A stretch of DNA of 64,000 nt from an uncultured Thermoproteales archaeon (GTDB lineage: Archaea > Thermoproteota > Thermoprotei > Thermoproteales > Thermoproteaceae), in assembly GCA_938027595.1 (NCBI GenBank), contig CALJAK010000007.1:141982-205981 (forward strand), given 5' to 3'. Below the pieces are notes generated by a model. That model saw nothing but the letters and a program-made list of their open reading frames with translations, searched no databases and was not told the DNA's origin. Within the stretch, counting starts at the first letter, position 1; every line of letters begins with the position of its first letter. This document shows, in pieces, positions 1 through 64,000 of the stretch. The translations under genes and the position numbers were made by a program.

Positions 1-1
1 G

Positions 2-85
2 AAGTTCAGAGAGACGATAAACGAATTGAAGAAGATGGGGTTTAAGTTCGACCCAGATACAAAGACTTGGAGAAAGAAGACTTAG
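2..85 (+). CDS. C-terminal end of an unidentified protein (partial)
   Basis: Only the last 27 codons are present; the gene begins before the window. The tail reads as a basic motif with LKKMGFKFDPDTKTW followed by a lysine-rich end and a TAG stop. Modules of the form GFxFDPxTKTW occur at the ends of some archaeal nucleic-acid enzymes such as XPB-type helicases, but 27 residues are too few to assign a family. It converges on rps4 and the two stop codons overlap by 3 bp. Confidence 0.6.
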   Translation, partial: KFRETINELKKMGFKFDPDTKTWRKKT

Positions 86-558
86 GCTAGGGAAATTTTG
101 TCTTCTAAATCTCGCGGGATGAGGAAGCCGGGCGAAGTGACGCGTCTGCCGGCTACAGTCACGCGTCTGTGGGTGATTAACTGCCTCGCGTGGTGAATCG
201 ACTTAGCCAACCCCATTCTGTACACTAACGTCTGTAGCCGCCGCTCTAGCACTACTCTCACATCCAGCGAAAGAATCTTATCAAGGGGGACGTTTGGGTC
301 TTCGATAAAACCTAGCTTGTACAATCTCTCTCTAAACGAACTCTCTAGAGGCGCCCGCTCTTCTGCAGTCATTGAGAGTAGAGAACGGGCGCGTCTCGTA
401 ATCAACAACAAACGCGAGCGGGCGAGCCAGAGCTCTTTCTTATTCCGAAGCCCATATTCGCCCATCAGCTGGAGCTCCTCTTGCAGCAATTGCTTATTCC
501 AAACTTTCTTTGGCTTCCCCGCCAGATATAGCTTTCTAGGTTTTCTCAACCCACCCAT
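82..558 (-). CDS. rps4: 30S ribosomal protein S4
   Basis: 158 aa, archaeal-length S4, a primary 16S rRNA binder of the small subunit. The N-terminal third (to about residue 60) is rich in Lys and Arg. The S4 RNA-binding domain occupies about residues 106-158, with the RLQTLVYRMGLAKSIHHARQ segment typical of the family. It lies 2 nt downstream of S13 and must be co-transcribed with it. In many crenarchaea S11 and RpoD follow S4; here a convergent unrelated gene follows, so the ribosomal cluster stops at S4. Confidence 0.97.
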   Translation of the reverse strand: MGGLRKPRKLYLAGKPKKVWNKQLLQEELQLMGEYGLRNKKELWLARSRLLLITRRARSLLSMTAEERAPLESSFRERLYKLGFIEDPNVPLDKILSLDVRVVLERRLQTLVYRMGLAKSIHHARQLITHRRVTVAGRRVTSPGFLIPRDLEDKISLA

Positions 559-560
559 AT

Positions 561-1013
561 TTACTTAGTGGCTTTCTTCTTCGTGACTCCAGCCGTAGCG
601 CCGATGCGGCCCGTGGTGACAGTCCTCTGGCCCCGTACTTTAAGCCCGAGCGCATGCCGCACTCCCCGCCAACTCTTCAACTTTTTAACTAAATCGACGT
701 CTTTCTTAGCCGCCAACACTAACTCTGAGCCTATTAAGTTGACGTCTCTCCCGGTCTCTGGGTCTTTACGCCTATTGACAAACCACGGAGGCGCAATTTC
801 GTGGAGATTCCTCACGGCCCAGTCCAATTTGTTTATCTGACTGTCGGGAAGCAGCCCCAGAATTTCGTGCGGATCTATGCCGAGCTTTCGGCAGATTGCA
901 TACGCGGAAATTATGCCGATGCCTCTTATCTTTGCAAGAGAGTAAGCAACACTCTTGTTGCCGTCTAGGTCTGTGTCTCCAATTCTGACGATGGCTCTAA
1001 CCTCTTGTGACAC
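561..1013 (-). CDS. rps13: 30S ribosomal protein S13
   Basis: 150 aa, archaeal S13, which sits in the small-subunit head and contacts the P-site tRNA and the bridge to the large subunit. The N-terminal helix-two-turn-helix is visible in the IRGIGIISAYAICRKLGI segment (about residues 28-46), and the C-terminal tail is basic with VRGQRTVTTGRIG and a run of lysines. First gene of the S13-S4 pair. An AT-rich stretch just upstream (1025-1040) may hold its TATA element. Confidence 0.97.
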   Translation of the reverse strand: MSQEVRAIVRIGDTDLDGNKSVAYSLAKIRGIGIISAYAICRKLGIDPHEILGLLPDSQINKLDWAVRNLHEIAPPWFVNRRKDPETGRDVNLIGSELVLAAKKDVDLVKKLKSWRGVRHALGLKVRGQRTVTTGRIGATAGVTKKKATK

Positions 1014-1041
1014 TGCTTTTGAAAAGCGTAATTTTTTAAAT

Positions 1042-2448
1042 TTATTGCCGCCTTAGTCTTGGGTTTACGATAGGCTCAAGCGCGAAGAAGACTAACACAA
1101 AACCCACCGCGGTCAACACAATCAGGAAGCCAGGCGTCAAAATCCACCACCACGCGAAATTCTGGAGCGCGCCGTTGTCATACGCTTGTTGCAATATCTG
1201 CCCCCACGTGGGGATGGAGGGGTCGCCGAGCCCTAGGAAGCTTAGAGACGCCTCAGCCAAAATTGCCCCAGGCACGCTGAAGATCATTAATGCAAATGAG
1301 TATGGAAGTATCTGCGGCAGTATGTGACGCCTCATAATCCACCAACTGCTAGCCCCGGCGAGTCTCGCGGCTTCTACAAAAACGCTAGTTTTGACAGATA
1401 GCACCATAGACCGGATAATTATCGTAGTGCCGGCCCAACCGAAAGCGATCAACACAAGCACCACGTTAGACAACTTTGGACCTAGTATAAACACCAAGAG
1501 GATTAAGATGGGGAGCGTCGGCAAGTTTGCCAAAATATCTGCAAACCGCTGTATGCCCTCGTCTACTCTCCCACCGATGTAACCGCTGATTATCCCCAAC
1601 GCTACGCCGATAATGGTGGCGAATATCGCCACAATGCCCCCAATCAAGAGAGCTACGGGAAATCCAAATAACAAACCTTCGGCGATGTCCCTCCCCAAAT
1701 AGTCCGTACCCATCATGCCGTAGACGTTCCCCTGAATCACTAATCTGACGTGCGAAATTGTGTCATTTACCCCACCCGACATGACTAACTCGAAGACATA
1801 GACGCCATGTAGAGGTTCGAATGACTCAGCTGAACACGTACTGTTTCTTAAATTTCCAAAGATTATATGTGGCATTAGACCCCTATCTCTAACTTCAGTA
1901 GTAGTACACTGTCCCCCCCGTGCGTTTACAAAACTTGTAACCCTCCGCACCACCGCCGGGTCTGTAGTCAACACTAGAGTTCTGGGAGATTCTACAAAAC
2001 GTCTATATGGCTCCCCCTCGCCGGGTCTCGGCGGCGGGATGGGGTCAAAATCTACAAGTGTGACAACTTGTCCATCAGGTCTCGTTACTACTACGGAAAT
2101 TATGGGCACGTCTCTATAGAAAGTTAAATTGCTGTACTTCAATATAACGCCTTGTGGAAATGTATCGGCGTCGAAATAATAGTAGAATACCCAACGCTTG
2201 ACGTCATCACCTGAAGGTATAGTCACATCTTCAACATAATGTTCGACCAGTTTGGTTTTTGTAAAGTAGTTGTACCACTTGGGGGGCGCTAGCTTTGGGT
2301 AGTCTTGCCAATAGAGAGGATTGGACCAGTATCGAATTCCGTAGTCTAGTGGAAAGGTAGCTACGACATATAAAGAAATAATTGCAAACAACATCAATAT
2401 GGAAAGCCCAACAACCCCCGCTTTATTTTTCAACAACTCTCTAATCAT
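1042..2448 (-). CDS. dppC: ABC transporter permease, DppC/OppC family
   Basis: 468 aa inner-membrane permease of a peptide/oligosaccharide-type importer. One transmembrane segment (about 10-31) is followed by a roughly 210-residue extracytoplasmic insert, much longer than in bacterial DppC, then the GTDYLGRD motif (247-254) that opens the permease core. The EAA-like ATPase contact loop is at about 359-382 (EAARLAGAS, ending ILPQILP). It overlaps dppB by 8 bp (2441-2448). No cognate ATPase gene is present in this window. Confidence 0.92.
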   Translation of the reverse strand: MIRELLKNKAGVVGLSILMLFAIISLYVVATFPLDYGIRYWSNPLYWQDYPKLAPPKWYNYFTKTKLVEHYVEDVTIPSGDDVKRWVFYYYFDADTFPQGVILKYSNLTFYRDVPIISVVVTRPDGQVVTLVDFDPIPPPRPGEGEPYRRFVESPRTLVLTTDPAVVRRVTSFVNARGGQCTTTEVRDRGLMPHIIFGNLRNSTCSAESFEPLHGVYVFELVMSGGVNDTISHVRLVIQGNVYGMMGTDYLGRDIAEGLLFGFPVALLIGGIVAIFATIIGVALGIISGYIGGRVDEGIQRFADILANLPTLPILILLVFILGPKLSNVVLVLIAFGWAGTTIIIRSMVLSVKTSVFVEAARLAGASSWWIMRRHILPQILPYSFALMIFSVPGAILAEASLSFLGLGDPSIPTWGQILQQAYDNGALQNFAWWWILTPGFLIVLTAVGFVLVFFALEPIVNPRLRRQ

Positions 2449-3511
2449 ACCTAATTCTGGGGTCTACAATGATGTACAGTATCTCTAGTATAAATCTAGC
2501 CACTACATACACTAGTGTAAATACATACACAAGCGCAAAGATGACGGGTTCGTCTGTGGCTAAAATTGCGTTATAGAACAACGTACCCAAACCGGGCCAG
2601 TTGAATACTCTTTCAGTTATTATGTAACCGCTAATAGACCCAGCGAGACTTAAAATCAACGACGTAAGTATCGGCGGTAGTGCCGGCCTCAGAATATATC
2701 GCTTTCGCACTAAGTCTTCTGGCAAACCTTTAGCTCTGGCAAAATTTACAAAATCCTCTTGGCTAATGTTCAACACAATGTTGCGAACGCCATATGCCCA
2801 ACTGCCGAAGAAAGCTATAAACGAAGCTATCAGCGGCAGAGACAAATGCCATAAGAAGTCTAGAAAATACGCAAGCGGTTCTCTAGGAGGCGGAATAGAC
2901 ACCATACCACCTGGGGGAAATATCTGTATCCCCCATATGATTTTAGGACCATACGCCAACACAAGAATTAAGACAAGCCCAATAAACCACAGCGGTATAG
3001 CGTAGGAAATTGCAGACATCACAGACACGACTCTATCTATGCCACTACCCACTTTTGAACCAATGTAGAGACCAATCCAAATTCCAACAAGTGCAGAAAT
3101 CAAGACGCCAGACGCAGTTAACACAATTGTGTTCGGTAATCTATCTAGTATTATGTCTGCGACATTTCTCGAACCCCAAGAAGACTGCAACACCCGTGAC
3201 TCACCCAAGTCTAACAAGAATATACGTTGAATTATTTGCGGAATTCTAAAATACCAAGGCTGGTCTAGACCTAACATAGCCGCCATCGTCTTGTTAAACT
3301 CAGCAACAGCCACATCAATTTGTTCAATCGGAAGTCTCTGTTGAATCAACTCTTGTTTATAACCTCTAACAGACTCTACCAAAATAGCCTTCAACATTTT
3401 ATCAGACAACCCACTAGCTCCCATAATTATAGCTAAGAAAAACAAGACACCTATCAAGACTGCAACCAGGGTTAAAAACTTAAAAAATAAAGTCTTAGCG
3501 AGAGATGCCAT
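2441..3511 (-). CDS. dppB: ABC transporter permease, DppB/OppB family
   Basis: 356 aa, second permease of the importer. An N-terminal membrane anchor (about 9-31) is followed by an extracytoplasmic segment and the permease core with five further hydrophobic helices. The EAA-like loop FARAKGLPEDLVRKRYILRP, near residue 255, should contact the nucleotide-binding subunit. It starts 17 bp after the binding-protein gene and overlaps dppC by 8 bp, so the three form one operon read on the minus strand. Confidence 0.93.
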   Translation of the reverse strand: MASLAKTLFFKFLTLVAVLIGVLFFLAIIMGASGLSDKMLKAILVESVRGYKQELIQQRLPIEQIDVAVAEFNKTMAAMLGLDQPWYFRIPQIIQRIFLLDLGESRVLQSSWGSRNVADIILDRLPNTIVLTASGVLISALVGIWIGLYIGSKVGSGIDRVVSVMSAISYAIPLWFIGLVLILVLAYGPKIIWGIQIFPPGGMVSIPPPREPLAYFLDFLWHLSLPLIASFIAFFGSWAYGVRNIVLNISQEDFVNFARAKGLPEDLVRKRYILRPALPPILTSLILSLAGSISGYIITERVFNWPGLGTLFYNAILATDEPVIFALVYVFTLVYVVARFILEILYIIVDPRIRYD

Positions 3512-3528
3512 AAAAAAATATACTAGAA

Positions 3529-6060
3529 TTAACTCTTACGTCTCCTAAGAACAATCGCCAATATTGCCAAAATCACTACTAATGCAATAATTGCCGCAAT
3601 AGTCCCAACATCTACGCCCGGCGTGGGTGTTGGCGCCGGCGTTGGCGTTGGGGTTGGTGTTGGTGTTGGTGCCGGCATTACTGTTCTAAATGTTTCAGTT
3701 GCTATGGAGACTATGGGCACGTTTTCGCTGTATGTAAGTATCCATAACTTGTATACTCTGTTGGGGGCGAGTGTCTTAGTGACTTCTGAGGGCATTGTTA
3801 ATGTAATTTTGGGTGTTTCTGTCGCGGATTCTTCAGATGTGTAGAGGAAGTCGCCGGTTGTTGGGTCAACTACCGCCCATCTGTAGAATATCTTGCCGGC
3901 GTCTTTGGGTGCCTCTAAGCTGATTGTGGCGGTGGCAGTCTGACCCACGGCCACGTCTGCTACCTGAATTGAAGCTATCGAAACCGGTATCGCTGTTCCG
4001 AAGTAGAAGTCGCCGGGTTTGAATGGATATGTTGGGTCTCTAAACGCTCTGAGTTCGATGTATTGAATTTCTGGATCTATGGCATATAGGTAAAACGGCC
4101 CGTTTGAGATAATTAAGTGTCCGTATGTCTCAAACCATTGGATTGCAGCTCTGTATCTCGCAAGCGCCTCCTCTCTTGTGAGATAAGTTCTGTCGCCAAT
4201 TTTGAACCAAGATTCTGGATAGTAACCGGCGTCTTGTGCTGCTCTCAACACATCTACGGCGGCTTTCGCGTGGTCTCTCAATATTAAAGATAACCACGGC
4301 ACTTTGTGCCTAGTTGCACCTGCTCTTGAAGCCGCGTGTGTTTTCCTTTCGTATACTAATTGGTCAACTGCGTATATCACTTCCCATGGCATTGACGCAC
4401 CGATCACGCCGAATTCTGCAATGAAGTCTGGGTCGAAGTGCCAATAGTCCACATATACTTCAATAGCTGTAGAGTTCAACACGCGAATGCCTTTCACTAG
4501 AGACATGGAAGCATTTACATAAGACGCCACGCCTGGCTCTCTCTCAACTTTAGCCGGGTCGTTTGCTATATCCCAAGTGAAAGCCGTGGCGTATATCACA
4601 TCAGCTAGCGTAAAAGTCTGGCCGTGATGCCACTTGGCGCCTACGAATTTAGCCAAATTCACAATTACTTTAGATTTAGCTTTCTCACCACCGGCGCTCA
4701 CCCACGCCTTCTGTCTAGCGTCCCATCTATAGGCGTCTGGAGGTAACACAAAAGCGTCGTCTGGTCCTCTCGTCTCGACGGCATACGTCACTCTAAACGG
4801 TATGGGTTTACCAGTGAAGGGATGTCTCCACGTAGTGGGGTCGTATATTGCTCTCCACCAATCCACTGAGTAAACGTCTGTAAAACCTCCCCGCGGTACG
4901 GGGTTCCAAGCGCTGGATTCAGTCCAGACGTAAAGGTGGCCAACATATACGACGTCACGCCCGGGAACGTACCAATTTCTCATGTTAAACGCAACTGCTC
5001 TCAAACCGGCACCTAAGTCGCTTGTCACACCTCTTAAAGCGGGTGTGGTTAAATGGACGTCGAGTCTAGCATTTACGAATACTCTTATCGATTCTTGTAA
5101 ACACATAAACGTCCCCTCTCTATATAGTTTTACATATTCCTGGAAAGACTTAAAATTGCCCTTGTATAATACGTCTGTTATTTCATCTATAGTTTTATTC
5201 TCGTAGTTATACCACCCCGTCTCGCCCCATCCCGGCATGTAGCCAAACCACGACGCACAGTATTGCGCTATACTGCTGGTATCCCACCTGTCTAACGCGC
5301 CCTTGCCCCACCCCTCGGTGTAGAAGTGCCACTGGAACTCCGCTGGGTTTGTGCCGTAGACAGTCTGTATCGCCGGCCCGAAGGGGACGTATTTCCTATC
5401 TACCGTAATGCCTAACTTCTCTAGAGCTGAGGCAAACGCGTCGCCTATGTCTTTACGTTCGTCTTCAATACGGATCAGCCCTATGACTGTGACGGGTTTG
5501 TCACCGCAGTACCACTTCCCGTCTGGGCCCTTAGTGGCGCCTAGTTTCGGCATTTCTCTCTCCACTATCGACTTAGCGTAGTCGGGATCATACCTTATGT
5601 TGAGTCGTGCCACTAGATCAGCAACTATGCTATATGTGGGGTCATGTGTAGAGAGCCACATGTACATCGGTATAGAGAAACCTTTGAAAATCTCGCCGGA
5701 GATATAATCTCTGTCCACTATGTATTGCATTGCTTGTCTTATGGCTTTATTTGAAAACGGGTTGAGACACGGCGGGTCGGCGGGCGCTGGGTTTAGTACA
5801 ATGTCGTTGAAACCGGCAGCTGCAGTGTGTATAACTATCGCTGGGTCTCCCTTCAAACCAGCAGCGAGTGCAGACCTTATGCCAAATATATATGCGTCTA
5901 TGTCGCCCGCTTTTATCGCGGCGCCGGCTTGGTCTATGCGTACAGATTTACCAATAATTTTGTCAACTGCGGGACCTGGGTTTGTGTGTGGTGGAGTGTA
6001 CTGCGCCATTGCATATATCGCCAACAACACCAACGCTAGGAACATTAATTTGGCTTTCAT
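3529..6060 (-). CDS. ABC transporter solute-binding protein, family 5 (SBP_bac_5-like)
   Basis: 843 aa, membrane-tethered binding protein of the importer. A signal peptide occupies about 1-19 (cleavage near AMA-Q). The C-terminus has an Ala/Thr/Pro-rich linker (PTPTPT type) followed by a hydrophobic helix and an RRRKS anchor, the usual archaeal surface layout. The family-5 motif normally found late (NKAIRQAMQYIVDRDYI) lies near residue 105, while the early motif (WHHGQTFTLADVIYA) lies near 520 and the NGPF motif later still, so the order of segments looks permuted. Solute is uncertain; peptides are the default for the family. A TATA element sits 21-30 nt before the ATG. Confidence 0.9.
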   Translation of the reverse strand: MKAKLMFLALVLLAIYAMAQYTPPHTNPGPAVDKIIGKSVRIDQAGAAIKAGDIDAYIFGIRSALAAGLKGDPAIVIHTAAAGFNDIVLNPAPADPPCLNPFSNKAIRQAMQYIVDRDYISGEIFKGFSIPMYMWLSTHDPTYSIVADLVARLNIRYDPDYAKSIVEREMPKLGATKGPDGKWYCGDKPVTVIGLIRIEDERKDIGDAFASALEKLGITVDRKYVPFGPAIQTVYGTNPAEFQWHFYTEGWGKGALDRWDTSSIAQYCASWFGYMPGWGETGWYNYENKTIDEITDVLYKGNFKSFQEYVKLYREGTFMCLQESIRVFVNARLDVHLTTPALRGVTSDLGAGLRAVAFNMRNWYVPGRDVVYVGHLYVWTESSAWNPVPRGGFTDVYSVDWWRAIYDPTTWRHPFTGKPIPFRVTYAVETRGPDDAFVLPPDAYRWDARQKAWVSAGGEKAKSKVIVNLAKFVGAKWHHGQTFTLADVIYATAFTWDIANDPAKVEREPGVASYVNASMSLVKGIRVLNSTAIEVYVDYWHFDPDFIAEFGVIGASMPWEVIYAVDQLVYERKTHAASRAGATRHKVPWLSLILRDHAKAAVDVLRAAQDAGYYPESWFKIGDRTYLTREEALARYRAAIQWFETYGHLIISNGPFYLYAIDPEIQYIELRAFRDPTYPFKPGDFYFGTAIPVSIASIQVADVAVGQTATATISLEAPKDAGKIFYRWAVVDPTTGDFLYTSEESATETPKITLTMPSEVTKTLAPNRVYKLWILTYSENVPIVSIATETFRTVMPAPTPTPTPTPTPAPTPTPGVDVGTIAAIIALVVILAILAIVLRRRKS

Positions 6061-6298
6061 ATGAATAAGTCAATCTTCTATATTTAAAATTTCCCACTCT
6101 TAGAATTATGAAAAGTGTTAACCCGTAGAACAACATGACTATCCCGGCAATTAGTAGAGCTAGAGATATCAACACTAACGAGACGTCTAGACACATGTCT
6201 TCACATTGAGACTGCACGTAAGCTTGGTGGAGAGAAATGACGAGTGCAAGTGCCGTAGAGATAAAGCCAGCGGCAATTAACCATTTGACTCTTCTCAC
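5963..6298 (-). CDS. small membrane protein, unknown function
   Basis: 111 aa from a GTG at 6298. Two hydrophobic segments (about 6-26 and 38-68) flank a short loop with two cysteines (QCEDMC), which may form a disulphide outside the cell. After the second helix the protein ends in a polar tail of about 40 residues, most of which (98 bp) is encoded over the start of the ABC binding-protein gene in another frame. That overlap is unusually long for this genome, so the 3' end may be a chance extension or the result of a lost stop. A TATA-like stretch (6312-6320) lies just upstream. I do not recognise the family. Confidence 0.55.
   Translation of the reverse strand: MRRVKWLIAAGFISTALALVISLHQAYVQSQCEDMCLDVSLVLISLALLIAGIVMLFYGLTLFIILRVGNFKYRRLTYSYESQINVPSVGVVGDICNGAVHSTTHKPRSRS
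6081..6090 (-). promoter_or_regulatory. TATA element of the ABC importer operon
   Basis: On the minus strand the sequence ATTTTAAATA lies 21-30 nt upstream of the binding-protein ATG at 6060, the spacing of a leaderless archaeal transcript. It lies inside the 3' part of the upstream small membrane-protein ORF. Confidence 0.6.
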
Positions 6299-6321
6299 AT
6301 GTATAACATTTCATATATATT

Positions 6322-6393
6322 TGGACCGGCCGGGATTCGAACCCGGGATCTCCCGCACGCCAAGCGGGCATCCTTCCGCTAGACTACCGGCCC
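6322..6393 (-). tRNA. tRNA-Ala (anticodon GGC)
   Basis: Read on the minus strand this folds as a full cloverleaf without intron: acceptor GGGCCGG/CCGGTCC, D-arm GTCT/GGAT, anticodon stem CCCGC/GCGGG with loop TTGGCGT, and T-arm CCGGG-TTCGAAT-CCCGG. The anticodon GGC reads GCC (Ala). The acceptor has the G3-U70 wobble pair and an A73 discriminator, the alanine identity elements. CCA is not encoded. Confidence 0.95.
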
Positions 6394-6410
6394 CGTACGA
6401 TGTATCTACG

Positions 6411-6420
6411 AGTTTTTAAG
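6411..6420 (-). promoter_or_regulatory. TATA element of tRNA-Ala
   Basis: Minus-strand CTTAAAAACT lies 18-27 nt upstream of the mature tRNA 5' end, as expected for an archaeal tRNA promoter with almost no leader. Confidence 0.55.
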
Positions 6421-6422
6421 TT

Positions 6423-6725
6423 TTACAAGACGTTCACTACTTCAGAGAGAATGTAGAGCAACACGGCGCTGAATATCATACTCCTCCCGCTGTATTTACT
6501 AATGCCAGAGAAATAGAGAAGTGCGCCCAGGAGTCCCAGTATCACGGAGAGAGTCTTCGCTATAGAACTCACGAAAGTCTTCACAGACTCCTTTAAATTC
6601 TGTAGAAAATTCTCCAGAGATTTCATTAAGTTATTTGCCATGTCTGAGATTTTTGTAAATGGGTCTGTGACGTTTGTAGCAGCCGTGACGAACATGGCCA
6701 GCAGTAGAACGATCGCAATCTTCAC
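6423..6725 (-). CDS. small secreted two-helix membrane protein, candidate TedC/VirB2-like pilin
   Basis: 100 aa from a GTG. A cleavable signal peptide is clear at 1-19 (hydrophobic core, TAA-T). It is followed by a polar amphipathic helix (about 20-53), a transmembrane helix (54-74), a short basic loop ISKYSGRS (75-82) and a second helix (83-100) running to the C-terminus. Signal peptide plus two helices around a basic loop is the design of VirB2/TrbC conjugative pilins and of TedC, the DNA-import pilin described in Thermoproteales. The match is by architecture only; no TedA-like membrane pore gene is next to it, and the HerA at 58901 belongs to the NurA pair. Confidence 0.6.
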   Translation of the reverse strand: MKIAIVLLLAMFVTAATNVTDPFTKISDMANNLMKSLENFLQNLKESVKTFVSSIAKTLSVILGLLGALLYFSGISKYSGRSMIFSAVLLYILSEVVNVL

Positions 6726-6749
6726 AATTCTCAGAACTTATTTAAACAC

Positions 6750-7658
6750 CTACGTGATTTCCAACTCTCTAGACCCCAGCGGCAGCTTAAGCCGCGTTTG
6801 CCCAGCCAGGGGGTTCTTTGGATGTACGCCGCGTTCTCCATACGCCACAGTGCCGTCGTCGTTGACGTACTCGTTGTGTCTAGCCATAACCATGGCGTGT
6901 CTGAACAACCTAGCGCCTATCTGCACGACGTCTTTAGTGCGGCCTAGACATATATGCACGGGGAGACTCACCATGGAGGCGATTTTCATAGCCGCCTCCA
7001 AACTACCAGCCACGTTCAAACCTCTCACGCTATAGCCAGCGGCCTTTAGCTGACTCAAATTAGCCTCAGACACGTCTAGCTCGTTTATGTTGACGAATGA
7101 CACATAGGGCGCCAGTGCGTTTATCGCCTCGGCGATCTCCCGCTCAAACCCCGGCAGCGCAGGTACTTCAATACCCACCGTCTTCCCACTGGCCGCCAGA
7201 GCTTTTACATATCTCTCCCGCTCCAATGCCTGCCTCCTCGAGGTGAGGTGTATCCTAACTTCGTCTATCTCCCCAGCGGCTAGGACGCCAACCGCTCTAT
7301 TGTTCAAATTAAGTATGTGACTGTAGACATGTATGTGGAACGCTCTGCCGAATTCTCTCTTCAACGCTTCGGCTAGAGAATTCACTCTCTCGGGCACCGT
7401 GGCGGGGTCTCCGCCAGTGATGGCGGCGCCTTCGGAGGCGTACAGCTTCACCACTTCCACAGCTTCCTCCACGCTCTGTACAAGCACGTCGTTGACATAC
7501 ATCACGTCTTTTCCAAACCTCTCTCTATCTACTGGACAGTAGTAACAACTCAATGGACAGAGACCAGTAATGAATATGACCGACTTGGCTCCAATTAAAC
7601 ACATGTCGCACCCCACCGCCGTCTGCCCCCTCGCAATGTTGTAATACATTGGAATCAC
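6750..7658 (-). CDS. radical SAM protein, PflA-related (COG2108-like)
   Basis: 302 aa from a GTG (an ATG nine bases on, giving MYYN, is an alternative). The radical SAM cluster motif is C34-x3-C38-x2-C41 (CPLSCYYC), and a further CxxC pair (C17, C20) precedes it. The GGDP motif for SAM binding lies near residue 81. Overall it resembles the archaeal pyruvate formate-lyase-activase-like COG2108 family, whose substrate is unknown. It is divergent from the ThermoDBP-like gene and shares its AT-rich promoter region. Confidence 0.85.
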   Translation of the reverse strand: MIPMYYNIARGQTAVGCDMCLIGAKSVIFITGLCPLSCYYCPVDRERFGKDVMYVNDVLVQSVEEAVEVVKLYASEGAAITGGDPATVPERVNSLAEALKREFGRAFHIHVYSHILNLNNRAVGVLAAGEIDEVRIHLTSRRQALERERYVKALAASGKTVGIEVPALPGFEREIAEAINALAPYVSFVNINELDVSEANLSQLKAAGYSVRGLNVAGSLEAAMKIASMVSLPVHICLGRTKDVVQIGARLFRHAMVMARHNEYVNDDGTVAYGERGVHPKNPLAGQTRLKLPLGSRELEIT

Positions 7659-7664
7659 GCGGAA

Positions 7665-7680
7665 CTTTATTTATATATAC
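7665..7680. promoter_or_regulatory. divergent promoter, radical SAM gene / ThermoDBP-like gene
   Basis: The run CTTTATTTATATATAC in the 36-bp gap can serve as a TATA element in both directions. Its right end lies 15-25 nt before the ATG at 7695, consistent with a leaderless plus-strand transcript. Confidence 0.55.
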
Positions 7681-7694
7681 TTCCCTAAAGTCAT

Positions 7695-8237
7695 ATGGCA
7701 GAAGAGGAAAAAAGAGTAGAGCGAGTCCAGTTAGAAGAACGGGGAGACAAGCGCGTGCTTGTGATTAGGTGGAATACAGGAAAGACGTCAGCCGGTCGGT
7801 TGTTCGGTAGATATGGAGCGGGAGGCAAGCCGGACTTCTTTAGACTTCTCTTCGGAGCCATAGCTGGCTCTCTCAGTGAAAAAATGCCCACAGGCAGCGA
7901 GGTGTTCGCCAGAATCAAAGACACAGACGCATTTAGACACAGCACTAGAGAGATATTTGAAAATATAAAAAAGTGGTTTTTTAACGAAGTAGCGCCCCGG
8001 TACCATCTTGACAAGGGAGATATCTTTATGTTAATTACAGAAATTGAGGTAGACATCGACAAAGGTGAAGTGACGTGGAGACCGGAAAAGACTGAGTTCT
8101 ACTACTGGGTCAGAAGCGACAGATGCCGAGGGTGTGAAGAATTGGCTGAGGAAAATGCTAGACTTAGGAAAGAAGTTGAAACTCTACGCGCAGAGTTGGC
8201 GCAAGTGAGAGAGAAACTCTCCACACTCCTCAAGTAA
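7695..8237 (+). CDS. ThermoDBP-like single-stranded DNA-binding protein
   Basis: 180 aa. A basic N-terminal domain (about 8-142) with many aromatic residues (W26, F37, F48, F49, W94, F95, F96, W128, F135, Y136, Y137, W138) is followed by a heptad-patterned coiled coil (146-180) suited to dimerisation. This is the architecture of ThermoDBP, the protein that replaces the OB-fold SSB in Thermoproteales. A CRGC motif (144-147) sits at the junction. The assignment rests on layout and remembered family features, not on a search. Preceded by a strong TATA element; converges with the aminotransferase, overlapping it by 8 bp. Confidence 0.65.
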   Translation: MAEEEKRVERVQLEERGDKRVLVIRWNTGKTSAGRLFGRYGAGGKPDFFRLLFGAIAGSLSEKMPTGSEVFARIKDTDAFRHSTREIFENIKKWFFNEVAPRYHLDKGDIFMLITEIEVDIDKGEVTWRPEKTEFYYWVRSDRCRGCEELAEENARLRKEVETLRAELAQVREKLSTLLK

Positions 8238-9405
8238 CTGCATTACCCATCCTCCTCACTCCCTCTTCAATCCTCTCAATAGTTTCAGTTACGAAAGACA
8301 CTCTCACGGCAGATCGATACGTCTCGCTGAAGTAACTACCGGGCACTACCGCAACTCCGTATTTCTCCAGTAACATCTCGGCGAACGCTTCGCCGTTTTT
8401 AATGTAACTAGAGAGATCTACAAAAATAAACATAGCGCCCGCCGGCGGTACAAAACGCGCCTTTGGCAGATATTTCCTCAACGCGGCGACTGCGGCATCT
8501 CTCTTACGTCTATATATCTCCACCACCTCACTCACGTACCTCAGCCTAACTTCGGAATTGAGATACACCGCCACCATATATTGCGCAAAAGACGGCGGGC
8601 AGTACACCATCTCCTCGTTAACTAACTTTATCTTAGGCACCACGTCTGGGGGGCCGTAGACATATCCAAGCCTCCACCCAGGTATCGCCGGGTCTTTAGA
8701 AAAAGTATTGATAGAGATTGTGTGATCCGGGGCAAATCTATACATATACACGTGACTCCCCTCGTAGATTAAAGTCTTGTATGCTTCATCTGTAATAATC
8801 CAGAATCCGTAGTCTTGCGCCAAGTCAGCTATAGCTTTGGCAGTCTCTACCCTGAGTGTCCTCCCAGTGGGGTTGTCTGGAGAAACCACCACCAACGCTT
8901 TCGTCCTCCGGCTCACTGTTTCTTTCAACACCTCGATATCTGGGTGGAAGCCGGCGTCTAGCTCTGTGACTACAGTCTTAACCACAGCGCCAAAATAATC
9001 GAGAAGCGGTCTGTAGCCGAAGTATGTGGGGTCCATCAACACCACCTCGTCGCCAGGCTCCACTATGGTGGCTAACGTCGAGAACATGCCAGCTTGTCCA
9101 CCGGCAGTCAACACGATTTGTTCAGGCGGTACGTCGAGCTGCCCCAGTTGTTTGAGATCTCGAGAAATCGCCTCTCTAGCTTCGTACACGCCTTGAGAGG
9201 GAGTGTAGGCGTAGAGATTCATGGAGTTCACTTTCAACGCTTCTCTCAACGCTTCTCGAACTTCCATGGGGGGTGGGACGCTGGGTTGTCCCGTAGAGAG
9301 CAGAATTACGTCTCTATTTTCTTTCTTCAATCTCTCTCGCATTTGATCTATCTTCCGCGTGGGTGACTCTCGAAACGCCGAAATTCTCTGGGAGAAACTA
9401 CGCAT
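8230..9405 (-). CDS. PLP-dependent aminotransferase, class I/II
   Basis: 391 aa, fold-type I aminotransferase of the aspartate/aromatic group. Family motifs are present: SPDNPTG (175-181), D206 that pairs with the PLP pyridine nitrogen, Schiff-base lysine K237 in NTFSKDPAIPGWRLGY, and a C-terminal Arg region (AVRVSFV) for the substrate carboxylate. The lysine context is slightly unusual (SKDPAIPGW rather than SKxxxMxGW). Substrate cannot be fixed from sequence; archaeal relatives act on aspartate, alanine or aromatic amino acids. It is divergent from the small RHH gene. Confidence 0.9.
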   Translation of the reverse strand: MRSFSQRISAFRESPTRKIDQMRERLKKENRDVILLSTGQPSVPPPMEVREALREALKVNSMNLYAYTPSQGVYEAREAISRDLKQLGQLDVPPEQIVLTAGGQAGMFSTLATIVEPGDEVVLMDPTYFGYRPLLDYFGAVVKTVVTELDAGFHPDIEVLKETVSRRTKALVVVSPDNPTGRTLRVETAKAIADLAQDYGFWIITDEAYKTLIYEGSHVYMYRFAPDHTISINTFSKDPAIPGWRLGYVYGPPDVVPKIKLVNEEMVYCPPSFAQYMVAVYLNSEVRLRYVSEVVEIYRRKRDAAVAALRKYLPKARFVPPAGAMFIFVDLSSYIKNGEAFAEMLLEKYGVAVVPGSYFSETYRSAVRVSFVTETIERIEEGVRRMGNAVT

Positions 9406-9425
9406 TGTGTTTAGGCACTACATCG

Positions 9426-9470
9426 TATATATATGTTTACGTTTATGGTTTCTATAAGAGAGCTATATAT
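9426..9470. promoter_or_regulatory. two divergent TATA elements, aminotransferase and RHH gene
   Basis: On the minus strand an ATATATACG element at 9425-9434 lies about 21-30 nt before the aminotransferase ATG (9405). On the plus strand a CTATATAT element at 9463-9470 lies 21-28 nt before the ATG at 9491. Confidence 0.6.
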
Positions 9471-9490
9471 TTCAGAGATGTCACATACGT

Positions 9491-9631
9491 ATGGAGGTAG
9501 TATCTATCACAATTTCAGAAAGTGAACTAGAGAAATTAGTCAAAAGATGTGAAAATTACGGCTTTGACAATCTAAACGATTGTGTAAATATGGCGTTGGC
9601 TCGCCTCTTGTACATATACAAGGGATTATAG
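9491..9631 (+). CDS. 46-aa ribbon-helix-helix-type regulator (small ORF)
   Basis: Translates from ATG to TAG as 46 aa, beginning MEVVSITISESELEKLV and ending LARLLYIYKGL. The pattern is that of a CopG/MetJ-type ribbon-helix-helix: a beta strand with alternating residues (VVSITIS), helix 1 (ESELEKLVKRCENYG), a turn, then helix 2 (LNDCVNMALARLLYIY). The family is normally 40-55 aa, so this is a whole protein. A TATA box is correctly spaced upstream. It ends tail-to-tail with the NurA-like gene, overlapping by 6 bp, and may regulate the neighbouring divergent aminotransferase or the cassette; that is inference. Confidence 0.7.
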   Translation: MEVVSITISESELEKLVKRCENYGFDNLNDCVNMALARLLYIYKGL

Positions 9632-10357
9632 CAAGTCTTTGGGATGTATCTGATTCCTCCCAATTGTCCACAACAAAAACTTCACGCTGTTGAGATATTT
9701 TTTGTTCATCTTAGATAAATGGTGCGCTAGGCGGAGCTTGATGGGGTACCTCACGAACAATCGGCAGAGGTCTTCAATTTTCAAACTCTTTGGATACTCC
9801 ACGTAAATCACCCAATCTGACTTGAGATACGTCCCGTAGTACCCGCCGACTTCCACCGGCTTTAGGTAAGAACCGCGGGGCCACCGACTCAAGACGCTGG
9901 CTGCCGTCGCCGACTCTCCCCAGAGTTTAGACATCTTTATGAAAACACTCCTCGCGCCGCCGTGGGGCATGTTAGGTCCATATCTAGCCTCAGCGGGTCC
10001 CTTTGACACTCCCACAATATGCCCCCCAGCTCTATAGGGCGTCAACGGTCCGTCGAGTAGAACTAACCCCTCTACTTCTTCGGCGAAGTTTATCTCGTTG
10101 AGTCTCGCATCTCTATGTGGATCTTCTACTCTCTTCACAACAACTCTCCGCCTGACTTCCCTACCGACAGCCACTAGCGACTGTATCAAAACGTTTGTGT
10201 TTCTAAATCTCTGGACTGCGTACCCAGAGTCCACCGCCGTGTAGTTGATGGGGGGACCACCACTGCATGGAGTCGCCAACTCTCCCAACTCTAAATACCC
10301 ATCATTTACATATTCAAATTCGACAAATTTCAAAATTTCAGACAACAATTGGCGCAT
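9626..10357 (-). CDS. NurA-like nuclease domain protein
   Basis: 243 aa, shorter than the canonical NurA elsewhere in this window (378 aa). It shows the two recognisable NurA elements: an early AVDSGYA motif with D43, and LVLLDGPL with D102, which in NurA coordinate Mn for 5'-3' exonuclease and endonuclease activity. The middle contains SRWPRGSYLKP, compatible with the structural core of the family. Its ATG overlaps the TAA of the preceding gene by one base, so it is translated with a large ATPase cassette, paralleling how HerA and NurA are paired. Family assignment is moderate. Confidence 0.65.
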   Translation of the reverse strand: MRQLLSEILKFVEFEYVNDGYLELGELATPCSGGPPINYTAVDSGYAVQRFRNTNVLIQSLVAVGREVRRRVVVKRVEDPHRDARLNEINFAEEVEGLVLLDGPLTPYRAGGHIVGVSKGPAEARYGPNMPHGGARSVFIKMSKLWGESATAASVLSRWPRGSYLKPVEVGGYYGTYLKSDWVIYVEYPKSLKIEDLCRLFVRYPIKLRLAHHLSKMNKKYLNSVKFLLWTIGRNQIHPKDLL

Positions 10358-10854
10358 TAATAAATCTCTCCAACTAGCTTTTCAAAAATTTTCTCCAACT
10401 TTTCTCTAGACATTTCGCCCACGATATCTAACACATGTGTGGGCAATTTGTCTACCTCACCTCTGAGATACTTATTCAACGCGGCGAGCGTGGGGGAGTG
10501 TCTATACTTCCGCCTCTCTGAAATTACGAGTTCTTTCAATCTCTTGTACTCGTCGCCCTCTCTAGACCACTTGAGAACTTCAGAGATTTCACTCTCAATC
10601 TTGTCAATGTACAGCGAGAGTGGCTCTGCTCTTATGACTACCCTACCGTCGATCACTGCGGCCACGGGCTTCTTTGTGAACTTCCCAACGCCAATTGTGA
10701 CTCCCCCCTCCACGGGAGCTATGGCTATTAGAGACTTCAACTCCCGGCCACCCAAAATCACCACATCGTAAAACTGCGGTGGTCCCCTGGCGTCAATCAC
10801 CACATCTCCCTCCACCTCTTCACTTCCCCTACGTATGACCACTCTAAGTGACAT
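10357..10854 (-). CDS. unknown protein, middle gene of ATPase/NurA-like cassette
   Basis: 165 aa from the ATG at 10854; a TTG at 10875 would add 7 residues. The ATG start overlaps the end of the ATPase gene by 11 bp. The N-terminal half is beta-rich (VVIRRGSEEVEGDVVIDARG, then a strand-turn-strand pattern to about residue 80); the C-terminal half is helical and charged with many Glu, Lys and Arg. No catalytic motif is evident. Its place between an ATPase and a nuclease suggests an adaptor or DNA-binding subunit, but this is inference and I do not recognise the family. Confidence 0.8.
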   Translation of the reverse strand: MSLRVVIRRGSEEVEGDVVIDARGPPQFYDVVILGGRELKSLIAIAPVEGGVTIGVGKFTKKPVAAVIDGRVVIRAEPLSLYIDKIESEISEVLKWSREGDEYKRLKELVISERRKYRHSPTLAALNKYLRGEVDKLPTHVLDIVGEMSREKLEKIFEKLVGEIY

Positions 10855-13666
10855 ATCTCTTCTCCACAAGTCCAACTCTGTACATTTTTTCTAAACTATC
10901 CTCCACCTCTCCCCGCGGTACGTCTATCTCTCTGGCTAACTTCTCTACGTCAATCAAGACCCCCCTCCCAACGCGAGCCACCGCCCACACCACTCTTGGA
11001 GACGCCCCGATTTTTGCAGACAGCGCTTCGACTGTCGCTTCCTCCATCCCTAGTTGTCTCGACCACTCGGACAACGTTTTCTTGACTTTCTGCGCCTCCA
11101 CGTGTTTTTCGTACCTCTTCCCCAACTCCACTGCGTAGAGTTTCAAATCGGCTAGATACCCATCTAATGGAGGCTCCGGGAGCTCCAGCAGTAGAGATAA
11201 ATCTCTCTCCACATCCACGGCGTCGTTGAGTTCTAGAGCCATGTGTCTTATCTCACCCCAGACCTTAGAGATGTCCTCTACTCTCTGTAGAATCCGTTCT
11301 TCTCTTTTCACAATGTCTTCGTTGATGTTCTCCACGAACTTCCGCCTTTGCGGCAATTTCTCTACTACTGTAGCCACTCTCTTCGCCAGTTTGTACTTCT
11401 CTTCTAACTCTTTCTCTGCTTCTCTCTTCACTTTTTCGTATAATTCTTCAAATTCAAGCAACTTCCGAGTTATCTCCCGTAGGATTTTTGCATAACTTGA
11501 CTGATTGTGGAAAGCGATGTTCACTTGGGAGGTGTTTAGTTTCTTCTCTATTTTCAAAACTCCCAGAGGTGTTTCTTTCTCAACTACAACTCTACTCATG
11601 GCGTGTAGCTTAGCTAACAAGTCGTGGAGATGTTGTCTCGCCATGTCTTCTCTGAATTTGTACAACAACTCGCCGCGTGGGATTAACTTACCCCGTAGAG
11701 TCATGAGTTCTACCAAGTCGTCTTCTCGCATATCTCTCCAGAGAAATACAGGGAAGAGCGTCTTCACCAATGACTTTAACTCTTTTTCGTGTATTGGCTC
11801 CTCCACTGCTTGTAGCATTTCTTCAATTGCGAAATACGCCTTGAGTCCCTCTACTTCTTTCTCTTCGTCTAGAGCCTCCGCCGCCTTGAGGAGCGCCATT
11901 TGTTTCTTCTCCTTCCCCTTCCTCAACGCCAGTGTGTACTTCACAACGTTTTCTCTAGCTTTTTCTCTCCCCAGTCGCACTACATCTACAAACTCCGGCG
12001 TCTCCACGTCGCGTTTCAAGATTTTCTCCACGGCGTATTTCACGAGTGTGTGTCGGAGTTTTTCTATCTTGTCTGCGCCGTATGTCAACACTGTGGTGAA
12101 CTCAGACGCCGACTCTCTGTAGTACCTCTTCCAGTATGCAGTTTGGAGAGGCGCCACGGCGTTTTGTATAGTTTCCGTAAGTAACACTCTGCTAGTTATG
12201 AACACAGCCACGTAATCTACTGCGTACTCGCCCAGTGCGCCCTGGGAGACAATTGCAGCCAGCTGGGCAGCCACTCGCTTCAATTCGTCGTCTCTATCGA
12301 CGTGGAAAAATAGATACAACTCCCTCATGCCCATGTTGTTTAACCACACTCCATGCCCACAACAGACGCGTAGCTTTATGCCGGATATGCCCAGCGCTCT
12401 CTCTATCTCTTCCAGGAGGACTGGTGGGTTTTCCAATTTTTGTCCATATTCTCTCGCTAAAGCTTTAACGTTCTGCACTTCGTCTCCCAACACTCGTTTA
12501 GCTACTTCTTCCGAAATCACGTAACGTCTCCCCACCGCTGGAATGTCTAACGCTTCTTCAGCTATGAGGTAGAGATATAACCTGCCCCCCTCAACTAACG
12601 TGTAGTAGAGATACGGTTCGTACGAGACGTTTTTTGGGTCTCTCAAATCTAAATCTCTACCCCGCGCTGCGACGTAGTCTCTAACTACACTCATAGCGTT
12701 TTTGTCGTCATATGGAACTCTATAGAGATAAACTTCTCGCGATATGTAAGTTCTCTCTTCGTGCGGAGTGCCGGCGAAAGCCAACTCCAACACCCAATCC
12801 TCCACGTCTGGGTCTATCCCCTCCTCTCTCAACAAGTGAGCCAACCCCCCACCTGACTTCTTTATCTGCAGTAGTCTAGCCATGTATTTCATCAACGACC
12901 TCGGGGTGGTCTCTCCCTTTCTTCTAGCCAAGTGATACACAGCCGCTAGCTCGTGAAGCGTGAAGGGACTCAACGAGTCAAGTTCTCCAATCTCTATCTT
13001 GCGACGTCTCTCCTCTGGGGAATAAGCCGCAAGTCGCTGTCTCACTACTTCTACAAAATTCCAAAATGGAAATCTAGTGTCTATCACAATCTCTCTATAC
13101 ACTCTGCCAGTAGTTATGTCAAACACGTCGGGCACTACGTTTTTCAAAATTGTGTAGTACAACTGAGGCGTCAACGCAGCTATTATCAAAATTTTGGTGA
13201 ATTTTCCACTTTTCAAAATGTGGCGGTACGACTTGGGTTCTAGGAGAGCTCTAATGTAAGTGGCGACTCGTTGAATCATCTTCATGAATTTCTCGTCGGT
13301 TAAAGCCCCCAATTTGTGAGCCATAGCTATGCGGGAAATTTCGTCAGCTTCGTCAATCAAAACCACCAGCGGTTTGTTGCTCTCCGCCAGTGCAAACTCC
13401 CACTCCAGCGACAACGCCGTGCGGACTACTTCGAAACCGTTTTCTCTAGCCATTTGTTCAATTTCGTCGAGGAGTTCGCTCTTGCCCCAGCCGTAGGGAG
13501 CTATCACTACAGTCAAGACGTTGTTTTCGCCTTCTTTCATTAAGCTCATGACTTCGGCGATTTCTCTCAATTCTCTCTCTAGACCTACGGCTTTGTGTAG
13601 TTTAACGATGTGAGTGACACCGCTGGGGCTGAAGGGATGGTCTACAAAGGCGTACACGTGTGGCAT
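10844..13666 (-). CDS. large P-loop ATPase with C-terminal helical and winged-helix regions
   Basis: 940 aa from the ATG at 13666; a TTG at 13696 adds 10 residues. An N-terminal AAA-type module has Walker A APYGWGKS (56-63) and Walker B LVVLIDEADE (100-109). The central region is mixed alpha/beta. A charged coiled-coil segment lies at roughly 730-800, and the last 70 residues read as a winged helix (REIDVPRGEVEDSLEKMYRV), so DNA binding is likely. The first residue of the Walker A is Ala rather than Gly. Downstream genes encode an unknown protein and a NurA-like nuclease, suggesting an ATP-driven DNA-processing machine. No close family is recognised. Confidence 0.85.
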   Translation of the reverse strand: MPHVYAFVDHPFSPSGVTHIVKLHKAVGLERELREIAEVMSLMKEGENNVLTVVIAPYGWGKSELLDEIEQMARENGFEVVRTALSLEWEFALAESNKPLVVLIDEADEISRIAMAHKLGALTDEKFMKMIQRVATYIRALLEPKSYRHILKSGKFTKILIIAALTPQLYYTILKNVVPDVFDITTGRVYREIVIDTRFPFWNFVEVVRQRLAAYSPEERRRKIEIGELDSLSPFTLHELAAVYHLARRKGETTPRSLMKYMARLLQIKKSGGGLAHLLREEGIDPDVEDWVLELAFAGTPHEERTYISREVYLYRVPYDDKNAMSVVRDYVAARGRDLDLRDPKNVSYEPYLYYTLVEGGRLYLYLIAEEALDIPAVGRRYVISEEVAKRVLGDEVQNVKALAREYGQKLENPPVLLEEIERALGISGIKLRVCCGHGVWLNNMGMRELYLFFHVDRDDELKRVAAQLAAIVSQGALGEYAVDYVAVFITSRVLLTETIQNAVAPLQTAYWKRYYRESASEFTTVLTYGADKIEKLRHTLVKYAVEKILKRDVETPEFVDVVRLGREKARENVVKYTLALRKGKEKKQMALLKAAEALDEEKEVEGLKAYFAIEEMLQAVEEPIHEKELKSLVKTLFPVFLWRDMREDDLVELMTLRGKLIPRGELLYKFREDMARQHLHDLLAKLHAMSRVVVEKETPLGVLKIEKKLNTSQVNIAFHNQSSYAKILREITRKLLEFEELYEKVKREAEKELEEKYKLAKRVATVVEKLPQRRKFVENINEDIVKREERILQRVEDISKVWGEIRHMALELNDAVDVERDLSLLLELPEPPLDGYLADLKLYAVELGKRYEKHVEAQKVKKTLSEWSRQLGMEEATVEALSAKIGASPRVVWAVARVGRGVLIDVEKLAREIDVPRGEVEDSLEKMYRVGLVEKRYVT

Positions 13667-13708
13667 TGTATAGTTGTATATATGTACAACAGCCAAGAAA
13701 TCACAACG

Positions 13709-13720
13709 TTAAATATATCA
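13709..13720. promoter_or_regulatory. shared TATA element between ATPase cassette and GNAT operon
   Basis: GTTAAATATATC lies 23-34 nt before the GTG at 13743 on the plus strand. Read on the minus strand the same element would put transcription near 13690, giving a short leader before the ATPase ATG at 13666. Confidence 0.5.
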
Positions 13721-13742
13721 AACAAACCATTTCACAAATCAA

Positions 13743-14222
13743 GTGTTGAGGAGGTGTAAAGAACAAGATGTCCAATTTATTTACCAAATAGAGAAAGAGT
13801 CTTTCAAAGAAGACGACGTATATAGCGTGGAGCTTTTGAAGTTTTTGTGTTCTTTCTGTGGCGATTATTCCTACGTCTATCTCGCTGACGGAAAGCCCGT
13901 GGGGTACATAATTACATGTATAGAAAACCACTCTGCACATGTGATATCTATCGCAGTCGCGCCGCAGCATCGGAAGAGAGGAGTCGGGGCGGCTCTACTC
14001 TGCACTGCGTTGGAGTTGTTGTATAGAAAGAGAGTGGCGGAGGTATATCTAGAGGTGAGAGTTTCCAACTCCCCAGCGATTTCGTTCTATCGCTCGGCGG
14101 GTTTCGAAATTGCCGAGTTGGTGAAGAATTACTACAGCGACGGGGAAGACGGTTACAAATTCGTGTTGAGAGACGCAAATAGAGCTAGAGACTTCTGCAA
14201 GAGACGTTTAAATAATGTGTGA
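13743..14222 (+). CDS. GNAT-family N-acetyltransferase, RimI/Ard1-like
   Basis: 159 aa from a GTG. The acetyl-CoA site is visible as ISIAVAPQHRKRGVGAALL (about 69-87) with the Q/RxxGxG/A signature RKRGVG, and the C-terminal LEVRVSNSPAISFYRSAGF segment is the RimI/NAT hallmark, including N and Y near the acetyl-transfer centre. Archaeal RimI homologues acetylate protein N-termini or ribosomal proteins. It opens a three-gene operon and overlaps the next gene by 4 bp. Confidence 0.9.
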   Translation: MLRRCKEQDVQFIYQIEKESFKEDDVYSVELLKFLCSFCGDYSYVYLADGKPVGYIITCIENHSAHVISIAVAPQHRKRGVGAALLCTALELLYRKRVAEVYLEVRVSNSPAISFYRSAGFEIAELVKNYYSDGEDGYKFVLRDANRARDFCKRRLNNV

Positions 14223-14734
14223 AATATGTGAACGTCTGCATCGCCAGCGGGGGCAAGGGGGGCACTGGCAAAACAACATTCGCCACAGTGTTGAGCTACG
14301 TTTGGAAAAATTACGGCGTCTCTGTCAGTTTATCCACACCACTGAGGCGCGCCGGCGGTGGGGTAAACGTCGTGGACTTTCCCACGTTCCAGACTACAGA
14401 CGTGATTTATGTAGAGAGTCTCTTGAAGTGTCACGGCGTGATTTACGTAGTGGAGGAAGACGTGGAGTGCGTCAAGGCAGTGGATCAAATCCACGTAATT
14501 GCCAAGAGAGACGTGTGGGGAGTTGTGGTGAACAAAGTGTTTGCGAAACCCAGCAAGTTGTTCCAGAAACTCTACGGTAGGTTGGGCCCACTGTACGTTG
14601 TACATTTTGACGAGAAGTTAGCTATGCACAGAGCTGTCGGCATGTCGCCACATGAAGTGAGGTCGCGAGCTGTGTTGGAGATGGGTAGAGCGGCTGTGGA
14701 CATTCTAAAGTTTAAATTTGGAAAATCAACGTGA
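14219..14734 (+). CDS. minimal MinD/ParA-like P-loop ATPase
   Basis: 171 aa from a GTG overlapping the GNAT stop. The deviant Walker A GGKGGTGKTT (11-20) carries the signature lysine K13 and K18, and VVDFP at 51-55 matches the switch II region. The protein is about 80-90 residues shorter than typical MinD/ParA: the segment with the DxD motif after the first helix is missing, since strand two runs straight into the switch region. Overall it looks like a compact nucleotide switch. Function is unknown; the neighbours are an acetyltransferase and a phosphoesterase. Confidence 0.8.
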   Translation: MKYVNVCIASGGKGGTGKTTFATVLSYVWKNYGVSVSLSTPLRRAGGGVNVVDFPTFQTTDVIYVESLLKCHGVIYVVEEDVECVKAVDQIHVIAKRDVWGVVVNKVFAKPSKLFQKLYGRLGPLYVVHFDEKLAMHRAVGMSPHEVRSRAVLEMGRAAVDILKFKFGKST

Positions 14735-14737
14735 GAC

Positions 14738-15505
14738 GTGCGTGGTTTATTGTTCAAAAACCGCCGGCGGCGAGTTCTGCTGCTTGCCGACACACATGTG
14801 GGTTACGAAGTGGAGTTGAGGAAGAGCGGCGTTAATGTAGTTAGCCAGACGGAGAAGTTAACCACGGCGGTGTTGGAGCTAGTTGATTTCCACAACGCCA
14901 CCTCTGTGGCCATACTGGGCGACGTGAAGCACGAGTTGCCAGTGCCAAGAGAGAGTGCGGAGGAGGTGAGGACGTTTCTCAAACGGTTGGCCAAGAGCGT
15001 GCCGGTGTTGTTGATTCCCGGAAATCACGACTCCATGCTTCACGAAATTGCGTCTGGCATCGACGGCGTTGAGGTGGGGCCCACCCGCGGCGTGTTTCTG
15101 GGGAGGACGCTGTTGACTCATGGACACGTGAAACCCAATAGGGAGGATTTAGAAGCGGCGGAGGCGTTAGTCATGGGGCACACACACCCAGCTGTTGTGG
15201 TGCGTGACGAGATTGGCTACGCGTCGAAAGAACCCGCAGTCTTGAAGATATACACGTCGCGGGTTAAGTTCTGCAAATCGCTCTATGGAGAGCCTTGTAG
15301 ACGCCGCGATAGAGTTAAAATAATCGTGCTGCCGGCGGCTCATCCGTTGATAACTGGCGTTGAGGTGAGAGAAGTGCCGCAGCTAGCCAGAGAGGGCCGC
15401 ACTCTTTTAAAGTACGTAGAGTGGACGCCAGACGACGTGGAGATATACCTAACCGACTTGACTTACATGGGGACGTTTTCAGACTTGGTGGCAATTTCGC
15501 CATGA
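14738..15505 (+). CDS. metallophosphoesterase, calcineurin-like (COG1407 type)
   Basis: 255 aa from a GTG. The metal-binding signature is complete: DTH (18-20), GDVKHE, GNHD and GHTHP, which bind a dinuclear metal centre. The archaeal COG1407 proteins with this arrangement are predicted ICC-like phosphoesterases without a settled substrate. It starts 3 bp after the MinD-like gene stop and completes the operon. The C-terminal portion after GHTHP includes several Cys and Arg residues (FCKSLYGEPCRRRDR) that may form an additional binding site. Confidence 0.85.
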   Translation: MRGLLFKNRRRRVLLLADTHVGYEVELRKSGVNVVSQTEKLTTAVLELVDFHNATSVAILGDVKHELPVPRESAEEVRTFLKRLAKSVPVLLIPGNHDSMLHEIASGIDGVEVGPTRGVFLGRTLLTHGHVKPNREDLEAAEALVMGHTHPAVVVRDEIGYASKEPAVLKIYTSRVKFCKSLYGEPCRRRDRVKIIVLPAAHPLITGVEVREVPQLAREGRTLLKYVEWTPDDVEIYLTDLTYMGTFSDLVAISP

Positions 15506-15569
15506 GATGAGAACATCACGCTTCAGGCGCTGCCCGCACCGCACATCGATAGTGTCGAGATACACGTTT

Positions 15570-16343
15570 TTATCTTTTCCGCCCCGACACAATCCAACCA
15601 GCGTGCGCCTCAAAGGAGCCGGGTCTCAATTCACCCAACGTGGGTTTCCACTTACGTATGTGAACCTCTTCGATAGATATGTGCACTACTCCATGCCTCT
15701 TCAAAGCGGTTAGCGTCTTCTGCACATGTTCCACAGTAGTGGAGAAGACCGCCAACCTCCCGCCGCATTTCAACGCAGCCACTGCGTTCTCTATGGCGTT
15801 CCAAGGGTCTCCCATGTCTAACACCACGGCGTCTAAGCCAACTAACCCAAAACCGGAGGTGGCGACGTCTCTGAGCTGAATGTCTACATAAGACTCAAGC
15901 CCCACGCTCTTTATGTTTCTAACGGCAATTCTCAAGTGGTCTAGCCGCTTTTCAAAACTGTAAACCACACCCCAGGGCTTCACATACCACGCCAAGACTG
16001 CAGTTAGAAACCCAGAGCCGGTGCCAGCCTCCGCCACGCGGGAGCCGGAGCCTACAGCTAACGTCTTCACTATATATACGGCGTCTTTTGGACGTATCAC
16101 TTGCGCCCTCACTTTGAATTTGTGGTCAATAACGTCGAAAATGGTGGCTGGCAACGCCGCTAGCCTCACGCCGATGGACGAAGTCACAGCCGAGCCGTGT
16201 GGCTTCCCGACTAACAAATCGGTGTCTACTTGTCCCCTAATAGTTTGAACCACGCCGGCGCCGGCTCTGACCACTGTCTCGAATCCAGAGTCGTCAATGA
16301 GCAGAGCCCAATCGCCTCTCTTAAACACGCTAGAATTTGACAA
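15570..16343 (-). CDS. trmI: tRNA (adenine-N1)-methyltransferase TrmI
   Basis: 257 aa, Rossmann-fold SAM methyltransferase that forms m1A at tRNA position 58 (and, in some archaea, 57). The N-terminal beta domain covers about 1-75. The family landmark RAQVIRPKDAVYIV lies near 78-91, the SAM loop EAGTGSGFLT near 104-113, and DMGDPWNAIENA supplies the catalytic Asp region. The C-terminal PTLGELRP segment is also typical. It overlaps the upstream unknown gene by 14 bp. Confidence 0.92.
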   Translation of the reverse strand: MSNSSVFKRGDWALLIDDSGFETVVRAGAGVVQTIRGQVDTDLLVGKPHGSAVTSSIGVRLAALPATIFDVIDHKFKVRAQVIRPKDAVYIVKTLAVGSGSRVAEAGTGSGFLTAVLAWYVKPWGVVYSFEKRLDHLRIAVRNIKSVGLESYVDIQLRDVATSGFGLVGLDAVVLDMGDPWNAIENAVAALKCGGRLAVFSTTVEHVQKTLTALKRHGVVHISIEEVHIRKWKPTLGELRPGSFEAHAGWIVSGRKR

Positions 16344-16806
16344 TGTGCCACCTGGGGAAGTATTTAGTCACCAAGTCCATGTCTCTATCTCTACCATACG
16401 CAGCGGCTCTATAACTAGCCAGCAGCACGTCACCCTCTTCAAAGCCGGCCGTGGCGGCTGATATCGCGAGGGGAACCACTACGTCTACTATTTTGTAGAG
16501 AGATTCGCCACCCCTCGCCCTAACGGCGTGGCAGAGTTGATAAAGCTCTGGCAAGACGTCGTTTAAGATTTCGCATTTGGGCATGCCGCCCAACTTCACC
16601 CCAAGCGTGGAGTTGAGGCGCACCGTGTCGTCGTCTGACATCTTCAAAGCTAGAGTGGAGATCATCTCCGGCGTGATTACTCTAGCCAGATGCCGCCTCA
16701 AGAGACTGCGGGGTGGCAGAATTCGCGTACCTACTATAGCCATATATGCAAACTCAGCCGCCAAACTCCAGAGTAGCTGCCTAATTCTCTTGTCTAGAGT
16801 GTACAT
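16330..16806 (-). CDS. hypothetical protein, unknown family
   Basis: 158 aa, mostly helical by composition, with one Cys pair far apart (C79, C92) and no clear transmembrane segment. The pattern of Leu/Ile-rich helices and the lack of catalytic motifs give no function. Its ATG follows a TATA-like TTATATATATAACC block at 16823-16836, and it overlaps trmI by 14 bp, so the pair is an operon; a role connected with tRNA modification is possible but not shown. Confidence 0.75.
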   Translation of the reverse strand: MYTLDKRIRQLLWSLAAEFAYMAIVGTRILPPRSLLRRHLARVITPEMISTLALKMSDDDTVRLNSTLGVKLGGMPKCEILNDVLPELYQLCHAVRARGGESLYKIVDVVVPLAISAATAGFEEGDVLLASYRAAAYGRDRDMDLVTKYFPRWHIVKF

Positions 16807-16872
16807 GGCTACATCTACACATTTATATATATAACCTACAGTAGCAAATGGGGCAGTAGACGTCTCACAACA

Positions 16873-16881
16873 GATTTAAAC
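16873..16881 (+). promoter_or_regulatory. TATA element of tRNA-Arg
   Basis: GATTTAAAC is centred about 23 nt upstream of the tRNA 5' end at 16900, the usual position for an archaeal tRNA promoter. Confidence 0.55.
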
Positions 16882-16899
16882 ATGGAGTTTCTAAATGTC

Positions 16900-16992
16900 G
16901 GGCCCGTAGCTCAGCCCGGATAGACGAGCCCGGTCCAAAGCGGCGGCCTCCTAAGCCGTAGGTCGTGGGTTCAAATCCCACCGGGCCCGCCA
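16900..16992 (+). tRNA. tRNA-Arg (anticodon CCT) with a D-arm intron and encoded CCA
   Basis: Acceptor GGGCCCG pairs with CGGGCCC, followed by G73 and a genomic CCA (16990-16992). The T-arm is GTGGG-TTCAAAT-CCCAC and the anticodon arm GCGGC-CTCCTAA-GCCGT, anticodon CCT reading AGG. The raw sequence is 15 nt too long between D-loop and anticodon stem; removing 16924-16938 restores a perfect D-stem GCTC/GAGC and a 75-nt tRNA. The last 22 nt overlap the 3' end of bud32 on the other strand. Confidence 0.93.
16924..16938 (+). other. non-canonical 15-nt tRNA intron (position 22/23)
   Basis: The boundary can be placed in two ways differing by one base. With this choice a relaxed bulge-helix-bulge forms: central helix GGAT/GTCC (one G-U), 3-nt bulges AGA and AAA, and a tiny internal hairpin CG-AGCC-CG. 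Cleavage after the second base of each bulge gives the intact D-arm. Such small introns away from 37/38 are known in Thermoproteales and are cut by the heteromeric splicing endonuclease. Confidence 0.8.
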
Positions 16993-17609
16993 CGGTCGGC
17001 ATAACGTCCAGACGCTCTGATGCGCGCCACTTCCAGCTCCACTTGTCTCCACATCGGCATCTCCTCTCTATACCCAACCCAGAAGAGTTCTCGCAACGCT
17101 TCCGACTTGTCGCCGTACATGTCCAACGTCCTCAGTAAGACGTTCACGTCTCTGGCAAACATGACGGCGGTTCTGCGGCTCCACCCCCTCTTGACGTCGC
17201 CGAGGCCAAAGTCAATGAAGTACAGCCTCCCACCGCGGTGGATTACGTTAGTAGGCGCCAAATCGCCGTGGATCAAGCCAGATTTGTGCATCTTACCCAC
17301 TAGAGCCCCCACTTGCTGCAAGTGGTGATGTTGCCCGCGGTTTATCAACTCTCGTAGAGTCTCTCCCTCTATGTACTCCATGTATATCACGGCGTTTTGG
17401 GGGTCGAAGAAGTAGACGGCTGGGACGTCTATTCCAAGGCTGTGGCAGATGTACATGTTGCGCACTTCTGTGACGGTCCTCCTCCTCCTTATCTGGTAAT
17501 CCAGCTGTGGGTCTCTATAACTCTTAGGTTTTCTCCACTTCACCACTGCCCTCAGCCCGAACCACTCTACTAAATACAACTCAGCCTCTGCACCTTTGGC
17601 AATGAGCAC
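16971..17609 (-). CDS. bud32: KEOPS kinase Bud32
   Basis: 212 aa from the GTG at 17609, giving the family start MLIAKGAEAELY; an upstream GTG at 17624 would add five residues and overlap the divergent gene. It is a small atypical kinase/ATPase of the KEOPS complex needed for t6A37 in tRNA. Visible motifs: glycine-loop substitute GAEAELY, lysine in VVKWRKPKSYRDPQLD, helix-C-like EVRNM, catalytic loop HGDLAPTNVI and DFGLGD. Its last six codons (GGPGGI) and stop are antisense to the 3' end of tRNA-Arg. Confidence 0.93.
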   Translation of the reverse strand: MLIAKGAEAELYLVEWFGLRAVVKWRKPKSYRDPQLDYQIRRRRTVTEVRNMYICHSLGIDVPAVYFFDPQNAVIYMEYIEGETLRELINRGQHHHLQQVGALVGKMHKSGLIHGDLAPTNVIHRGGRLYFIDFGLGDVKRGWSRRTAVMFARDVNVLLRTLDMYGDKSEALRELFWVGYREEMPMWRQVELEVARIRASGRYADRGGPGGI

Positions 17610-17617
17610 ACATAAAT

Positions 17618-18754
17618 ATGGCACGAAATATATACGTGTGGCGGCTCTACAGACCAGACGCAGTTGCCGTTTGGGACAGTCCCCTAGTTAGAGAAAAGTT
17701 GAGTTGGTACCACGCAGTGATGCGTGACGTGGCTCCAGCTAAGTTTCACATAGCTGCACGGATAGAGGCACCGCGAGACTATCGAAAACTAGAGACAGAA
17801 GAGTTGTGGAAACTACACGACGAGCTAGCTGGAGTTTTCGACAACGAGTGGAGACGCCAAAAGACAGAGCCCGACACGTCGCTAGTTATGCGCCAAATTC
17901 CACAAGCTTCTCTACTTGACGTGAAGATAGAGCTGGCCGAGAGACAACTCAGGCGGTGTCTCCTCTGCGAGAGAAAATGCGGCGTGGATAGATTACACAA
18001 TCGGGGGGCCTGCTTCCTCGATCACAAACCACACGTGGCTAGTTTCTTCCATCACCTCGGCGAGGAAGCGCCACTAGTGCCGTCTGGCACTATCTTCTTC
18101 TCTGGATGTAACTTTAGGTGTGTCTATTGTCAGAATTGGGATATTTCTCAATATCCAGAAGCCGGCGCCGAAACGAAACCAGAGGCGCTGGCCGCGATGC
18201 AAGTTAGACTTAGAGAAGAGGGAGCTCGCAACATCAACTGGGTGGGGGGCGAACCAACGCCAAACATACCCCACATTCTCAAGTCCATGTTGGAGTTAGC
18301 TAAGAGAGGTGTAAACGTGCCGCAGTTGTGGAATAGCAACATGTACCTCACGCCGGAGGGACTCAATTTGATCCTCCACGTGGTGGACATATGGCTCCCA
18401 GACTTCAAGTACGGCAGTGACAAATGTGCGTTGAGGTACTCAATTGCGCCGAGGTATATGGAGGTGGTTACACGCAATCTCTCCACTATCTGCCGGAGGG
18501 GGGAAGACGTGATAATCCGCCACTTAGTCCTCCCCGGCCATGTGGATTGTTGCACAAAACCCGTTTTGAAGTGGATTGCCGAAAACTGCAGCCGCGCGTT
18601 AGTAAACGTGATGGAGCAATACCGACCGGACTACCTAGTCCTCAAACTAGAGAAGTATAGAGAAATAAGGCGGAGAGTTTCCCAGAGAGAAATAGACGAG
18701 GCGTACAACTACGCCGACTCTCTCGGGCTTACTTGGAGAGAAGTCAGTCTATAG
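17618..18754 (+). CDS. radical SAM protein, PflX-like (COG1313)
   Basis: 378 aa. The radical SAM motif is C164-x3-C168-x2-C171 (CNFRCVYC) followed by QN, with WVGGEPTPN as the GGE motif. Upstream lies a second cysteine group (C114, C117, C121, C132) expected in the PflX family and able to hold another cluster. Substrate is unknown. The ATG lies head-to-head with bud32; a GTG at 17636 (giving MWRLYRPD) would place a shared AT-rich element at the right spacing. The 3' end overlaps the convergent gene by 46 bp. Confidence 0.87.
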   Translation: MARNIYVWRLYRPDAVAVWDSPLVREKLSWYHAVMRDVAPAKFHIAARIEAPRDYRKLETEELWKLHDELAGVFDNEWRRQKTEPDTSLVMRQIPQASLLDVKIELAERQLRRCLLCERKCGVDRLHNRGACFLDHKPHVASFFHHLGEEAPLVPSGTIFFSGCNFRCVYCQNWDISQYPEAGAETKPEALAAMQVRLREEGARNINWVGGEPTPNIPHILKSMLELAKRGVNVPQLWNSNMYLTPEGLNLILHVVDIWLPDFKYGSDKCALRYSIAPRYMEVVTRNLSTICRRGEDVIIRHLVLPGHVDCCTKPVLKWIAENCSRALVNVMEQYRPDYLVLKLEKYREIRRRVSQREIDEAYNYADSLGLTWREVSL

Positions 18755-19641
18755 AGGCGGACCGCTCCGTCGTACTTCACTTCAACTCTGCCGGTGAGTA
18801 TCAAAAACGCAGGTATGTAGGGACTCTCCTCAATACGTCTACGCGTCTGTAACTCTCTCAAGGCCTGGCGCCATTGTTCATGTAACGCAGATTGAGGCGC
18901 CATGCGGAGGGCTTTCTCCACTAGTTTCGTGGTGGTTTTCACACACTTGCCGGGGGGACAATCGTCGCCAGTGGCTACGGCTTTGACCATGTAGTAAATC
19001 AACGGAATTGTCAAACTGAGTCCGGCGACTGGGTCTCTAAACACAACTACAGATCTGTCTCTCCACCGCCTTGCAATTCTCCACATGAGTCTAGGCACTG
19101 TGTCCAAATCCCCCACGTCAAAGATGCCGCTGCGTATGATGCCGTCTGCCACGTCTTCTTCATCTCCCCCCTTCACTTGTAGCCTCCTCAGTTTGACAAC
19201 GACGTCGAAATCAACTCCATCTCTCCCCCCGCCGAGAGTTCTGGAGCTCACAGACTCAATCGGTTTCCCCTCGAAAAACTTCTCCACACCCTCTAGTTTG
19301 TTGCATGTATAAACGGCGAGAGATGTTGAATATCCATGAGCCACGGCGCTAACCAACGGCGGGCCTGCTACCCAACACTCCCGTCTGCCGACGAATTTGT
19401 ATATAGAAGTGTAGATGCGTGGGGCGTATTTAACCACCGCGCCGAAGTTGTCAATGGCCTCCAAGAGGGCTAGCTTGTTAAAGACAGGTCCGGAGGTTAA
19501 GATCGTCAATTTTACTCGCGGCGCCAGCGCCAATACGCCGAGGCCCCCCAGCGGCGAGGACATTGCGAAAACGTGTGTAGGTTGGAAGTTGTCTATACAT
19601 TCTGTCAGCGAGGTGCAGAACACGTCCACCTCCACGTTCAA
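18709..19641 (-). CDS. hypothetical protein, unknown family
   Basis: 310 aa from a TTG at 19641; GTG codons at 19635, 19629 and 19623 are alternatives, and the palindromic TATA-like TATTTAAATA sits just upstream, so one of the later GTGs may be the true start. The N-terminal 130 residues alternate strands and helices like a Rossmann-type domain; the C-terminal part has a Cys pair (CPPGKC) and is helical with many Arg. No catalytic motif is recognised. It overlaps the PflX-like gene by 46 bp at the 3' ends. Confidence 0.7.
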   Translation of the reverse strand: MNVEVDVFCTSLTECIDNFQPTHVFAMSSPLGGLGVLALAPRVKLTILTSGPVFNKLALLEAIDNFGAVVKYAPRIYTSIYKFVGRRECWVAGPPLVSAVAHGYSTSLAVYTCNKLEGVEKFFEGKPIESVSSRTLGGGRDGVDFDVVVKLRRLQVKGGDEEDVADGIIRSGIFDVGDLDTVPRLMWRIARRWRDRSVVVFRDPVAGLSLTIPLIYYMVKAVATGDDCPPGKCVKTTTKLVEKALRMAPQSALHEQWRQALRELQTRRRIEESPYIPAFLILTGRVEVKYDGAVRLYRLTSLQVSPRESA

Positions 19642-19653
19642 GTATTTAAATAC

Positions 19654-19848
19654 TTCTCTTTGTCAAATACTGTCCATATACTGGACACCCAGTGCCGTTG
19701 TTTTGGCACAATTTCTCCAACTGCCCCCTACGTATTTTCCACTCCTCGACGGGCATTAACACACAACGCAGACCGTCGGCGGTTTGGCGATACATGAGAC
19801 ATCGCATAGTTGAGAGAAAGTAAGATAAAATAACGTTTTTCTGACACT
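19654..19848. other. gene-free divergent intergenic region with three small inverted repeats
   Basis: The longest stretch without a gene in the window. It contains three perfect short inverted repeats: 19672-19686 (GTCCA, loop of 5, TGGAC), 19692-19709 (GTGCC, loop of 8, GGCAC) and 19772-19783 (ACCG, loop of 4, CGGT). A TATA-like AGATAAAATA at 19824-19833 serves the gene at 19849. The hairpins may be operators or part of a small RNA; I cannot identify C/D or H/ACA boxes. Confidence 0.35.
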
Positions 19849-20379
19849 GTGGTTTGTAGATTGGTAGAGCAGTATCTAGCAGAGAGAGGCATCCAGTGGA
19901 AGAGAAGTCTTGACATGGTTGAGTTCACAGTAGGCGCGCTGCACGTCGGCGTCTGGTGTCCAAGAGACGAATTTCCCTTTTTCAACAACGTAGACACCCT
20001 ATGTCGAGTTTTGAAAATCGACGTGTTAGACGTCTTAATAGTTGTGTCTTACAGACCCTACGTCTTGATAGATTACGTAAGTTCACTACTGGAGAGGGCA
20101 CGGCGTGACGTGAAACACGGCGTCAAGCTACTGGGCGCCAGCTCTATAGAGCTCGAGTCCGCGCTAGAAGAAGTGCTGGGGCGTGCCTTTGTGGAAAAAC
20201 CACAGAAACTAAGCGCCGGGACACCCACTGGAGACTTGTGTCCACAGTGTGTCTCCCGGCATCTAGAAATCTACCGGAGGGAGAAATTCTACTCTAGAAA
20301 ATACCGCAGTAGGGTAATAGAGAGCATATATGGATGTAACTGTGGATTTAGAGCTCGGAGAGTGGAGATACTAGACTAA
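19849..20379 (+). CDS. hypothetical zinc-ribbon protein
   Basis: 176 aa from a GTG. The first 120 residues form a mixed alpha/beta domain; the strand-rich start and WCPRDEFPFF segment somewhat recall small restriction-endonuclease-like folds, but this is weak. The C-terminal part has CPQC and CNC pairs about 40 residues apart, enough for one zinc site. Function is not recognised. It converges with the DHH gene (9 bp overlap). Confidence 0.75.
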   Translation: MVCRLVEQYLAERGIQWKRSLDMVEFTVGALHVGVWCPRDEFPFFNNVDTLCRVLKIDVLDVLIVVSYRPYVLIDYVSSLLERARRDVKHGVKLLGASSIELESALEEVLGRAFVEKPQKLSAGTPTGDLCPQCVSRHLEIYRREKFYSRKYRSRVIESIYGCNCGFRARRVEILD

Positions 20380-21249
20380 CGCTACGGCGCCGGCGTCTAT
20401 CACCTGCACCACTTCCCTCAGGAGTGTCGGCAAATCGCTCTTAGCCACCTCAACAGCGAGAGTTGCCACAGCCGCCTCTCTGTGTCCACCACCCGAACCC
20501 AAACGTCTAGCTAGAGACCCCACGTCGAAATTCCTAGACCGCATCGCCAAGCGGACCTCCCCTCTCTTTCTAGACGCTACAATAGCCACGTCGCAACCCA
20601 CGGAGACTAACACTGACGCCACTTCAGACTCGTAGGCGCCAACGTGCGACGTACACAACAAACCAAACTGCGATTTGTACACCTCCAGCCTCCGCAGTCC
20701 CTTCAACATGGCGACTGGATCTACTCTCCTCTCGGCGGCTTCAACCACATCCCCCACGGTCCCCCCAACTCTCTGCAAGAGTTTGGAGAGTCTAGACAAC
20801 GTCTCCCAATCTGCCCGCTTCAACCGCCCCGTATCGTAGTAGATGCCCAATATGGCTAACTTCGCCAAGTCTGTAGACAACTCGACGCCGGCTTCGTCAG
20901 CTAACTCAAGCGCTACTTCTACACAACTGGGGCGGTTTTTCCAAATCCCCACAACTCCATCACCCACGTGGTGGTGGTCTACTCTGAAGTGGGGTTTCGA
21001 CAATGGGGGAACTTGGCTCAGAGACGCCACGTCTACCAAGACGTACATATCGACGTCGTTAGGCACGTCGCTTTTACAGTTCCCAACAGGCGACCCCTCG
21101 GGGCAAGCTAAAATTGACTCAACGCCAAGCTTCTCCAACACTGCTTGAACTATCTTGCCACACGCCAAGGCGTCGAAATCAGCCCTGCGGTGTGTAACTA
21201 CCGCAACTCTCTTCGCATCGCCCAGCAACTCTAGAAATCTAGTTAACAT
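20371..21249 (-). CDS. DHH-family phosphoesterase
   Basis: 292 aa, a short DHH-DHHA1 protein without RecJ extensions, comparable to nanoRNase/pAp-phosphatase or archaeal RecJ-like proteins. Motif I is THRRADFDAL (H20, D24, D26), motif II LVDVAS, motif III the VDHHHVGD block near residue 98, and the C-terminal DHHA1 glycine loop GSGGGHREAA is intact. Metal ligands are therefore all present and activity on short RNA or DNA is expected. It lies 25 bp downstream of prefoldin beta at the end of the exosome superoperon. Confidence 0.88.
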   Translation of the reverse strand: MLTRFLELLGDAKRVAVVTHRRADFDALACGKIVQAVLEKLGVESILACPEGSPVGNCKSDVPNDVDMYVLVDVASLSQVPPLSKPHFRVDHHHVGDGVVGIWKNRPSCVEVALELADEAGVELSTDLAKLAILGIYYDTGRLKRADWETLSRLSKLLQRVGGTVGDVVEAAERRVDPVAMLKGLRRLEVYKSQFGLLCTSHVGAYESEVASVLVSVGCDVAIVASRKRGEVRLAMRSRNFDVGSLARRLGSGGGHREAAVATLAVEVAKSDLPTLLREVVQVIDAGAVALV

Positions 21250-21274
21250 CCCAGCGCCTCTCTAGCGCTGGGCT

Positions 21275-21649
21275 TTACCCACCACCCTTGGCGGGTTCTT
21301 GTCCTCTGGCTCTACTCACTTCTCTATTTATCTCTCCACGTAGTTTCTCTATCTGTTCTCTCAACATGGATTCTTGACGTGCCAAAGTCTTCAACTGTAA
21401 CTCGAGCAACTCTTTCCGGTCTTTCAACTCCTGCAGCGCTGGATCTCTCGCGATCTGCACTAAGAAATTTCCCACATTTTTATAAATCTTGGCGTCTTGA
21501 GGCAATTTCTCCATCTCTATCACTGCCTTCTCCACCTCTCTCAACTCAGCTTCGTACTGTTGTTTTCTCAAAATGACGGCTTGGAGTTGGGCTTGCGCTT
21601 GGTTGAACCTATTCACTAACTCCTGCAGAGAGGGCGGCACTTGCGCCAT
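21275..21649 (-). CDS. pfdB: prefoldin subunit beta
   Basis: 124 aa. Two long coiled-coil helices flank a central hairpin region: helix one about 5-45 (QELVNRFNQAQAQLQAV), helix two about 70-115 (PALQELKDRKELLELQLK). The IYKNVGNFLVQ segment in between is the standard beta-prefoldin hairpin motif. The hexameric chaperone delivers unfolded proteins to the thermosome. Placement after Pcc1 in the exosome cluster is common in archaea. Confidence 0.93.
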   Translation of the reverse strand: MAQVPPSLQELVNRFNQAQAQLQAVILRKQQYEAELREVEKAVIEMEKLPQDAKIYKNVGNFLVQIARDPALQELKDRKELLELQLKTLARQESMLREQIEKLRGEINREVSRARGQEPAKGGG

Positions 21650-21679
21650 TGAGTCTCCACACGCGTCATTATATAAACA

Positions 21680-21889
21680 TTATCCCTCAAGCATCTCTAC
21701 AAACTCAACGAGATACAACGACCTAAAGACAGTGTGGAGGAGAGACCGCAGACTAGCCAAGTCTTGCGCTTCTGCCACCACTCTGTTACCCTGGACGTAC
21801 AGACGCCCCCTCTTGAAGTTCACTTCTCTCTCTAGCGTCTTAAACACGTCGAGAGCTAACCCCTCGACCTCCACTGTGAATCTATACAT
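21680..21889 (-). CDS. pcc1: KEOPS subunit Pcc1-like protein
   Basis: 69 aa, close to the minimal Pcc1 length. The pattern is strand (MYRFTVEVEG), helix, strands (KRGRLYVQGNRVVAEAQD) and the C-terminal helix DLASLRSLLHTVFRSLYLVEFV, matching the conserved DxxxLRxxxNxxL region that contacts Kae1, although Asn is replaced by His. Pcc1 dimerises and supports tRNA binding in the KEOPS t6A complex. It overlaps the Brix gene by 8 bp. Confidence 0.75.
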   Translation of the reverse strand: MYRFTVEVEGLALDVFKTLEREVNFKRGRLYVQGNRVVAEAQDLASLRSLLHTVFRSLYLVEFVEMLEG

Positions 21890-22415
21890 AAATCACGTCT
21901 ATCTTTAAGCTAGCGGCTCTCGGTCCCAAATCGCTCCCGAGAATATCCACGACATACCTCTCCTCACGCCTGATCAATATTATTGTGTCGAACTTACCCC
22001 TTACAGTCTCTAAGCTATATACAGTGGGGTATTGAAATACCTCCGTAAAGATATCGCTCAACTCGCCACCAGCCAAGTCCACAACTACAACGTTTTTCGC
22101 AGGTGGCCTCTTGACCACAGCCACCGCCCTATCTCTACGCCTCGTCATGCCGACGATCTTCAACACATAAGGCATCCAGCCGTGCGAGACGTCGTAAATC
22201 GACATGCGGCTCGGCATACCTCGCCAATCCCAAACAAAAATCACACGGCGAGCTCCACACGACTTAGCCTCCTCCAGTAACGTAGCTAGAGACTTCTTCC
22301 CCCTGGCGATTTTCCAACAATTCGGAAACGAATTCACTAAATCGTTTACCAATTCTAGAGTTACCTTACTGGGGTTACGGGAGGTCGTGATGACTACTTG
22401 GCAGTTTCTCTCCAT
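21882..22415 (-). CDS. Brix-domain ribosome biogenesis protein
   Basis: 177 aa, a single archaeal Brix (Imp4-like) domain thought to help rRNA processing. The N-terminal VVITTSRNPSKVTLELVNDL and the KIARGKKSLATLLEEAK block are diagnostic for archaeal Imp4-like proteins, followed by GARRVIFVWDWRGMPSRM. It overlaps L37Ae by 22 bp upstream and Pcc1 by 8 bp downstream, so translation of the three is coupled. In many archaea rpoP lies between L37Ae and Brix; here there is no room for it. Confidence 0.9.
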   Translation of the reverse strand: MERNCQVVITTSRNPSKVTLELVNDLVNSFPNCWKIARGKKSLATLLEEAKSCGARRVIFVWDWRGMPSRMSIYDVSHGWMPYVLKIVGMTRRRDRAVAVVKRPPAKNVVVVDLAGGELSDIFTEVFQYPTVYSLETVRGKFDTIILIRREERYVVDILGSDLGPRAASLKIDVIYV

Positions 22416-22699
22416 TTAGCTTTCTCAATCTCCACCTCGCGCAACTCCTTCGGCATCACTGTCTTACCCATCACCGTCTGCGGTACCCAAGCGCCGCCGG
22501 CAAATGTGAATCCACACTTTGGACAGTGCCAAATGCCGAAAGCCAACCTCTCGAGACGCGTTAAAGATCTACAAGAGGGACATCTGTGTCTACTCCTCTG
22601 CTTACTTTCGATAATTGTAATCTTGCGCCGTATCCCCATCCCATATCTCGCGCCATATCTGCCAGCTGGACCAACAATTTTAGTGTGGCTATATGGCAT
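22394..22699 (-). CDS. rpl37ae: 50S ribosomal protein L37Ae
   Basis: 101 aa with a treble-clef-type zinc ribbon: C40-x2-C43 (CPSC) and C59-x2-C62 (CPKC). The N-terminal KIVGPAGRYGARYGMGIR is the archaeal L37Ae/L43e hallmark. The gene sits between Rrp42 and Brix, its standard archaeal context. Confidence 0.97.
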   Translation of the reverse strand: MPYSHTKIVGPAGRYGARYGMGIRRKITIIESKQRSRHRCPSCRSLTRLERLAFGIWHCPKCGFTFAGGAWVPQTVMGKTVMPKELREVEIEKAKWRETAK

Positions 22700-22718
22700 A
22701 AATCGCTTTTTCTACTTG

Positions 22719-23537
22719 TTAAAAAACTTTACTCAAACAATGCAAAATCTGCTCCCTCCCCCTCTTAGACAACTCAAGCGCGGCTTCTAACTCTGTGCGA
22801 CTAAACGCCCCAAGTGTCTTCTGTACGGCTACAATTTGATCTCTCGAGTACGTCAAGACTATCCTACCGTCTAGACTGAGTTCTTCTTCGAACTGCGGGT
22901 CGAGAAATAAGACGTTTCCAATTTTACCCACAGACACTGCAATCGGCACGCTCTCCACGTCTATCGCCATGGGTACTCTATTCTCTCTATCTAACTTCAC
23001 GCCATTCTCACTCTTCACAACAGTGGGGAGTGTGGTGTTTTTCAACGCAGTCACTGCCGCGAGGTTTGCAGCATCTATCAAATTCCCATCGTCATTTATC
23101 ACGTACAAATCTACCCAGAGTAGATAAACCTTCCCCCCCTCCACAGCCAACTTCTTGAAATCCACATAACTAGAGTGCCTAACGCCGCGATCCACCACCC
23201 TCGCCAACTCTATCGCGAATTCGTCTGGGGGACCCACTTCCGTATATGGCGAAGCGTGTGGGAGAACTTCGGCATTCACCACCAACACTCCCTCGTCCGG
23301 CGCGTCTGGAAAAGGCTGCCCCAAGCCGACTTTCACGCCAGCTACTACTTGCGTCTTTCCAAGACGCACTTCGCTAGAGCCGTCGGCAGTTTTTACCACG
23401 CCTAGTCTAACTTCGCAAGTCCTCAATTGGTCTAGCGACCTGCCGTCTAACCTGGCGTCTGCCGTTATCAATCGCTTGATTTGCTCCCTCCTGAGGTACG
23501 AAATGAAGCGCTTGCCGTAGGGAGATATGGAAGCCAT
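22719..23537 (-). CDS. rrp42: exosome subunit Rrp42
   Basis: 272 aa RNase PH-like subunit, structural partner of Rrp41 in the hexameric ring of the archaeal exosome. It has the family opening RADARLDGRSLDQLR and the GLGQPFPDAPDEGVLVVNAEVLPHA segment; catalytic residues are on Rrp41. It overlaps rrp41 by one base (23537), giving strict coupling and presumably 1:1 synthesis. Confidence 0.96.
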   Translation of the reverse strand: MASISPYGKRFISYLRREQIKRLITADARLDGRSLDQLRTCEVRLGVVKTADGSSEVRLGKTQVVAGVKVGLGQPFPDAPDEGVLVVNAEVLPHASPYTEVGPPDEFAIELARVVDRGVRHSSYVDFKKLAVEGGKVYLLWVDLYVINDDGNLIDAANLAAVTALKNTTLPTVVKSENGVKLDRENRVPMAIDVESVPIAVSVGKIGNVLFLDPQFEEELSLDGRIVLTYSRDQIVAVQKTLGAFSRTELEAALELSKRGREQILHCLSKVF

Positions 23538-24277
23538 TACCTCCCGTATATCTCTTCCGCTATAGACATATAACGATTTCTCAAAGCGTCGCGAGCTTTT
23601 TGATAGACGTAGTTAACTCCATTCACCGCCAGCGAGAGCGCCTCAAGAAACTTCTCTCTACTCCACGCCCCGTCTAGCTGTAGTAGTGTAAATTTCTGGA
23701 GGTTAGGCATGTATCCCACCGGCAAGTCACCCTCGCCGTATTGATCCTCAAGCCCCGTCAAATCCAAGACGACGGTTCCATTCACTATCCCCACAGAGAC
23801 GCCGATTACCACATCTCGCATATACACACCGGCGTCGGCCAGCGCGAGAGACGCCGCAGTCAACGACGCCACTCTAGTAGAGCCGTCTGCTTGTAGGATT
23901 TCAACAAATACATCTATCCTAGACCTGGGGTACTGCTCCAACATCACTGCCGGCTCTAGCGCCTCTCGCAAGACTTTGCTAATTTCAATCTCACGTCTCG
24001 ACGGCGTGGGGCTCTTCCTCTCGTCTTTTGTACTAAAGGGAGCCATGTGGTACCTCACACGCATGACGCCCCGGTCGGGCAGGGAGAGGTGCCGTGGATG
24101 CATTTCTCTAGGTCCATAAACGGCAGCCACCGCCGTGGTGTTTCCATAAGACACAACTGCCGAACCGTCTGCATTTGTCACAACGCCGACGGATATCTCT
24201 ATTTCTCTCATCTGGTCGGGAGATCTGCCGTCTGCACGCACGCCGTTCTGGAGTAGTGGCACAGGCGGTTTCTTCAT
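23537..24277 (-). CDS. rrp41: exosome catalytic subunit Rrp41
   Basis: 246 aa RNase PH-fold subunit that degrades RNA 3'-5' with phosphate and can add tails in reverse. The opening RADGRSPDQMREIEISVGV and the VYGPREMHPRH segment are typical; DADG-type metal residues are seen in LALADAGVYMRDVV. Directly follows rrp4 (6-bp gap) and precedes rrp42 in the canonical archaeal order. Confidence 0.96.
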   Translation of the reverse strand: MKKPPVPLLQNGVRADGRSPDQMREIEISVGVVTNADGSAVVSYGNTTAVAAVYGPREMHPRHLSLPDRGVMRVRYHMAPFSTKDERKSPTPSRREIEISKVLREALEPAVMLEQYPRSRIDVFVEILQADGSTRVASLTAASLALADAGVYMRDVVIGVSVGIVNGTVVLDLTGLEDQYGEGDLPVGYMPNLQKFTLLQLDGAWSREKFLEALSLAVNGVNYVYQKARDALRNRYMSIAEEIYGR

Positions 24278-24283
24278 GAGAGA

Positions 24284-24979
24284 TTACAGTCTGGCTCTCT
24301 TATAGTTTTCTATCTCAGCTTTCACTCTGTCTGTCAACTTCATCACGTGACTCTCCGCCTCTATCTTCTTTATCAACGACGCTAGAAAAACTTCGTCTCT
24401 CGCATCTTTACACTTCACCCAAATCCTCCCATTTTGCCCAACTACTATGTCACACCCAACCTCTAGCAATGTGTTCAACATACTGGCTTTCTTACCGATC
24501 ACTCTAGGCACTTTCACTGGGGTTATCTCTACCACAATCCCCCTCTCCACTTTGCCTACTCTCTCTTCTCTCAACGTCAAAATGGCGGGAAATTCGTCCG
24601 TCATATCTACCTCTTTCACTTTCGCCACAATTACATCGCCAATGTTTAGAAACGCCGTGAGGGGAGTAGTTTCTAAATCTACTTGTCTCTGTAGCGCTTC
24701 GCTGATTGGCAAATACGCCGAGGTGAATGACTTTATATCTACCTCCCAACCAGTGGCCAAAACGTCAGTGACGTACCCCACGACGGTGTCTCCCCTCTTG
24801 GGTCTGTAAATCCCCTCCAACGGCACCACTACCACAGTGTCGTCTCTAAACTCCACCAACCCTACAGTGGAGCTTCTGTACTTATTGCCGTCTAGGTAGA
24901 CTGCTCCCTCTACTTTGCTATCGCTAGTGGCGACGAGATCGCCGGGAAATACCAACTGCCTAGGAGTTACGTAATACAT
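24284..24979 (-). CDS. rrp4: exosome RNA-binding cap subunit Rrp4
   Basis: 231 aa. Domains in order: N-terminal domain (LVFPGDLVATSD), S1 domain about 60-135 (GDTVVGYVTDVLATGWEVDI) and KH domain about 145-225 with IGKKASMLNTLLEVGCDIVVG containing the GxxG-like loop and NGRIWVKC. Three copies cap the Rrp41-Rrp42 ring and guide RNA into the pore. Start overlaps the SBDS stop by one base. Confidence 0.96.
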   Translation of the reverse strand: MYYVTPRQLVFPGDLVATSDSKVEGAVYLDGNKYRSSTVGLVEFRDDTVVVVPLEGIYRPKRGDTVVGYVTDVLATGWEVDIKSFTSAYLPISEALQRQVDLETTPLTAFLNIGDVIVAKVKEVDMTDEFPAILTLREERVGKVERGIVVEITPVKVPRVIGKKASMLNTLLEVGCDIVVGQNGRIWVKCKDARDEVFLASLIKKIEAESHVMKLTDRVKAEIENYKRARL

Positions 24980-25677
24980 CAGTACACCACTTCTACAATT
25001 TTCACATCGGCGTCGCCGTGGGTCACATCGTTTACTCTAGCTATCAAAACGTCTTGCAGTCCGGCGGGTAGCTCCACGGTAGCTTCCCAAGAGCCGTCCG
25101 ATCTGTATCTCTCGTTCACGACTTTAGCCATCTTCGTCACAAGTCCCCTAACTTTCTGGACGTATGTGGACTGTACGGAGAGCATAATTCTCGCAGTGGC
25201 CACTTTTATTGGGAGTATTTTTTGGAGATCTTTCAAAATGCCGTTTATTTGCTCCTCTACAGATTTGAAGGGGTCAATGGAGACTCTGGCTTGCTCCATG
25301 GCGTTTTCCACACGCTGGGGCGGCACCGGCGTCTTTGTACGTATGTCAATACAATTTCTAGTTATCCACTCGACGATTTGTCTCTTCTTGTCATCCACTA
25401 ACTTCCTCCGCTGCTCGGCGGTTAGAGGTATCTCCCCCTCTCTAATTATCAACTCAGCTATCTTCCTCACGTCGGTAGTGCCGAAGGCCTTTTTCAACGC
25501 TTGTTCAGAAGCTCTCAACCCCTTCTTGGCGTCTTTGTACACCTCTTCATGTATGAGTACTTTGTCTATGCCAAGTTGCTTCCCCATCTTTAACTCTAAC
25601 GCCGCGTCGGGGTCTACCAAGATTTCGAAATGTTCACCATGTTTGTCAACTCTCGCCACGGCGACTTTCTTAGTCAT
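24979..25677 (-). CDS. sbds: ribosome maturation protein SBDS
   Basis: 232 aa. The N-terminal FYSH domain (VARVDKHGEHFEILVDPDAA, then ALKKAFGT) is followed by the helical middle domain with TAEQRRKLVDDKKRQIVEWI and the C-terminal ferredoxin-like domain. SBDS works in 60S-type subunit maturation, removing aIF6 with aEF2 family help. It is the first gene of the superoperon and begins 21 bp downstream of the top6B stop. Confidence 0.96.
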   Translation of the reverse strand: MTKKVAVARVDKHGEHFEILVDPDAALELKMGKQLGIDKVLIHEEVYKDAKKGLRASEQALKKAFGTTDVRKIAELIIREGEIPLTAEQRRKLVDDKKRQIVEWITRNCIDIRTKTPVPPQRVENAMEQARVSIDPFKSVEEQINGILKDLQKILPIKVATARIMLSVQSTYVQKVRGLVTKMAKVVNERYRSDGSWEATVELPAGLQDVLIARVNDVTHGDADVKIVEVVY

Positions 25678-25698
25678 AACAATGGGTAGGTAAATGGT

Positions 25699-27264
25699 TT
25701 ATATCTTTAAATAACTCTCTGACTCTTGTGCCAATGTATGTTTGACCAACTCCTCCACGGTGATGCCTAACTTCTTTTCAATTAGCTCATGTAGCGATTT
25801 GGACAACTTTTCTCTATCTATACCGGACACAATAGACAGATTGTAGGAAACTTCGTCAACATATTTGGCGAGCGAAGTGTATTTCTTTAACATCTCCATT
25901 TCTCGCTCTTTCCGCGACAGATACAACCTGAGTTTCTTAGCTGCATCTCTAATCCCCAGTTTTATCTCTTTCTCGATCTCAACTACTTCAGCAATCGCCT
26001 CCTTGCCAGCTGAAGCGTACGGCACTTTAGTAGAGCACAAATGTACAATAACCGCCAGCGGCGCTGGGAACTTGATTTTGTAATTCTGCCAATTGAACTC
26101 GTCCACTATCTTCCTAGCCACGTCGGCACCCTCGTCGTACAACAGCGGTATCTTGTTGGCATAACGCAACAATATTGGTTTGTCTGAAGGCGGTATTTCT
26201 CCACCCCAAGCCACAGCCACCTCCACCACGAAGGGGTGGCCGCCGTAAGACTCGGGCTTTCGAGACGTGGCGAAGACAACTTCAGCCCCCAAGATTGCTT
26301 TTGTTCCAATTTCCAACAACTCAGGTCCCACTGGCGAGAGCCAGTCGGAGCTGGGTCTCATCCACTTGTCGTATTGCCTCATTCTCTCCACTAACTTCGC
26401 CACCTCCTCTTGCGTCAAGGCGGTGACTTTTGTCTTTGGGTTAAAACCTGCCCACTCTAAAAACGCTCTCGCGATAGAATCCCCCACCCGATCGAAGTTC
26501 TCCACTAAGAACTCTAGGAGAGTCTTTCCCACGTTTTCCACAGCCATTTGTTTAAAAGTGTCTACGTCTATACTTCTGGGGTGGGGTAATCCCTCCTTAG
26601 GCGCTGGTGGGAGTTTAGTAGTGCGTCTCTTTAGCCAGAGTTCCATGTCGGGCCCTTTGAAAATTATTTCTGCATATGGCGCAATAATAGCTGTTCTCTT
26701 TAGATATTCTTCAATTCTCTTCTTGGCGTTGTGCCAATTGCCCTCTAGATATACTTTAATGGCAGTTCCGTGCCATTCGTATTTATTTGGATATTCTCTA
26801 CTGTATAGAACTATCGGACTGTTGTTATTTGTGTCAATCATTATTTGGTACTCATAGATACTTTTCGACTTGACTTTGGCGGATCTCACAGCCACGGGTC
26901 TGTTGGTGGTGTTCTGTGCATAGAGAACCACCATCTTGAGACCTAAGCCAAAGACGCCGCGGTGTTGTTTGATCTTGTACTTACTACTATAGAACACTCT
27001 CCCAAAGACGTTCGGTATTTCGTTACCAGGTATCCCAATTCCATTGTCCTCGATATATACAGAGACCCAGCTCTTTGCCTCGTCCTCCACGGTAAGTTTG
27101 ATATATATGGTGGGGAGTATGCCGTGAGTCTCTGTGGCGTCTAGAGAATTCTCCACAAGCTCTCTCACTGTTTGATAGAGTGCTCTCGCTGGATTTTGGA
27201 AACCGGCAAGTTCTCTATTTCGACGGAACCATTCAGCTACTGGCAGAGCTTCATAAGTATACAT
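25699..27264 (-). CDS. top6B: DNA topoisomerase VI subunit B
   Basis: 521 aa. GHKL ATPase motifs in the first 200 residues: ELVENSLDATE (N box), EDNGIGIP (G1), GVFGLGLKMVV (G2-like). The transducer domain with the catalytic-switch lysine follows (ATSRKPESYGGHPFVVEVA). The helix-two-turn-helix lies between. With Top6A (30814) it forms the type IIB topoisomerase that relaxes and decatenates DNA. Here A and B are separated by about 3.5 kb and lie on opposite strands rather than being adjacent. Confidence 0.96.
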   Translation of the reverse strand: MYTYEALPVAEWFRRNRELAGFQNPARALYQTVRELVENSLDATETHGILPTIYIKLTVEDEAKSWVSVYIEDNGIGIPGNEIPNVFGRVFYSSKYKIKQHRGVFGLGLKMVVLYAQNTTNRPVAVRSAKVKSKSIYEYQIMIDTNNNSPIVLYSREYPNKYEWHGTAIKVYLEGNWHNAKKRIEEYLKRTAIIAPYAEIIFKGPDMELWLKRRTTKLPPAPKEGLPHPRSIDVDTFKQMAVENVGKTLLEFLVENFDRVGDSIARAFLEWAGFNPKTKVTALTQEEVAKLVERMRQYDKWMRPSSDWLSPVGPELLEIGTKAILGAEVVFATSRKPESYGGHPFVVEVAVAWGGEIPPSDKPILLRYANKIPLLYDEGADVARKIVDEFNWQNYKIKFPAPLAVIVHLCSTKVPYASAGKEAIAEVVEIEKEIKLGIRDAAKKLRLYLSRKEREMEMLKKYTSLAKYVDEVSYNLSIVSGIDREKLSKSLHELIEKKLGITVEELVKHTLAQESESYLKI

Positions 27265-27285
27265 AGACCCACGCCGATGGTGGAG

Positions 27286-28164
27286 TTAAAAGTTTTCTAT
27301 GCATTTTGCAATTTCCAACATTTTAGTCGCTACATCTATTGCATCTACGCCAAAGACGTAAGCGTTTGGCTCAATCCCCCTCCCACCACTGTCGTACACT
27401 ACGTCGTACATCTCTCTGGAAAACGCCATAGACACGTTTTTCACTATCTCTTCCTCACTGTCGCTGGGTCCCACTCTAGCCACAGTCAGCTTGCGAGATG
27501 CGCAGTCCAGCGCTACATATGCTGCGTTAGCCACCGCCAACACTTGTGGATGTTTCTTATTCACTTCTTCCAGTAACCTAGCCAAAAACCGAGACGCGCC
27601 GGGCTTGGGGCTTTCTCTAGCTATCAATTCAGTTCCCTCAACATAAATCCGCCCCGGGAATCCCACAGCCCCCTCTGGACCGAGTTGCACTATATTCATG
27701 AGGACTTTGGGGACGAGTTTATGGCAATTTTTACATTTTTTCAAAACTTCCAGCGCCATATCTAATATTTTTGCAGTTCTCGTGGTGGCTATCTCCCTAC
27801 AGATCTCGCAGCTCTGTAGTTCGCCATATTGCGATTTGTGTAGTGGACAGAGCTTGAGCGACGTGAGTAAAGCCAACGCGTAGCTATCTACATACCGCAA
27901 CATTTCTACTGTGGACGTCTCTACCAAAGCCAAGGCGGAACGTATCAAACTCTGTAACTGCCGCCTATCTACCACTCTCAGTAGTTTCTCTTCATAAACT
28001 TCTCTCTTGGTCTTTATATACGTACTGACTGCCGGCTGCGAAACGCCTAGTATCTGCCCAATTCTACTCTGCGAATAACCGCGTTCTGCTAACTCGTGCG
28101 CCATGAGACCCTTCAGTGGGTTTGTGAATACCTCCACGAGGTACTCAAGGGGAAACACCACCAT
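27286..28164 (-). CDS. thiR: HTH-ThiN thiamine regulator (ThiR-like)
   Basis: 292 aa. An N-terminal helix-turn-helix (RGYSQSRIGQILGVSQPAVSTYI, about 28-50) is followed by a Cys-containing linker (CPLHK, CEICR, CKNC), likely a zinc site, and a C-terminal ThiN-type domain with GFPGRIYVEG and VYDSGGRGIEPNAYVFG. ThiN binds thiamine phosphate, and HTH-ThiN proteins are described as archaeal repressors of thiamine genes sensing this ligand. Its ATG is 32 bp from the divergent ATPase gene, a possible operator site. Confidence 0.85.
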   Translation of the reverse strand: MVVFPLEYLVEVFTNPLKGLMAHELAERGYSQSRIGQILGVSQPAVSTYIKTKREVYEEKLLRVVDRRQLQSLIRSALALVETSTVEMLRYVDSYALALLTSLKLCPLHKSQYGELQSCEICREIATTRTAKILDMALEVLKKCKNCHKLVPKVLMNIVQLGPEGAVGFPGRIYVEGTELIARESPKPGASRFLARLLEEVNKKHPQVLAVANAAYVALDCASRKLTVARVGPSDSEEEIVKNVSMAFSREMYDVVYDSGGRGIEPNAYVFGVDAIDVATKMLEIAKCIENF

Positions 28165-28195
28165 AACACTTTATTTAGAAAAAAGAGTTGTCCCC

Positions 28196-29101
28196 ATGTA
28201 TGTAGAACTAGCCACAGAGATGGGAAACACTGCTGTGAATTTGGCGAATTTAACTCTAGTCACTGGCGTGGGGAAATCGCTATTTCTAGAAATGTTGTAC
28301 AAAACGATGAATGTAGGTGGGAAGATACCCAAGTTCGGCGGTAGGTGGAAATTACGTATACAAAATGGAGGTGTTTCTTACACAATTTCGCAAGACAAGC
28401 GGCGCGTTAGACAGAGCATAGTAGTGCGGGGGGAAGAAATTGTGTTTGAATATGTGCCGGGTAAATTCCACAAGTTGATAAAGCCGGTGAATCTATCAAT
28501 TTCAAACGCCGATGTAATTATTCCCGAGGTAGAGGTACAGAGTCACGTATCTATAATTGCTAGCGAGGAGTTGGAGAAGTTAAACAATCTTCTGCGTGTA
28601 GCTAGGCGCAGTTTAGAATTTGACGTAAAGTTTTTAGGGCCCTATCTAGCTCCCAAGTCGTTAGTATCAGCCACCGCCAGCCCCACTATCGATAAATACG
28701 GGAGAAATTTGGCAATTGTCTTGGCTTATCTAGCGCTCTACCGACCAGCCGTATACGACACGCTGCGGAGTAGGATGAGAGAGTTGGGTTTCACACTGTC
28801 TGTGGGGTTGGCTAAACCTGGAAAATTAGGCGTGCTACTCCACATGAAAACTAAACGTCTCACTTTAGCTAAAGCCCCCTGTTCGGTGAAGAAGTTTCTA
28901 ACTCTATCTACAGTGTTGGAACTCAAGCCAGACATTGTGTTAATAGACAACTTCGACTTCTGTCTCACGCGTAGAGTTGCAAAAGCCCTATCGACGCAGC
29001 TAAGCCAGTCGAATAGCATAGTCGTCGCAGAAATTCACAATCCCGACGTCATAGAGTGGCTAGACGTACCCAGTAAGACTGTGGTTGAAGTTTCTCTCTA
29101 A
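28196..29101 (+). CDS. P-loop protein with incomplete Walker A, unknown role
   Basis: 301 aa from the ATG at 28196, which fits a TATA-like TTTATTTAG at 28169-28177. Walker A is reduced to LVTGVGKS (about 20-27) and a Walker B-like DIVLIDNFD lies near 275, as in RecF/ABC-type ATPases missing the coiled-coil insertion. SFTL-type motifs for an ABC signature are not obvious. The arrangement suggests a small ABC-like ATPase of unknown substrate. It is divergent from thiR and converges with the small gene at 29098 (4 bp overlap). Confidence 0.8.
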   Translation: MYVELATEMGNTAVNLANLTLVTGVGKSLFLEMLYKTMNVGGKIPKFGGRWKLRIQNGGVSYTISQDKRRVRQSIVVRGEEIVFEYVPGKFHKLIKPVNLSISNADVIIPEVEVQSHVSIIASEELEKLNNLLRVARRSLEFDVKFLGPYLAPKSLVSATASPTIDKYGRNLAIVLAYLALYRPAVYDTLRSRMRELGFTLSVGLAKPGKLGVLLHMKTKRLTLAKAPCSVKKFLTLSTVLELKPDIVLIDNFDFCLTRRVAKALSTQLSQSNSIVVAEIHNPDVIEWLDVPSKTVVEVSL

Positions 29102-29328
29102 ACTACGTCGATGAGTTTTTTCAATTCTCTAACGAACTTCAGTAATTCTCTCAACTCTTCTATTTCTCTCTCTGCCAACCGCTCGGCTTCTTGCAGAACC
29201 TCCAGCGAGGGGCCCCCCACTTCAAATTCGTACATTACGTAGTTTGCGATAGATCTAGCGCCTAAACTCTCAAGTTTGGTTGTGAAATCTCTTAATTCCC
29301 TCACGACGTCTTCTGGCAACCGCTCCAT
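29098..29328 (-). CDS. small charged helical protein
   Basis: 76 aa, almost wholly helical with two charged stretches (about 1-25 and 45-76) rich in Glu, Leu, Arg and Lys in heptad-like spacing, so a coiled coil is likely. No known motif. It follows the COG1325 gene by 12 bp on the same strand and may share its transcript. Confidence 0.7.
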   Translation of the reverse strand: MERLPEDVVRELRDFTTKLESLGARSIANYVMYEFEVGGPSLEVLQEAERLAEREIEELRELLKFVRELKKLIDVV

Positions 29329-29340
29329 GTGGGTGTAACG

Positions 29341-29757
29341 TTAGCCAGATATATCTTTTCTTATGGAGTTTAGAAATTGAGTTATGTCTTTCACCACTAG
29401 AGACCTCGTGCGGAGCTCTACGTAAATCACGTCGTCGCTTTGAGAGATTTTCAAAACACCTCTGTAGGCATGTTGTTTATCAAATTTTACATAGAGTCTA
29501 TTTCCCTCCACGCCCGAGAGGAGTAGGACGTACTCCACGTCGTCTAGTCTAGACACAATTGTCTTCAGCGCTTCTAACGCCTCCCAGTCGTGTAGTTTAA
29601 CTTCTATTATTTGAATTGGGTTTCTATAGTGGCCATAGATGGAGCGCATTACGTACCCACCAGACACCACAGTCTTCAATGCTTGAAGTACTTTATCCAC
29701 ATCTTCTGTAGAGTGTACATACGTCCTGACGTAGAGGAGAGTTACTGGACAAGACAC
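29341..29757 (-). CDS. COG1325-type predicted exosome-associated RNA-binding protein
   Basis: 138 aa from a GTG at 29757 that gives the family-like start MSCPVTLLYVRTYVHSTED; the open frame continues upstream to 29859 but overlaps a divergent gene and lacks similarity to the family. Core signature VHSTEDVDKVLQALKTV followed by GHYRNPIQIIEVKL and the final strand RTRSLVVKDI are typical of COG1325, linked to the archaeal exosome by genome context. The window's exosome superoperon lies only about 4 kb away. Confidence 0.8.
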   Translation of the reverse strand: MSCPVTLLYVRTYVHSTEDVDKVLQALKTVVSGGYVMRSIYGHYRNPIQIIEVKLHDWEALEALKTIVSRLDDVEYVLLLSGVEGNRLYVKFDKQHAYRGVLKISQSDDVIYVELRTRSLVVKDITQFLNSIRKDISG

Positions 29758-29796
29758 ATATTCCTCTATTTCTCTAGATTTATGTACGTGCTGTCT

Positions 29797-30045
29797 ATGG
29801 ATAGAGTTGTGTTTAAATGCCGCATGGAATACAAGCCAAGTGGCCATGTAGTGTGCCAAGTGACGGGGGTAGAGCCCAATTGTCTAACTACTGTAGTTGA
29901 GAGACTGAGTTTGTCTAATTACGTAACAGTTAGAGAGGGTCCAACGCTCTATATATCTACAGAAATACACACAGTGGGTAAGACGATGGGAGAAGTTATA
30001 AAAGAAATCGCGACGGTGGCGCAGTTATGTCACTTCTTTAATTGA
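29797..30045 (+). CDS. small protein of unknown function
   Basis: 82 aa from ATG 29797 (a second ATG at 29824 is possible). The sequence opens with strands (RVVFKCRMEY, HVVCQVTGV) and closes with a helix (GKTMGEVIKEIATVAQL), a beta-beta-alpha-beta pattern reminiscent of small RNA-binding or Pcc1-like folds, though the conserved Pcc1 residues are not clear. It overlaps the end of psmA by 16 bp in convergent orientation. Confidence 0.6.
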   Translation: MDRVVFKCRMEYKPSGHVVCQVTGVEPNCLTTVVERLSLSNYVTVREGPTLYISTEIHTVGKTMGEVIKEIATVAQLCHFFN

Positions 30046-30749
30046 GCTAACAGAGTAGCCACCTCCTCAGTGGTCATCTTCTTCATTTTTTTCTCTTGTA
30101 TTGTGGCGTATGAAATTTCGACGTTTGTACTGTCGGCGATTTCCACAGCCGAAGTCAATGCCTTCACAGCCAGTTGTAGACATTCCTCCGTAGACAAGTC
30201 TCGGCGGTAGTTTTTCTCTAGGTATTCAGTTATGGTGTTTGACTCCGCGCCGATGGCTGTGGCGTAGTAACCAATATAAACGCCGGAGGGGTCAGTCTGG
30301 AATAACCTCACGCCATGTCTATCCACACCAGCAATGAGCAGCGCTACGCCGAACGGTCTAGCGCCGCCGAATTGTGTATATTGTTGTTTCAAATTACACA
30401 CTGCCCTCGTCAATAGTTCCAAATCTATCACCTCGTCGTATATAAACCTATGACTCAACGCTACGTTTCTGGCGTAGTCCACCAAAATCCTGGCGTCGGC
30501 CAAGAGACCAGACGGCGACACCGCGGCGTGTTCATCTACCAAGTATATCTTCTCCAAAGAAGTGGGGTCGAACAACGGCGAAATTTTCTTCTTCTCAGCC
30601 GCCAACACAACGGCGGTGTTGCACTTCACGCCAACAGTGGGCCACCCACGCTTCACTGCTTCGCCGGCGTACTCCACTTGGTAGATTTTCCCCTCTGGCG
30701 AGAATATGGTTATTGCTCTATCGTACCCCGCCATGGCTGGTGGGAACAT
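30030..30749 (-). CDS. psmA: proteasome subunit alpha
   Basis: 239 aa from the ATG at 30749, which gives MFPPAMAGYDRAITIFSPEGK. The open frame extends to 31079 but that part lies over top6A and is not coding. The N-terminal helix motif IFSPEGKIYQVEYAGEAVKRG identifies the alpha type, which forms the outer rings and gate of the 20S proteasome and has no active-site Thr. C-terminal HbYX-like contacts are with the activating ATPase. TATA element about 24 nt before the ATG. Confidence 0.97.
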   Translation of the reverse strand: MFPPAMAGYDRAITIFSPEGKIYQVEYAGEAVKRGWPTVGVKCNTAVVLAAEKKKISPLFDPTSLEKIYLVDEHAAVSPSGLLADARILVDYARNVALSHRFIYDEVIDLELLTRAVCNLKQQYTQFGGARPFGVALLIAGVDRHGVRLFQTDPSGVYIGYYATAIGAESNTITEYLEKNYRRDLSTEECLQLAVKALTSAVEIADSTNVEISYATIQEKKMKKMTTEEVATLLAQLKK

Positions 30750-30767
30750 AGAATTGACATGTCTATG

Positions 30768-30794
30768 CTTTATATACGTTGAAAAAGATATATC
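30768..30794. promoter_or_regulatory. divergent TATA elements, psmA / top6A
   Basis: Two AT-rich elements: CTTTATATAC at 30769-30778, placed 20-29 nt from the psmA ATG on the minus strand, and AAGATATATC at 30785-30794, 20-29 nt before the top6A GTG on the plus strand. Together they fit two leaderless transcripts. Confidence 0.55.
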
Positions 30795-30813
30795 TACATT
30801 ACTCCCGCCACTT

Positions 30814-31914
30814 GTGGACCGCAGAAAAATCCTCAGTAAGCTAGAAAACTGGGGCTCGAACTTAGCTAAGGCGATAGTGGAAAAGAAAGAGCCAGTTATG
30901 GAAATTCCAGCTCGCACACTCAGTAACACTCTTTGGGATAGCAAAGCGAGAATTCTCCGCCTAGGCGACGAGAAGATATACAGGAGATACCTAGACGTAA
31001 ACGAAGCGCGTAGATTTATGCAGACAGTGTTGATGCTCCGCCTCATTGTAGAGGCTGTGCGAGAGGACGTGTACCCCACGATACGTGATTTATACTACAA
31101 CGGGAAACACACGATTGTCTACAAAGACCCCCTAGGGGGGTCACACAGAGAAAACACTTGGGATGAACAATCAGAATCTAACACAGTCATTGAAGACATC
31201 GAAGTGGCCACTAGTGTGTTGAGAGAGGAGATGGGCGTCTCTGCGGACGTGAAGGGAAAAATTGTGGGGCCCATTGTGGTCAGGTCGGAGGGTTATGAGT
31301 TAGACGCCAGTAAGTTTGGAGAAACTGCCCTCAGCCTGCCCGTGAATGTAGATAACTTAGAGATAGTCAAAGTGGAGGCTGCCTACGTCTTGGTGGTGGA
31401 GAAAGACGCCATATTCCAACGTCTAGTCAGAGAGAAGTATTGGAGTCAGGAAAACGCCATTTTGGTCACTGCCAAGGGCATGCCGGACAGAGCCACCAGA
31501 CGCTTCGTGAGGAGGTTGAACGAAGAGTTCAACCTACCGGTTTACGTGTTGACAGACGGCGACCCCTACGGTTGGTATATATATTCCGTGTATAAGTCCG
31601 GCTCTATAAAACTCAGTTATGAAAGCGAGCGGTTGGCCACGCCAAACGCCAAATTCCTCGGTTTGACTGCCACAGACATCGACGTATATAAAATATCGGA
31701 TAATTACGTAATCGCCGCAAACGAAAAAGATGTGAAGAGAGCGCAAGAGTTACTACGGTATCAGTGGTTTCAGAAACCCGAGTGGACGCGGGAGGTGAAT
31801 CTCTTTCTAAAGAAAAAGAAGAAAGTGGAGATTGAGGCGTTGTCTACGCATGGACTTAAGTTTCTCCACGAGTATCTCAGAGACAAGATCCGCGGCGGTA
31901 AGTTTATAGATTAG
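30814..31914 (+). CDS. top6A: DNA topoisomerase VI subunit A
   Basis: 366 aa from the GTG at 30814; upstream in-frame starts lie within psmA. The catalytic tyrosine is in TIRDLYYNGKH (Y94/Y95), in the winged-helix 5Y-CAP domain. The Toprim domain follows with the Mg-binding Glu in VVEKDAIFQRL and the DGD of TDGDPYGWYI. It cuts both strands with two-base overhangs, as Spo11 does. The subunit B gene is encoded 3.5 kb away on the other strand. Confidence 0.95.
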   Translation: MDRRKILSKLENWGSNLAKAIVEKKEPVMEIPARTLSNTLWDSKARILRLGDEKIYRRYLDVNEARRFMQTVLMLRLIVEAVREDVYPTIRDLYYNGKHTIVYKDPLGGSHRENTWDEQSESNTVIEDIEVATSVLREEMGVSADVKGKIVGPIVVRSEGYELDASKFGETALSLPVNVDNLEIVKVEAAYVLVVEKDAIFQRLVREKYWSQENAILVTAKGMPDRATRRFVRRLNEEFNLPVYVLTDGDPYGWYIYSVYKSGSIKLSYESERLATPNAKFLGLTATDIDVYKISDNYVIAANEKDVKRAQELLRYQWFQKPEWTREVNLFLKKKKKVEIEALSTHGLKFLHEYLRDKIRGGKFID

Positions 31915-31956
31915 TAAATATCTATAATATATTTATATATGTTGTCTATTTAGTCT

Positions 31957-32943
31957 GTGAAAGGCGAGGTGAGGAGAGTTCAGTTGACCGGCGGCGCCAC
32001 TCTCATCGTGAGTCTCCCCAAGGAGTGGGCTAAACGGATTTCACTAGCGCCAGGCGATGAAGTTATGGTAGTGGCGCAGCCGGACGACACTCTAGTAGTG
32101 ATACCCAAGAAACTCGGCCAGAGAGCTGGCGTAGTGGCGGAGTTGACTATAGGCAAATATGTACCTGTGGAAGAGGTGGAGAAGTTGTTCATGGCTCTGT
32201 ACATAGGCGGCGCTGAGACGATAATACTCAAGTTTTCCCCCAGCGCCATGGGACTCCGCCGACAAATTAAAGACTTCATACGGCGGAAGATTGTGGATAT
32301 GGAAATCGTAGAGGAATCCAGCGACAAGTTAATTGTGCACATGATTTCCACCACTGACTTGGCCATTTCAGACATAGCTAGCAAAATGTTGAGACTTGTG
32401 AAGAACATGTTGACAGACTTGATCGCTGGCCTTAAGAAAGACGACGTGACTATTTTGAAAGACATAATTGACAGAGACGATGAGGTAGATCGACTCTATT
32501 GGCTTATAGAGAGGCAGCTCAAACGAGCCGCCATGTCTAGACACACAATGTTAGAGTTGAAGATTGACGACCCCCGCGACATAGTGGAGTACGTAATAAT
32601 AGCTAAATCTATCGAGAGGATGGCTGATCACATATCTAGAATTGCCTACATAAATCAAGAAGAGAAGATAGACATAGACGCATTGCTCCCCACGTTTGAA
32701 GTAGTCTCCAATTTTTTGAATCAAGTAGAAAATCTACTAGTCGGCGAGACTGTGCCGGAGAAAATCGCCGAGTTGCAAGCCGCGGTGGTTGAATGGAGTC
32801 GGGAAATAAGGCGGAGGGAATACATGTCAGACCCAGCCACGTCGTTGGGGCGGGAGAGCGTGGTGAGGATTGGCGAATATGCGGGTGACGTTGTGGAGGC
32901 GCTGGGTAGAATTAGGCTTAAGGACAAGACAATTTCGATTTAA
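31957..32943 (+). CDS. AbrB-PhoU domain regulator
   Basis: 328 aa from a GTG. N-terminal AbrB/SpoVT swapped-hairpin (VRRVQLTGGATLIVSLPKEWAK, about 5-55) followed by two PhoU helical repeats from about 110 onward with the ERMADHISRIA motif for Fe/Zn-phosphate binding. Such fusions in archaea are taken to control phosphate uptake. A TATTTATATATG box at 31929-31940 precedes it. No phosphate transporter genes are in the window. It ends convergently with the methyltransferase, overlapping by 4 bp. Confidence 0.9.
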   Translation: MKGEVRRVQLTGGATLIVSLPKEWAKRISLAPGDEVMVVAQPDDTLVVIPKKLGQRAGVVAELTIGKYVPVEEVEKLFMALYIGGAETIILKFSPSAMGLRRQIKDFIRRKIVDMEIVEESSDKLIVHMISTTDLAISDIASKMLRLVKNMLTDLIAGLKKDDVTILKDIIDRDDEVDRLYWLIERQLKRAAMSRHTMLELKIDDPRDIVEYVIIAKSIERMADHISRIAYINQEEKIDIDALLPTFEVVSNFLNQVENLLVGETVPEKIAELQAAVVEWSREIRRREYMSDPATSLGRESVVRIGEYAGDVVEALGRIRLKDKTISI

Positions 32944-33419
32944 CAATTTGCAGTGACGACGTAGATACTTTCGAAAAACATGTGGAGTTGTCTGAGCTCC
33001 ACTATTCTACAGATCGCTCTCAAGGCTTCTAGCAAATAGTCCACTCGCCCTAGGGAACTGAACGTAATCACCGCGGTTTGTGGTCTGTTTGAAGAAATCC
33101 ACCTGAGCACTTTCGACGCCAGACCCACGTCGTGTAAATCCACAGCAAGTGGCTCCTCCGGCGGGAGGTAGGGTAGGTTTGAAACTAACACGTCAGCTGT
33201 CTTCAAGGCGGCAGCTCCGTCGCCACATATCACGTCTATCGAACCGCAGTTTCTACATGCCTCCATGTCTATGTCGATGGCGATGGTGTGTCTACACCTC
33301 TCCGCCAGTTCTCTCGCCAAGATGCAACTGCCGGTGCCTACGTCGACGCAAATGTTTCCATGTACGTTCTTTAGGGCTTCTAGCGTTAGGTATGTATCTT
33401 CAGAGGGGGGATATGGCAT
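32940..33419 (-). CDS. HemK/Mtq2-like methyltransferase
   Basis: 159 aa, short Rossmann-fold SAM methyltransferase. It has the YPPSEDTYL opening of the Mtq2 group, the SAM loop VDVGTGSCILA (25-35) and NLPYLPP (81-87) where NPPY is expected. Mtq2-like enzymes methylate the Gln of the GGQ loop of aRF1. The Pro to Leu change in the active loop is uncommon. The gene overlaps the upstream membrane regulator by 20 bp. Confidence 0.8.
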   Translation of the reverse strand: MPYPPSEDTYLTLEALKNVHGNICVDVGTGSCILARELAERCRHTIAIDIDMEACRNCGSIDVICGDGAAALKTADVLVSNLPYLPPEEPLAVDLHDVGLASKVLRWISSNRPQTAVITFSSLGRVDYLLEALRAICRIVELRQLHMFFESIYVVTANC

Positions 33420-34209
33420 GGACTATTGGCGATATGTAGAGCATCGCTGGGATTATGAAGAAGACGACTAACGTCCGGAGGAGTGACTTCTCGTATGAGT
33501 GACCAGTTTCGATTGAATATACAGTGGCGAATACTGTGGCGGTGAGTAATTGTGATATGAAGAGTAGTATCTCTAGAGATAGAAATATCTGCGTTATCTG
33601 CATTTGTCGAGCTATCTCAACCAACGTCATGTGTAGCGCTGGGTATATAGCCAATGGAGTCATGCCAATCACTGTCTTATATGGCGTAATTTTGGCTGTC
33701 TTGTACGCAATTCCCAAAACCAGCGCTATGGACACCATGGAGACGGCGAGCGCCACCGCCGTGGATAACGTCACGGTGCGGGGGAGGTTATAACCGACGT
33801 ACGTCACGCCTAGATACACAAGTGGGGGGTTATGCATAGCTCCCATCACGAGAGCCAGCGTCCATGTGGTTAACAGAATTAAAGCAGTTATGTGTAAAAC
33901 CGGCGAAAGGAGTAGCCACACCACGAAAGACCTCAACCCTATGACTGTGAGAAAACTCAACGTCTCTAGTGGCTCCATGGTTGAAATTATAGACGCCACT
34001 TTCTCACCCAACTTAGTGAGGTAGATTACAGTATCTTCTCTCTTCACTAACTCTAGAGATTCTAGTGCCGCCAACTCATAGAGAAGAGCGGAGGCAGACA
34101 GCCCCAATTTGTTACGTAGTTTGACAAACGTCAATGGCCCCTCTCTGTACAAGGTCAAGATTATGTCTCGCCTCTTGCCGACGGAGGCTTTGTAGACAAT
34201 TTCCTCCAC
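33400..34209 (-). CDS. membrane protein with N-terminal winged helix
   Basis: 269 aa. Residues 1-75 form an ArsR-like winged helix (KRRDIILTLYREGPLTFVKLRNKLGLS), then about six hydrophobic segments from 85 to 265 with short loops. The form is of an archaeal membrane-bound transcription regulator that might sense a membrane signal. Neither ligand nor target is evident. It diverges from alba across about 70 bp and overlaps the methyltransferase gene. Confidence 0.8.
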   Translation of the reverse strand: MEEIVYKASVGKRRDIILTLYREGPLTFVKLRNKLGLSASALLYELAALESLELVKREDTVIYLTKLGEKVASIISTMEPLETLSFLTVIGLRSFVVWLLLSPVLHITALILLTTWTLALVMGAMHNPPLVYLGVTYVGYNLPRTVTLSTAVALAVSMVSIALVLGIAYKTAKITPYKTVIGMTPLAIYPALHMTLVEIARQMQITQIFLSLEILLFISQLLTATVFATVYSIETGHSYEKSLLRTLVVFFIIPAMLYISPIVHAISPL

Positions 34210-34248
34210 AGTGTTTATTTTTCCTCCATATATATTAAGTGGCGAAAT

Positions 34249-34257
34249 TGTTAAAAA
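34249..34257 (+). promoter_or_regulatory. TATA element of alba
   Basis: TGTTAAAAA lies 21-29 nt upstream of the ATG at 34278, supporting that start over the GTG at 34239. Confidence 0.5.
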
Positions 34258-34277
34258 CCCCCGTTGTAGTGAGTTTC

Positions 34278-34556
34278 ATGGCCACAGAACAAACAATACT
34301 AATAGGCAAAAAACCAACTACAAACTACGTAATTGCCACAGTAATGGCGTTCAACGCCGGCGTGAAGAAGGTGGTACTGAAAGCCAGAGGTGCCGCCATT
34401 TCCAAGGCGGTATCCACCGCGGCAATGGTGAGAGACAGATTCCTACCTGGCAAAGTACAGATTAGAGACGTAAGAATAGTGAGCGACAGAGTGCAAGGGC
34501 AGGGTGGGAGAGAGAGGTCCGTAGCCGCTATCGAAATAGCCATCGAAATGGCTTAA
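34278..34556 (+). CDS. albA: chromatin protein Alba
   Basis: 92 aa from the ATG at 34278. It opens MATEQTILIGKKPTTNYVIA and keeps the lysine pair (GKKP) that is acetylated in Sulfolobus, the KKVVLKARGAAISKAV segment and the DVRIVSDRVQGQGGRERSVAA hairpin that enters the DNA minor groove. A possible GTG start at 34239 would add 13 residues, but the TATA lies in that stretch. Abundant DNA- and RNA-binding dimer. Confidence 0.95.
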   Translation: MATEQTILIGKKPTTNYVIATVMAFNAGVKKVVLKARGAAISKAVSTAAMVRDRFLPGKVQIRDVRIVSDRVQGQGGRERSVAAIEIAIEMA

Positions 34557-34582
34557 ATTTTTTCATAATTTGACTAATTTGA

Positions 34583-35857
34583 ATGTCTTTACGTGACGCC
34601 GTAAGTCTCCTAGACGTCCAGTGGTTCTATCCCCCCTACGGCGAGTTTACAATCGCCAGAGTGTTGAAAAACACCGAGGGCGGAGTCACTCCGATATTTG
34701 CCAAAGTCGCCGAGGGCTTCACTGGGGTTGGGAATTTGCTAGACACTAGAAGTAAGTTGTTCAAATTTCTGGGTGTGTCTAGAGACGAGGAGGCGTATGC
34801 AAAACTCCAGCAAGCTCTGGAAAACCCACTAAATGTGGAAGTTGTCTCCACGTGGAGAGATCTATATAGAGAAGTTGAATCACTGCGCCAACTCCCCATG
34901 GTGCGTTACTATGAGAAAGAGGCGAGGCCGTACATAACTTCCGGCGTAGTCATAGCGCTTGGTGTAGATGGCGTTGTGAATGCTTCTATCCATAGGTTTT
35001 CTCCACTGGACGATAGGAGGGCGGTGGTGAGAATAGTGCCGCGTCACTTGTATCAAATATATAGAAAGTCCATGGAGGTGGAGAGAGAAGTGCCAGTGGT
35101 GTTTGTCTGGGGGGTACACCCGTTGGTGTTGTTGGCTGCTGCATCTTCGCCGCCGTATGGCGTGTCTGAAATCAACGTAGCGTCGCGCCTCATGGGGGGG
35201 TTAAAAGTCATGGCTCTAGACAATGGCGTTGTGGCTCCATTTCTAGCGTCTGTAGTAGTGGAGGGATTTCTCACTAGAGAACAAGCCGACGAGGGCCCCT
35301 TTGTAGACATTGTGGGAGTTTATGACCGGGTTAGAAAACAGCCAGTGGTTAGAGTGGAGAAGATATACGTCTTGAGAGAAGAGGCATACGTCCACTACTT
35401 ACTACCCGCGGGGTTGGAGCACATGGTTTTGATGGGGTTTGAGAAAGAAGCTCGGATATGGAGAGCGGCGAGGGGCGTGACGCCTCGAATTAACAAAGTT
35501 AGACTCACTAGGGGGGGATTTGGGTGGATGGTGGCTGTGATTTCAATGGAGAAGTTAGTCGAGGGTGACGCGAAAAACGTACTCCTGGCTGCGTTTGCGG
35601 CGCATCCAAGTCTCAAGATCGCAATTGCAGTAGACAGCGACGTTGATCCAGACGACGCGGTGGCTGTGGAGTGGGCGTTAGCCACCAGACTCAGAGCTGA
35701 CAGTGGAATCTTCGTCATTCCCTACGTTAGAGGCTCTACGTTGGACCCAGTGGCGTTGAACGCCGAGGGGCTCACGCACAAGGTGGGTATAGACGCCACT
35801 AGGCCGTTAGATCTAGACCCGGCGATTTTCGAAAGAGCTAAAATACCCACAGAGTGA
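34583..35857 (+). CDS. UbiD-family decarboxylase, probable anhydromevalonate phosphate decarboxylase
   Basis: 424 aa, prenylated-FMN-dependent decarboxylase. UbiD features: the VVNASIHRFSPLDDRR segment (prenyl-FMN and metal binding), VWGVHPLVLLAA, and VVVEGFLTREQADEGPFVD, which carries the catalytic Glu and the E of the E-R-E set. Directly followed, with 4 bp overlap, by the two aconitase-X subunits. In Aeropyrum pernix this gene set makes isopentenyl phosphate from mevalonate 5-phosphate, with the UbiD member acting on trans-anhydromevalonate phosphate. Linkage makes that role likely here. Confidence 0.88.
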   Translation: MSLRDAVSLLDVQWFYPPYGEFTIARVLKNTEGGVTPIFAKVAEGFTGVGNLLDTRSKLFKFLGVSRDEEAYAKLQQALENPLNVEVVSTWRDLYREVESLRQLPMVRYYEKEARPYITSGVVIALGVDGVVNASIHRFSPLDDRRAVVRIVPRHLYQIYRKSMEVEREVPVVFVWGVHPLVLLAAASSPPYGVSEINVASRLMGGLKVMALDNGVVAPFLASVVVEGFLTREQADEGPFVDIVGVYDRVRKQPVVRVEKIYVLREEAYVHYLLPAGLEHMVLMGFEKEARIWRAARGVTPRINKVRLTRGGFGWMVAVISMEKLVEGDAKNVLLAAFAAHPSLKIAIAVDSDVDPDDAVAVEWALATRLRADSGIFVIPYVRGSTLDPVALNAEGLTHKVGIDATRPLDLDPAIFERAKIPTE

Positions 35858-36969
35858 GAGACGTGGACGTGTCTGAAGTGGTGCGCAAAATTGCAGACGC
35901 CGTCTCCGGGGGGGAGGTGGTGCCAGTAGAGACCGCCCACGTTTCTGGAGTTTCGTTTCTGACGGTGGGGAAACATGGCGTAGAGTTTTTAGAACACTTG
36001 GCTTCTCTCGGGTTGAAAGTTTCGGTATTCACAACGTCGAATCCGTCAGCTGTGGACGTCGGGGGGGTCTTGGGAGTTGGGGGTGAAGTGTTGGAAAATC
36101 AACTCAAAATCGACCGGGCGCTTAGGAAACTGGGGGTTAACACTACATATCTGTGTACGCCGTATGAGTTTGTCTTGACTAGGAGGAGGACTTTTCACGC
36201 TTGGGCTGAGTCCAGCGCCGTGGCGTATATCAACACTTTTAGAGATGCCTGGTCCGACAAGAATCCCGGTCCGCTTGCTTTGTTGAGTGCAATTGCTGGC
36301 TTTGTGCCGAAGACTCCACTCTACACGCTAGAGGGCAGGCGGCCAAGCCTAGTGATTGAAGTGGAGACAGGCGCAGTAGGACCGCTGGAGGCCGGTTTGA
36401 TTGGCATGTTGGTTGGCGAGAAGTTTGGCTCCGGCGTGCCTTACTTCAGAGGTTTGAAGTTCCTCGGCGAGGAGAGTAGGAGAGAATTCGCCGCGGCTAT
36501 CTCTACATACTCGTCAATTGTCTTCGCTGTGGTGGAGAGAGTTACGCCCGGTTGGCGGGAGTATTGGGAAATGGCGGAGGTGAGAGATAGACTTCGCATT
36601 GGCGAAGGCGATTTGTCAAACTTCTTGAGAGACATCGGTGAGCCTGACGCCGTATACATTGGGTGTCCCTTTGCAGATTTGGAGACAGTTTTATGGATTT
36701 ACCGCGAGGTGTCTAAGAGGGGGCCTGCTAAGAAACCCATCTACGTCTCTACCTCACCAGCTGTATATAAATCACTGGCGGGTTTGGATCTCTCCCGTTA
36801 TAACGTCCACCTATTCGCCGGTAGTTGTCTAGTTGTCTCTCCGTACGGTAGGAGGTTTAGAACTATAGCCACAGACTCTCTCAAAGCTATTTTCTACATT
36901 CCCAAACTACATGGCGTGAGAACAGTGCCGTGCAAGAGGGAGAGGTGTATAGATTTGGCATATGCTTAA
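35854..36969 (+). CDS. aconitase X large subunit, probable phosphomevalonate dehydratase
   Basis: 371 aa AcnX catalytic subunit. Three cysteines that fit the [4Fe-4S] ligands are in TTYLCTPYEF (C101), YIGCPFADLETV (C271) and FAGSCLVVSP (C325). These correspond to the family signature of DUF521 proteins, of which the archaeal group is phosphomevalonate dehydratase, converting mevalonate 5-phosphate to trans-anhydromevalonate phosphate. It shares an ATGA overlap with ubiD and an 8-bp overlap with the small subunit gene. Confidence 0.9.
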   Translation: MRDVDVSEVVRKIADAVSGGEVVPVETAHVSGVSFLTVGKHGVEFLEHLASLGLKVSVFTTSNPSAVDVGGVLGVGGEVLENQLKIDRALRKLGVNTTYLCTPYEFVLTRRRTFHAWAESSAVAYINTFRDAWSDKNPGPLALLSAIAGFVPKTPLYTLEGRRPSLVIEVETGAVGPLEAGLIGMLVGEKFGSGVPYFRGLKFLGEESRREFAAAISTYSSIVFAVVERVTPGWREYWEMAEVRDRLRIGEGDLSNFLRDIGEPDAVYIGCPFADLETVLWIYREVSKRGPAKKPIYVSTSPAVYKSLAGLDLSRYNVHLFAGSCLVVSPYGRRFRTIATDSLKAIFYIPKLHGVRTVPCKRERCIDLAYA

Positions 36970-37315
36970 GCCTGTGGTTAGGGGGTCTGGACGTGTGAGA
37001 GCTCAAGTGGCGAAATTCGAGAGGCCCATCTCTCTACTTGGCGATTTAGATCCGGAAAGCGGCAGTATTTTGGGAGTCGACGTAGTGGGCAAAGTAGTCC
37101 ACGTGCCCCACGTGGTTGGCTCGACTGTGGGTCCCTACGTGCTGTGGAGAGCGGTGAAGGTGGGGAAAGCTCCGGCGGCGTTTGTAGCTCGCAAGCCAGA
37201 CCTCATGTTGATAACGGCGTGTGTGCTAGCCGGCGTTCCGCTGTTTGAGGGAAACATTGACACAAACTGCGTGGAGATAGATCTCGGAAGTGGTGAATAT
37301 GTCTCGTGTGGATAG
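36962..37315 (+). CDS. aconitase X small (swivel) subunit, phosphomevalonate dehydratase
   Basis: 117 aa DUF126 swivel domain. It has the beta-barrel pattern of aconitase domain 4 (RVRAQVAKFERPISLLGDLDPE) and a conserved Ser loop GSTVGPYVLW (about 51-60), which in AcnX joins the active site. It pairs with the large subunit encoded just before it. Together they form the heteromeric dehydratase of the archaeal mevalonate pathway. Confidence 0.9.
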   Translation: MLKPVVRGSGRVRAQVAKFERPISLLGDLDPESGSILGVDVVGKVVHVPHVVGSTVGPYVLWRAVKVGKAPAAFVARKPDLMLITACVLAGVPLFEGNIDTNCVEIDLGSGEYVSCG

Positions 37316-37583
37316 GAAGATTTTGGCTTCTCTAGCATTCTACATGTTGGAGGAGCTGGCGGCGAGGAGAGGGGGGAGAGTCAAGCGTAAGTATTGGAAG
37401 TCTTTGAGAATGGTGGAGTTCTGGCTTGGGAAAGACACAGCTAAACTCATCTTAGACAAATTGTCAGAGGGGGGCTATATAAAGTTCGAAGATGATTACG
37501 TAGTCTTGCTGAGGGAGTTTAAACCCCGCCGCTCTCTTAACGCCATTTTGAGAGAGGTCTACAACCATTTGCAAAGAGGTTGA
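37299..37583 (+). CDS. small winged-helix-like protein
   Basis: 94 aa from the ATG at 37299 (GTG at 37290 gives 97). The central SLRMVEFWLGKDTAKLILDKLSEGGYIKFEDDYVV portion (about 40-75) reads as a winged helix. No close family. It overlaps the AcnX small subunit by 17 bp, so it is the fourth gene of that operon and may regulate it. The end converges on AGOG with 47 bp overlap. Confidence 0.75.
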   Translation: MSRVDRKILASLAFYMLEELAARRGGRVKRKYWKSLRMVEFWLGKDTAKLILDKLSEGGYIKFEDDYVVLLREFKPRRSLNAILREVYNHLQRG

Positions 37584-38295
37584 GAAAACTCTCTGGCACT
37601 TGGTGTATATTTTCGCCGTGTAGCACTGCCCGGCCCGCTAGCCACAGTAACGTGTCTAAATGCAAAGGCGGTATTCCAACGGCGCTCGCCACGGCGCTCC
37701 ACAATTCTTGTACTTCTTCTGGCTTCTTCACGGCCACCTCCGGCGGTGTGTCCGTGAGGCCCGCACATCGCGTGAGGTGTGCCACTCTGTAGTCCACTGG
37801 GATTGGGACCTCCATGGGGGCTAGCCTGGACTCCCCCCTGCTGCACATGTAGGCGTAGTTCAGTATCTTAACTGCAAAAACCACAGTCTTCTGCCGCGGC
37901 GATGTGCCCAATCTCTCTGCAATCTCTAGCCACGTCTTCTTTAAATCTGTCAAGTCTGGGCTGTAGGAGCAGATTTTTTCCACACGTCTCAGTCTAGCTG
38001 AGAGGGAGAGTCTCAAGTAGGGACTGTCCCTCACGTATCTAGAGAAATCGACACAGATGTGAGACACGGGAGTGGTGAAGTAGCTGGCGAAGAAACTCCA
38101 GTGTTCCTCCCCCTTGCCCGCCAGTCTGTAGCTAACTAACGCATTCAACATAGACAACCGCGCCCCAATCTCCTCACCTTGGCTAGACACAACTCTACAA
38201 ACTGAGAGATACTGGGGGTCTCTCTTCTCCAACGCTAGGATTGTGTCTACGCCCAACTCCCCGACGGCTTTAATTACTCTTCTTAACGACTCCAT
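37537..38295 (-). CDS. agog: 8-oxoguanine DNA glycosylase/lyase AGOG
   Basis: 252 aa, archaeal GO glycosylase that removes 8-oxoguanine and nicks the strand. The HhH-GPD fold lies from about 115 to 185. Catalytic lysine K136 (in SPRQKTVVF) and aspartate D168 (in PIPVDYRVAH) keep the 32-residue spacing of K140 and D172 of the P. aerophilum enzyme. It overlaps priL by 26 bp, so repair enzyme and primase are co-expressed. Confidence 0.9.
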   Translation of the reverse strand: MESLRRVIKAVGELGVDTILALEKRDPQYLSVCRVVSSQGEEIGARLSMLNALVSYRLAGKGEEHWSFFASYFTTPVSHICVDFSRYVRDSPYLRLSLSARLRRVEKICSYSPDLTDLKKTWLEIAERLGTSPRQKTVVFAVKILNYAYMCSRGESRLAPMEVPIPVDYRVAHLTRCAGLTDTPPEVAVKKPEEVQELWSAVASAVGIPPLHLDTLLWLAGRAVLHGENIHQVPESFLNLFANGCRPLSKWR

Positions 38296-39286
38296 ATTGG
38301 AGTGGGTTTTTCACTCCACATCTCGCCACGCAGAGACCCCAAGTCGCCATCGTCTCACAGCTGGGTACGGAGTACTCCTTCCGTCCGCCGGCTTGACCAG
38401 CAATGTGTTGCACTTGATACCGGGTTATTTTCTCGTTAAAATCCGGCGCGGTGCGGAACAAATCCACTATCTGATCTACATCCCACCCCCTCTTCACTAA
38501 ATACGCCGCAATAGCAAAGCGAGCTGTGTGGGGCACCCCCTCCCCCGCTTTAAGAGCGTTCATGATTGCTGTCATACACGGCGGGTTTGAACCCCCACTG
38601 CTGCGTTTCTCTATTGGCGTATACCTCTCGGCCTTAAATTGAGACAAATCCACCACAGTGGCCACCTTGCCGACCGCCAGTTCACTCTCTTCAGCAATTT
38701 TCAACATTCTATGTCTATATGCCTCTTCCAGAATTCTCTCAAACTCATTTCTAGCCACGGCGACCCACCCCCTCACAACTGGCCGATTTATCATAGCCCA
38801 GTGTGGATCTTGGGGGGCGTACTTCAAGTACGCAGACCACCTCACCGCCATTGGGTAGAACAGGTTGATCAAACCAGGCGCGATCTCAGCTGTAGGTTTT
38901 GCCACAATCGACAAGTCGTATGCGATTTCAACTAGGCAACTTGGATTTTGCACACTTGGGATTCTCCTAAGTAAAAATCTGAAATATTTACTTTCAAAAT
39001 CGGCGAATTTGCGCAGTATGTAAACGTTCTTAGTAGACGCGGCCATGTATAGAGCGAGTCTAGCCGCTGCGGCCTCTTCCTCGGGCTTATCTAGACACCG
39101 TTTGACTTTGGGAAATTGCCGAGCCAACGCCCTCTGTAGTCTGGCGACAGCTGCGTTGACAATAGTCTTGTCTTCAAGCGCCACGTCTAGAGTTAAACCC
39201 AAGCTAGCCAAGAACCGCGCCGACTTCTCCAGAAATGGGAAGTAACATGCAAATTCTCCACTTAACTCTCGACGGGAGGTACACAT
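38270..39286 (-). CDS. priL: DNA primase large subunit PriL
   Basis: 338 aa. The C-terminal iron-sulphur domain has four cysteines: NPPCMT, SCETMATWGLC and ARCGVKNP, binding the [4Fe-4S] cluster that helps start primers. The helical N-terminal half docks the small catalytic subunit, which is not encoded in this window. It is the first gene of the pair with AGOG. Confidence 0.93.
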   Translation of the reverse strand: MCTSRRELSGEFACYFPFLEKSARFLASLGLTLDVALEDKTIVNAAVARLQRALARQFPKVKRCLDKPEEEAAAARLALYMAASTKNVYILRKFADFESKYFRFLLRRIPSVQNPSCLVEIAYDLSIVAKPTAEIAPGLINLFYPMAVRWSAYLKYAPQDPHWAMINRPVVRGWVAVARNEFERILEEAYRHRMLKIAEESELAVGKVATVVDLSQFKAERYTPIEKRSSGGSNPPCMTAIMNALKAGEGVPHTARFAIAAYLVKRGWDVDQIVDLFRTAPDFNEKITRYQVQHIAGQAGGRKEYSVPSCETMATWGLCVARCGVKNPLQYGVVKKSN

Positions 39287-39311
39287 GTATACTTATCGTC
39301 ATTTATTTAAA

Positions 39312-40388
39312 TCAACTGTAGAGACTATAGATGTCTAACTTGGGTGATAGCTCTCTGTATCTACCTCCGGTGATTTTAGCTAGCCGTCTCAAGAAATCAC
39401 TGGGTTCCGTCGCCACTAGGTGAAGTCTCTTGAACTTCCCCGCAAGTTCTACTGTCTTCTCCACGTCTGCCGTCCTCCCGTCTGAGATCACCACCACGTC
39501 TCTAGAGACGCCCCGTGCGTGTAACAATTCCAACGTGGAGGCTAGCTCCGTGCCGCCAGATGCGTATACATACTCCAAAATTTCCAACATCTCCCGCCAG
39601 TAGCGATGTGCGTAGTGAGGTGTCCACATGAAGTCTGCCTCTGTGTTGAAGAGCACTAGCGAGATAGACGACCGGAGGCGGGAAATTTGGCGTATATATC
39701 TAGCAATTGCCTCTTTTGCAATTTTCAACTTCGTCGCAGTGCCCACGTACTCTTTCATACTTCCAGACACGTCTAGAGCTACATATATGGGCTTGTTAGA
39801 AGTGTACACATATTCTCTTATGTATATATCTCTGTGAGATATGGGTTTCGAGAGCGCTTGCTTCCTTCTAATGCCGATAGCAGTTTTTATGAAATCCACG
39901 TCAGTGAGGGGGGCCGACGGGTAGTAATCTCTCACTGCCCTCACGGCTGTCTTCACGTCGAGATGTCCACCCCCATGGCCGTAAATCCACATCGCTCTAT
40001 CTCCCAACACGTCTCTGGGCAGACTCAACCTCCGCACTACCTCCAACTTGACTCTGGGCGATGCATCTACCGGCACGTGTTTATTGACTAAGTGAGCCAA
40101 CGTGGGCGATTTCTCAACCCCAACGCTACCCACGGCGGTTGGTTGCGCCGCCGCTGTGCGATCTTCAGTGCAGACGATGGCGTTTCTCACAATCTCTCTA
40201 GCGGTGGATACGTCTGTCTTGAGAAAGCCGGCGAGGTTTTGTGCAATTATCTCTAACACTTTGTCGTAGTTAACCGCTTCTAGACCACTACGTACGTACA
40301 CGTCTAACATGGCATAGAGTAAACTACGTATGGACACTCCGCCTAGGCAGTGGTGTATGGCAGTCAAGATTTGGATGACGTCACTCAT
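39312..40388 (-). CDS. von Willebrand factor A-domain protein (MoxR partner)
   Basis: 358 aa. The C-terminal half is a VWA domain with MIDAS motif DVSGSMKEY (DxSxS) plus the Thr of SGGTELAS and the Asp of ISDGR, so divalent-metal binding should be intact. The helical N-terminal half has no known fold. It overlaps the MoxR ATPase gene by 8 bp; MoxR-VWA pairs act together in remodelling or inserting metals into partner proteins, but the substrate is unknown. Confidence 0.87.
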   Translation of the reverse strand: MSDVIQILTAIHHCLGGVSIRSLLYAMLDVYVRSGLEAVNYDKVLEIIAQNLAGFLKTDVSTAREIVRNAIVCTEDRTAAAQPTAVGSVGVEKSPTLAHLVNKHVPVDASPRVKLEVVRRLSLPRDVLGDRAMWIYGHGGGHLDVKTAVRAVRDYYPSAPLTDVDFIKTAIGIRRKQALSKPISHRDIYIREYVYTSNKPIYVALDVSGSMKEYVGTATKLKIAKEAIARYIRQISRLRSSISLVLFNTEADFMWTPHYAHRYWREMLEILEYVYASGGTELASTLELLHARGVSRDVVVISDGRTADVEKTVELAGKFKRLHLVATEPSDFLRRLAKITGGRYRELSPKLDIYSLYS

Positions 40389-41295
40389 TCAGCGACTTGT
40401 CGAAAATTTTCTCCAATACGCCCCTGAGCTCCGGGTCTGCAGTGACGTTTATCAATAGATTTCTCTTTAGTTCTCTAATCCCCACGTCCCGCCGCTCTGC
40501 CCACGCGCGGGCCGCCGTGTCGGCGATGGCGAAACTCAGCGACCTAACAGACTGGGGATGGCCGGCTTTCTGCGCTTCCATGGCGAACTTGGCTACTATG
40601 TCCGCCAAACGCGTCGGTATCTCGACTTCCAAATCTCCAAGTAATTCTTTTGCCTTCCAAAGCAGTATAGAGCGCAGTAACTCTCTGTCTGGCATCTTCA
40701 CTTCCACGAACTTAAACCTATCGGCGAGGGCTTCGGACAGTTCGTAAACGCCCTCGTACTCTCTCGGATTCGCCGTGCCGATTAGCAGAAAATCACTCCT
40801 GATCCTATACCCCCTGATGTACACGTAGTGTTCTTGTATAGCTTGCAGCAGAGCGGCTTGCGCGTAGGGATTCAATCTATTGATTTCGTCCATGACTAAA
40901 ACGCCGCCGTGAGCCATGATTAAGGGACCCGGTATGTAAGACAAGGGATGTTCGAAACCAGCCTGCAGCACGACCGCTATGTCTATATCTCCCGTCAAAT
41001 CTACTGCAGTCATGTGTGAGTGACACGCCACTTCTACATATGGCGGCTCTCGTAGAGCTAATATCTCCGCAATGGCTTCCGCCAGTGTGGTCTTTCCCAA
41101 CCCCACTGTGCCCACTAGAGCCACCGGGCGCCCTATCATCATGCCACTCAACACGTCGAGAATCACTTCGTCCAACCCCCTCAACACCTCGCCAATTTTT
41201 GCTTTGATTTTGTCGACACCCAACTGTTTCACTCTCTGTCTCACTAACTTCGGCATGTCTACGGGCGCTCTCTGGAGTAGTTCAGAAAGACGCAC
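40381..41295 (-). CDS. MoxR-family AAA ATPase
   Basis: 304 aa AAA+ ATPase. Walker A GTVGLGKTTLAEAIA (about 61-75), Walker B VLVMDEINR, sensor I LIGTANPREYEG and the ALADRFKF arginine-finger region are all standard for MoxR. It is the first gene of the pair with the VWA protein. Its start, about 55 bp from the divergent clp1-like gene, follows an AT-rich stretch. Confidence 0.93.
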   Translation of the reverse strand: MRLSELLQRAPVDMPKLVRQRVKQLGVDKIKAKIGEVLRGLDEVILDVLSGMMIGRPVALVGTVGLGKTTLAEAIAEILALREPPYVEVACHSHMTAVDLTGDIDIAVVLQAGFEHPLSYIPGPLIMAHGGVLVMDEINRLNPYAQAALLQAIQEHYVYIRGYRIRSDFLLIGTANPREYEGVYELSEALADRFKFVEVKMPDRELLRSILLWKAKELLGDLEVEIPTRLADIVAKFAMEAQKAGHPQSVRSLSFAIADTAARAWAERRDVGIRELKRNLLINVTADPELRGVLEKIFDKSLNE

Positions 41296-41352
41296 GTACG
41301 TTACTGGGTTTGAGATAAAAAGTTGTTTTTAAAATCGGATTGATACTTCATC

Positions 41353-42624
41353 ATGGCTATTCGCCACATGTCATCTGGCGATATCTACCGCATCGAAGGT
41401 CCAGCGAAAGTAGTAGTGAAGAGGGGACAGATATACGCCACCGGCGTTGTCTACCGCGAGGGGCAGAGTTTCACAGTCTTAAGAGCACGGAGGTTGGTTG
41501 TGAAAGCTCTAGACCACTCTGAGGTAGAGTTGGTGTTGGGCCCCGGCGCGTTGCTCGAGAGAATTACCCCCGGCGAGGAGGTAATCGACCAGTGGGAAAG
41601 CCAAATCTCGAGTCTAGACCCCAGGGGAATTGTGTTGATAATTGGCGTGATGGACGTGGGTAAGTCAACGGCGGCTGCTCTCATCGGCAACAAAGCTCTC
41701 GCACGTGGGTACAGAGTGGCGATTGTAGACGCAGACGTGGGGCAGAACGACTTGGGTCCCCCCACCACCATATCTCTAACTAGGTTGAACAGTTACGTGA
41801 CACACTTGAGGCAACTGACTGCGGAGAAGAGCATTTTTCTCCAGTCCACTAGTTTAGAACGCATTTGGCGCAGGGCTGTGGAGCAGATAGACAGAGCAGT
41901 GCGCTACGCAGTAGAGAAGTGGGGAGTGGACACCGTTGTGGTGAACACAGACGGTTGGATTCTCGACGACGAGGCTGTGGAGTACAAGCGGAGGCTTATA
42001 GAAACTCTGAAGCCCTCTATCTTGTTGGCTATACAAGTGGAGAGAGAACTGGAGAGAATTCTAGAGGGACACAAAGCGATCGTGCTGCCGCCGCCGCCGC
42101 ACGTGAGGGCTAAGTCTCGAGAAGACCGCAAAGTACATAGAGAGATGGGTTATGGACGTTATATATTTCCCCCAGTGGAGTTAGCTATTTCGCTAGAGAA
42201 AACGCCATTTTGCAACTTACCGTTGTTGAGCGGTGTGGAGATCTCCGACTCGGTGAGGCGGATGTTGGCTAAGACTCTGGGGCTTTACATCTCGCGGGCG
42301 TATCAAGCCGGCGATAGAGTGTACGCAGTTGTGAATGGAGACGTACTGCAGATTAAGAAAGTTGGGGGGTTCCAAGTGGTTTGTGTGCCAGCTGATTTCG
42401 AGAGGGGATTGCTAGTGGGGTTGGAGGATTGGGAGGGCTTTCTGGTGGGTCTCGGCGTTTTGCGGAAGATTTACTACGACAAGAAGAAGGTAATTGTAGC
42501 CACCTCAAGCGACGTGGAGAAGAGGTTGGGTGAAGTGAAGTGCATTAGAGTGGGGATCGTGCGGCTTGACGATAGTTTTATGGAAGTGGAGAGAGTGACG
42601 CAGTTACTCAAGTTAGAGACGTGA
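41353..42624 (+). CDS. polynucleotide 5'-kinase, Clp1/Grc3-like
   Basis: 423 aa. Walker A GVMDVGKST (98-106) and DADVGQNDLGPP, where D127 and Q131 lie in the Walker A' and clasp region of Clp1-family RNA 5'-kinases. The N-terminal beta domain (about 1-85) and C-terminal domain (about 310-423) fit the three-domain Clp1 layout. Archaeal members phosphorylate 5'-OH RNA and DNA ends; in tRNA splicing or rRNA processing this could act after the endonuclease that also cuts the tRNA-Arg intron described here. Confidence 0.87.
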   Translation: MAIRHMSSGDIYRIEGPAKVVVKRGQIYATGVVYREGQSFTVLRARRLVVKALDHSEVELVLGPGALLERITPGEEVIDQWESQISSLDPRGIVLIIGVMDVGKSTAAALIGNKALARGYRVAIVDADVGQNDLGPPTTISLTRLNSYVTHLRQLTAEKSIFLQSTSLERIWRRAVEQIDRAVRYAVEKWGVDTVVVNTDGWILDDEAVEYKRRLIETLKPSILLAIQVERELERILEGHKAIVLPPPPHVRAKSREDRKVHREMGYGRYIFPPVELAISLEKTPFCNLPLLSGVEISDSVRRMLAKTLGLYISRAYQAGDRVYAVVNGDVLQIKKVGGFQVVCVPADFERGLLVGLEDWEGFLVGLGVLRKIYYDKKKVIVATSSDVEKRLGEVKCIRVGIVRLDDSFMEVERVTQLLKLET

Positions 42625-42654
42625 AAATTTTTATTACGCCACTTAGAGCGCAGT

Positions 42655-44112
42655 GTGGAGTTAGTTAAAAAAGCCAACCCCCACAGCCGGCAAAAACTCG
42701 GCAGAGATTTGATTGAGTGGTTTCACTGGCTTTTGAGAGAGGCCGAGTTGTACGACGTGAGGTACCCAGTGAAGGGTAGTTACGTCTGGCGTCCCTATGG
42801 CATGAAATTGAGACGAAAGGTAGAGGACTTGATACGGAAGATACACGACGAGACTGGTCATGAAGAGGTACTCTTCCCACTGTTCATACCGCAGGAGTTT
42901 TTCGCAAAGGAGTCTCAACACATAAGGGGGTTTGAGAAAGAGGTTTTCTGGGTGTCTAAAGGTGGCGAGGGTGGTGAGAGACTGATTTTGAGACCCACGT
43001 CAGAAACCGCCATCATGCCCATGGCTAAGTTGTGGATACAAGACTACAAAGACCTCCCCATGAAGTTGTATCAAATTGTGAACATCTTCAGAGCGGAGAC
43101 AAAAACGACGCACCCCATGATCCGGCTTAGGGAAGTCAGTATGTTCAAAGAGGCGCACACTATCCACGTGGACAGAGAAGACGCCGAGAGACAAGTAAGG
43201 GAAGCGTTGGAGATATACAAGAAAGTCTTTGACGAGATGTGTCTAGCTTACATGGTAAACAGACGTCCCGACTGGGACAAGTTCGCCGGCGCTGAGTACA
43301 CCATAGCTTTCGACACAGTGTTGCCCGACGGCAGAGCGCTGCAGATCGGCACCATACACTACTTAGGCACAAACTTCACTAGGGTGTTTGAAGTGACGTA
43401 TTTAGACCAAGACGGCAGCAGGAAGTTGGCTCACACTACTTCATACGGCATTTCCGAGAGGAGCATCGCGGCGATGTTGATCTCCGCCGGCGACGACGGT
43501 GGAACTACACTACCGCCGAAGTTAGCGCCTATACAAGTGGTGGTGGTGCCGATTTACTACAATGCGGAAGAGAGGTCGACAGTTATGACTCTGGCGAGCC
43601 AAGTGGTGGACATGTTGAAAAACACCGTGCGAATCTATGTAGATGGGAGAGACGACAAGACGCCGGGTTGGAAATTTTACCACTGGGAGCTGAAGGGCGT
43701 GCCGATACGGATAGAGATAGGCAAGCGGGAGGTGGAGCAGAGGCAAGTGGTGTTAGTGAGGAGAGACACTTTGGCAAAATACGTGACGAGCGTCGAGAGA
43801 GTGGTGGAAGACGTAACTGCCCTCATGAGGCAAGTGGAGGAGAACTTGAGAAAGTTGAATTGGGAAAACTTAAGGAGTAGGATTGTCAAAGTGGAAGATG
43901 TAGAGTCCGCGAAAAGAGTCGTTAGAGAGGGGAAGGTGGCCGAGGTGCCTTGGAGTGGCGATCATGAGTGTGGATTGAAAATACAAGAGCTTGTGGGGGC
44001 AGACGCTCTTGGCGTACCTCTAGACGCCGGAGCCATCGGCGGTTTTGACTTGCGTGATCCAGTTTGTGGCGTTAGAGCAGAGATGTGGCTTAGGCTGGCG
44101 GAGAGATACTAA
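42655..44112 (+). CDS. proS: prolyl-tRNA synthetase
   Basis: 485 aa from a GTG, class II synthetase of the archaeal/eukaryotic type. Motif 2 [25 protein letters not shown] and motif 1 are clear; the anticodon-binding domain begins near 290 ([13 protein letters not shown]), and the C-terminal zinc-like domain ends with the invariant Tyr (RLAERY). TATA-like AATTTTTATTAC at 42626-42637. Followed by rps26e. Confidence 0.96.
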
Positions 44113-44142
44113 AGTTTATATAGTGGAAAGTTGTGTGTGGTG

Positions 44143-44439
44143 ATGCCGAAGAAACGCAAAAATCGAGGTCGCAAGAAGGGAGATAAGGGCAGAGAGCCTT
44201 ACGTTCACTGCGACAACTGTGGTAAAGTGACGCCGCGGTCTAAAGCTGTCAGAATGACTGTGCCCCACTCACCCATCCCACCCGACCTCGCTAGAGAGTT
44301 GGAGAAGCAGGGGGCCATAATATCCCGCTATCTCGTTACAAAAACCTACTGTATAAACTGCGCAGTGTTCTTTGGCATCATCAAGGTGAGGCCTAGAGAG
44401 GAGAGAAAGAAGAAAATTCCTCTCCAACAAGTGGCTTGA
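44143..44439 (+). CDS. rps26e: 30S ribosomal protein S26e
   Basis: 98 aa from ATG 44143 (MPKKRKNRGRKKGDKGRE); the open frame reaches 44131 but the TATA box TTTATATA at 44115-44122 fits 44143. Zinc-binding CDNC and CINC pairs and the RMTVPHSPIPPDL segment identify it. S26e binds mRNA near the exit channel. It overlaps the next gene by 4 bp. Confidence 0.94.
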   Translation: MPKKRKNRGRKKGDKGREPYVHCDNCGKVTPRSKAVRMTVPHSPIPPDLARELEKQGAIISRYLVTKTYCINCAVFFGIIKVRPREERKKKIPLQQVA

Positions 44440-44912
44440 GTTTCTTAATCAAGAGCGACACTGTCTGTCCGTGGTCGATAGACTTAAAGACGTTAGTGAA
44501 GGGTAGATTTGACGTAGTTGTAGATTTCGTCATTGAGTCCACAAACGGCGGCGTTAGAGAAGTTTACGTCATGTTGTGCGACGGCACTACGCACTATGTA
44601 AACTCGCCAACTCCCCCCCGCGCGCGGGAGGCGGCGGAGTGGCTTCTCTCCACGCCAGTTTTCAAAACTAGTTTAGAAACTCTATTGAAGAAGTATAGAC
44701 ACGTGTATTACCTACATGAGGGGGGGATTGACGTGTCTAGAGTGAAGCTAGAGAGGGGTCTGTACGTCTTCGGCGACCACGACGGCTTGTCGCCTAGAGA
44801 CGAGGAGGTTTTGTCCAAGAGAGCTGTGTGGATTTCTCTAGGGCGCACTCCATACATGTCTTGGCAAGCTGCGGTATACATGGCGTACTTATTGAGAAAG
44901 TTAGGCGTCTAG
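44436..44912 (+). CDS. SPOUT-class RNA methyltransferase-like protein (TrmY-like)
   Basis: 158 aa from a TTG overlapping the rps26e stop. The C-terminal block YVFGDHDGLSPRDEEVLSKRAVWISLGRTPYMSW resembles the trefoil knot of TrmY/Trm10-like SPOUT proteins, with the GDHDG and ISLGR loops that bind SAM. TrmY makes N1-methyl-pseudouridine 54 in archaeal tRNA. Which SPOUT subfamily is uncertain, because the N-terminal half is not diagnostic. Confidence 0.65.
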   Translation: MSFLIKSDTVCPWSIDLKTLVKGRFDVVVDFVIESTNGGVREVYVMLCDGTTHYVNSPTPPRAREAAEWLLSTPVFKTSLETLLKKYRHVYYLHEGGIDVSRVKLERGLYVFGDHDGLSPRDEEVLSKRAVWISLGRTPYMSWQAAVYMAYLLRKLGV

Positions 44913-44914
44913 CT

Positions 44915-45460
44915 ATGGTTTCTGAACGTCTTAGGAAATACGTGCAGTTAGAGAAGGTGGCCGCTCGCATCCCACTGACGGCAAATCAATTGACAATCCT
45001 CTCGGTAGTGGTGGCTTGGGTGGGTGTGCCTATGGTTTGGAGTGGATTTCCCCCTTGGTTGTTCATCTTGGCTTCGGCTGCGCTGGACGCAATAGATGGG
45101 GCAGTGGCGAGAGCTAGAGGAGCCGCGAGTAAAAGCGGCGCTTTTCTAGACTCGCTAGTGGATAGATATTCAGACGTGGCGTATTTGCTCTACTTCTGGC
45201 ACCACGTGGATCACCTCCTCTTGTTTATAGCTGTACTCAACACGTTTGCCATTAGCTACACGCGGTGTAGGGGGGAAAGTCTGGGGGTGGCCGTGAGGGG
45301 CGTGGGGTTTATGGAGAGGGGTGAGAGAGTTTTCTTCCTCTTCGTGGCGAGTTTCTTCATGTCTATAATTGACGTCTTGTTGTTGCTCTACACGGCGTTG
45401 GTGACAACCGCAGCGGCATACCGCGGTTTTGTTGTCTATAGACAATTAAAGAATTTATAG
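44915..45460 (+). CDS. CDP-alcohol phosphatidyltransferase, archaeal phospholipid synthesis
   Basis: 181 aa from ATG 44915, two bases after the previous stop (an earlier in-frame start lies inside that gene). The signature DxxDGxxARx8GxxxDxxxD is complete: D58, D61, G62, A65, R66, G75, D79, D83. Five or six hydrophobic segments follow. It links a polar head group to CDP-archaeol; inositol phosphate or glycerol phosphate are likely partners but cannot be told apart here. Confidence 0.9.
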   Translation: MVSERLRKYVQLEKVAARIPLTANQLTILSVVVAWVGVPMVWSGFPPWLFILASAALDAIDGAVARARGAASKSGAFLDSLVDRYSDVAYLLYFWHHVDHLLLFIAVLNTFAISYTRCRGESLGVAVRGVGFMERGERVFFLFVASFFMSIIDVLLLLYTALVTTAAAYRGFVVYRQLKNL

Positions 45461-45478
45461 TGCAATATCTATCGACCC

Positions 45479-45877
45479 GTGAGCGTAGTTGCAGTGATTT
45501 CAGGGAATAAAATTGTGAAGCGTGAAATAGTGGAAGGTGACGTGTTGGAGGTAGTTAAGCGAGTGGCCGTTGATCTCTTAGACCAGTGGGACCCCACTCG
45601 TTCGGATTTTGTAATTTTGCGAGATTTCCACACACATAAATACCCAGCGCCGATCTCCAGGGAATTGTTTGAAAAAATCAAGCGATACTCTCCCAAACGG
45701 GTGGGAGACGTGGTTGAGGTGGTTTTTCCAGTTTTTGAAATTATACATGAGGCTCTGTGGAGTGGGGGCGAGATGCAGATAGACACAGCCACGCTTATAT
45801 TTCCACATGTAGACCAACAAACCACCGAACGTGTCTTGAGCGAAATTATGGAAAATTTGTCGCAGGAGTTAGAGTAG
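45479..45877 (+). CDS. hypothetical protein
   Basis: 132 aa from a GTG. Composition is ordinary soluble alpha/beta with a DFHTHKYP segment near residue 49, which has two His that could bind metal, and a helical C-terminus. No family recognised. It lies 18 bp downstream of the CDP-alcohol transferase gene and converges with polB (9 bp overlap). Confidence 0.75.
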   Translation: MSVVAVISGNKIVKREIVEGDVLEVVKRVAVDLLDQWDPTRSDFVILRDFHTHKYPAPISRELFEKIKRYSPKRVGDVVEVVFPVFEIIHEALWSGGEMQIDTATLIFPHVDQQTTERVLSEIMENLSQELE

Positions 45878-48415
45878 TTTAGAGACGCCCCACATCTCCT
45901 CGGTGGAGACTCCCATAGCCTCCAGAATCTGTTCGAGAGATGTGTTGATGTACTCTAGGTATTTCTTCACGTCTATCTCGTCTATCCTAGCCAGTTGTAT
46001 GGGCTTCACGCCGATGGGGTCCACGGTTTTTATCAAAACTATGGCGTCTCCCCTACCGATGCGAATGCCGTAGCGCAATAACTGCTCCGCTGCTTTCACG
46101 TGTTGGGGTTTGTTCTTTGTATATTCATCTATGTTTTTATTTAACACAATCTTTATGCCGAGTTTGTCTAGCGACACTTTTTTCTCTTTGATTAAGACTT
46201 CGGCCTCTCTAACCATAGCCACCACGGCGTCTCTCACTTTGGCTATATCCCCGACGGACTCTATGTTTTTCAAGTTAGTCACTATGTTGTCCACTAACTC
46301 TCTCACAAGTGGGGGAGCGTTGCGCTTCTTAGCCACGATCCCCTTGACTATCACACTGCCATCTCTAGCTATGCCGAGGTAATTCTTCTTTCTCCCACTA
46401 AACATGACGAATTTGTAGATTTTGTCTAGCTCTATGTCTATTCCAACTTCCTCGGCATATTTAGTCAATTTCTCCAACTTCTCTTCAGTCACATTCCAGA
46501 GGAAGAGCGAGTCTGTGTCGCCATATAGCGGAATCAACCCCATCTCTATGGCTCTCAACAATGTGCTAGACATGACGTACCTAGCCAGAGCGGTGGTGAG
46601 TTCAGCCACTGGGGGGCAGTACAGTGGAAAAGTCTCGGCGCCGAGTACGCCATATGAAGCGTTTATGAAAACTTTCATAGCGCTCTGAACTACGTCGTAG
46701 AGCTGCCGCTCTGTGGGAGTTTGGGCTTTTTTAGCTAACTTTTTGTAGACATGCACTCTCAAGTCACGCAGCGCGCCCACCAGCGTGTTGATCATGCCAG
46801 GTTTGTCTTTACATACCTCGTGAGGAAGTTCGGCGATTGGTCTCTCCCCCCTGCCGCAGTTTACAGTTTCATATGAAAGATTCCACTTACTTATTATGGA
46901 GGGGTACAGCGATGCGAAGTCCAATACATATACGTCGAAAAATATGCCAGTCGGCGGGTCTAACACCACGGCGCCGGCGTATTTCTTGCCTTTTATCACC
47001 GCTTTAGTGTAGAGCTCTCCCCTCTCTCTAATTATGTCTTCTCTATTGGGAATCAACCACCCCCTCCGCCTATGTTCGTAGTACAACATGTTCCTAATCC
47101 ACGCCGACACTTGCGACCTCGTGATGTCTTCTATGGGCATTTTCGCTATTCTAGCCAGCAGGAATATCAATTGCATGACTAACTCGCCGTTGTAGAGTGT
47201 TAAGTACAACGTAATGAGGGCGTCTCTGTAGTTATATTCAGCCAACTCCCAGTAGTCCATCTTGGATATGTTCTTCTGACTCTTCAACTTCCCCACTCCC
47301 AAAATGGCGTAGGCAATCCCGTCGAGCCCCCTCTCTCCCCTGTAGACCCCACCGAAGGCGTACGCTTCAATTGCTTTGATGGCGAAAAACTTGAACAAAT
47401 CAATGTGGACACCTGGCGACACAGTCACGTAGTCTCTCTTGGGAGCTATGGGTATCTCCTCTCTAGACATGCCAAGTGCAAGTGCTCTGTTGTATAAATA
47501 GGGCAAGTCGAAGTTGTCTCCATTGAAAGTCACCACCACTGGATATTGGACAATGGTTTTGAACACTTCTCTCAAGAGGTCGTACTCGTCGTCGAAAAAC
47601 AACATCTCATAATCGGGTTGGTATCTTGAATCTATCTCCATGTGGGGTCGGCGGAGTATCAAAACTCGCCTGAGCCCATCGCTTCCGACCAGCGCAACTG
47701 AGATTACCTCAAACTCCGCATCGCGTGGGTCAGGTATCTTGCCCTCGTGTGGCGTGTACACTTCAACGTCTATGGCTAATCTCTTGATGTGTGGGAGGGG
47801 AGCTTGGAAAAGTGGGATCCACCCCTCCGCCACTTTGGAATGCTCTGGCTTGAAGACGCTACTCAACGTAGACTTCACTTCTGGCGGTATGGAGATCTCC
47901 ACGGGGGTGAGTCCACTCCCGTTTGACTTGTACCACATGCCGGGTATTATGTCTCTGTCGAAGAGATAACTGTGGTGGTACTTAATCCGGGACTCCCAAC
48001 TGTTTTTCAACATATCTCTCAACGACTTTTTACCGCCGCCGATGGTAAGTGGGTCTTTCGCATATATCTTAGTCACTACTATCCTCTTGTCGTGTAAAGC
48101 GTCGTATTTCTCCTCTAGATCCATGTGGCTAAACCCTGGATGTTTCAACACCTCGGGATATTTCTCCACGATTTTCTCTGGCGTGGAGTCAGTGACGAGA
48201 TACGGCTTGTGGTTAGTGTTGTCGTACCAGTAGTACACAACGTCCCCCACGGGGTCGTACAATTTAACTAACGCCCTTCCCTCGACCCCGTCGTAGACAA
48301 TAGAGAGGACAATAGATGGGGGGATTGAGTTCGACACTACACCTCTAATTTTACTCTCTTCAATCGCTTCCCCCTCGTACTCATTTATCTCTTCAAACTC
48401 TTCAATCTCTTCCAC
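45869..48415 (-). CDS. polB: family B DNA polymerase
   Basis: 848 aa from a GTG. N-terminal uracil-reading domain, then 3'-5' exonuclease: Exo I LAIDVEVYTP (D216, E218), Exo II VVTFNGDNFDLPYLYNRA and Exo III YNYRDALI. Polymerase motifs DFASLYPSIIS (A), KVFINASYGVLG (B) and YGDTDSLF (C) are all intact, so it should be an active proofreading replicase of the PolB1/B3 type. A TATA-like TTTTTTAAC at 48437-48445 precedes the start. Confidence 0.97.
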   Translation of the reverse strand: MEEIEEFEEINEYEGEAIEESKIRGVVSNSIPPSIVLSIVYDGVEGRALVKLYDPVGDVVYYWYDNTNHKPYLVTDSTPEKIVEKYPEVLKHPGFSHMDLEEKYDALHDKRIVVTKIYAKDPLTIGGGKKSLRDMLKNSWESRIKYHHSYLFDRDIIPGMWYKSNGSGLTPVEISIPPEVKSTLSSVFKPEHSKVAEGWIPLFQAPLPHIKRLAIDVEVYTPHEGKIPDPRDAEFEVISVALVGSDGLRRVLILRRPHMEIDSRYQPDYEMLFFDDEYDLLREVFKTIVQYPVVVTFNGDNFDLPYLYNRALALGMSREEIPIAPKRDYVTVSPGVHIDLFKFFAIKAIEAYAFGGVYRGERGLDGIAYAILGVGKLKSQKNISKMDYWELAEYNYRDALITLYLTLYNGELVMQLIFLLARIAKMPIEDITRSQVSAWIRNMLYYEHRRRGWLIPNREDIIRERGELYTKAVIKGKKYAGAVVLDPPTGIFFDVYVLDFASLYPSIISKWNLSYETVNCGRGERPIAELPHEVCKDKPGMINTLVGALRDLRVHVYKKLAKKAQTPTERQLYDVVQSAMKVFINASYGVLGAETFPLYCPPVAELTTALARYVMSSTLLRAIEMGLIPLYGDTDSLFLWNVTEEKLEKLTKYAEEVGIDIELDKIYKFVMFSGRKKNYLGIARDGSVIVKGIVAKKRNAPPLVRELVDNIVTNLKNIESVGDIAKVRDAVVAMVREAEVLIKEKKVSLDKLGIKIVLNKNIDEYTKNKPQHVKAAEQLLRYGIRIGRGDAIVLIKTVDPIGVKPIQLARIDEIDVKKYLEYINTSLEQILEAMGVSTEEMWGVSKLL

Positions 48416-48495
48416 AGTTTTATTTGTGTTAGAGTTAAAAAACCAACGTGATTACCAACGGTAAAACTTTATAAATTACTACTTCAATTCAAACT

Positions 48496-48906
48496 GTGGT
48501 AATATATGTATCGCCACATAAATCAGACAATAAGACGTCGGCAGCCACAGACTTAAAGCGGATTATCGTGACTGAGGTAATAAACGAAGCGATACAAGGC
48601 ATTACAATTCTAGACGAGCGAGGTGTGCCGCTGATTCACCACCTGCCCAACACGTTGACGGCAAAAACCCTCCGCCAAGTCACTAACCTCATTGAGGTGG
48701 TTAACATAATTAAACAAAACCAAGACGACAACCTCGGCGATTTTAACTACGTCTTGATAAAATACGCCAACTATAAAGTCGCCATGATAGAATTGCCAAA
48801 TAGAAAGGGATGGCTAATTTTCTTCATAAATCCCCTCTGGCATTTAGAAAACCTCATGCCGAGAATTAGACAATTTACACACAAAATAGTCCAAAACCTC
48901 ACTTAG
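48496..48906 (+). CDS. small roadblock/longin-like protein, unknown function
   Basis: 136 aa from a GTG with TATA ACTTTATAAAT at 48466-48476. The order strand-helix-strand-strand (GITILDERGVPLIHH ... YVLIKYANYKVAMIEL ... WLIFFI) with a final helix fits the roadblock/LC7 or longin fold seen in archaeal GTPase regulators, but no GTPase gene is nearby and the fold is guessed. It converges on HMG-CoA reductase, overlapping by 8 bp. Confidence 0.65.
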   Translation: MVIYVSPHKSDNKTSAATDLKRIIVTEVINEAIQGITILDERGVPLIHHLPNTLTAKTLRQVTNLIEVVNIIKQNQDDNLGDFNYVLIKYANYKVAMIELPNRKGWLIFFINPLWHLENLMPRIRQFTHKIVQNLT

Positions 48907-50080
48907 CCCGACCGAATTTCTTATGAGCAGACGCCAACTCGCCCCTAGCCAACGCCACCAACAAATTCAACTCTCCCGCCAACACCGCGCCAGCGACGAT
49001 CTCCGCTAGCTTGAGGCTATTGACTCCGGGCGGATCGCCGGGGCCAGCCACGCCGAGGAGTTGCAATGCCTCCCTCTGTGTGGGCAACCCCGTGCCGCCC
49101 CCCACTGTGCCCACTTCTAAACTGGGTAGAAATATCGATATGTACAACCCCCCCTCCCTAACTTCGGTAGAGGTTATCCCCATGCTGGACTCCACCACTT
49201 GCGCGGCGTCTTGCCCAGTGGCGATGAACATTGCGGCAATGATGTTGGCAAAGTGTGCGTTGAAGCCGTAGGAGTGAGCCAACGCGGAGCCTAACAAATT
49301 TTTCCTAGTGTTAACCAAATCTACGTCTTCTGGAGTCACCTCTAGCTTTGCCAAAACTTCTCTCTTGACTAAAGCCTCCGCCGCCACAGTCTTGCCCCTA
49401 CCCAGTATGTAGTTCACAGAGTTGGCTTTCTTATCTACACACATGTTGCCACTTAAGGCGATTAACTTCGCTCTGCCGAATTTCTCCTCTATGTACCTCG
49501 CCACGGCTTCAGACGCAATGGTGACCATGTTCATTCCCATGGCGTCTCCAGTGGAGAACACCATTCTGAGCCATATGTAATTACCCACCACAAAGGGTTG
49601 TATTTCCTTTAGTTTTCCAAACCGCGTCGTAGACTCTGCGGTTTTCTTCAATTCTTCGAAGTGTTGAGATGTCCACTGCGCCAACTCCACTGCGTCTGCA
49701 AGCGTCTCTGTGCGGAACACTGGAGCTCTCGCCATGCCGTCTTTCAACACTTTGACTCGGACGCCGCCGGATTCCGTGACTAGCTTCGCACCTCTGTTGA
49801 CAGACGCCACTAGTGCCCCCTCCGTCGTGGCTAGAGGGACGTAGTAATAACCATTTGCATAATCGCCTTTTATCAAGAGAGGACCCGCCACGCCCAGTGG
49901 CACTTGCACCGCCCCAATGACGTTCTCGATGTTTCTCCCCACTACGGAGTTGAAATCTATGACGGTTTTGGCGACGTTCTCCAGCCTCACGCCGGTCTCT
50001 TCCTCCAAATACCGCCGCCTGGCTTCGGCGGCTTTGTTGGCGTCTGCGTACATTTTGTCAAATTCATGCAGTTTTACCAT
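48899..50080 (-). CDS. hmgA: 3-hydroxy-3-methylglutaryl-CoA reductase
   Basis: 393 aa from the ATG at 50080 (MVKLHEFDKMYADANK); the frame continues to 50167 over the divergent gene. Class I-like archaeal enzyme making mevalonate from HMG-CoA with NADPH. Catalytic residues are in TEGALVAS (Glu), DKKANSVNY (Lys), STGDAMGMN (nucleotide site), GTGLPTQREALQ and the C-terminal SAHKKFGRAK (His). It shares a short AT-rich promoter with the thiolase-like gene. Confidence 0.96.
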   Translation of the reverse strand: MVKLHEFDKMYADANKAAEARRRYLEEETGVRLENVAKTVIDFNSVVGRNIENVIGAVQVPLGVAGPLLIKGDYANGYYYVPLATTEGALVASVNRGAKLVTESGGVRVKVLKDGMARAPVFRTETLADAVELAQWTSQHFEELKKTAESTTRFGKLKEIQPFVVGNYIWLRMVFSTGDAMGMNMVTIASEAVARYIEEKFGRAKLIALSGNMCVDKKANSVNYILGRGKTVAAEALVKREVLAKLEVTPEDVDLVNTRKNLLGSALAHSYGFNAHFANIIAAMFIATGQDAAQVVESSMGITSTEVREGGLYISIFLPSLEVGTVGGGTGLPTQREALQLLGVAGPGDPPGVNSLKLAEIVAGAVLAGELNLLVALARGELASAHKKFGRAK

Positions 50081-50085
50081 ATGAA

Positions 50086-50113
50086 ACATTTTAATAATTG
50101 GCATTAAAAAATT
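50086..50113. promoter_or_regulatory. divergent promoter, hmgA / thiolase-like operon
   Basis: CATTTTAATAATT (50086-50098) is 19-31 nt before the thiolase-like ATG; minus-strand AAATTTTTTAATG (50102-50114) is 22-34 nt before the hmgA ATG. The 36-bp gap could couple the two halves of mevalonate synthesis. Confidence 0.5.
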
Positions 50114-50116
50114 TCG

Positions 50117-51220
50117 ATGAAAAACGTACACATAGCGGGTGGTGCGCTGCATGTTGTTGGTCGTCACTACGACAAGAACATTGACGACATGGCAGCTGTA
50201 GTTTTAGACAGAGCGCTGGCGGAGGCGGGGGTTGACATAGACGCACTCTACGTGGCGTCTTCTACCACAGAGTTGGCAAATAAACAACAACTCCTCGGCG
50301 TATACATACTTGAATCTTTGGGGTTGGACAAACTACCCACGTTCAGAGTAGAAAATGGAGACAACTCCGGCGCCGCTGCCATCGCTGCAGCTTATTACGC
50401 AATCAAATCCGGCGAACACCACTGCGTGGCTGTGGTTGGCGTCGACAAACCGCACGACCTGTTGAGTAACCAACAACAAGACGTCTACAGCACAGTTTTA
50501 GACGCGTATTTCGAGAAATATTTCGGCTTCACTCCCCTCTCTTACGCTGCTATGATGGCTAAGGCTTATATGAAGCGATATGAATACCGCTACGAAGACT
50601 TGGCAATGTGGCCCATCTTAATGCACGACCACGGTGTTTCAAATCCAAATGCATATTTCCGAAAGCGAGCTAAGTTAGAAGACGTGATGAACAGCGAACT
50701 CGTCAGCGAGCCGCTTAGGTTGTACGACGTGGGTCCACTAGTCGACGGAGCTGCGGCTGTTGTGTTGTGCAGCAGGGGGGGAGGCCCCCGCATTCTCTCT
50801 ATAGCCACAGCCTCCAACACAACTCCGTTTGGCTTAAGGACTGACTATGTTCAGCTTTACAGTACCATGAACGCAGCTGAAGTGGCTTATAAGAAAGCTG
50901 GCATCACGCCGAGAGATGTAGCCACTGCGGAAGTCCACGACTCATTTTCTATATTTGGCGTGTTGGCGCTGGAGGGACTGGGGCTTGTGGAGAGAGGCGC
51001 AACGTTGAGGTTGTTGAAAAACGGCGACTTTCCGGTGAACTACAGCGGTGGTTTTAAAGCACGAGGCAACGTCATGGGTGCTACTGGCGTATATCAATTG
51101 TTGGAGGTGACGTGGCAGTTGGAGGGCCGCGGTTTCAAGAGAGTCGACGGGAACTACGGCGTGATTCACAGTATGGGTGGCGTGGATAGAATCTCAACAG
51201 TAATCGTGGTGGGTGTATGA
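50117..51220 (+). CDS. thiolase-superfamily protein lacking the catalytic Cys
   Basis: 367 aa, SCP-x/acetyl-CoA acetyltransferase-like thiolase. The fold signatures are present (SVE-type VENGDNSGAAAI, EVHDSFSIFG with H274, NYSGGFK, GATGVYQL), but the nucleophilic Cys expected in ACASGG is D82 in GDNSG, and the GHP His is N318 in RGNVMGATG. So it is probably not a working acetoacetyl-CoA thiolase. It precedes DUF35 and HMG-CoA synthase, the usual partners of archaeal thiolase in a channelling complex. Confidence 0.88.
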   Translation: MKNVHIAGGALHVVGRHYDKNIDDMAAVVLDRALAEAGVDIDALYVASSTTELANKQQLLGVYILESLGLDKLPTFRVENGDNSGAAAIAAAYYAIKSGEHHCVAVVGVDKPHDLLSNQQQDVYSTVLDAYFEKYFGFTPLSYAAMMAKAYMKRYEYRYEDLAMWPILMHDHGVSNPNAYFRKRAKLEDVMNSELVSEPLRLYDVGPLVDGAAAVVLCSRGGGPRILSIATASNTTPFGLRTDYVQLYSTMNAAEVAYKKAGITPRDVATAEVHDSFSIFGVLALEGLGLVERGATLRLLKNGDFPVNYSGGFKARGNVMGATGVYQLLEVTWQLEGRGFKRVDGNYGVIHSMGGVDRISTVIVVGV

Positions 51221-51246
51221 ATATATACCTACATCGAGGTTGAAGT

Positions 51247-51648
51247 ATGAAACACGAATCTGTCCCAATCTACTGGCGCAACGTTCCCCAATACTATCGC
51301 TTGGTTGGAAAGCGATGTAAGAAGTGTTCAAAACTCTACTACCCGCCAGTGGTTAGATGTAGATGTGGCTCTAGAGAATTTGAAGACGTGGCGCTCCCCC
51401 ACGAGGGGAAATTAGTGGAGTACACTGTGTTGTACCAAGTGGGCACCGACTTCCTCAAACAAAAACCATTGATAGTTGGACTTGTGGAGGTGGCAGACGG
51501 AGTGAGGATACCCAGCCAGATCGTGGACGTGCAGCCTGAAAAAGTGACGCTCGGCATGAGAGTAGAAGCTGTGTTTAGGAGAGTGTCTACCGACGGTAGA
51601 CATGGGTTAGTCATGTATGGATGTAAATTCCGACCGGTAGACCTATGA
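51247..51648 (+). CDS. DUF35 zinc-ribbon OB-fold protein
   Basis: 133 aa. N-terminal zinc ribbon with CKKC (24-27) and CRC (38-40), followed by an OB-fold (about 50-130). In archaea DUF35 proteins scaffold a thiolase-HMG-CoA synthase complex and bind the CoA moiety, letting the endergonic thiolase product pass straight to the synthase. It overlaps the synthase gene by 4 bp. Confidence 0.92.
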
Positions 51649-52688
51649 TTGGGGTAGTGAGTTGGGGCGCATACATTCCGAAGTATCGCATTAGGACAGA
51701 GGAGGTGGCTAGAGTCTGGGGCGACGATTCGCTGCGCATTGTAGATGTGTATTTGATAGATGAAAAGAGCGTGGAGGGATTAGACGAGGATGCAGTTACA
51801 ATCGCCGTGGAGGCCTCCAGGAGAGCGCTGAAGAGGGGAGGGATTGACCCCAAACGCATAGGCGCCGTATACGTGGGGACTGAATCGAAGCCCTACGCAG
51901 TTAAGCCAATCTCTTCGGTGTTAGTGGAGGCTTTAGGCATGAGTAACAACGTCTACGCCGTGGATATGGAGTTTGCATGCAAAGCAGCCAGCGAGGGACT
52001 CATCGCGGCGGTTGGGCTTGTGGAAACTGGCCGCGTTGAATACGGCATGACCGTAGGCGCCGACACGTCTCAAGGCGAGCCTGGCGAACATTTGGAGTAC
52101 TCAGCCAGCAGTGGTGGAGCTGCATTGGTGGTGGGTAGAGAGGGCGTGGTAGCTGAGATGGAGGCAGTATATTCATACGTCTCAGACACGCCGGACTTCT
52201 GGCGGAGAGATGGGTCTCCATATCCAATGCATGGCGAGGGTTTCACTGGAGAGCCGGCGTACTTCCGGCATGTGATAAATGCCGCTCGTGGAGTGATGGA
52301 GAACCACGGTTATAAACCGTCTGACTTCACTTATGCAGTTTTCCACCAACCCAATGGTCGTTTTCCAGTGCGCGCAGCCTCTACGTTGGGTATACCCATC
52401 GAAAGAGTCAAGCCGGGTATTGTGGTGACTCACATTGGCAATACATATAACGCCTCTGCTTTGCTTGGTTTTGCCAAGATACTCGACGTGGCGAAACCCG
52501 GCGACAGAGTGTTATTGGTGACTTTTGGCTCTGGAGCTGGTTCCAACGCTTTCGTTTTCAAAATTACAGATTTAATAACGGAAAGACAAGACAAAACAAA
52601 CACAGTAGAGAGAATGTTACAGAACAAAATATATATAGATTACGCTAGATATCTAAAAATGCGTAAAATGGTCAAATTGTTTGAATAA
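51645..52688 (+). CDS. hmgS: hydroxymethylglutaryl-CoA synthase
   Basis: 347 aa archaeal HMGCS. Nucleophilic Cys in [12 protein letters not shown], general acid/base Glu in the [11 protein letters not shown] and later AEMEAVYSY regions, and His in [11 protein letters not shown]. Catalyses acetoacetyl-CoA plus acetyl-CoA to HMG-CoA. All expected residues are visible, in contrast to the neighbouring thiolase-like protein. The C-terminal tail after the [10 protein letters not shown] motif is basic. Confidence 0.95.
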
Positions 52689-52735
52689 TACCTAAAGTAA
52701 ATGTTACTGTGAAAAATAAAACTTGTCATCTTTAC

Positions 52736-52963
52736 ATGCCGAGGAGACAGACAGACAAGATTTACGAGAGGAAGGGGCAGGTGTTGGAGTTTCTAAAGTC
52801 ACATGGAGAAATCACCACAAGCGAGTTGATACAACTCACTGGCTTAAGTCACTCGCAAGTGTTCTACATACTGAAGTTACTCGAGAGAGATAACTTGATC
52901 AAAGAAGTGAAACGAGGCAAGATAGCCTACTGGAGACTACAGAACACGCCTAATGCTGACTGA
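52736..52963 (+). CDS. small winged-helix DNA-binding protein
   Basis: 75 aa from the ATG at 52736 (an earlier in-frame GTG at 52709 has no support). A compact winged helix: QVLEFLKSHGEITTSELIQLTGLSHSQVFYILKLLERDNLI, then a KRGKIAYWRL wing. It resembles MarR- or TrmB-like small HTH domains. The next gene starts before its stop (11 bp overlap), so the two are translated together. Confidence 0.8.
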   Translation: MPRRQTDKIYERKGQVLEFLKSHGEITTSELIQLTGLSHSQVFYILKLLERDNLIKEVKRGKIAYWRLQNTPNAD

Positions 52964-53516
52964 GTTGTACAGAAGCGGCAAGGTTAGAGAAGATACGTTG
53001 GGAGTTTTAGCTAAGTCCATAATATGTAGACAGACTGGTTGTCTAGCTACAGGTCCAGTGGTGACGTTCGCCGGCGCCACCATACAGCTAGTGGAGGCTC
53101 TCTCTATGCAAACCGCGCAGAAGCCACAGAAGCCGCAGAGACAGCCGCAACCACAGAAGCCACAGAGACAATTACCACCGTCTAGGATAGATGAGCAGAG
53201 AGAGAAAAAAGAAGACGTAAAGAGCGAAAGAGTTGAAGTAGACTGGAGCTTCGTCACGTCGCTCGTGGCAAAAGAGGCGCGGATAGACACGTCTAGGGCT
53301 GAACAAATTCTCTCCACGTGTTTTAACTACCTCTCGATTTACCCAAGCGTCGGTATCTTTAGATTCATAGAAGACGTGGCTAGAATGTCCAAAACCGAAC
53401 CTAACGTCGTGAAGACCACCGTAGACATTTTGAGATCTCTGGACTTTATTGAAGTTAGGGAGGAGGGTGTGGTTAATTTGAAGAAAGTGGTGAAAAAAGT
53501 TGACTTGCCGCTCTAG
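52953..53516 (+). CDS. protein with Pro/Gln repeat linker and C-terminal helical domain
   Basis: 187 aa. Short N-terminal segment with a Cys pair (ICRQTGC, 24-30), a Lys-Pro-Gln repeat linker (about 56-75), a charged stretch (KKEDVKSERVE) and a C-terminal helical domain of about 90 residues whose last part (VVKTTVDILRSLDFIEVREEGVV) looks like another winged helix. Unknown function. Overlapping the small HTH gene suggests a two-subunit regulator. Confidence 0.75.
   Translation: MLTELYRSGKVREDTLGVLAKSIICRQTGCLATGPVVTFAGATIQLVEALSMQTAQKPQKPQRQPQPQKPQRQLPPSRIDEQREKKEDVKSERVEVDWSFVTSLVAKEARIDTSRAEQILSTCFNYLSIYPSVGIFRFIEDVARMSKTEPNVVKTTVDILRSLDFIEVREEGVVNLKKVVKKVDLPL
53118..53171 (+). repeat. tandem CAGAAGCCA-type repeat coding for the KPQ linker
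   Basis: Short imperfect tandem units (CAGAAGCCA, CAGAGACAG) encode KPQKPQRQPQPQ. It is an in-frame repeat within the coding sequence and could vary in length between strains. Confidence 0.7.
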
Positions 53517-53836
53517 TCTTTCTTGACGTAAACTTCCGACCTGTGTCCCTTGGCCACTAGCACCACATCGCCGCGGTCGCGTAGTGCTCTCAACACTTTA
53601 AACGCGGTAGATATCTTTATTCCGTACTTCACCGCAACTTCGTACGGTGTGATTACCTTCACGTTTTGTATATCTCTAGCGATGGTTTGGAACACTCTCT
53701 CGTCTAGCGTCTGTATTGTCCTCTTGGATGGAGCTTCCTCTTTCTTCACTTCTTTTTTCGCCTTCTGTGTCTGGCTTTTTTCCTTCTCTGCCTTCTTTGC
53801 CATCTGGCTTAACGTGGGTTTCTTCTTGCCACCCAT
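53513..53836 (-). CDS. rps25e: 30S ribosomal protein S25e
   Basis: 107 aa. A lysine-rich N-terminal tail (1-40) leads to a winged-helix domain with FQTIARDIQNVKVITPYEVAVKYGI and KVLRALRDRGDVVLVAKG, the S25e signature. Start preceded on the minus strand by an ATATTTTAAAC box at 53854-53864. Converges with the upstream HTH gene by 4 bp. Confidence 0.95.
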   Translation of the reverse strand: MGGKKKPTLSQMAKKAEKEKSQTQKAKKEVKKEEAPSKRTIQTLDERVFQTIARDIQNVKVITPYEVAVKYGIKISTAFKVLRALRDRGDVVLVAKGHRSEVYVKKD

Positions 53837-53896
53837 CGCACTACCTATGGCGTGGTTTAAAATATTTTTCTGACAATTACTCTATTTCAAATCATG

Positions 53897-53921
53897 TATA
53901 TTTAAATAGGGGTATATAAAT
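53897..53921 (+). promoter_or_regulatory. tandem TATA elements before tbp
   Basis: Two TATA-like boxes, GTATATTTAAATA (53895-53907) and TATATAAATAT (53913-53923), lie before the ATG at 53928. The distal one has normal leaderless spacing of about 22-33 nt; the proximal one lies over the expected transcription start. Confidence 0.6.
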
Positions 53922-53927
53922 ATCCGT

Positions 53928-54506
53928 ATGTCTAAAGGACCCTCATTCCGCATTGAGAATATCGTAGCTACCGTAAGTTTGGGAGTGGAGTTGGAGTTGG
54001 AGAAACTGGCAGAGCGCCTCACGATGGCTGAGTATAACCCCGACCAATTCCCCGGCTTGATTCTGCGATTAGCCAAGCCAAGAATTTCCGCTTTGATATT
54101 CCGCACTGGCAAAATGGTTTGCACCGGCGCTAAGAATGAGATTGACTTGAAAAACGCCGTGAGGGCGCTTGTCAAACTACTCAATGACCACGGAGCAGAC
54201 GTGCCGTTGGATCCAGAGGTGCAGATACAAAACATTGTGGCGAGCGGTAATCTACCCGCAGAAGTGGATTTAGAGCAAGCAGTGTTGATGTTGGAGAACG
54301 CCATGTACGAACCCGAGCAATTCCCCGGACTCATATACCGCATGACGTCTCCGAGAGTGGTGTTGCTCATCTTTGGCTCTGGCAAAATCGTTTGCACTGG
54401 CGCTAAGTCAGAGCGGGATGTGGCTGAGGCTGTGGAGAAGTTGTACAACCAACTGAGAGAGCTGGGCGTGTTGTATGTAGAAGAGTCGGCGGGGAAGGAG
54501 GAGTGA
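53928..54506 (+). CDS. tbp: TATA-binding protein
   Basis: 192 aa made of two direct repeats of about 90 residues, each ending in the FPGLI-x3-PR-x2-LIF-x-TGK-VCTGAK signature: repeat one near residues 45-70, repeat two near 135-160. It binds the minor groove of TATA DNA and nucleates archaeal transcription initiation with TFB. The C-terminus has an acidic tail. Followed in frame-overlap by an unknown gene and Hjc. Confidence 0.97.
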   Translation: MSKGPSFRIENIVATVSLGVELELEKLAERLTMAEYNPDQFPGLILRLAKPRISALIFRTGKMVCTGAKNEIDLKNAVRALVKLLNDHGADVPLDPEVQIQNIVASGNLPAEVDLEQAVLMLENAMYEPEQFPGLIYRMTSPRVVLLIFGSGKIVCTGAKSERDVAEAVEKLYNQLRELGVLYVEESAGKEE

Positions 54507-54976
54507 TACTCCTCTACACGGAGAAACTTGTCGATGTAAACCTCAACCAAGTGATTCCAACGTGTGAAACTTACGACGTGAGGATAATTCCGTTGGTGGG
54601 GGAAGACGTGAATTGTGTTAGGTCTGCAATCAATGGAGCTAACCACGGTGTGGTTTTGAAGAGCAACAGTAAGTTGTGGGTGACATTTGTGAGAGAACTG
54701 AAGCCAAGTCTAACAATTTACACGTGGGGAGTTGTGGTTAGGAATAGAAATTTCGTACCGATATACTCGGGCAGATATAGGGGATTCGGCGTTTATTACG
54801 TGAGAGACAGACGCGACCTCGAGCCGCTGGTGGGTAAACCAATATACGGCGTTTTGTTAAATGTGGAAAACTTCAACCCATACCTAGTGGAATCAATCGT
54901 GAAGACTCCCTGTTGTACAAACTGCAGCCTCGTAGAGAAGTTGATGTGTACATATAGAGAGGTGGAAATTCTATGA
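54503..54976 (+). CDS. hypothetical protein
   Basis: 157 aa from a GTG that overlaps the tbp stop by 4 bp. Alpha/beta composition with a Cys cluster near the end (CCTNCSLVEKLMC, about 138-150), which could bind zinc. No family recognised. The end overlaps hjc by 4 bp; three genes (tbp, this, hjc) run as a tight operon. Confidence 0.8.
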   Translation: MILLYTEKLVDVNLNQVIPTCETYDVRIIPLVGEDVNCVRSAINGANHGVVLKSNSKLWVTFVRELKPSLTIYTWGVVVRNRNFVPIYSGRYRGFGVYYVRDRRDLEPLVGKPIYGVLLNVENFNPYLVESIVKTPCCTNCSLVEKLMCTYREVEIL

Positions 54977-55374
54977 ACGTAAAGCGTAAGGGCTCTGTAA
55001 AAGAGCGAGATCTCGCTAACTTCTTCTGGAAATACGGCTGCGCCGTTCTGCGCGGTTGTTCCTCGGGGGGTGGGATAAGGAAGCGTTACGTCCCCGACAT
55101 TGTAGCCATATGTAGAGGTGCTGTGTTAGTGTTTGAAGTGAAGTACAGGTCGAAATATTCAGCCATATTTATCGAGGGGGAAAAGATAGAGAAACTTCAA
55201 AATTTCGCAAAACGAGCTGGCGGCAGAGCACACCTCTTAGTCAAATTTGGCAGAGGTAGTTGGAGAGTTCTAGACGTCACACGGCGAGTGGGGAGAGAGG
55301 ACTATGAAAAGGGCATCGAGCTCGCAGTTTATCTACAGTCTATATTTTCAGCTGGTCTCGACAACTATTTTTAA
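54973..55374 (+). CDS. hjc: Holliday junction resolvase Hjc
   Basis: 133 aa. Archaeal Hjc nuclease with the metal-binding set E11 (KERDL), D42 (PDIVA), E55 and K57 (FEVK), typical of the restriction-enzyme-like fold. It cuts four-way junctions symmetrically during recombination. The basic N-terminus KRKGSVKERDL also matches the family. Confidence 0.95.
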   Translation: MNVKRKGSVKERDLANFFWKYGCAVLRGCSSGGGIRKRYVPDIVAICRGAVLVFEVKYRSKYSAIFIEGEKIEKLQNFAKRAGGRAHLLVKFGRGSWRVLDVTRRVGREDYEKGIELAVYLQSIFSAGLDNYF

Positions 55375-55394
55375 ATTGGCAAAATTCTCAAGCC

Positions 55395-55628
55395 GTGAGA
55401 GAGATCGAGAAAGTTGTAGAGTTGATCAAGAGTTCTGGCTTTGGCTCGGTTAAGTATATAAAATACAGCCATGTGCCCCCCTCGAGTTTTTACATCAAGA
55501 TATTTCTACTGAAGCCGATAGATATGAAGATTCTTCTAGATGTAGCTAGAGAACTCGACAAATACTACACCATGAAGATATACGCCCCTCACGCACACGC
55601 CATAAGAATTGATTTGAAGAAGAAATAA
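55395..55628 (+). CDS. small conserved-type protein, unknown
   Basis: 77 aa from a GTG. Two strands around one helix (KYIKYSHVPPSSFYIKIFLL ... ELDKYYTMKIYAPHAHAIRIDL) give a small ferredoxin-like pattern. No motif. It follows hjc by 20 bp and could share its transcript. Confidence 0.7.
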   Translation: MREIEKVVELIKSSGFGSVKYIKYSHVPPSSFYIKIFLLKPIDMKILLDVARELDKYYTMKIYAPHAHAIRIDLKKK

Positions 55629-55650
55629 ATAGAGAAAACTTCACTCTGAC

Positions 55651-56322
55651 ATGGAGATAAAGTGGTTGGGACACGCTGCGTTTATGATAAAGACCTCCAC
55701 TCACAAAATCCTCATCGACCCCTGGATTTCCAACCCCCTATCGCCAATCTCGCTACAAGATTTGGAAAAACCCACCCACATTTTGTTGACACACGACCAC
55801 TTTGACCACATGGGTGAGGCTATAGACATTGCGAAAAACTCGAAAGCCCCCATTTTGGGCACTTACGAACTTACGCTGGAAGTGGCTGAAAAGGGAATTC
55901 CGGAGACGCAGACTATCCCAATGAACATCGGCGGCACAGTCAAACTGGGAGACGGCGTAGAGGTGTACATGACTCCCGCACTCCACACGGCGAATAGAGG
56001 CGCCCCGTCTGGTTTCGTCATCTCTACGCCAGAGGGGACGGTGTATCACGCCGGGGACACCGCTTTGTTTAGAGACATGGAACTCCTAAGTCAACTCTTC
56101 CAGCTAGACGTCGCTCTACTTCCCATCGGCAGCGTCTTCACTATGGGCCCCCGCGAGGCGGCTATAGCTACACAATTACTCCGGGCGGCTAGAGTAGTGC
56201 CAATGCATTACAACACGTTTCCACTAATTAGACAAGACCCCGAAGACTTCAAAACGCGGGTAGAGGCCACCTCCCCAAGTAGGGTATACGTAATGAAACC
56301 GGGAGACGTGTTAAAAATCTAA
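55651..56322 (+). CDS. metal-dependent hydrolase, UPF0173 (metallo-beta-lactamase fold)
   Basis: 223 aa. Metal ligands are in LLTHDHFDHMGE (HxHxDH), in HTANRGAPSG, HAGDTALF and the final VPMHYNTFP. These match the UPF0173 family of the metallo-beta-lactamase fold, distantly related to UlaG lactonase; substrate unknown. A weak AT-rich region precedes the ATG. Confidence 0.9.
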   Translation: MEIKWLGHAAFMIKTSTHKILIDPWISNPLSPISLQDLEKPTHILLTHDHFDHMGEAIDIAKNSKAPILGTYELTLEVAEKGIPETQTIPMNIGGTVKLGDGVEVYMTPALHTANRGAPSGFVISTPEGTVYHAGDTALFRDMELLSQLFQLDVALLPIGSVFTMGPREAAIATQLLRAARVVPMHYNTFPLIRQDPEDFKTRVEATSPSRVYVMKPGDVLKI

Positions 56323-56351
56323 GTTTTTTAAAGGGATAAAGAAATGCGGTT

Positions 56352-57707
56352 ATGGTTGAGAAATTTGACGTGATTATAGCTGGCGCCGGTACCGCCGGCG
56401 CATATGCCTCCTACCTCTTGTCTAAGGCTGGCTTTAGAGTGGCACTGTTGGAATCGAAAAGTGGTAGCGAACTGGGGGTGAAGACTTGTGGCGACGGGTT
56501 GGGTTTACACCATGTGGAACGTATGTCTCGTTACCTTACGCCAAATCCAAAAGTCTTCCAAAACGAGATAAGGGGGGTAGAGTTGATTAGCCCAGACGAG
56601 AGAACCACGTTGGTGATTAAGGGAGAGGGGTATGTATTAGATAGATTTGAGTGGGGAAAGTGGTTAATTGAAGAGGCCGTCAGAGCTGGGGTTTCTCTCT
56701 TCGAGGGACACACAGCCAACGGGCCGGTGCTTGAGGGCGGCAGAGTGGTCGGCGTGTTGGCTACTGACAGGAAGAGTGGCGCCAAGCGGGAGTTCAGAGC
56801 TCCATTGACGATTGACGCCACTGGCTCCCCGGCGGTGTTGAGAACAAAGTTGCCTGGTTGGCTCATTGCGGAACCACTCCACCCGGAGGACGTTTCGCAT
56901 GCATATAGAGAAATCATTTACTCGGCGGAGCCAATAGAGCGGCCGCAGTACATAAAGATATATCTAGACATGTCCATCGCGCCGGGTGGTTATTGGTGGA
57001 TTTTTCCAAGAAGCGACACTATGCTCAACGTGGGGCTGGGCGTGTGGGGAGTATTGAAACAAAACCCACGCGCTAATTACGAAAAATTCATCTTGCCGCG
57101 GTTTAAAGTGAGGGGAAAGTACCACATAGGTGGTGGTTTCATTCCCACTAGGAGACCTCTAAAGTCGTTAGTGGGCAACGGCATTTTGGCTCTGGGAGAC
57201 GCCGCGGCTGCGGTAAATCCCATACATGGCGGCGGCGTTGGGCAAGCTCTCTTGACTGGGGAACTGTCCTCTAGAGTTATAACCACGGCGTTTGAGATGG
57301 GCGATTTTTCTGAAGACACTCTCTGGAGGTATAACGTTCTCTATATGCGGGAGTGGGGATATAGACAAGCGCAATTGGACGTGCTGCGGCTCATGTTACA
57401 GACTTTAGACAACGACGACTTGAATTTCGGTTTGTCTAGAAAGATATTGAATGAGGAGGAGATATACCACTTGGCCGCCAAGGGCGTAAACCTCTCGCTC
57501 GTGGACAAATTCAGAATTGCCCTCCAATTCATGGGGAGGCCTAGCTTGTTCAAGAAGTTGAGTGCTGCAATTCAATACGCTAGAGAAATTGGCGACATTT
57601 ATCTCGCGTATCCAGAAGACAAGAGAGAACTTGATAAGTGGCATTGGAGAGTGGTGGAGAAATATAACGAATTTAGAGAAAAGATAGGTCTCGGCCCCCT
57701 GCCGTAA
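56352..57707 (+). CDS. geranylgeranyl reductase family flavoprotein
   Basis: 451 aa FAD-dependent enzyme. N-terminal dinucleotide fold GAGTAGAYASYLLSKAG (10-26), the PxxYxWxFP-like motif APGGYWWIFPRSDT, and GDAAAAVNPIHGGGVG near 280 for FAD are the GGR family hallmarks. It saturates the double bonds of geranylgeranyl chains in archaeal lipids. TATA-like TTTTTTAAAG at 56322-56332. First gene of a five-gene run ending with NurA. Confidence 0.92.
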   Translation: MVEKFDVIIAGAGTAGAYASYLLSKAGFRVALLESKSGSELGVKTCGDGLGLHHVERMSRYLTPNPKVFQNEIRGVELISPDERTTLVIKGEGYVLDRFEWGKWLIEEAVRAGVSLFEGHTANGPVLEGGRVVGVLATDRKSGAKREFRAPLTIDATGSPAVLRTKLPGWLIAEPLHPEDVSHAYREIIYSAEPIERPQYIKIYLDMSIAPGGYWWIFPRSDTMLNVGLGVWGVLKQNPRANYEKFILPRFKVRGKYHIGGGFIPTRRPLKSLVGNGILALGDAAAAVNPIHGGGVGQALLTGELSSRVITTAFEMGDFSEDTLWRYNVLYMREWGYRQAQLDVLRLMLQTLDNDDLNFGLSRKILNEEEIYHLAAKGVNLSLVDKFRIALQFMGRPSLFKKLSAAIQYAREIGDIYLAYPEDKRELDKWHWRVVEKYNEFREKIGLGPLP

Positions 57708-58291
57708 TGGCTGAAGAGCTTTTGAGATATGTAAAACTTCTCTATCGCCGGGGGCATTTGACTCTCCTCTCTGGCAACGTGTCAGTGAGAGAGGGGGAGT
57801 TTATTCTCGTCACCCCCACGCGCAGACCAAAACCATTCCTCACGGTCGACGATTTGGTGTGGATTGACCTCGAGGGTAGAGTGACTCGCGGCTCTCTTAA
57901 ACCCACCAGCGAGTGGAGGATGCACCTAGAGATATACAAACGGCGGAGGGACGTAAACGCCGTGGTTCACACACATGACGTCTTGCCGACAGTGCTCGCT
58001 GGCCGTATAGACTTGTCGGCTCTGTCGGAGGCAGAGGCATATCTCGGCGGGGGGATTGGAGTTGTGCCATATCTAAAGCCCGGTAGTGTGGAGTTGGCTA
58101 AAGCCACGGCGTCTGTAATGGAGTCGAGAGATGTGGTCATACTGGAGAGACATGGAGTTGTAGCTGTGGGTGGAGACTTGGCTGAGGCAGTGAATAGAGT
58201 AGAGGTGGTGTTAGACTTGGCGAAAGCCACGTTGTATAGAGAAGTTATAAACAAAGTTTTCCCAGACGTCCGTGAGTTGTCCCGACCGTAG
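57707..58291 (+). CDS. class II aldolase/adducin-family protein
   Basis: 194 aa zinc aldolase-type protein. The SGNVSVREGEF start, SEWRMHLEIYKRRRDVNAVVHTHD with two metal His, and ILERHGVVAVGG with the third are all present; E in LSEAEAYLGG lies in the active-site position. Archaeal members include fuculose-1-phosphate aldolase and, near RibK, enzymes of flavin or cofactor metabolism. The exact substrate is not evident. Overlaps GGR by one base (TAATG) and ribK by 20 bp. Confidence 0.88.
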   Translation: MAEELLRYVKLLYRRGHLTLLSGNVSVREGEFILVTPTRRPKPFLTVDDLVWIDLEGRVTRGSLKPTSEWRMHLEIYKRRRDVNAVVHTHDVLPTVLAGRIDLSALSEAEAYLGGGIGVVPYLKPGSVELAKATASVMESRDVVILERHGVVAVGGDLAEAVNRVEVVLDLAKATLYREVINKVFPDVRELSRP

Positions 58292-58904
58292 ATTGGTGGC
58301 TGATTTAGTTGCGTTATCCACAGTGGAGGGTCTTTCGATAACTGAAGCCGCCAGGAGGTTGTGTATGACTAGGCAGGGTCTGTACAAAGTAGTGAAGATG
58401 TTGAGGAGAGAGGGGTATTTACTCGAGGGGCCCACTATCAAACTCTCTCAAAAAGCTAGAGAGCAGTTGAGTCTCGCCCTCCAGGACTTGTTAAAATATT
58501 TTAAAATCACCTCCATAACTCTCGTGGGGTACGTCACTAGTGGTCTTGGAGAGGGTGCGTTTTATCTATCTCTAGAGGGATATAGAAGAGGGTTTGAGAA
58601 AAATCTCGGATTCTCACCGTACTTAGGCACGTTGAACATTAAGCTAGAGCCGGAGTCTATCTACCGGAGGCGGTATTTAGACGCACTGCCCGGCATATAC
58701 ATACCCGGCTTCTCAAATGGCTTTAGGACTTACGGTGGGGTTAAAGCTTTTAGAGCTCGAGTGGGGGACGTGGAGGCCGCCGTGATTATACCAGAGAGGA
58801 CACACCACTCTATAGACGTGATTGAGGTAATTGCCCCAGTGAAGTTGAGAGAGGTTCTTAATTTGAAAGACGGCGACCGCTTGGATGTTGAGGTGTATTT
58901 ATGA
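58272..58904 (+). CDS. ribK: CTP-dependent riboflavin kinase with N-terminal HTH (RibK/RbkR type)
   Basis: 210 aa from a GTG. The N-terminal HTH (GLSITEAARRLCMTRQGLYKVVKML, about 18-42) is fused to the archaeal kinase domain with GLGEGAFYLSLEGYRR, LGFSPYLGTLNI, the basic YRRRY, and VIPERTHHSIDVIEVIAPVKLRE. It makes FMN with CTP; the HTH fusion (RbkR) also represses riboflavin genes in several archaea. Its product feeds FAD used by the GGR encoded two genes upstream. Confidence 0.92.
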   Translation: MSCPDRRLVADLVALSTVEGLSITEAARRLCMTRQGLYKVVKMLRREGYLLEGPTIKLSQKAREQLSLALQDLLKYFKITSITLVGYVTSGLGEGAFYLSLEGYRRGFEKNLGFSPYLGTLNIKLEPESIYRRRYLDALPGIYIPGFSNGFRTYGGVKAFRARVGDVEAAVIIPERTHHSIDVIEVIAPVKLREVLNLKDGDRLDVEVYL

Positions 58905-60262
58905 AGTTGTCTAGAGAAGTGGGCATTGTGGTGAGTGGAGCGACGGTGGGTTCCATCCCGGTGCAGATATACCGCGCTGCAGAGCGATATGCGCTTGAGG
59001 AGCAGTTAGTGGCGGTTGTTGACGGAGAAAACCCCACCGAGGTTTTAGTGGGGTTTCTCCGCAGAGTTACCAAACTAGAGCCGGTGGTGAGAGAGAGAGT
59101 GAGAACTCCCTACGTAGACAAGCCAGAGATGGTAGACCAAGGCATTTTGTTGCCCTACACTTCTGCGATTGTGAAGCCGTATGTGACACTTAAAGACGGC
59201 GCAATTCGCGAAGTACAACACGTAGCCACGCCGGGGTCTAGAGTGTATCTACTGGACTCTGAAGTTTTGAGATCTGTCTTTGGCGATAGTTATGCATACG
59301 TCGGTGTGCATAAACACTCTGGCTGGCCGCTGCCTCTAGATGTGAATTATGTATCGCACCACGTGGGTGTCTTCGGCTCTACTGGCATGGGGAAGTCGAG
59401 GTTAGTGAGGGCGTTAGTTAACGAGCTAGTGGCGTGGGGGTATAAGGTAGTTATCTTCGACCACACTGGTGTTGATTACTCTCCACATTACCAAACTGTG
59501 GTAAAGTCCTCGGAGGTGAAGATCCCACCGAACGTGTTGGCTTCGGTGTTGGCTAGAGTGAGTGGGCTCAATTGGCAGACTTACGGTGATTATTTAGAAA
59601 TAGCCACGTTGACGTACAGCGATAGGTGGTCGAAGAAGTTTGTAGATCACCTCAAAACAACGATGCGGAGGCTCAACGCTAGAGAAACTACCATGGAGAA
59701 AGCGATGCTCTACATGAAGATGGTGGACGAGAAATTCTTCGAGGGGTTGAACGAGAGAGTGGTAACGCCTCGGGAGATTCTCGAAATGAACGCCACGCCT
59801 GTGGTGATTGACATGAGTTACGATATCGACATTTCTGTAAAGCAAGCGATCGTAGCTACTGTAATAGAAGCGGCGTGGGACAAAGTGAAAAACGAGAAAA
59901 CGCCTATGAAGATAGTGTTTGTGGTGGACGAGGCGCAGAATTACGCTCCCCACCAGACGTGGGCACTTTCTAGAGATGCCATCGAAACTACCGTGAGGGA
60001 GGGGAGGAAGTGGGGGCTCTCGATGGTTTTGGCTAGCCAGAGGATAGTGGGTGACGTTGACCCCTCGATAAGGGCGAACTTAGGCACGATATTCTTCTCG
60101 AGACTCTCGGCGCCTACAGACGTCAGAGAGATATCTGCATATCTAGACTTGGCAGACGTGAACGAAAGCGTCTTGGCGCAACTTCAGCCGAGAGAGTTCT
60201 TCGTCTCGGGGTTGATGAATCCCTTTAGGAAACCGGTGCTCCTCAAAGTGAAGGAGGTATGA
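58901..60262 (+). CDS. herA: HerA bipolar helicase/ATPase
   Basis: 453 aa. N-terminal HAS-barrel (1-about 100), FtsK-like ATPase with Walker A GSTGMGKS (159-166), Walker B FVVDEAQNYAP, and the C-terminal arginine finger region FSRLSAPTDVREI. Hexameric HerA drives NurA for end resection in double-strand break repair. Overlaps ribK and nurA by 4 bp each. Confidence 0.95.
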   Translation: MKLSREVGIVVSGATVGSIPVQIYRAAERYALEEQLVAVVDGENPTEVLVGFLRRVTKLEPVVRERVRTPYVDKPEMVDQGILLPYTSAIVKPYVTLKDGAIREVQHVATPGSRVYLLDSEVLRSVFGDSYAYVGVHKHSGWPLPLDVNYVSHHVGVFGSTGMGKSRLVRALVNELVAWGYKVVIFDHTGVDYSPHYQTVVKSSEVKIPPNVLASVLARVSGLNWQTYGDYLEIATLTYSDRWSKKFVDHLKTTMRRLNARETTMEKAMLYMKMVDEKFFEGLNERVVTPREILEMNATPVVIDMSYDIDISVKQAIVATVIEAAWDKVKNEKTPMKIVFVVDEAQNYAPHQTWALSRDAIETTVREGRKWGLSMVLASQRIVGDVDPSIRANLGTIFFSRLSAPTDVREISAYLDLADVNESVLAQLQPREFFVSGLMNPFRKPVLLKVKEV

Positions 60263-61395
60263 TGGAAGAGGATTATTTGCTTGATTCTGATTTACTGATT
60301 GCTATACGTAGAGACATAGCGAGGCACTTAGACAAATTTGAGAAATTTAGAGATGTGTTGATTGAAGTGAAGCAACTGAGAGACAAGTTGGAGATAAAGA
60401 AATTAGGCGCAGACCACTTGGACACATACGCAGTGGATTCCTCCCACACGCAGCCTATAGAACTCATCGGTGGCGTTTTTTCATTAGTGACGTACGGCTA
60501 CGTCGGCATTTCGGGAGGCGTACGAGACAGATTCATGTCTGGATCTATCTACTTCGACGACGGTGATGAGAGCGGAATTTCTAAACATGCAGCCCAACTT
60601 GAAAAGAAGTTAGCCACAAAACTACTGAAAGCAAAGAAGTTGGGCACGAAAAATTTCGACTTGTTGTTGCTAGACGGCGAAATTACTATACGTCCACTGT
60701 TTTTCGCCTCCGAGAAGAGATATGGAGAAGTGAACCAAGTGGTAGACCAAATGTTGAAGTGGGCATATATGTCCAAAACCACCGTGGCGTCTATAGCTAA
60801 GCGAGTTAGGTCTCGGTACCTCTCTACAGTGGCCGGCAGGTGGCTTGACGTCAATGACAAAATTGCCGCCTCTCTCATACTGCAGCCGGGGGAGTACTTC
60901 TCTCTAGGTAAACTACGCCAACTGCTGCCGGCGTGGGCTTTGGCGTACTACACCCGCGACGTGGATAGAGAGTTAGTGTTGAAGTGTCACAGAGATGGCG
61001 AGCAGCCGGCTGACGACACGACAAAACTACGTTGTGGAAAACTCAGAAAATTCGAGAGAGACTTCACGGAGTTTCTAAATTCTTCAAAGTATCTAAAGCT
61101 GTTGGGTGAGGTGGAGGTTGTTTTCTACAAACCGCCGGGGCATAGATCGGCAGTTCGCGTGGAGGTGCTGGACTTGGGTGAGTTGGGAGTCGAGAGAGTG
61201 GTGTCTCACTTGGCGTCTTCCACGTCGTCAGTGACTGGCTTACCGCAGATACTCGACGCGGTAGATCAATACGTCAGAGCTTCGCCAGAGTTGGCGGAGC
61301 AGTTGTTGACAATGTTGATGTCTAAAACCGCCAGCGACTTCACGCTCTTCATGTGGCCCACCAACCCGCAGAAGAGACTATTGGGTAGGTATTAG
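60259..61395 (+). CDS. nurA: NurA nuclease
   Basis: 378 aa, canonical NurA length. Active-site motif YAVDSSHTQP (D60), DLLLLDGEITIRP with the second Asp, and a C-terminal region with HLASSTSSVTGLPQILDAVD. It degrades 5' ends with HerA and Mn. Its start ATG overlaps the herA stop. The 3' end converges on DUF711 (18 bp overlap). Confidence 0.94.
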   Translation: MMEEDYLLDSDLLIAIRRDIARHLDKFEKFRDVLIEVKQLRDKLEIKKLGADHLDTYAVDSSHTQPIELIGGVFSLVTYGYVGISGGVRDRFMSGSIYFDDGDESGISKHAAQLEKKLATKLLKAKKLGTKNFDLLLLDGEITIRPLFFASEKRYGEVNQVVDQMLKWAYMSKTTVASIAKRVRSRYLSTVAGRWLDVNDKIAASLILQPGEYFSLGKLRQLLPAWALAYYTRDVDRELVLKCHRDGEQPADDTTKLRCGKLRKFERDFTEFLNSSKYLKLLGEVEVVFYKPPGHRSAVRVEVLDLGELGVERVVSHLASSTSSVTGLPQILDAVDQYVRASPELAEQLLTMLMSKTASDFTLFMWPTNPQKRLLGRY

Positions 61396-62340
61396 AGAAG
61401 GCGTGTTTCCGAAAGTCTCCACGTGGTATTCATCTACGTCTACTGGAAATATCCTAACGCCTAGAGGCCTCCGCTTTGCGGCAGCTATCGCCGCTAAGTC
61501 TTGTAGCAACCTCCGTATTGAGCTCCAGTCGTTCACTTTGACTGGCGCCATGTCTAAACCGGGGACACACACCGCTGTGTAACTCACCAATTTGTCTAAG
61601 TTCAACACTCCACTCCACACCAATTGTTTCAACTCTTCGTCTTCAGCCAGCGGCAGCATCACTTCGTTAAATCCAGTCTTTACAACGTTGGCGGTGGTTA
61701 TGCTCTGGTTTATTCTATACACCGCGTCGTGTGTGCCCGCCGTGCCCACTCTAACGGCGAACAATCTCTCTATGGCTCTAGCCACGCTCTCGGTGCCCCA
61801 CGGAGACAGCGACCCATCCACGCCTAGAAATCGCTCTCCCAGAGCCGCGGCGACCCGCCTCCCCAGATCCTCGCCGATTTTCAAAACGTGCGGTATGTCT
61901 TCAAGTCTCTGTATGTCGTTTGGGTACAGTAGGGAGACTGTGATTCCCCTCTCTGTAGTGACAGAGGCTGGGAAGTAGGGCGAGTTGTACACCAAGCCCC
62001 CCAGTAGTAGTGAGACGTAACGCGACAGTTGCTGCTCCCCCCTGGAGTATATACGCTTCAAGAACTGTAAGTACTCAACCACGTCGGTCAGCGTTCCGTA
62101 CACGCCGTATTGAGAAACGTATTTGTACATGTCCTCCGCGGTGTAGTGCAAGTGGAGGATAGATATGTACCTAACTCCCGCGTCTCTCAACTTGGCGATA
62201 ATTCTCTCAGCCAGCTGCCTCGGTGGGGGAGACACAGACACGCGGATAGTGATGGGATTCACTTCTCTAGCCACCTCCATAAATCTCTCTACGTCTAGAC
62301 TATCCCAGTGAGTGTGTAGAGTTAAAGACCGCAGCTTCAT
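61378..62340 (-). CDS. DUF711 / UPF0210-type protein
   Basis: 320 aa from the ATG at 62340 (MKLRSLTLHTHWDSLDVERF); the frame extends to 62454 over the previous gene. The C-terminal YTAVCVPGLDMAPVKVN with PGLDM and the Asn-Thr-P end (FGNTPSLIP) are the DUF711 hallmarks; the fold is related to a pyruvate-formate-lyase-like barrel. Function is unsettled. Translationally coupled to the upstream gene by a TGATG overlap. Confidence 0.87.
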   Translation of the reverse strand: MKLRSLTLHTHWDSLDVERFMEVAREVNPITIRVSVSPPPRQLAERIIAKLRDAGVRYISILHLHYTAEDMYKYVSQYGVYGTLTDVVEYLQFLKRIYSRGEQQLSRYVSLLLGGLVYNSPYFPASVTTERGITVSLLYPNDIQRLEDIPHVLKIGEDLGRRVAAALGERFLGVDGSLSPWGTESVARAIERLFAVRVGTAGTHDAVYRINQSITTANVVKTGFNEVMLPLAEDEELKQLVWSGVLNLDKLVSYTAVCVPGLDMAPVKVNDWSSIRRLLQDLAAIAAAKRRPLGVRIFPVDVDEYHVETFGNTPSLIPTQ

Positions 62341-63233
62341 CAGTAATACCAAGTAGTTAGGTGTAGATGCTCCGGTGGATATCGAGAGAGCGCATGCGCT
62401 TTGCAGACCTCTCTGAAGAGACACGCGCCACATTGAGGCTTCTCGCGGCTGCACGTCGATCTGCCAAACTTCCAGAGGTAGTCATCTAACTTGAAGGGGT
62501 GTATGTCCCCAAAGCGACTCACAATGCGCCAAGCCGTCTTCACCACTTCTCTCAACTTGATGTCTTCTTCGCGGCTTACCTCAACGCCGGAGGTTAAGAA
62601 ATCGTAATCCACTTCCACAATCCCCAGTCTATACGCCACTCTAGAGAGGTGGTTATCCACAGCCACTTCTGCTCTGTCTACATCTCTAAACTCCACCAAC
62701 CGCCTCCCGTGGAGGAACTTAGCCAACAGCATCACCTTCTTGCCCACTGGGTCTTCGTAAGCTCTGGCTTTAGCCAACGCCCGCTGCAGACTCTCCAAAG
62801 TGTCTGGCAACATCTTTTCAAACCCCCCACTAGCCACGGCCCTCCCGCCGAGATCTCTCAAGAGATACACTCTAGTGTAGAAATCCCACACTGTCTTGCC
62901 GCCGATTGTGAACAACGGCGCTGCGTCTTTCGGCGTTAGTTGCGCCAGTCTCTCGGCAGTGAAAAACCCACTGTCGTACAGAATTCTGCCAAGTCTATAC
63001 AACGCGTCTGCTCCATGGTAGAAACGCCCCCCTATGTACCCCTCGAAAGACTCCCAAGGCGTTGAAGTTCTGTGGTCTATAGCCACCATTGCCGTGAAGT
63101 ACGCCAGTTGGCTCTCTCTAGAGTCTCCCGGCGGGGGATAAAACTCGGGGTTTAGGTAGTCGTCTTGTCTCAACTCCATCTTCTTCAGGAGGGCAGCCAC
63201 AGCTTCAGCCCTATCCACGTCTATGGCCGCCAC
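62340..63233 (-). CDS. Fe-S HhH-type DNA glycosylase-like protein
   Basis: 297 aa, helical. The C-terminal C-x6-C-x2-C-x5-C (CSREKPQCGACLFREVC) is the [4Fe-4S] loop of EndoIII/MutY-type HhH-GPD glycosylases; the preceding WRIVSRFGDIHPFKLDDYLWKFGR helix fits the same region. However the conserved catalytic Lys/Asp pair is not obvious, so the activity is open. Two possible DNA glycosylases (this and AGOG) are in the window. Confidence 0.75.
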   Translation of the reverse strand: MAAIDVDRAEAVAALLKKMELRQDDYLNPEFYPPPGDSRESQLAYFTAMVAIDHRTSTPWESFEGYIGGRFYHGADALYRLGRILYDSGFFTAERLAQLTPKDAAPLFTIGGKTVWDFYTRVYLLRDLGGRAVASGGFEKMLPDTLESLQRALAKARAYEDPVGKKVMLLAKFLHGRRLVEFRDVDRAEVAVDNHLSRVAYRLGIVEVDYDFLTSGVEVSREEDIKLREVVKTAWRIVSRFGDIHPFKLDDYLWKFGRSTCSREKPQCGACLFREVCKAHALSRYPPEHLHLTTWYY

Positions 63234-63261
63234 GTATTAATTTACTTGTTAAAAATGTGTT

Positions 63262-63639
63262 GTGAAGACTTGCGTCGAGATTAGGGGCAGCATCTCAGTG
63301 GCGCACAACCCATCTTTTTCCCCCAACTGGGCTAGGGTACATGGACATGATTACGTGATTACAGTGGGGATATGTAGAGAGGGCTACAGCGATTTGGTGA
63401 TAGACGCAGACGCCGCGTCGGAGAAGTTGAGAGAATTACTAACCGAGATGGACGGCAAGTATTTAGCTTCGCCTCTAGAGAGAAACCCACCCGGGGGGGC
63501 GTACGTAGTGCCATGTGGCTTGCCGGGCGTTAGTGGCGAATGTATAGCGAAACACATCGCCGACTTGGTGGGCGCCACGTGGGTGAGAGTGTGCGAAAGC
63601 GGCTTTGCAGCTCCCTGTTTCTACTTCGAAAAGACTTAA
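63262..63639 (+). CDS. 6-pyruvoyltetrahydropterin synthase/QueD-like protein
   Basis: 125 aa from a GTG. Zinc ligands H15, H27 and H29 (SVAHNPSF, VHGHDY) and the PSGEC-type GVSGECIAKHIADLV helix match the PTPS/QueD family, which feeds preQ0 (archaeosine) or tetrahydropterin synthesis. The catalytic Cys of CxxxHGH is replaced by W23 (WARVHGH). It may be a member with altered chemistry. Confidence 0.82.
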   Translation: MKTCVEIRGSISVAHNPSFSPNWARVHGHDYVITVGICREGYSDLVIDADAASEKLRELLTEMDGKYLASPLERNPPGGAYVVPCGLPGVSGECIAKHIADLVGATWVRVCESGFAAPCFYFEKT

Positions 63640-63660
63640 AAAAGAGATGTCGACATAGAC

Positions 63661-63954
63661 ATGAGGTTAATTGTCAAGTTTCTAGCCACACTTTACGACT
63701 TGACTGGAGTACTCAAGGCAGAAGTGGAGACCCCCGGGGAGACTACCGTTAGACAACTCATAGACGTGTTGGACGCCAAGTTTGCCGGCCTCAAGACAGA
63801 ACTGCTAGACCAAGAGGGGAAGTTGAAGCCGATGTACAACGTTTTGGTGAATGGGAGAGCCATAGAGTGGCTATCTGGATTGGAGACTCGACTCAAAGAC
63901 GGCGACGAGGTGGTTTTTATACCTCCAGCCGCCGGCGGCACGGGTCCCACATAG
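63661..63954 (+). CDS. MoaD/ThiS-family ubiquitin-like sulfur carrier with extra C-terminal residues
   Basis: 97 aa beta-grasp protein (MRLIVKFLATLYDLTG ... DGDEVVFIPPAAGG). The usual functional end PPxxGG is at 88-93, but four residues TGPT follow before the stop. MoaD transfers sulfur to molybdopterin; archaeal relatives (SAMP) also modify proteins, in both cases via the free GG end. The extra residues mean processing would be needed before activation. It follows the QueD-like gene by 21 bp. Confidence 0.88.
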   Translation: MRLIVKFLATLYDLTGVLKAEVETPGETTVRQLIDVLDAKFAGLKTELLDQEGKLKPMYNVLVNGRAIEWLSGLETRLKDGDEVVFIPPAAGGTGPT

Positions 63955-64000
63955 CGAAATCGCCACAGCCGTAAGACGCCACCGCCCTACAGAACACCAA

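What the first reader, a model, noticed from the sequence alone, without database searches (positions are those of the whole stretch)
9626..13666. Undescribed cassette: large P-loop ATPase, unknown adaptor and NurA-like nuclease
Three co-directional genes overlap (11 bp and 1 bp), so they are translated as one unit. The first has an AAA-type core with an Ala-led Walker A (APYGWGKS), a long charged coiled coil and a C-terminal winged helix; the last has the AVDSGY and LLDGPL motifs of NurA. The canonical HerA-NurA pair is elsewhere in the window (58901-61395), so this is a second, different ATPase-nuclease pairing. It could be a DNA repair complex or an antiviral system. Motifs are seen; the system role is inference.
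Basis: partly seen in the sequence, partly recalled or inferred. Interest (0 to 1): 0.78.

Follow-up and report, generated by a model that had tools for sequence, protein, structure and literature searches.

The report
Order-wide ATPase–adaptor–NurA-type nuclease operon
Three overlapping genes encode an ATP-burning motor, a small protein of unknown fold and a DNA-cutting enzyme; they are inherited together by nearly every member of one whole order of heat-loving archaea and by nothing else searched, which points to an undescribed core DNA-processing machine rather than a passing antiviral cassette.

Summary
On the minus strand, ATPase (10844-13666), adaptor (10357-10854) and NurA-like nuclease (9626-10357) overlap by 11 and 1 bp. 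The nuclease passes Pfam's NurA cut-off; its family profile matches the solved S. solfataricus NurA (E=3.4e-7) and keeps the D/E/D residues. The ATPase is a 940-aa AAA+ protein whose repeated specific fold matches are Orc1/Cdc6. It is not HerA and not demonstrably BrxC. The adaptor has no sequence or fold match. The ATPase is in 25/25 good genomes (8/8 genera), all three genes are in 38/40 loci, and no convincing ATPase or adaptor was found elsewhere in ~400 phylum genomes; the ATPase is absent from viral contigs, phages and plasmids. Genus-monophyletic trees, housekeeping flanks and single copy argue for vertical inheritance. ThermoDBP, the order's ssDNA-binding protein, lies close by in Thermoproteaceae. 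A housekeeping ATP-driven nuclease is likeliest (0.5); an antiviral role is weaker (0.2). The 'canonical' HerA-NurA pair in the window is a second pair; the one followed by Mre11- and Rad50-like genes is on another contig. I found no description of the trio. Function is inferred.

The parts
10844..13666 (-). Large AAA+ ATPase, 940 aa: AAA+ core ~30-270, alpha+beta middle ~309-600, winged helix ~605-672, coiled coil 722-871, C-terminal winged helix ~879-940. ORF can be extended to a TTG at 13696.
   Evidence: pLDDT 85.7; Orc1/Cdc6 fold matches; in 25/25 good Thermoproteales genomes. Domain limits read from the predicted secondary structure.
10357..10854 (-). Adaptor (165 aa from ATG at 10854; ORF opens at TTG 10875): eight-stranded N-terminal part, long helix, small helical C-terminal part; unknown fold. 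'Adaptor' is inferred from its middle position only.
   Evidence: pLDDT 86.7; no fold match, best E 0.15; same genomes as the ATPase; no Pfam family
9626..10357 (-). NurA-type nuclease, 243 aa, catalytic D43/E88/D102 conserved, motifs AVDSGY, LLDGPL and YPIKLRLAHH
   Evidence: PF09376 28 bits; invariant D43, E88, D102; profile vs 2ygk NurA E=3.4e-7; 22 of 24 members hit PF09376
13667..13742 (.). 76-bp AT-rich intergenic region between the ATPase ATG and the divergent GNAT gene; probable promoter region of the trio
   Evidence: sequence; GNAT start 13743. Promoter role is inference.
7695..8237 (+). ThermoDBP (Thermoproteales single-stranded DNA-binding protein), conserved near neighbour of the trio in Thermoproteaceae; functional link is a hypothesis
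   Evidence: PF18361 E=2.9e-54; cluster c10

Best explanation
The trio encodes one ATP-driven DNA-processing nuclease that is part of the core chromosome-maintenance equipment of the order Thermoproteales. Proposed working: the AAA+ ATPase (Orc1/Cdc6-like core, two winged helices, a long coiled coil) assembles on DNA; ATP turnover loads, moves or remodels DNA; the adaptor couples the ATPase to the NurA-type nuclease, probably a dimer as in other NurA; and the nuclease cuts single strands presented to it in an Mn-dependent reaction. Likely substrates are DNA ends, flaps or stalled forks, with ThermoDBP covering the single strand produced. Shown here: gene order, overlaps, co-inheritance, NurA family membership with catalytic residues, AAA+ motifs and predicted fold of the ATPase. 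Inferred: complex formation, motor action, substrate, and the repair/replication role.
For: ATPase in 25/25 good-quality order genomes and all 8 genera; all three genes in 38 of 40 loci while the next most shared neighbour is in only 15; adaptor and ATPase in the same genomes, nothing convincing elsewhere in 398 phylum genomes. Exact 11-bp overlap recurs. All three trees recover every genus as one group; inter-genus distances correlate 0.78-0.88. NurA profile and catalytic residues. Orc1/Cdc6 structural matches. Flanks sampled in other families are largely housekeeping or DNA-repair genes, e.g. Endo_dU endonuclease. ThermoDBP beside the trio in Thermoproteaceae and nearly co-extensive with it. 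No HerA in any trio locus. Context: Thermoproteales RecJ homologues have an inactivated nuclease domain (PMC3307487) and most species lack an OB-fold SSB (PMC8998557).
Against: No experiment and no predicted complex. Vertical inheritance alone would give congruent trees, so the distance correlation is weak evidence for interaction. ThermoDBP is not beside the trio outside Thermoproteaceae, and one genus (g7) has the trio without a PF18361 match. The trio evolves somewhat faster than most neighbours (49-59% identity within the genus against 50-75%). One MAG (G009) keeps the ATPase with ~3.8 kb of downstream sequence but no adaptor or nuclease was found; a few incomplete MAGs lack the ATPase and adaptor altogether.
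Confidence: 0.5

Rival explanations
1. Fixed antiviral or anti-plasmid system: a BREX-like ATPase + adaptor + nuclease arrangement (compare BrxC + BrxB + PglZ) in which NurA is the effector and the ATPase senses or captures foreign DNA.
For: The ATPase layout (AAA+ of Orc/Cdc6 type, winged helices around an alpha+beta part, coiled coil) resembles the published BrxC/DUF499 layout (PMC12839542); BrxB bridges BrxC and PglZ (PMC13326643); weak P-loop matches to BrxC_BrxD, SngB and mad8 models; HerA-NurA has been proposed to be antiviral (PMC12977600) and one Pyrobaculum nurA-herA pair sits with CRISPR (PMC3396285).
Against: Near-universal, single copy, vertical, restricted to one order, no copies in viral contigs, phages or plasmids; flanks largely housekeeping; no constant defence partner; profile comparison with eight BrxC finds only the P-loop (probability 6%).
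Confidence: 0.2
2. Chromosome organisation, segregation or replication-initiation factor: the ATPase acts as a DNA-bridging or loading machine (Orc1/Cdc6-like core with long coiled coil), and the NurA-type subunit trims or resolves DNA rather than degrading it.
For: Orc1/Cdc6 structural hits, coiled coil and C-terminal winged helix, a MinD/ParA-like P-loop gene as close divergent neighbour in Thermoproteaceae.
Against: Coiled-coil matches to a chromosome-organiser-like defence protein (JetC, 2 of 24 members) are weak; the MinD-like neighbour is not conserved beyond the family.
Confidence: 0.15
3. Processing of DNA taken up or delivered by the Thermoproteales DNA-exchange (Ted) system: the trio prepares or degrades the single strand.
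For: Ted is also Thermoproteales-wide, and NurA-HerA has been proposed to supply ssDNA for it (PMC9905601); similar phyletic range to the trio.
Against: No Ted gene was recognised among the trio neighbours examined, though Ted genes themselves were not searched for; phyletic coincidence with any order-wide trait is weak evidence.
Confidence: 0.07
4. Inactive or moonlighting NurA relative serving as a structural subunit; the ATPase is the only active enzyme.
For: Two divergent members fall below the NurA model, and the C-terminal His of the YPxxLxxAH motif is Asp outside the genera g1 and g2.
Against: Asp43, Glu88 and Asp102 are invariant in all 24 sequences; an aspartate is essential in T. kodakarensis NurA (D49A, PMC12977600; equivalence to D43 assumed from the motif, not aligned here).
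Confidence: 0.08

Closest known systems
HerA-NurA (archaeal translocase-nuclease pair)
   Same: NurA-family nuclease with conserved catalytic residues, encoded overlapping with a partner gene of an ATPase operon; likely ATP-coupled DNA cutting.
   Different: The motor is an AAA+ protein with Orc1/Cdc6-like fold matches, winged helices and coiled coil, not a HerA/FtsK-type DUF87 ATPase; a third, unknown protein lies between; the nuclease is shorter (243 aa against 378 and 463 aa for the two HerA-linked NurA ORFs of the same genome).
BREX core BrxC-BrxB-PglZ
   Same: Large AAA+ ATPase with wHTH / alpha+beta / wHTH / coiled-coil layout plus a smaller bridging protein plus a nuclease (analogy in layout, from PMC12839542 and PMC13326643).
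   Different: No detectable sequence homology beyond the P-loop; no similarity of adaptor to BrxB; nuclease is NurA, not PglZ; vertical order-wide inheritance.
CRISPR-linked nurA-csm6-herA cluster of Thermoproteales (Bernick et al. 2012, PMC3396285)
   Same: A NurA paralogue in the same order of archaea.
   Different: That cluster has HerA and Csm6. Their Table A2 pairs every listed nurA with a herA (three pairs for P. aerophilum), so the trio nuclease, which has no herA mate, appears not to be listed; I could not match locus tags directly.
Orc1/Cdc6 AAA+ initiators
   Same: Predicted ATPase model matches Orc1/Cdc6 structures, including P. aerophilum Cdc6 1fnn, probability 1.0.
   Different: Low TM-scores (0.14-0.21 by query, up to 0.48 by target), 9-18% identity, more than twice the length, coiled coil and C-terminal winged helix added.

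Membership tests
NurA nuclease family (PF09376) | Score above the curated Pfam cut-off | tested here: met
   28 bits against 21; 22 of 24 family members match; 72.8 bits in G027
NurA nuclease family (PF09376) | Homology to a solved NurA over most of the length | tested here: met
   Profile A2 vs 2ygk_A, E=3.4e-7, profile 19-256 to chain 22-327; the fold of the nuclease itself was not predicted
NurA nuclease family (PF09376) | Catalytic Asp/Glu/Asp set | tested here: met
   D43, E88, D102 invariant in 24 sequences, aligned with 2ygk motifs AIDGG, LELSL, LMDGS
NurA nuclease family (PF09376) | Mn-dependent nuclease activity | not testable with these tools
   needs biochemistry
HerA-NurA system | HerA/DUF87-type partner ATPase | tested here: not met
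   ATPase has no PF01935 match; no HerA-like ORF in any of 40 trio loci
BREX (BrxC) | BrxC sequence homology beyond a P-loop | tested here: not met
   PF10923 only at its cut-off (22.2) and only over the P-loop; profile comparison with 8 BrxC probability 6%, AAA+ part alone 33%, middle part 0.6%
BREX (BrxC) | Linked PglZ and PglX | tested here: inconclusive
   No gene besides the trio is shared by most loci; neighbours were not all scanned for PglZ/PglX
AAA+ ATPases, Orc1/Cdc6 clade | Walker A/B plus Orc1/Cdc6-like fold with winged helix | tested here: inconclusive
   Motifs met, fold search probability 1.0 but low TM-scores; no sequence-level assignment to the clade
Known anti-phage defence systems (PADLOC) | Confident match to a defence-system component | tested here: not met
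   Only weak P-loop, winged-helix or coiled-coil hits, best E of the window protein 2e-4; no hit for adaptor or nuclease

The most novel reading that the evidence does not exclude
An undescribed, lineage-defining and probably essential DNA-processing machine of all Thermoproteales, in which NurA is driven by an Orc1/Cdc6-type AAA+ motor through an adaptor of new fold, filling a gap left by the altered single-strand toolkit of the order (inactivated RecJ nuclease domain, SSB replaced by ThermoDBP).
Probability: 0.35. Interest if true: 0.8.

Novelty: new variant of a known kind. Interest (0 to 1): 0.6.

Why it matters
NurA is known from its pairing with HerA; whether that pair does end resection or antiviral degradation is now disputed (PMC12977600). 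A NurA-type nuclease with a different motor, kept as a core gene set by a whole order that also replaced its ssDNA-binding protein, gives a clean comparative case for what motor-nuclease machines do in archaeal DNA maintenance, and makes three 'hypothetical' order-wide families directly testable.

Tried and rejected
Replacement of HerA-NurA: rejected, the genome also has two herA-nurA pairs, one followed by Mre11- and Rad50-like genes. BrxC membership: rejected by profile comparison. Adaptor as a HerA HAS barrel or a BrxB relative: no support (the HerA side was only two sequences, so this is a weak test), no PDB or viral fold match, so 'adaptor' stays a positional label. Mobile or defence-island origin: no ATPase relatives in viral contigs, phages or plasmids. 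L042 first seemed to lack the adaptor; it is present next to the nuclease, ~4 kb from the ATPase on the other strand. L047 first looked like an adaptor-nuclease fusion; the profile search places the adaptor in its own frame. Coiled-coil hits in the PDB list and the RFC hit at profile 494-574 were set aside as composition or weak. Papers: no description of the trio found, but the library lacks most subscription papers, including the original ThermoDBP paper.
Full report
Observation. On the minus strand the window holds a 940-aa ATPase (start ATG at 13666, stop at 10844; the ORF can be extended to a TTG at 13696), a ~165-aa protein (ATG at 10854, stop at 10357) and a 243-aa protein (10357 to 9626). 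The overlap is itself conserved: the exact 11-bp ATPase/adaptor overlap recurs in loci of several genera, and adaptor/nuclease spacing is within a few bases in most. Translational coupling is read from the sequence; an operon is inference.

What the proteins are. (a) The 243-aa protein is a NurA-family nuclease: Pfam NurA 28 bits (cut-off 21), 22 of 24 relatives match, and the family profile matches the solved Sulfolobus solfataricus NurA 2ygk over most of its length at E=3.4e-7. Asp43, Glu88 and Asp102 are invariant. The C-terminal YPxxLxxAH motif keeps His in the two main Thermoproteaceae genera and has Asp elsewhere, a real difference of unknown effect. In T. kodakarensis NurA the active-site residue D49 is essential (PMC12977600); its equivalence to D43 is assumed from the motif. 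The nuclease structure itself was not predicted: the two prediction jobs went to the other proteins. (b) The ATPase is an AAA+ protein with Walker A and B motifs. AlphaFold2 gives mean pLDDT 85.7. Apart from generic AAA+ hits such as dynein and p97, the repeated matches are Orc1/Cdc6 and ORC subunits with probability 1.0 but low TM-scores. Two winged-helix regions and a coiled coil of about 150 residues follow. (c) The adaptor is predicted with pLDDT 86.7 as an eight-stranded part, a long helix and a small helical part; no PDB or viral model match better than E 0.15, no Pfam family.

Distribution. The ATPase is found in 41 of 45 Thermoproteales genomes and 25 of 25 good-quality ones, in all eight genera. 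The genomes missing it are incomplete MAGs (completeness 54-88%). With the profile, no convincing match falls outside Thermoproteales among the other orders of the class (only coiled-coil or P-loop fragments, best E 2.5e-6), among 398 phylum genomes or in the collection of one genome for each of 84,980 species, which returned only loci titled Thermoproteales genera or uncultured Thermoproteota/Thermoprotei bins. The adaptor profile finds 38 Thermoproteales genomes plus two weak, stop-containing matches elsewhere. Viral contigs, phages and plasmids give nothing for the ATPase.

Linkage. In 38 of 40 loci all three genes are present; one exception is a 3.2-kb contig that ends inside the ATPase, the other (G009, a 69% complete MAG) has the ATPase but no partner found. 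In one genome (G034, L042) adaptor and nuclease stay together but lie about 4 kb from the ATPase on the other strand. The next most shared neighbour occurs in 15 loci. Flanks differ by family; those examined are largely housekeeping: RNA polymerase, RNase P subunits and pseudouridine synthase (recognised by eye from sequence), RimK-type ligase, radical SAM and Endo_dU endonuclease. No HerA-like ORF is in any trio locus. Trees of the three proteins each recover every genus as one group, and inter-genus distances correlate at 0.78 to 0.88; that shows vertical inheritance, and alone does not prove interaction.

Correction of context. It is a real HerA-NurA pair, but nurA-herA followed by Mre11- and Rad50-like genes is on contig C8 (the latter two named by eye). 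The genome thus has three NurA genes: two with HerA and the trio one without. Bernick et al. list nurA-herA pairs of Pyrobaculum (PMC3396285); a nuclease without a herA mate does not appear in their table.

Neighbour of note. ThermoDBP (PF18361) lies at 7695-8237, two genes downstream on the other strand, and is a near neighbour of the trio in most genomes of the two main Thermoproteaceae genera. It is found in 41 of 45 order genomes, but genus g7 has the trio without it, and it is unlinked in the other families. Most Thermoproteales lack an OB-fold SSB (PMC8998557) and their RecJ homologues have an inactivated nuclease domain (PMC3307487). A link between the trio and this altered single-strand toolkit is a hypothesis.

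Mechanism. I propose an ATP-driven nuclease: ATPase assembles on DNA, adaptor couples the NurA-type nuclease, nuclease cuts exposed single strands, in chromosome repair or replication. HerA-NurA is the working precedent: the motor feeds DNA to a NurA dimer that is itself ssDNA-specific (PMC12977600). The BrxC-BrxB-PglZ core is an analogy for ATPase-bridge-nuclease (PMC13326643). Each step beyond gene order, family membership and predicted fold is inferred.

Rivals. Antiviral: the layout resembles published BrxC (PMC12839542), but profile comparison with eight BrxC finds only the P-loop and the inheritance pattern is that of a core gene. Chromosome organisation and DNA import are less supported. 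Trio identity within the genus (medians 49-59%) is lower than most neighbours (50-75%) and, for the nuclease, somewhat below the HerA-linked NurA (47% against 55-59% for one genome pair), so there is no sign of arms-race speed, though this is a crude measure.

Novelty. Every component class but the adaptor is known (AAA+ ATPase, NurA); the combination, the adaptor and the order-wide core status are not described in what I could read. I file it as a new variant of a known kind: a motor-coupled NurA nuclease.

Noticed in passing
window 58901-61395 and L114 7385-13857 (contig C8): The genome has two herA-nurA pairs; the one followed by Mre11- and Rad50-like genes is on C8, so the window pair is a second pair.
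   Followed up: partly
window 7695-8237: ThermoDBP, the Thermoproteales single-stranded DNA-binding protein, is a conserved near neighbour of the trio in Thermoproteaceae; genus g7 shows no PF18361 match although it has the trio.
   Followed up: partly
window 13743-15505: Divergent GNAT, MinD/ParA-like P-loop and metallophosphoesterase genes are conserved beside the trio within Thermoproteaceae; the MinD-like protein is only weakly matched by Pfam.
   Followed up: no
   Followed up: no
L055 14260-14859 (Vulcanisaeta-type locus): An Endo_dU (DUF99) deoxyuridine endonuclease is a close neighbour of the trio in genus g8.
   Followed up: no
L068 (G009): ATPase present without adaptor or nuclease in ~3.8 kb downstream and nowhere found in that MAG; possible partial loss or incomplete assembly.
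   Followed up: partly
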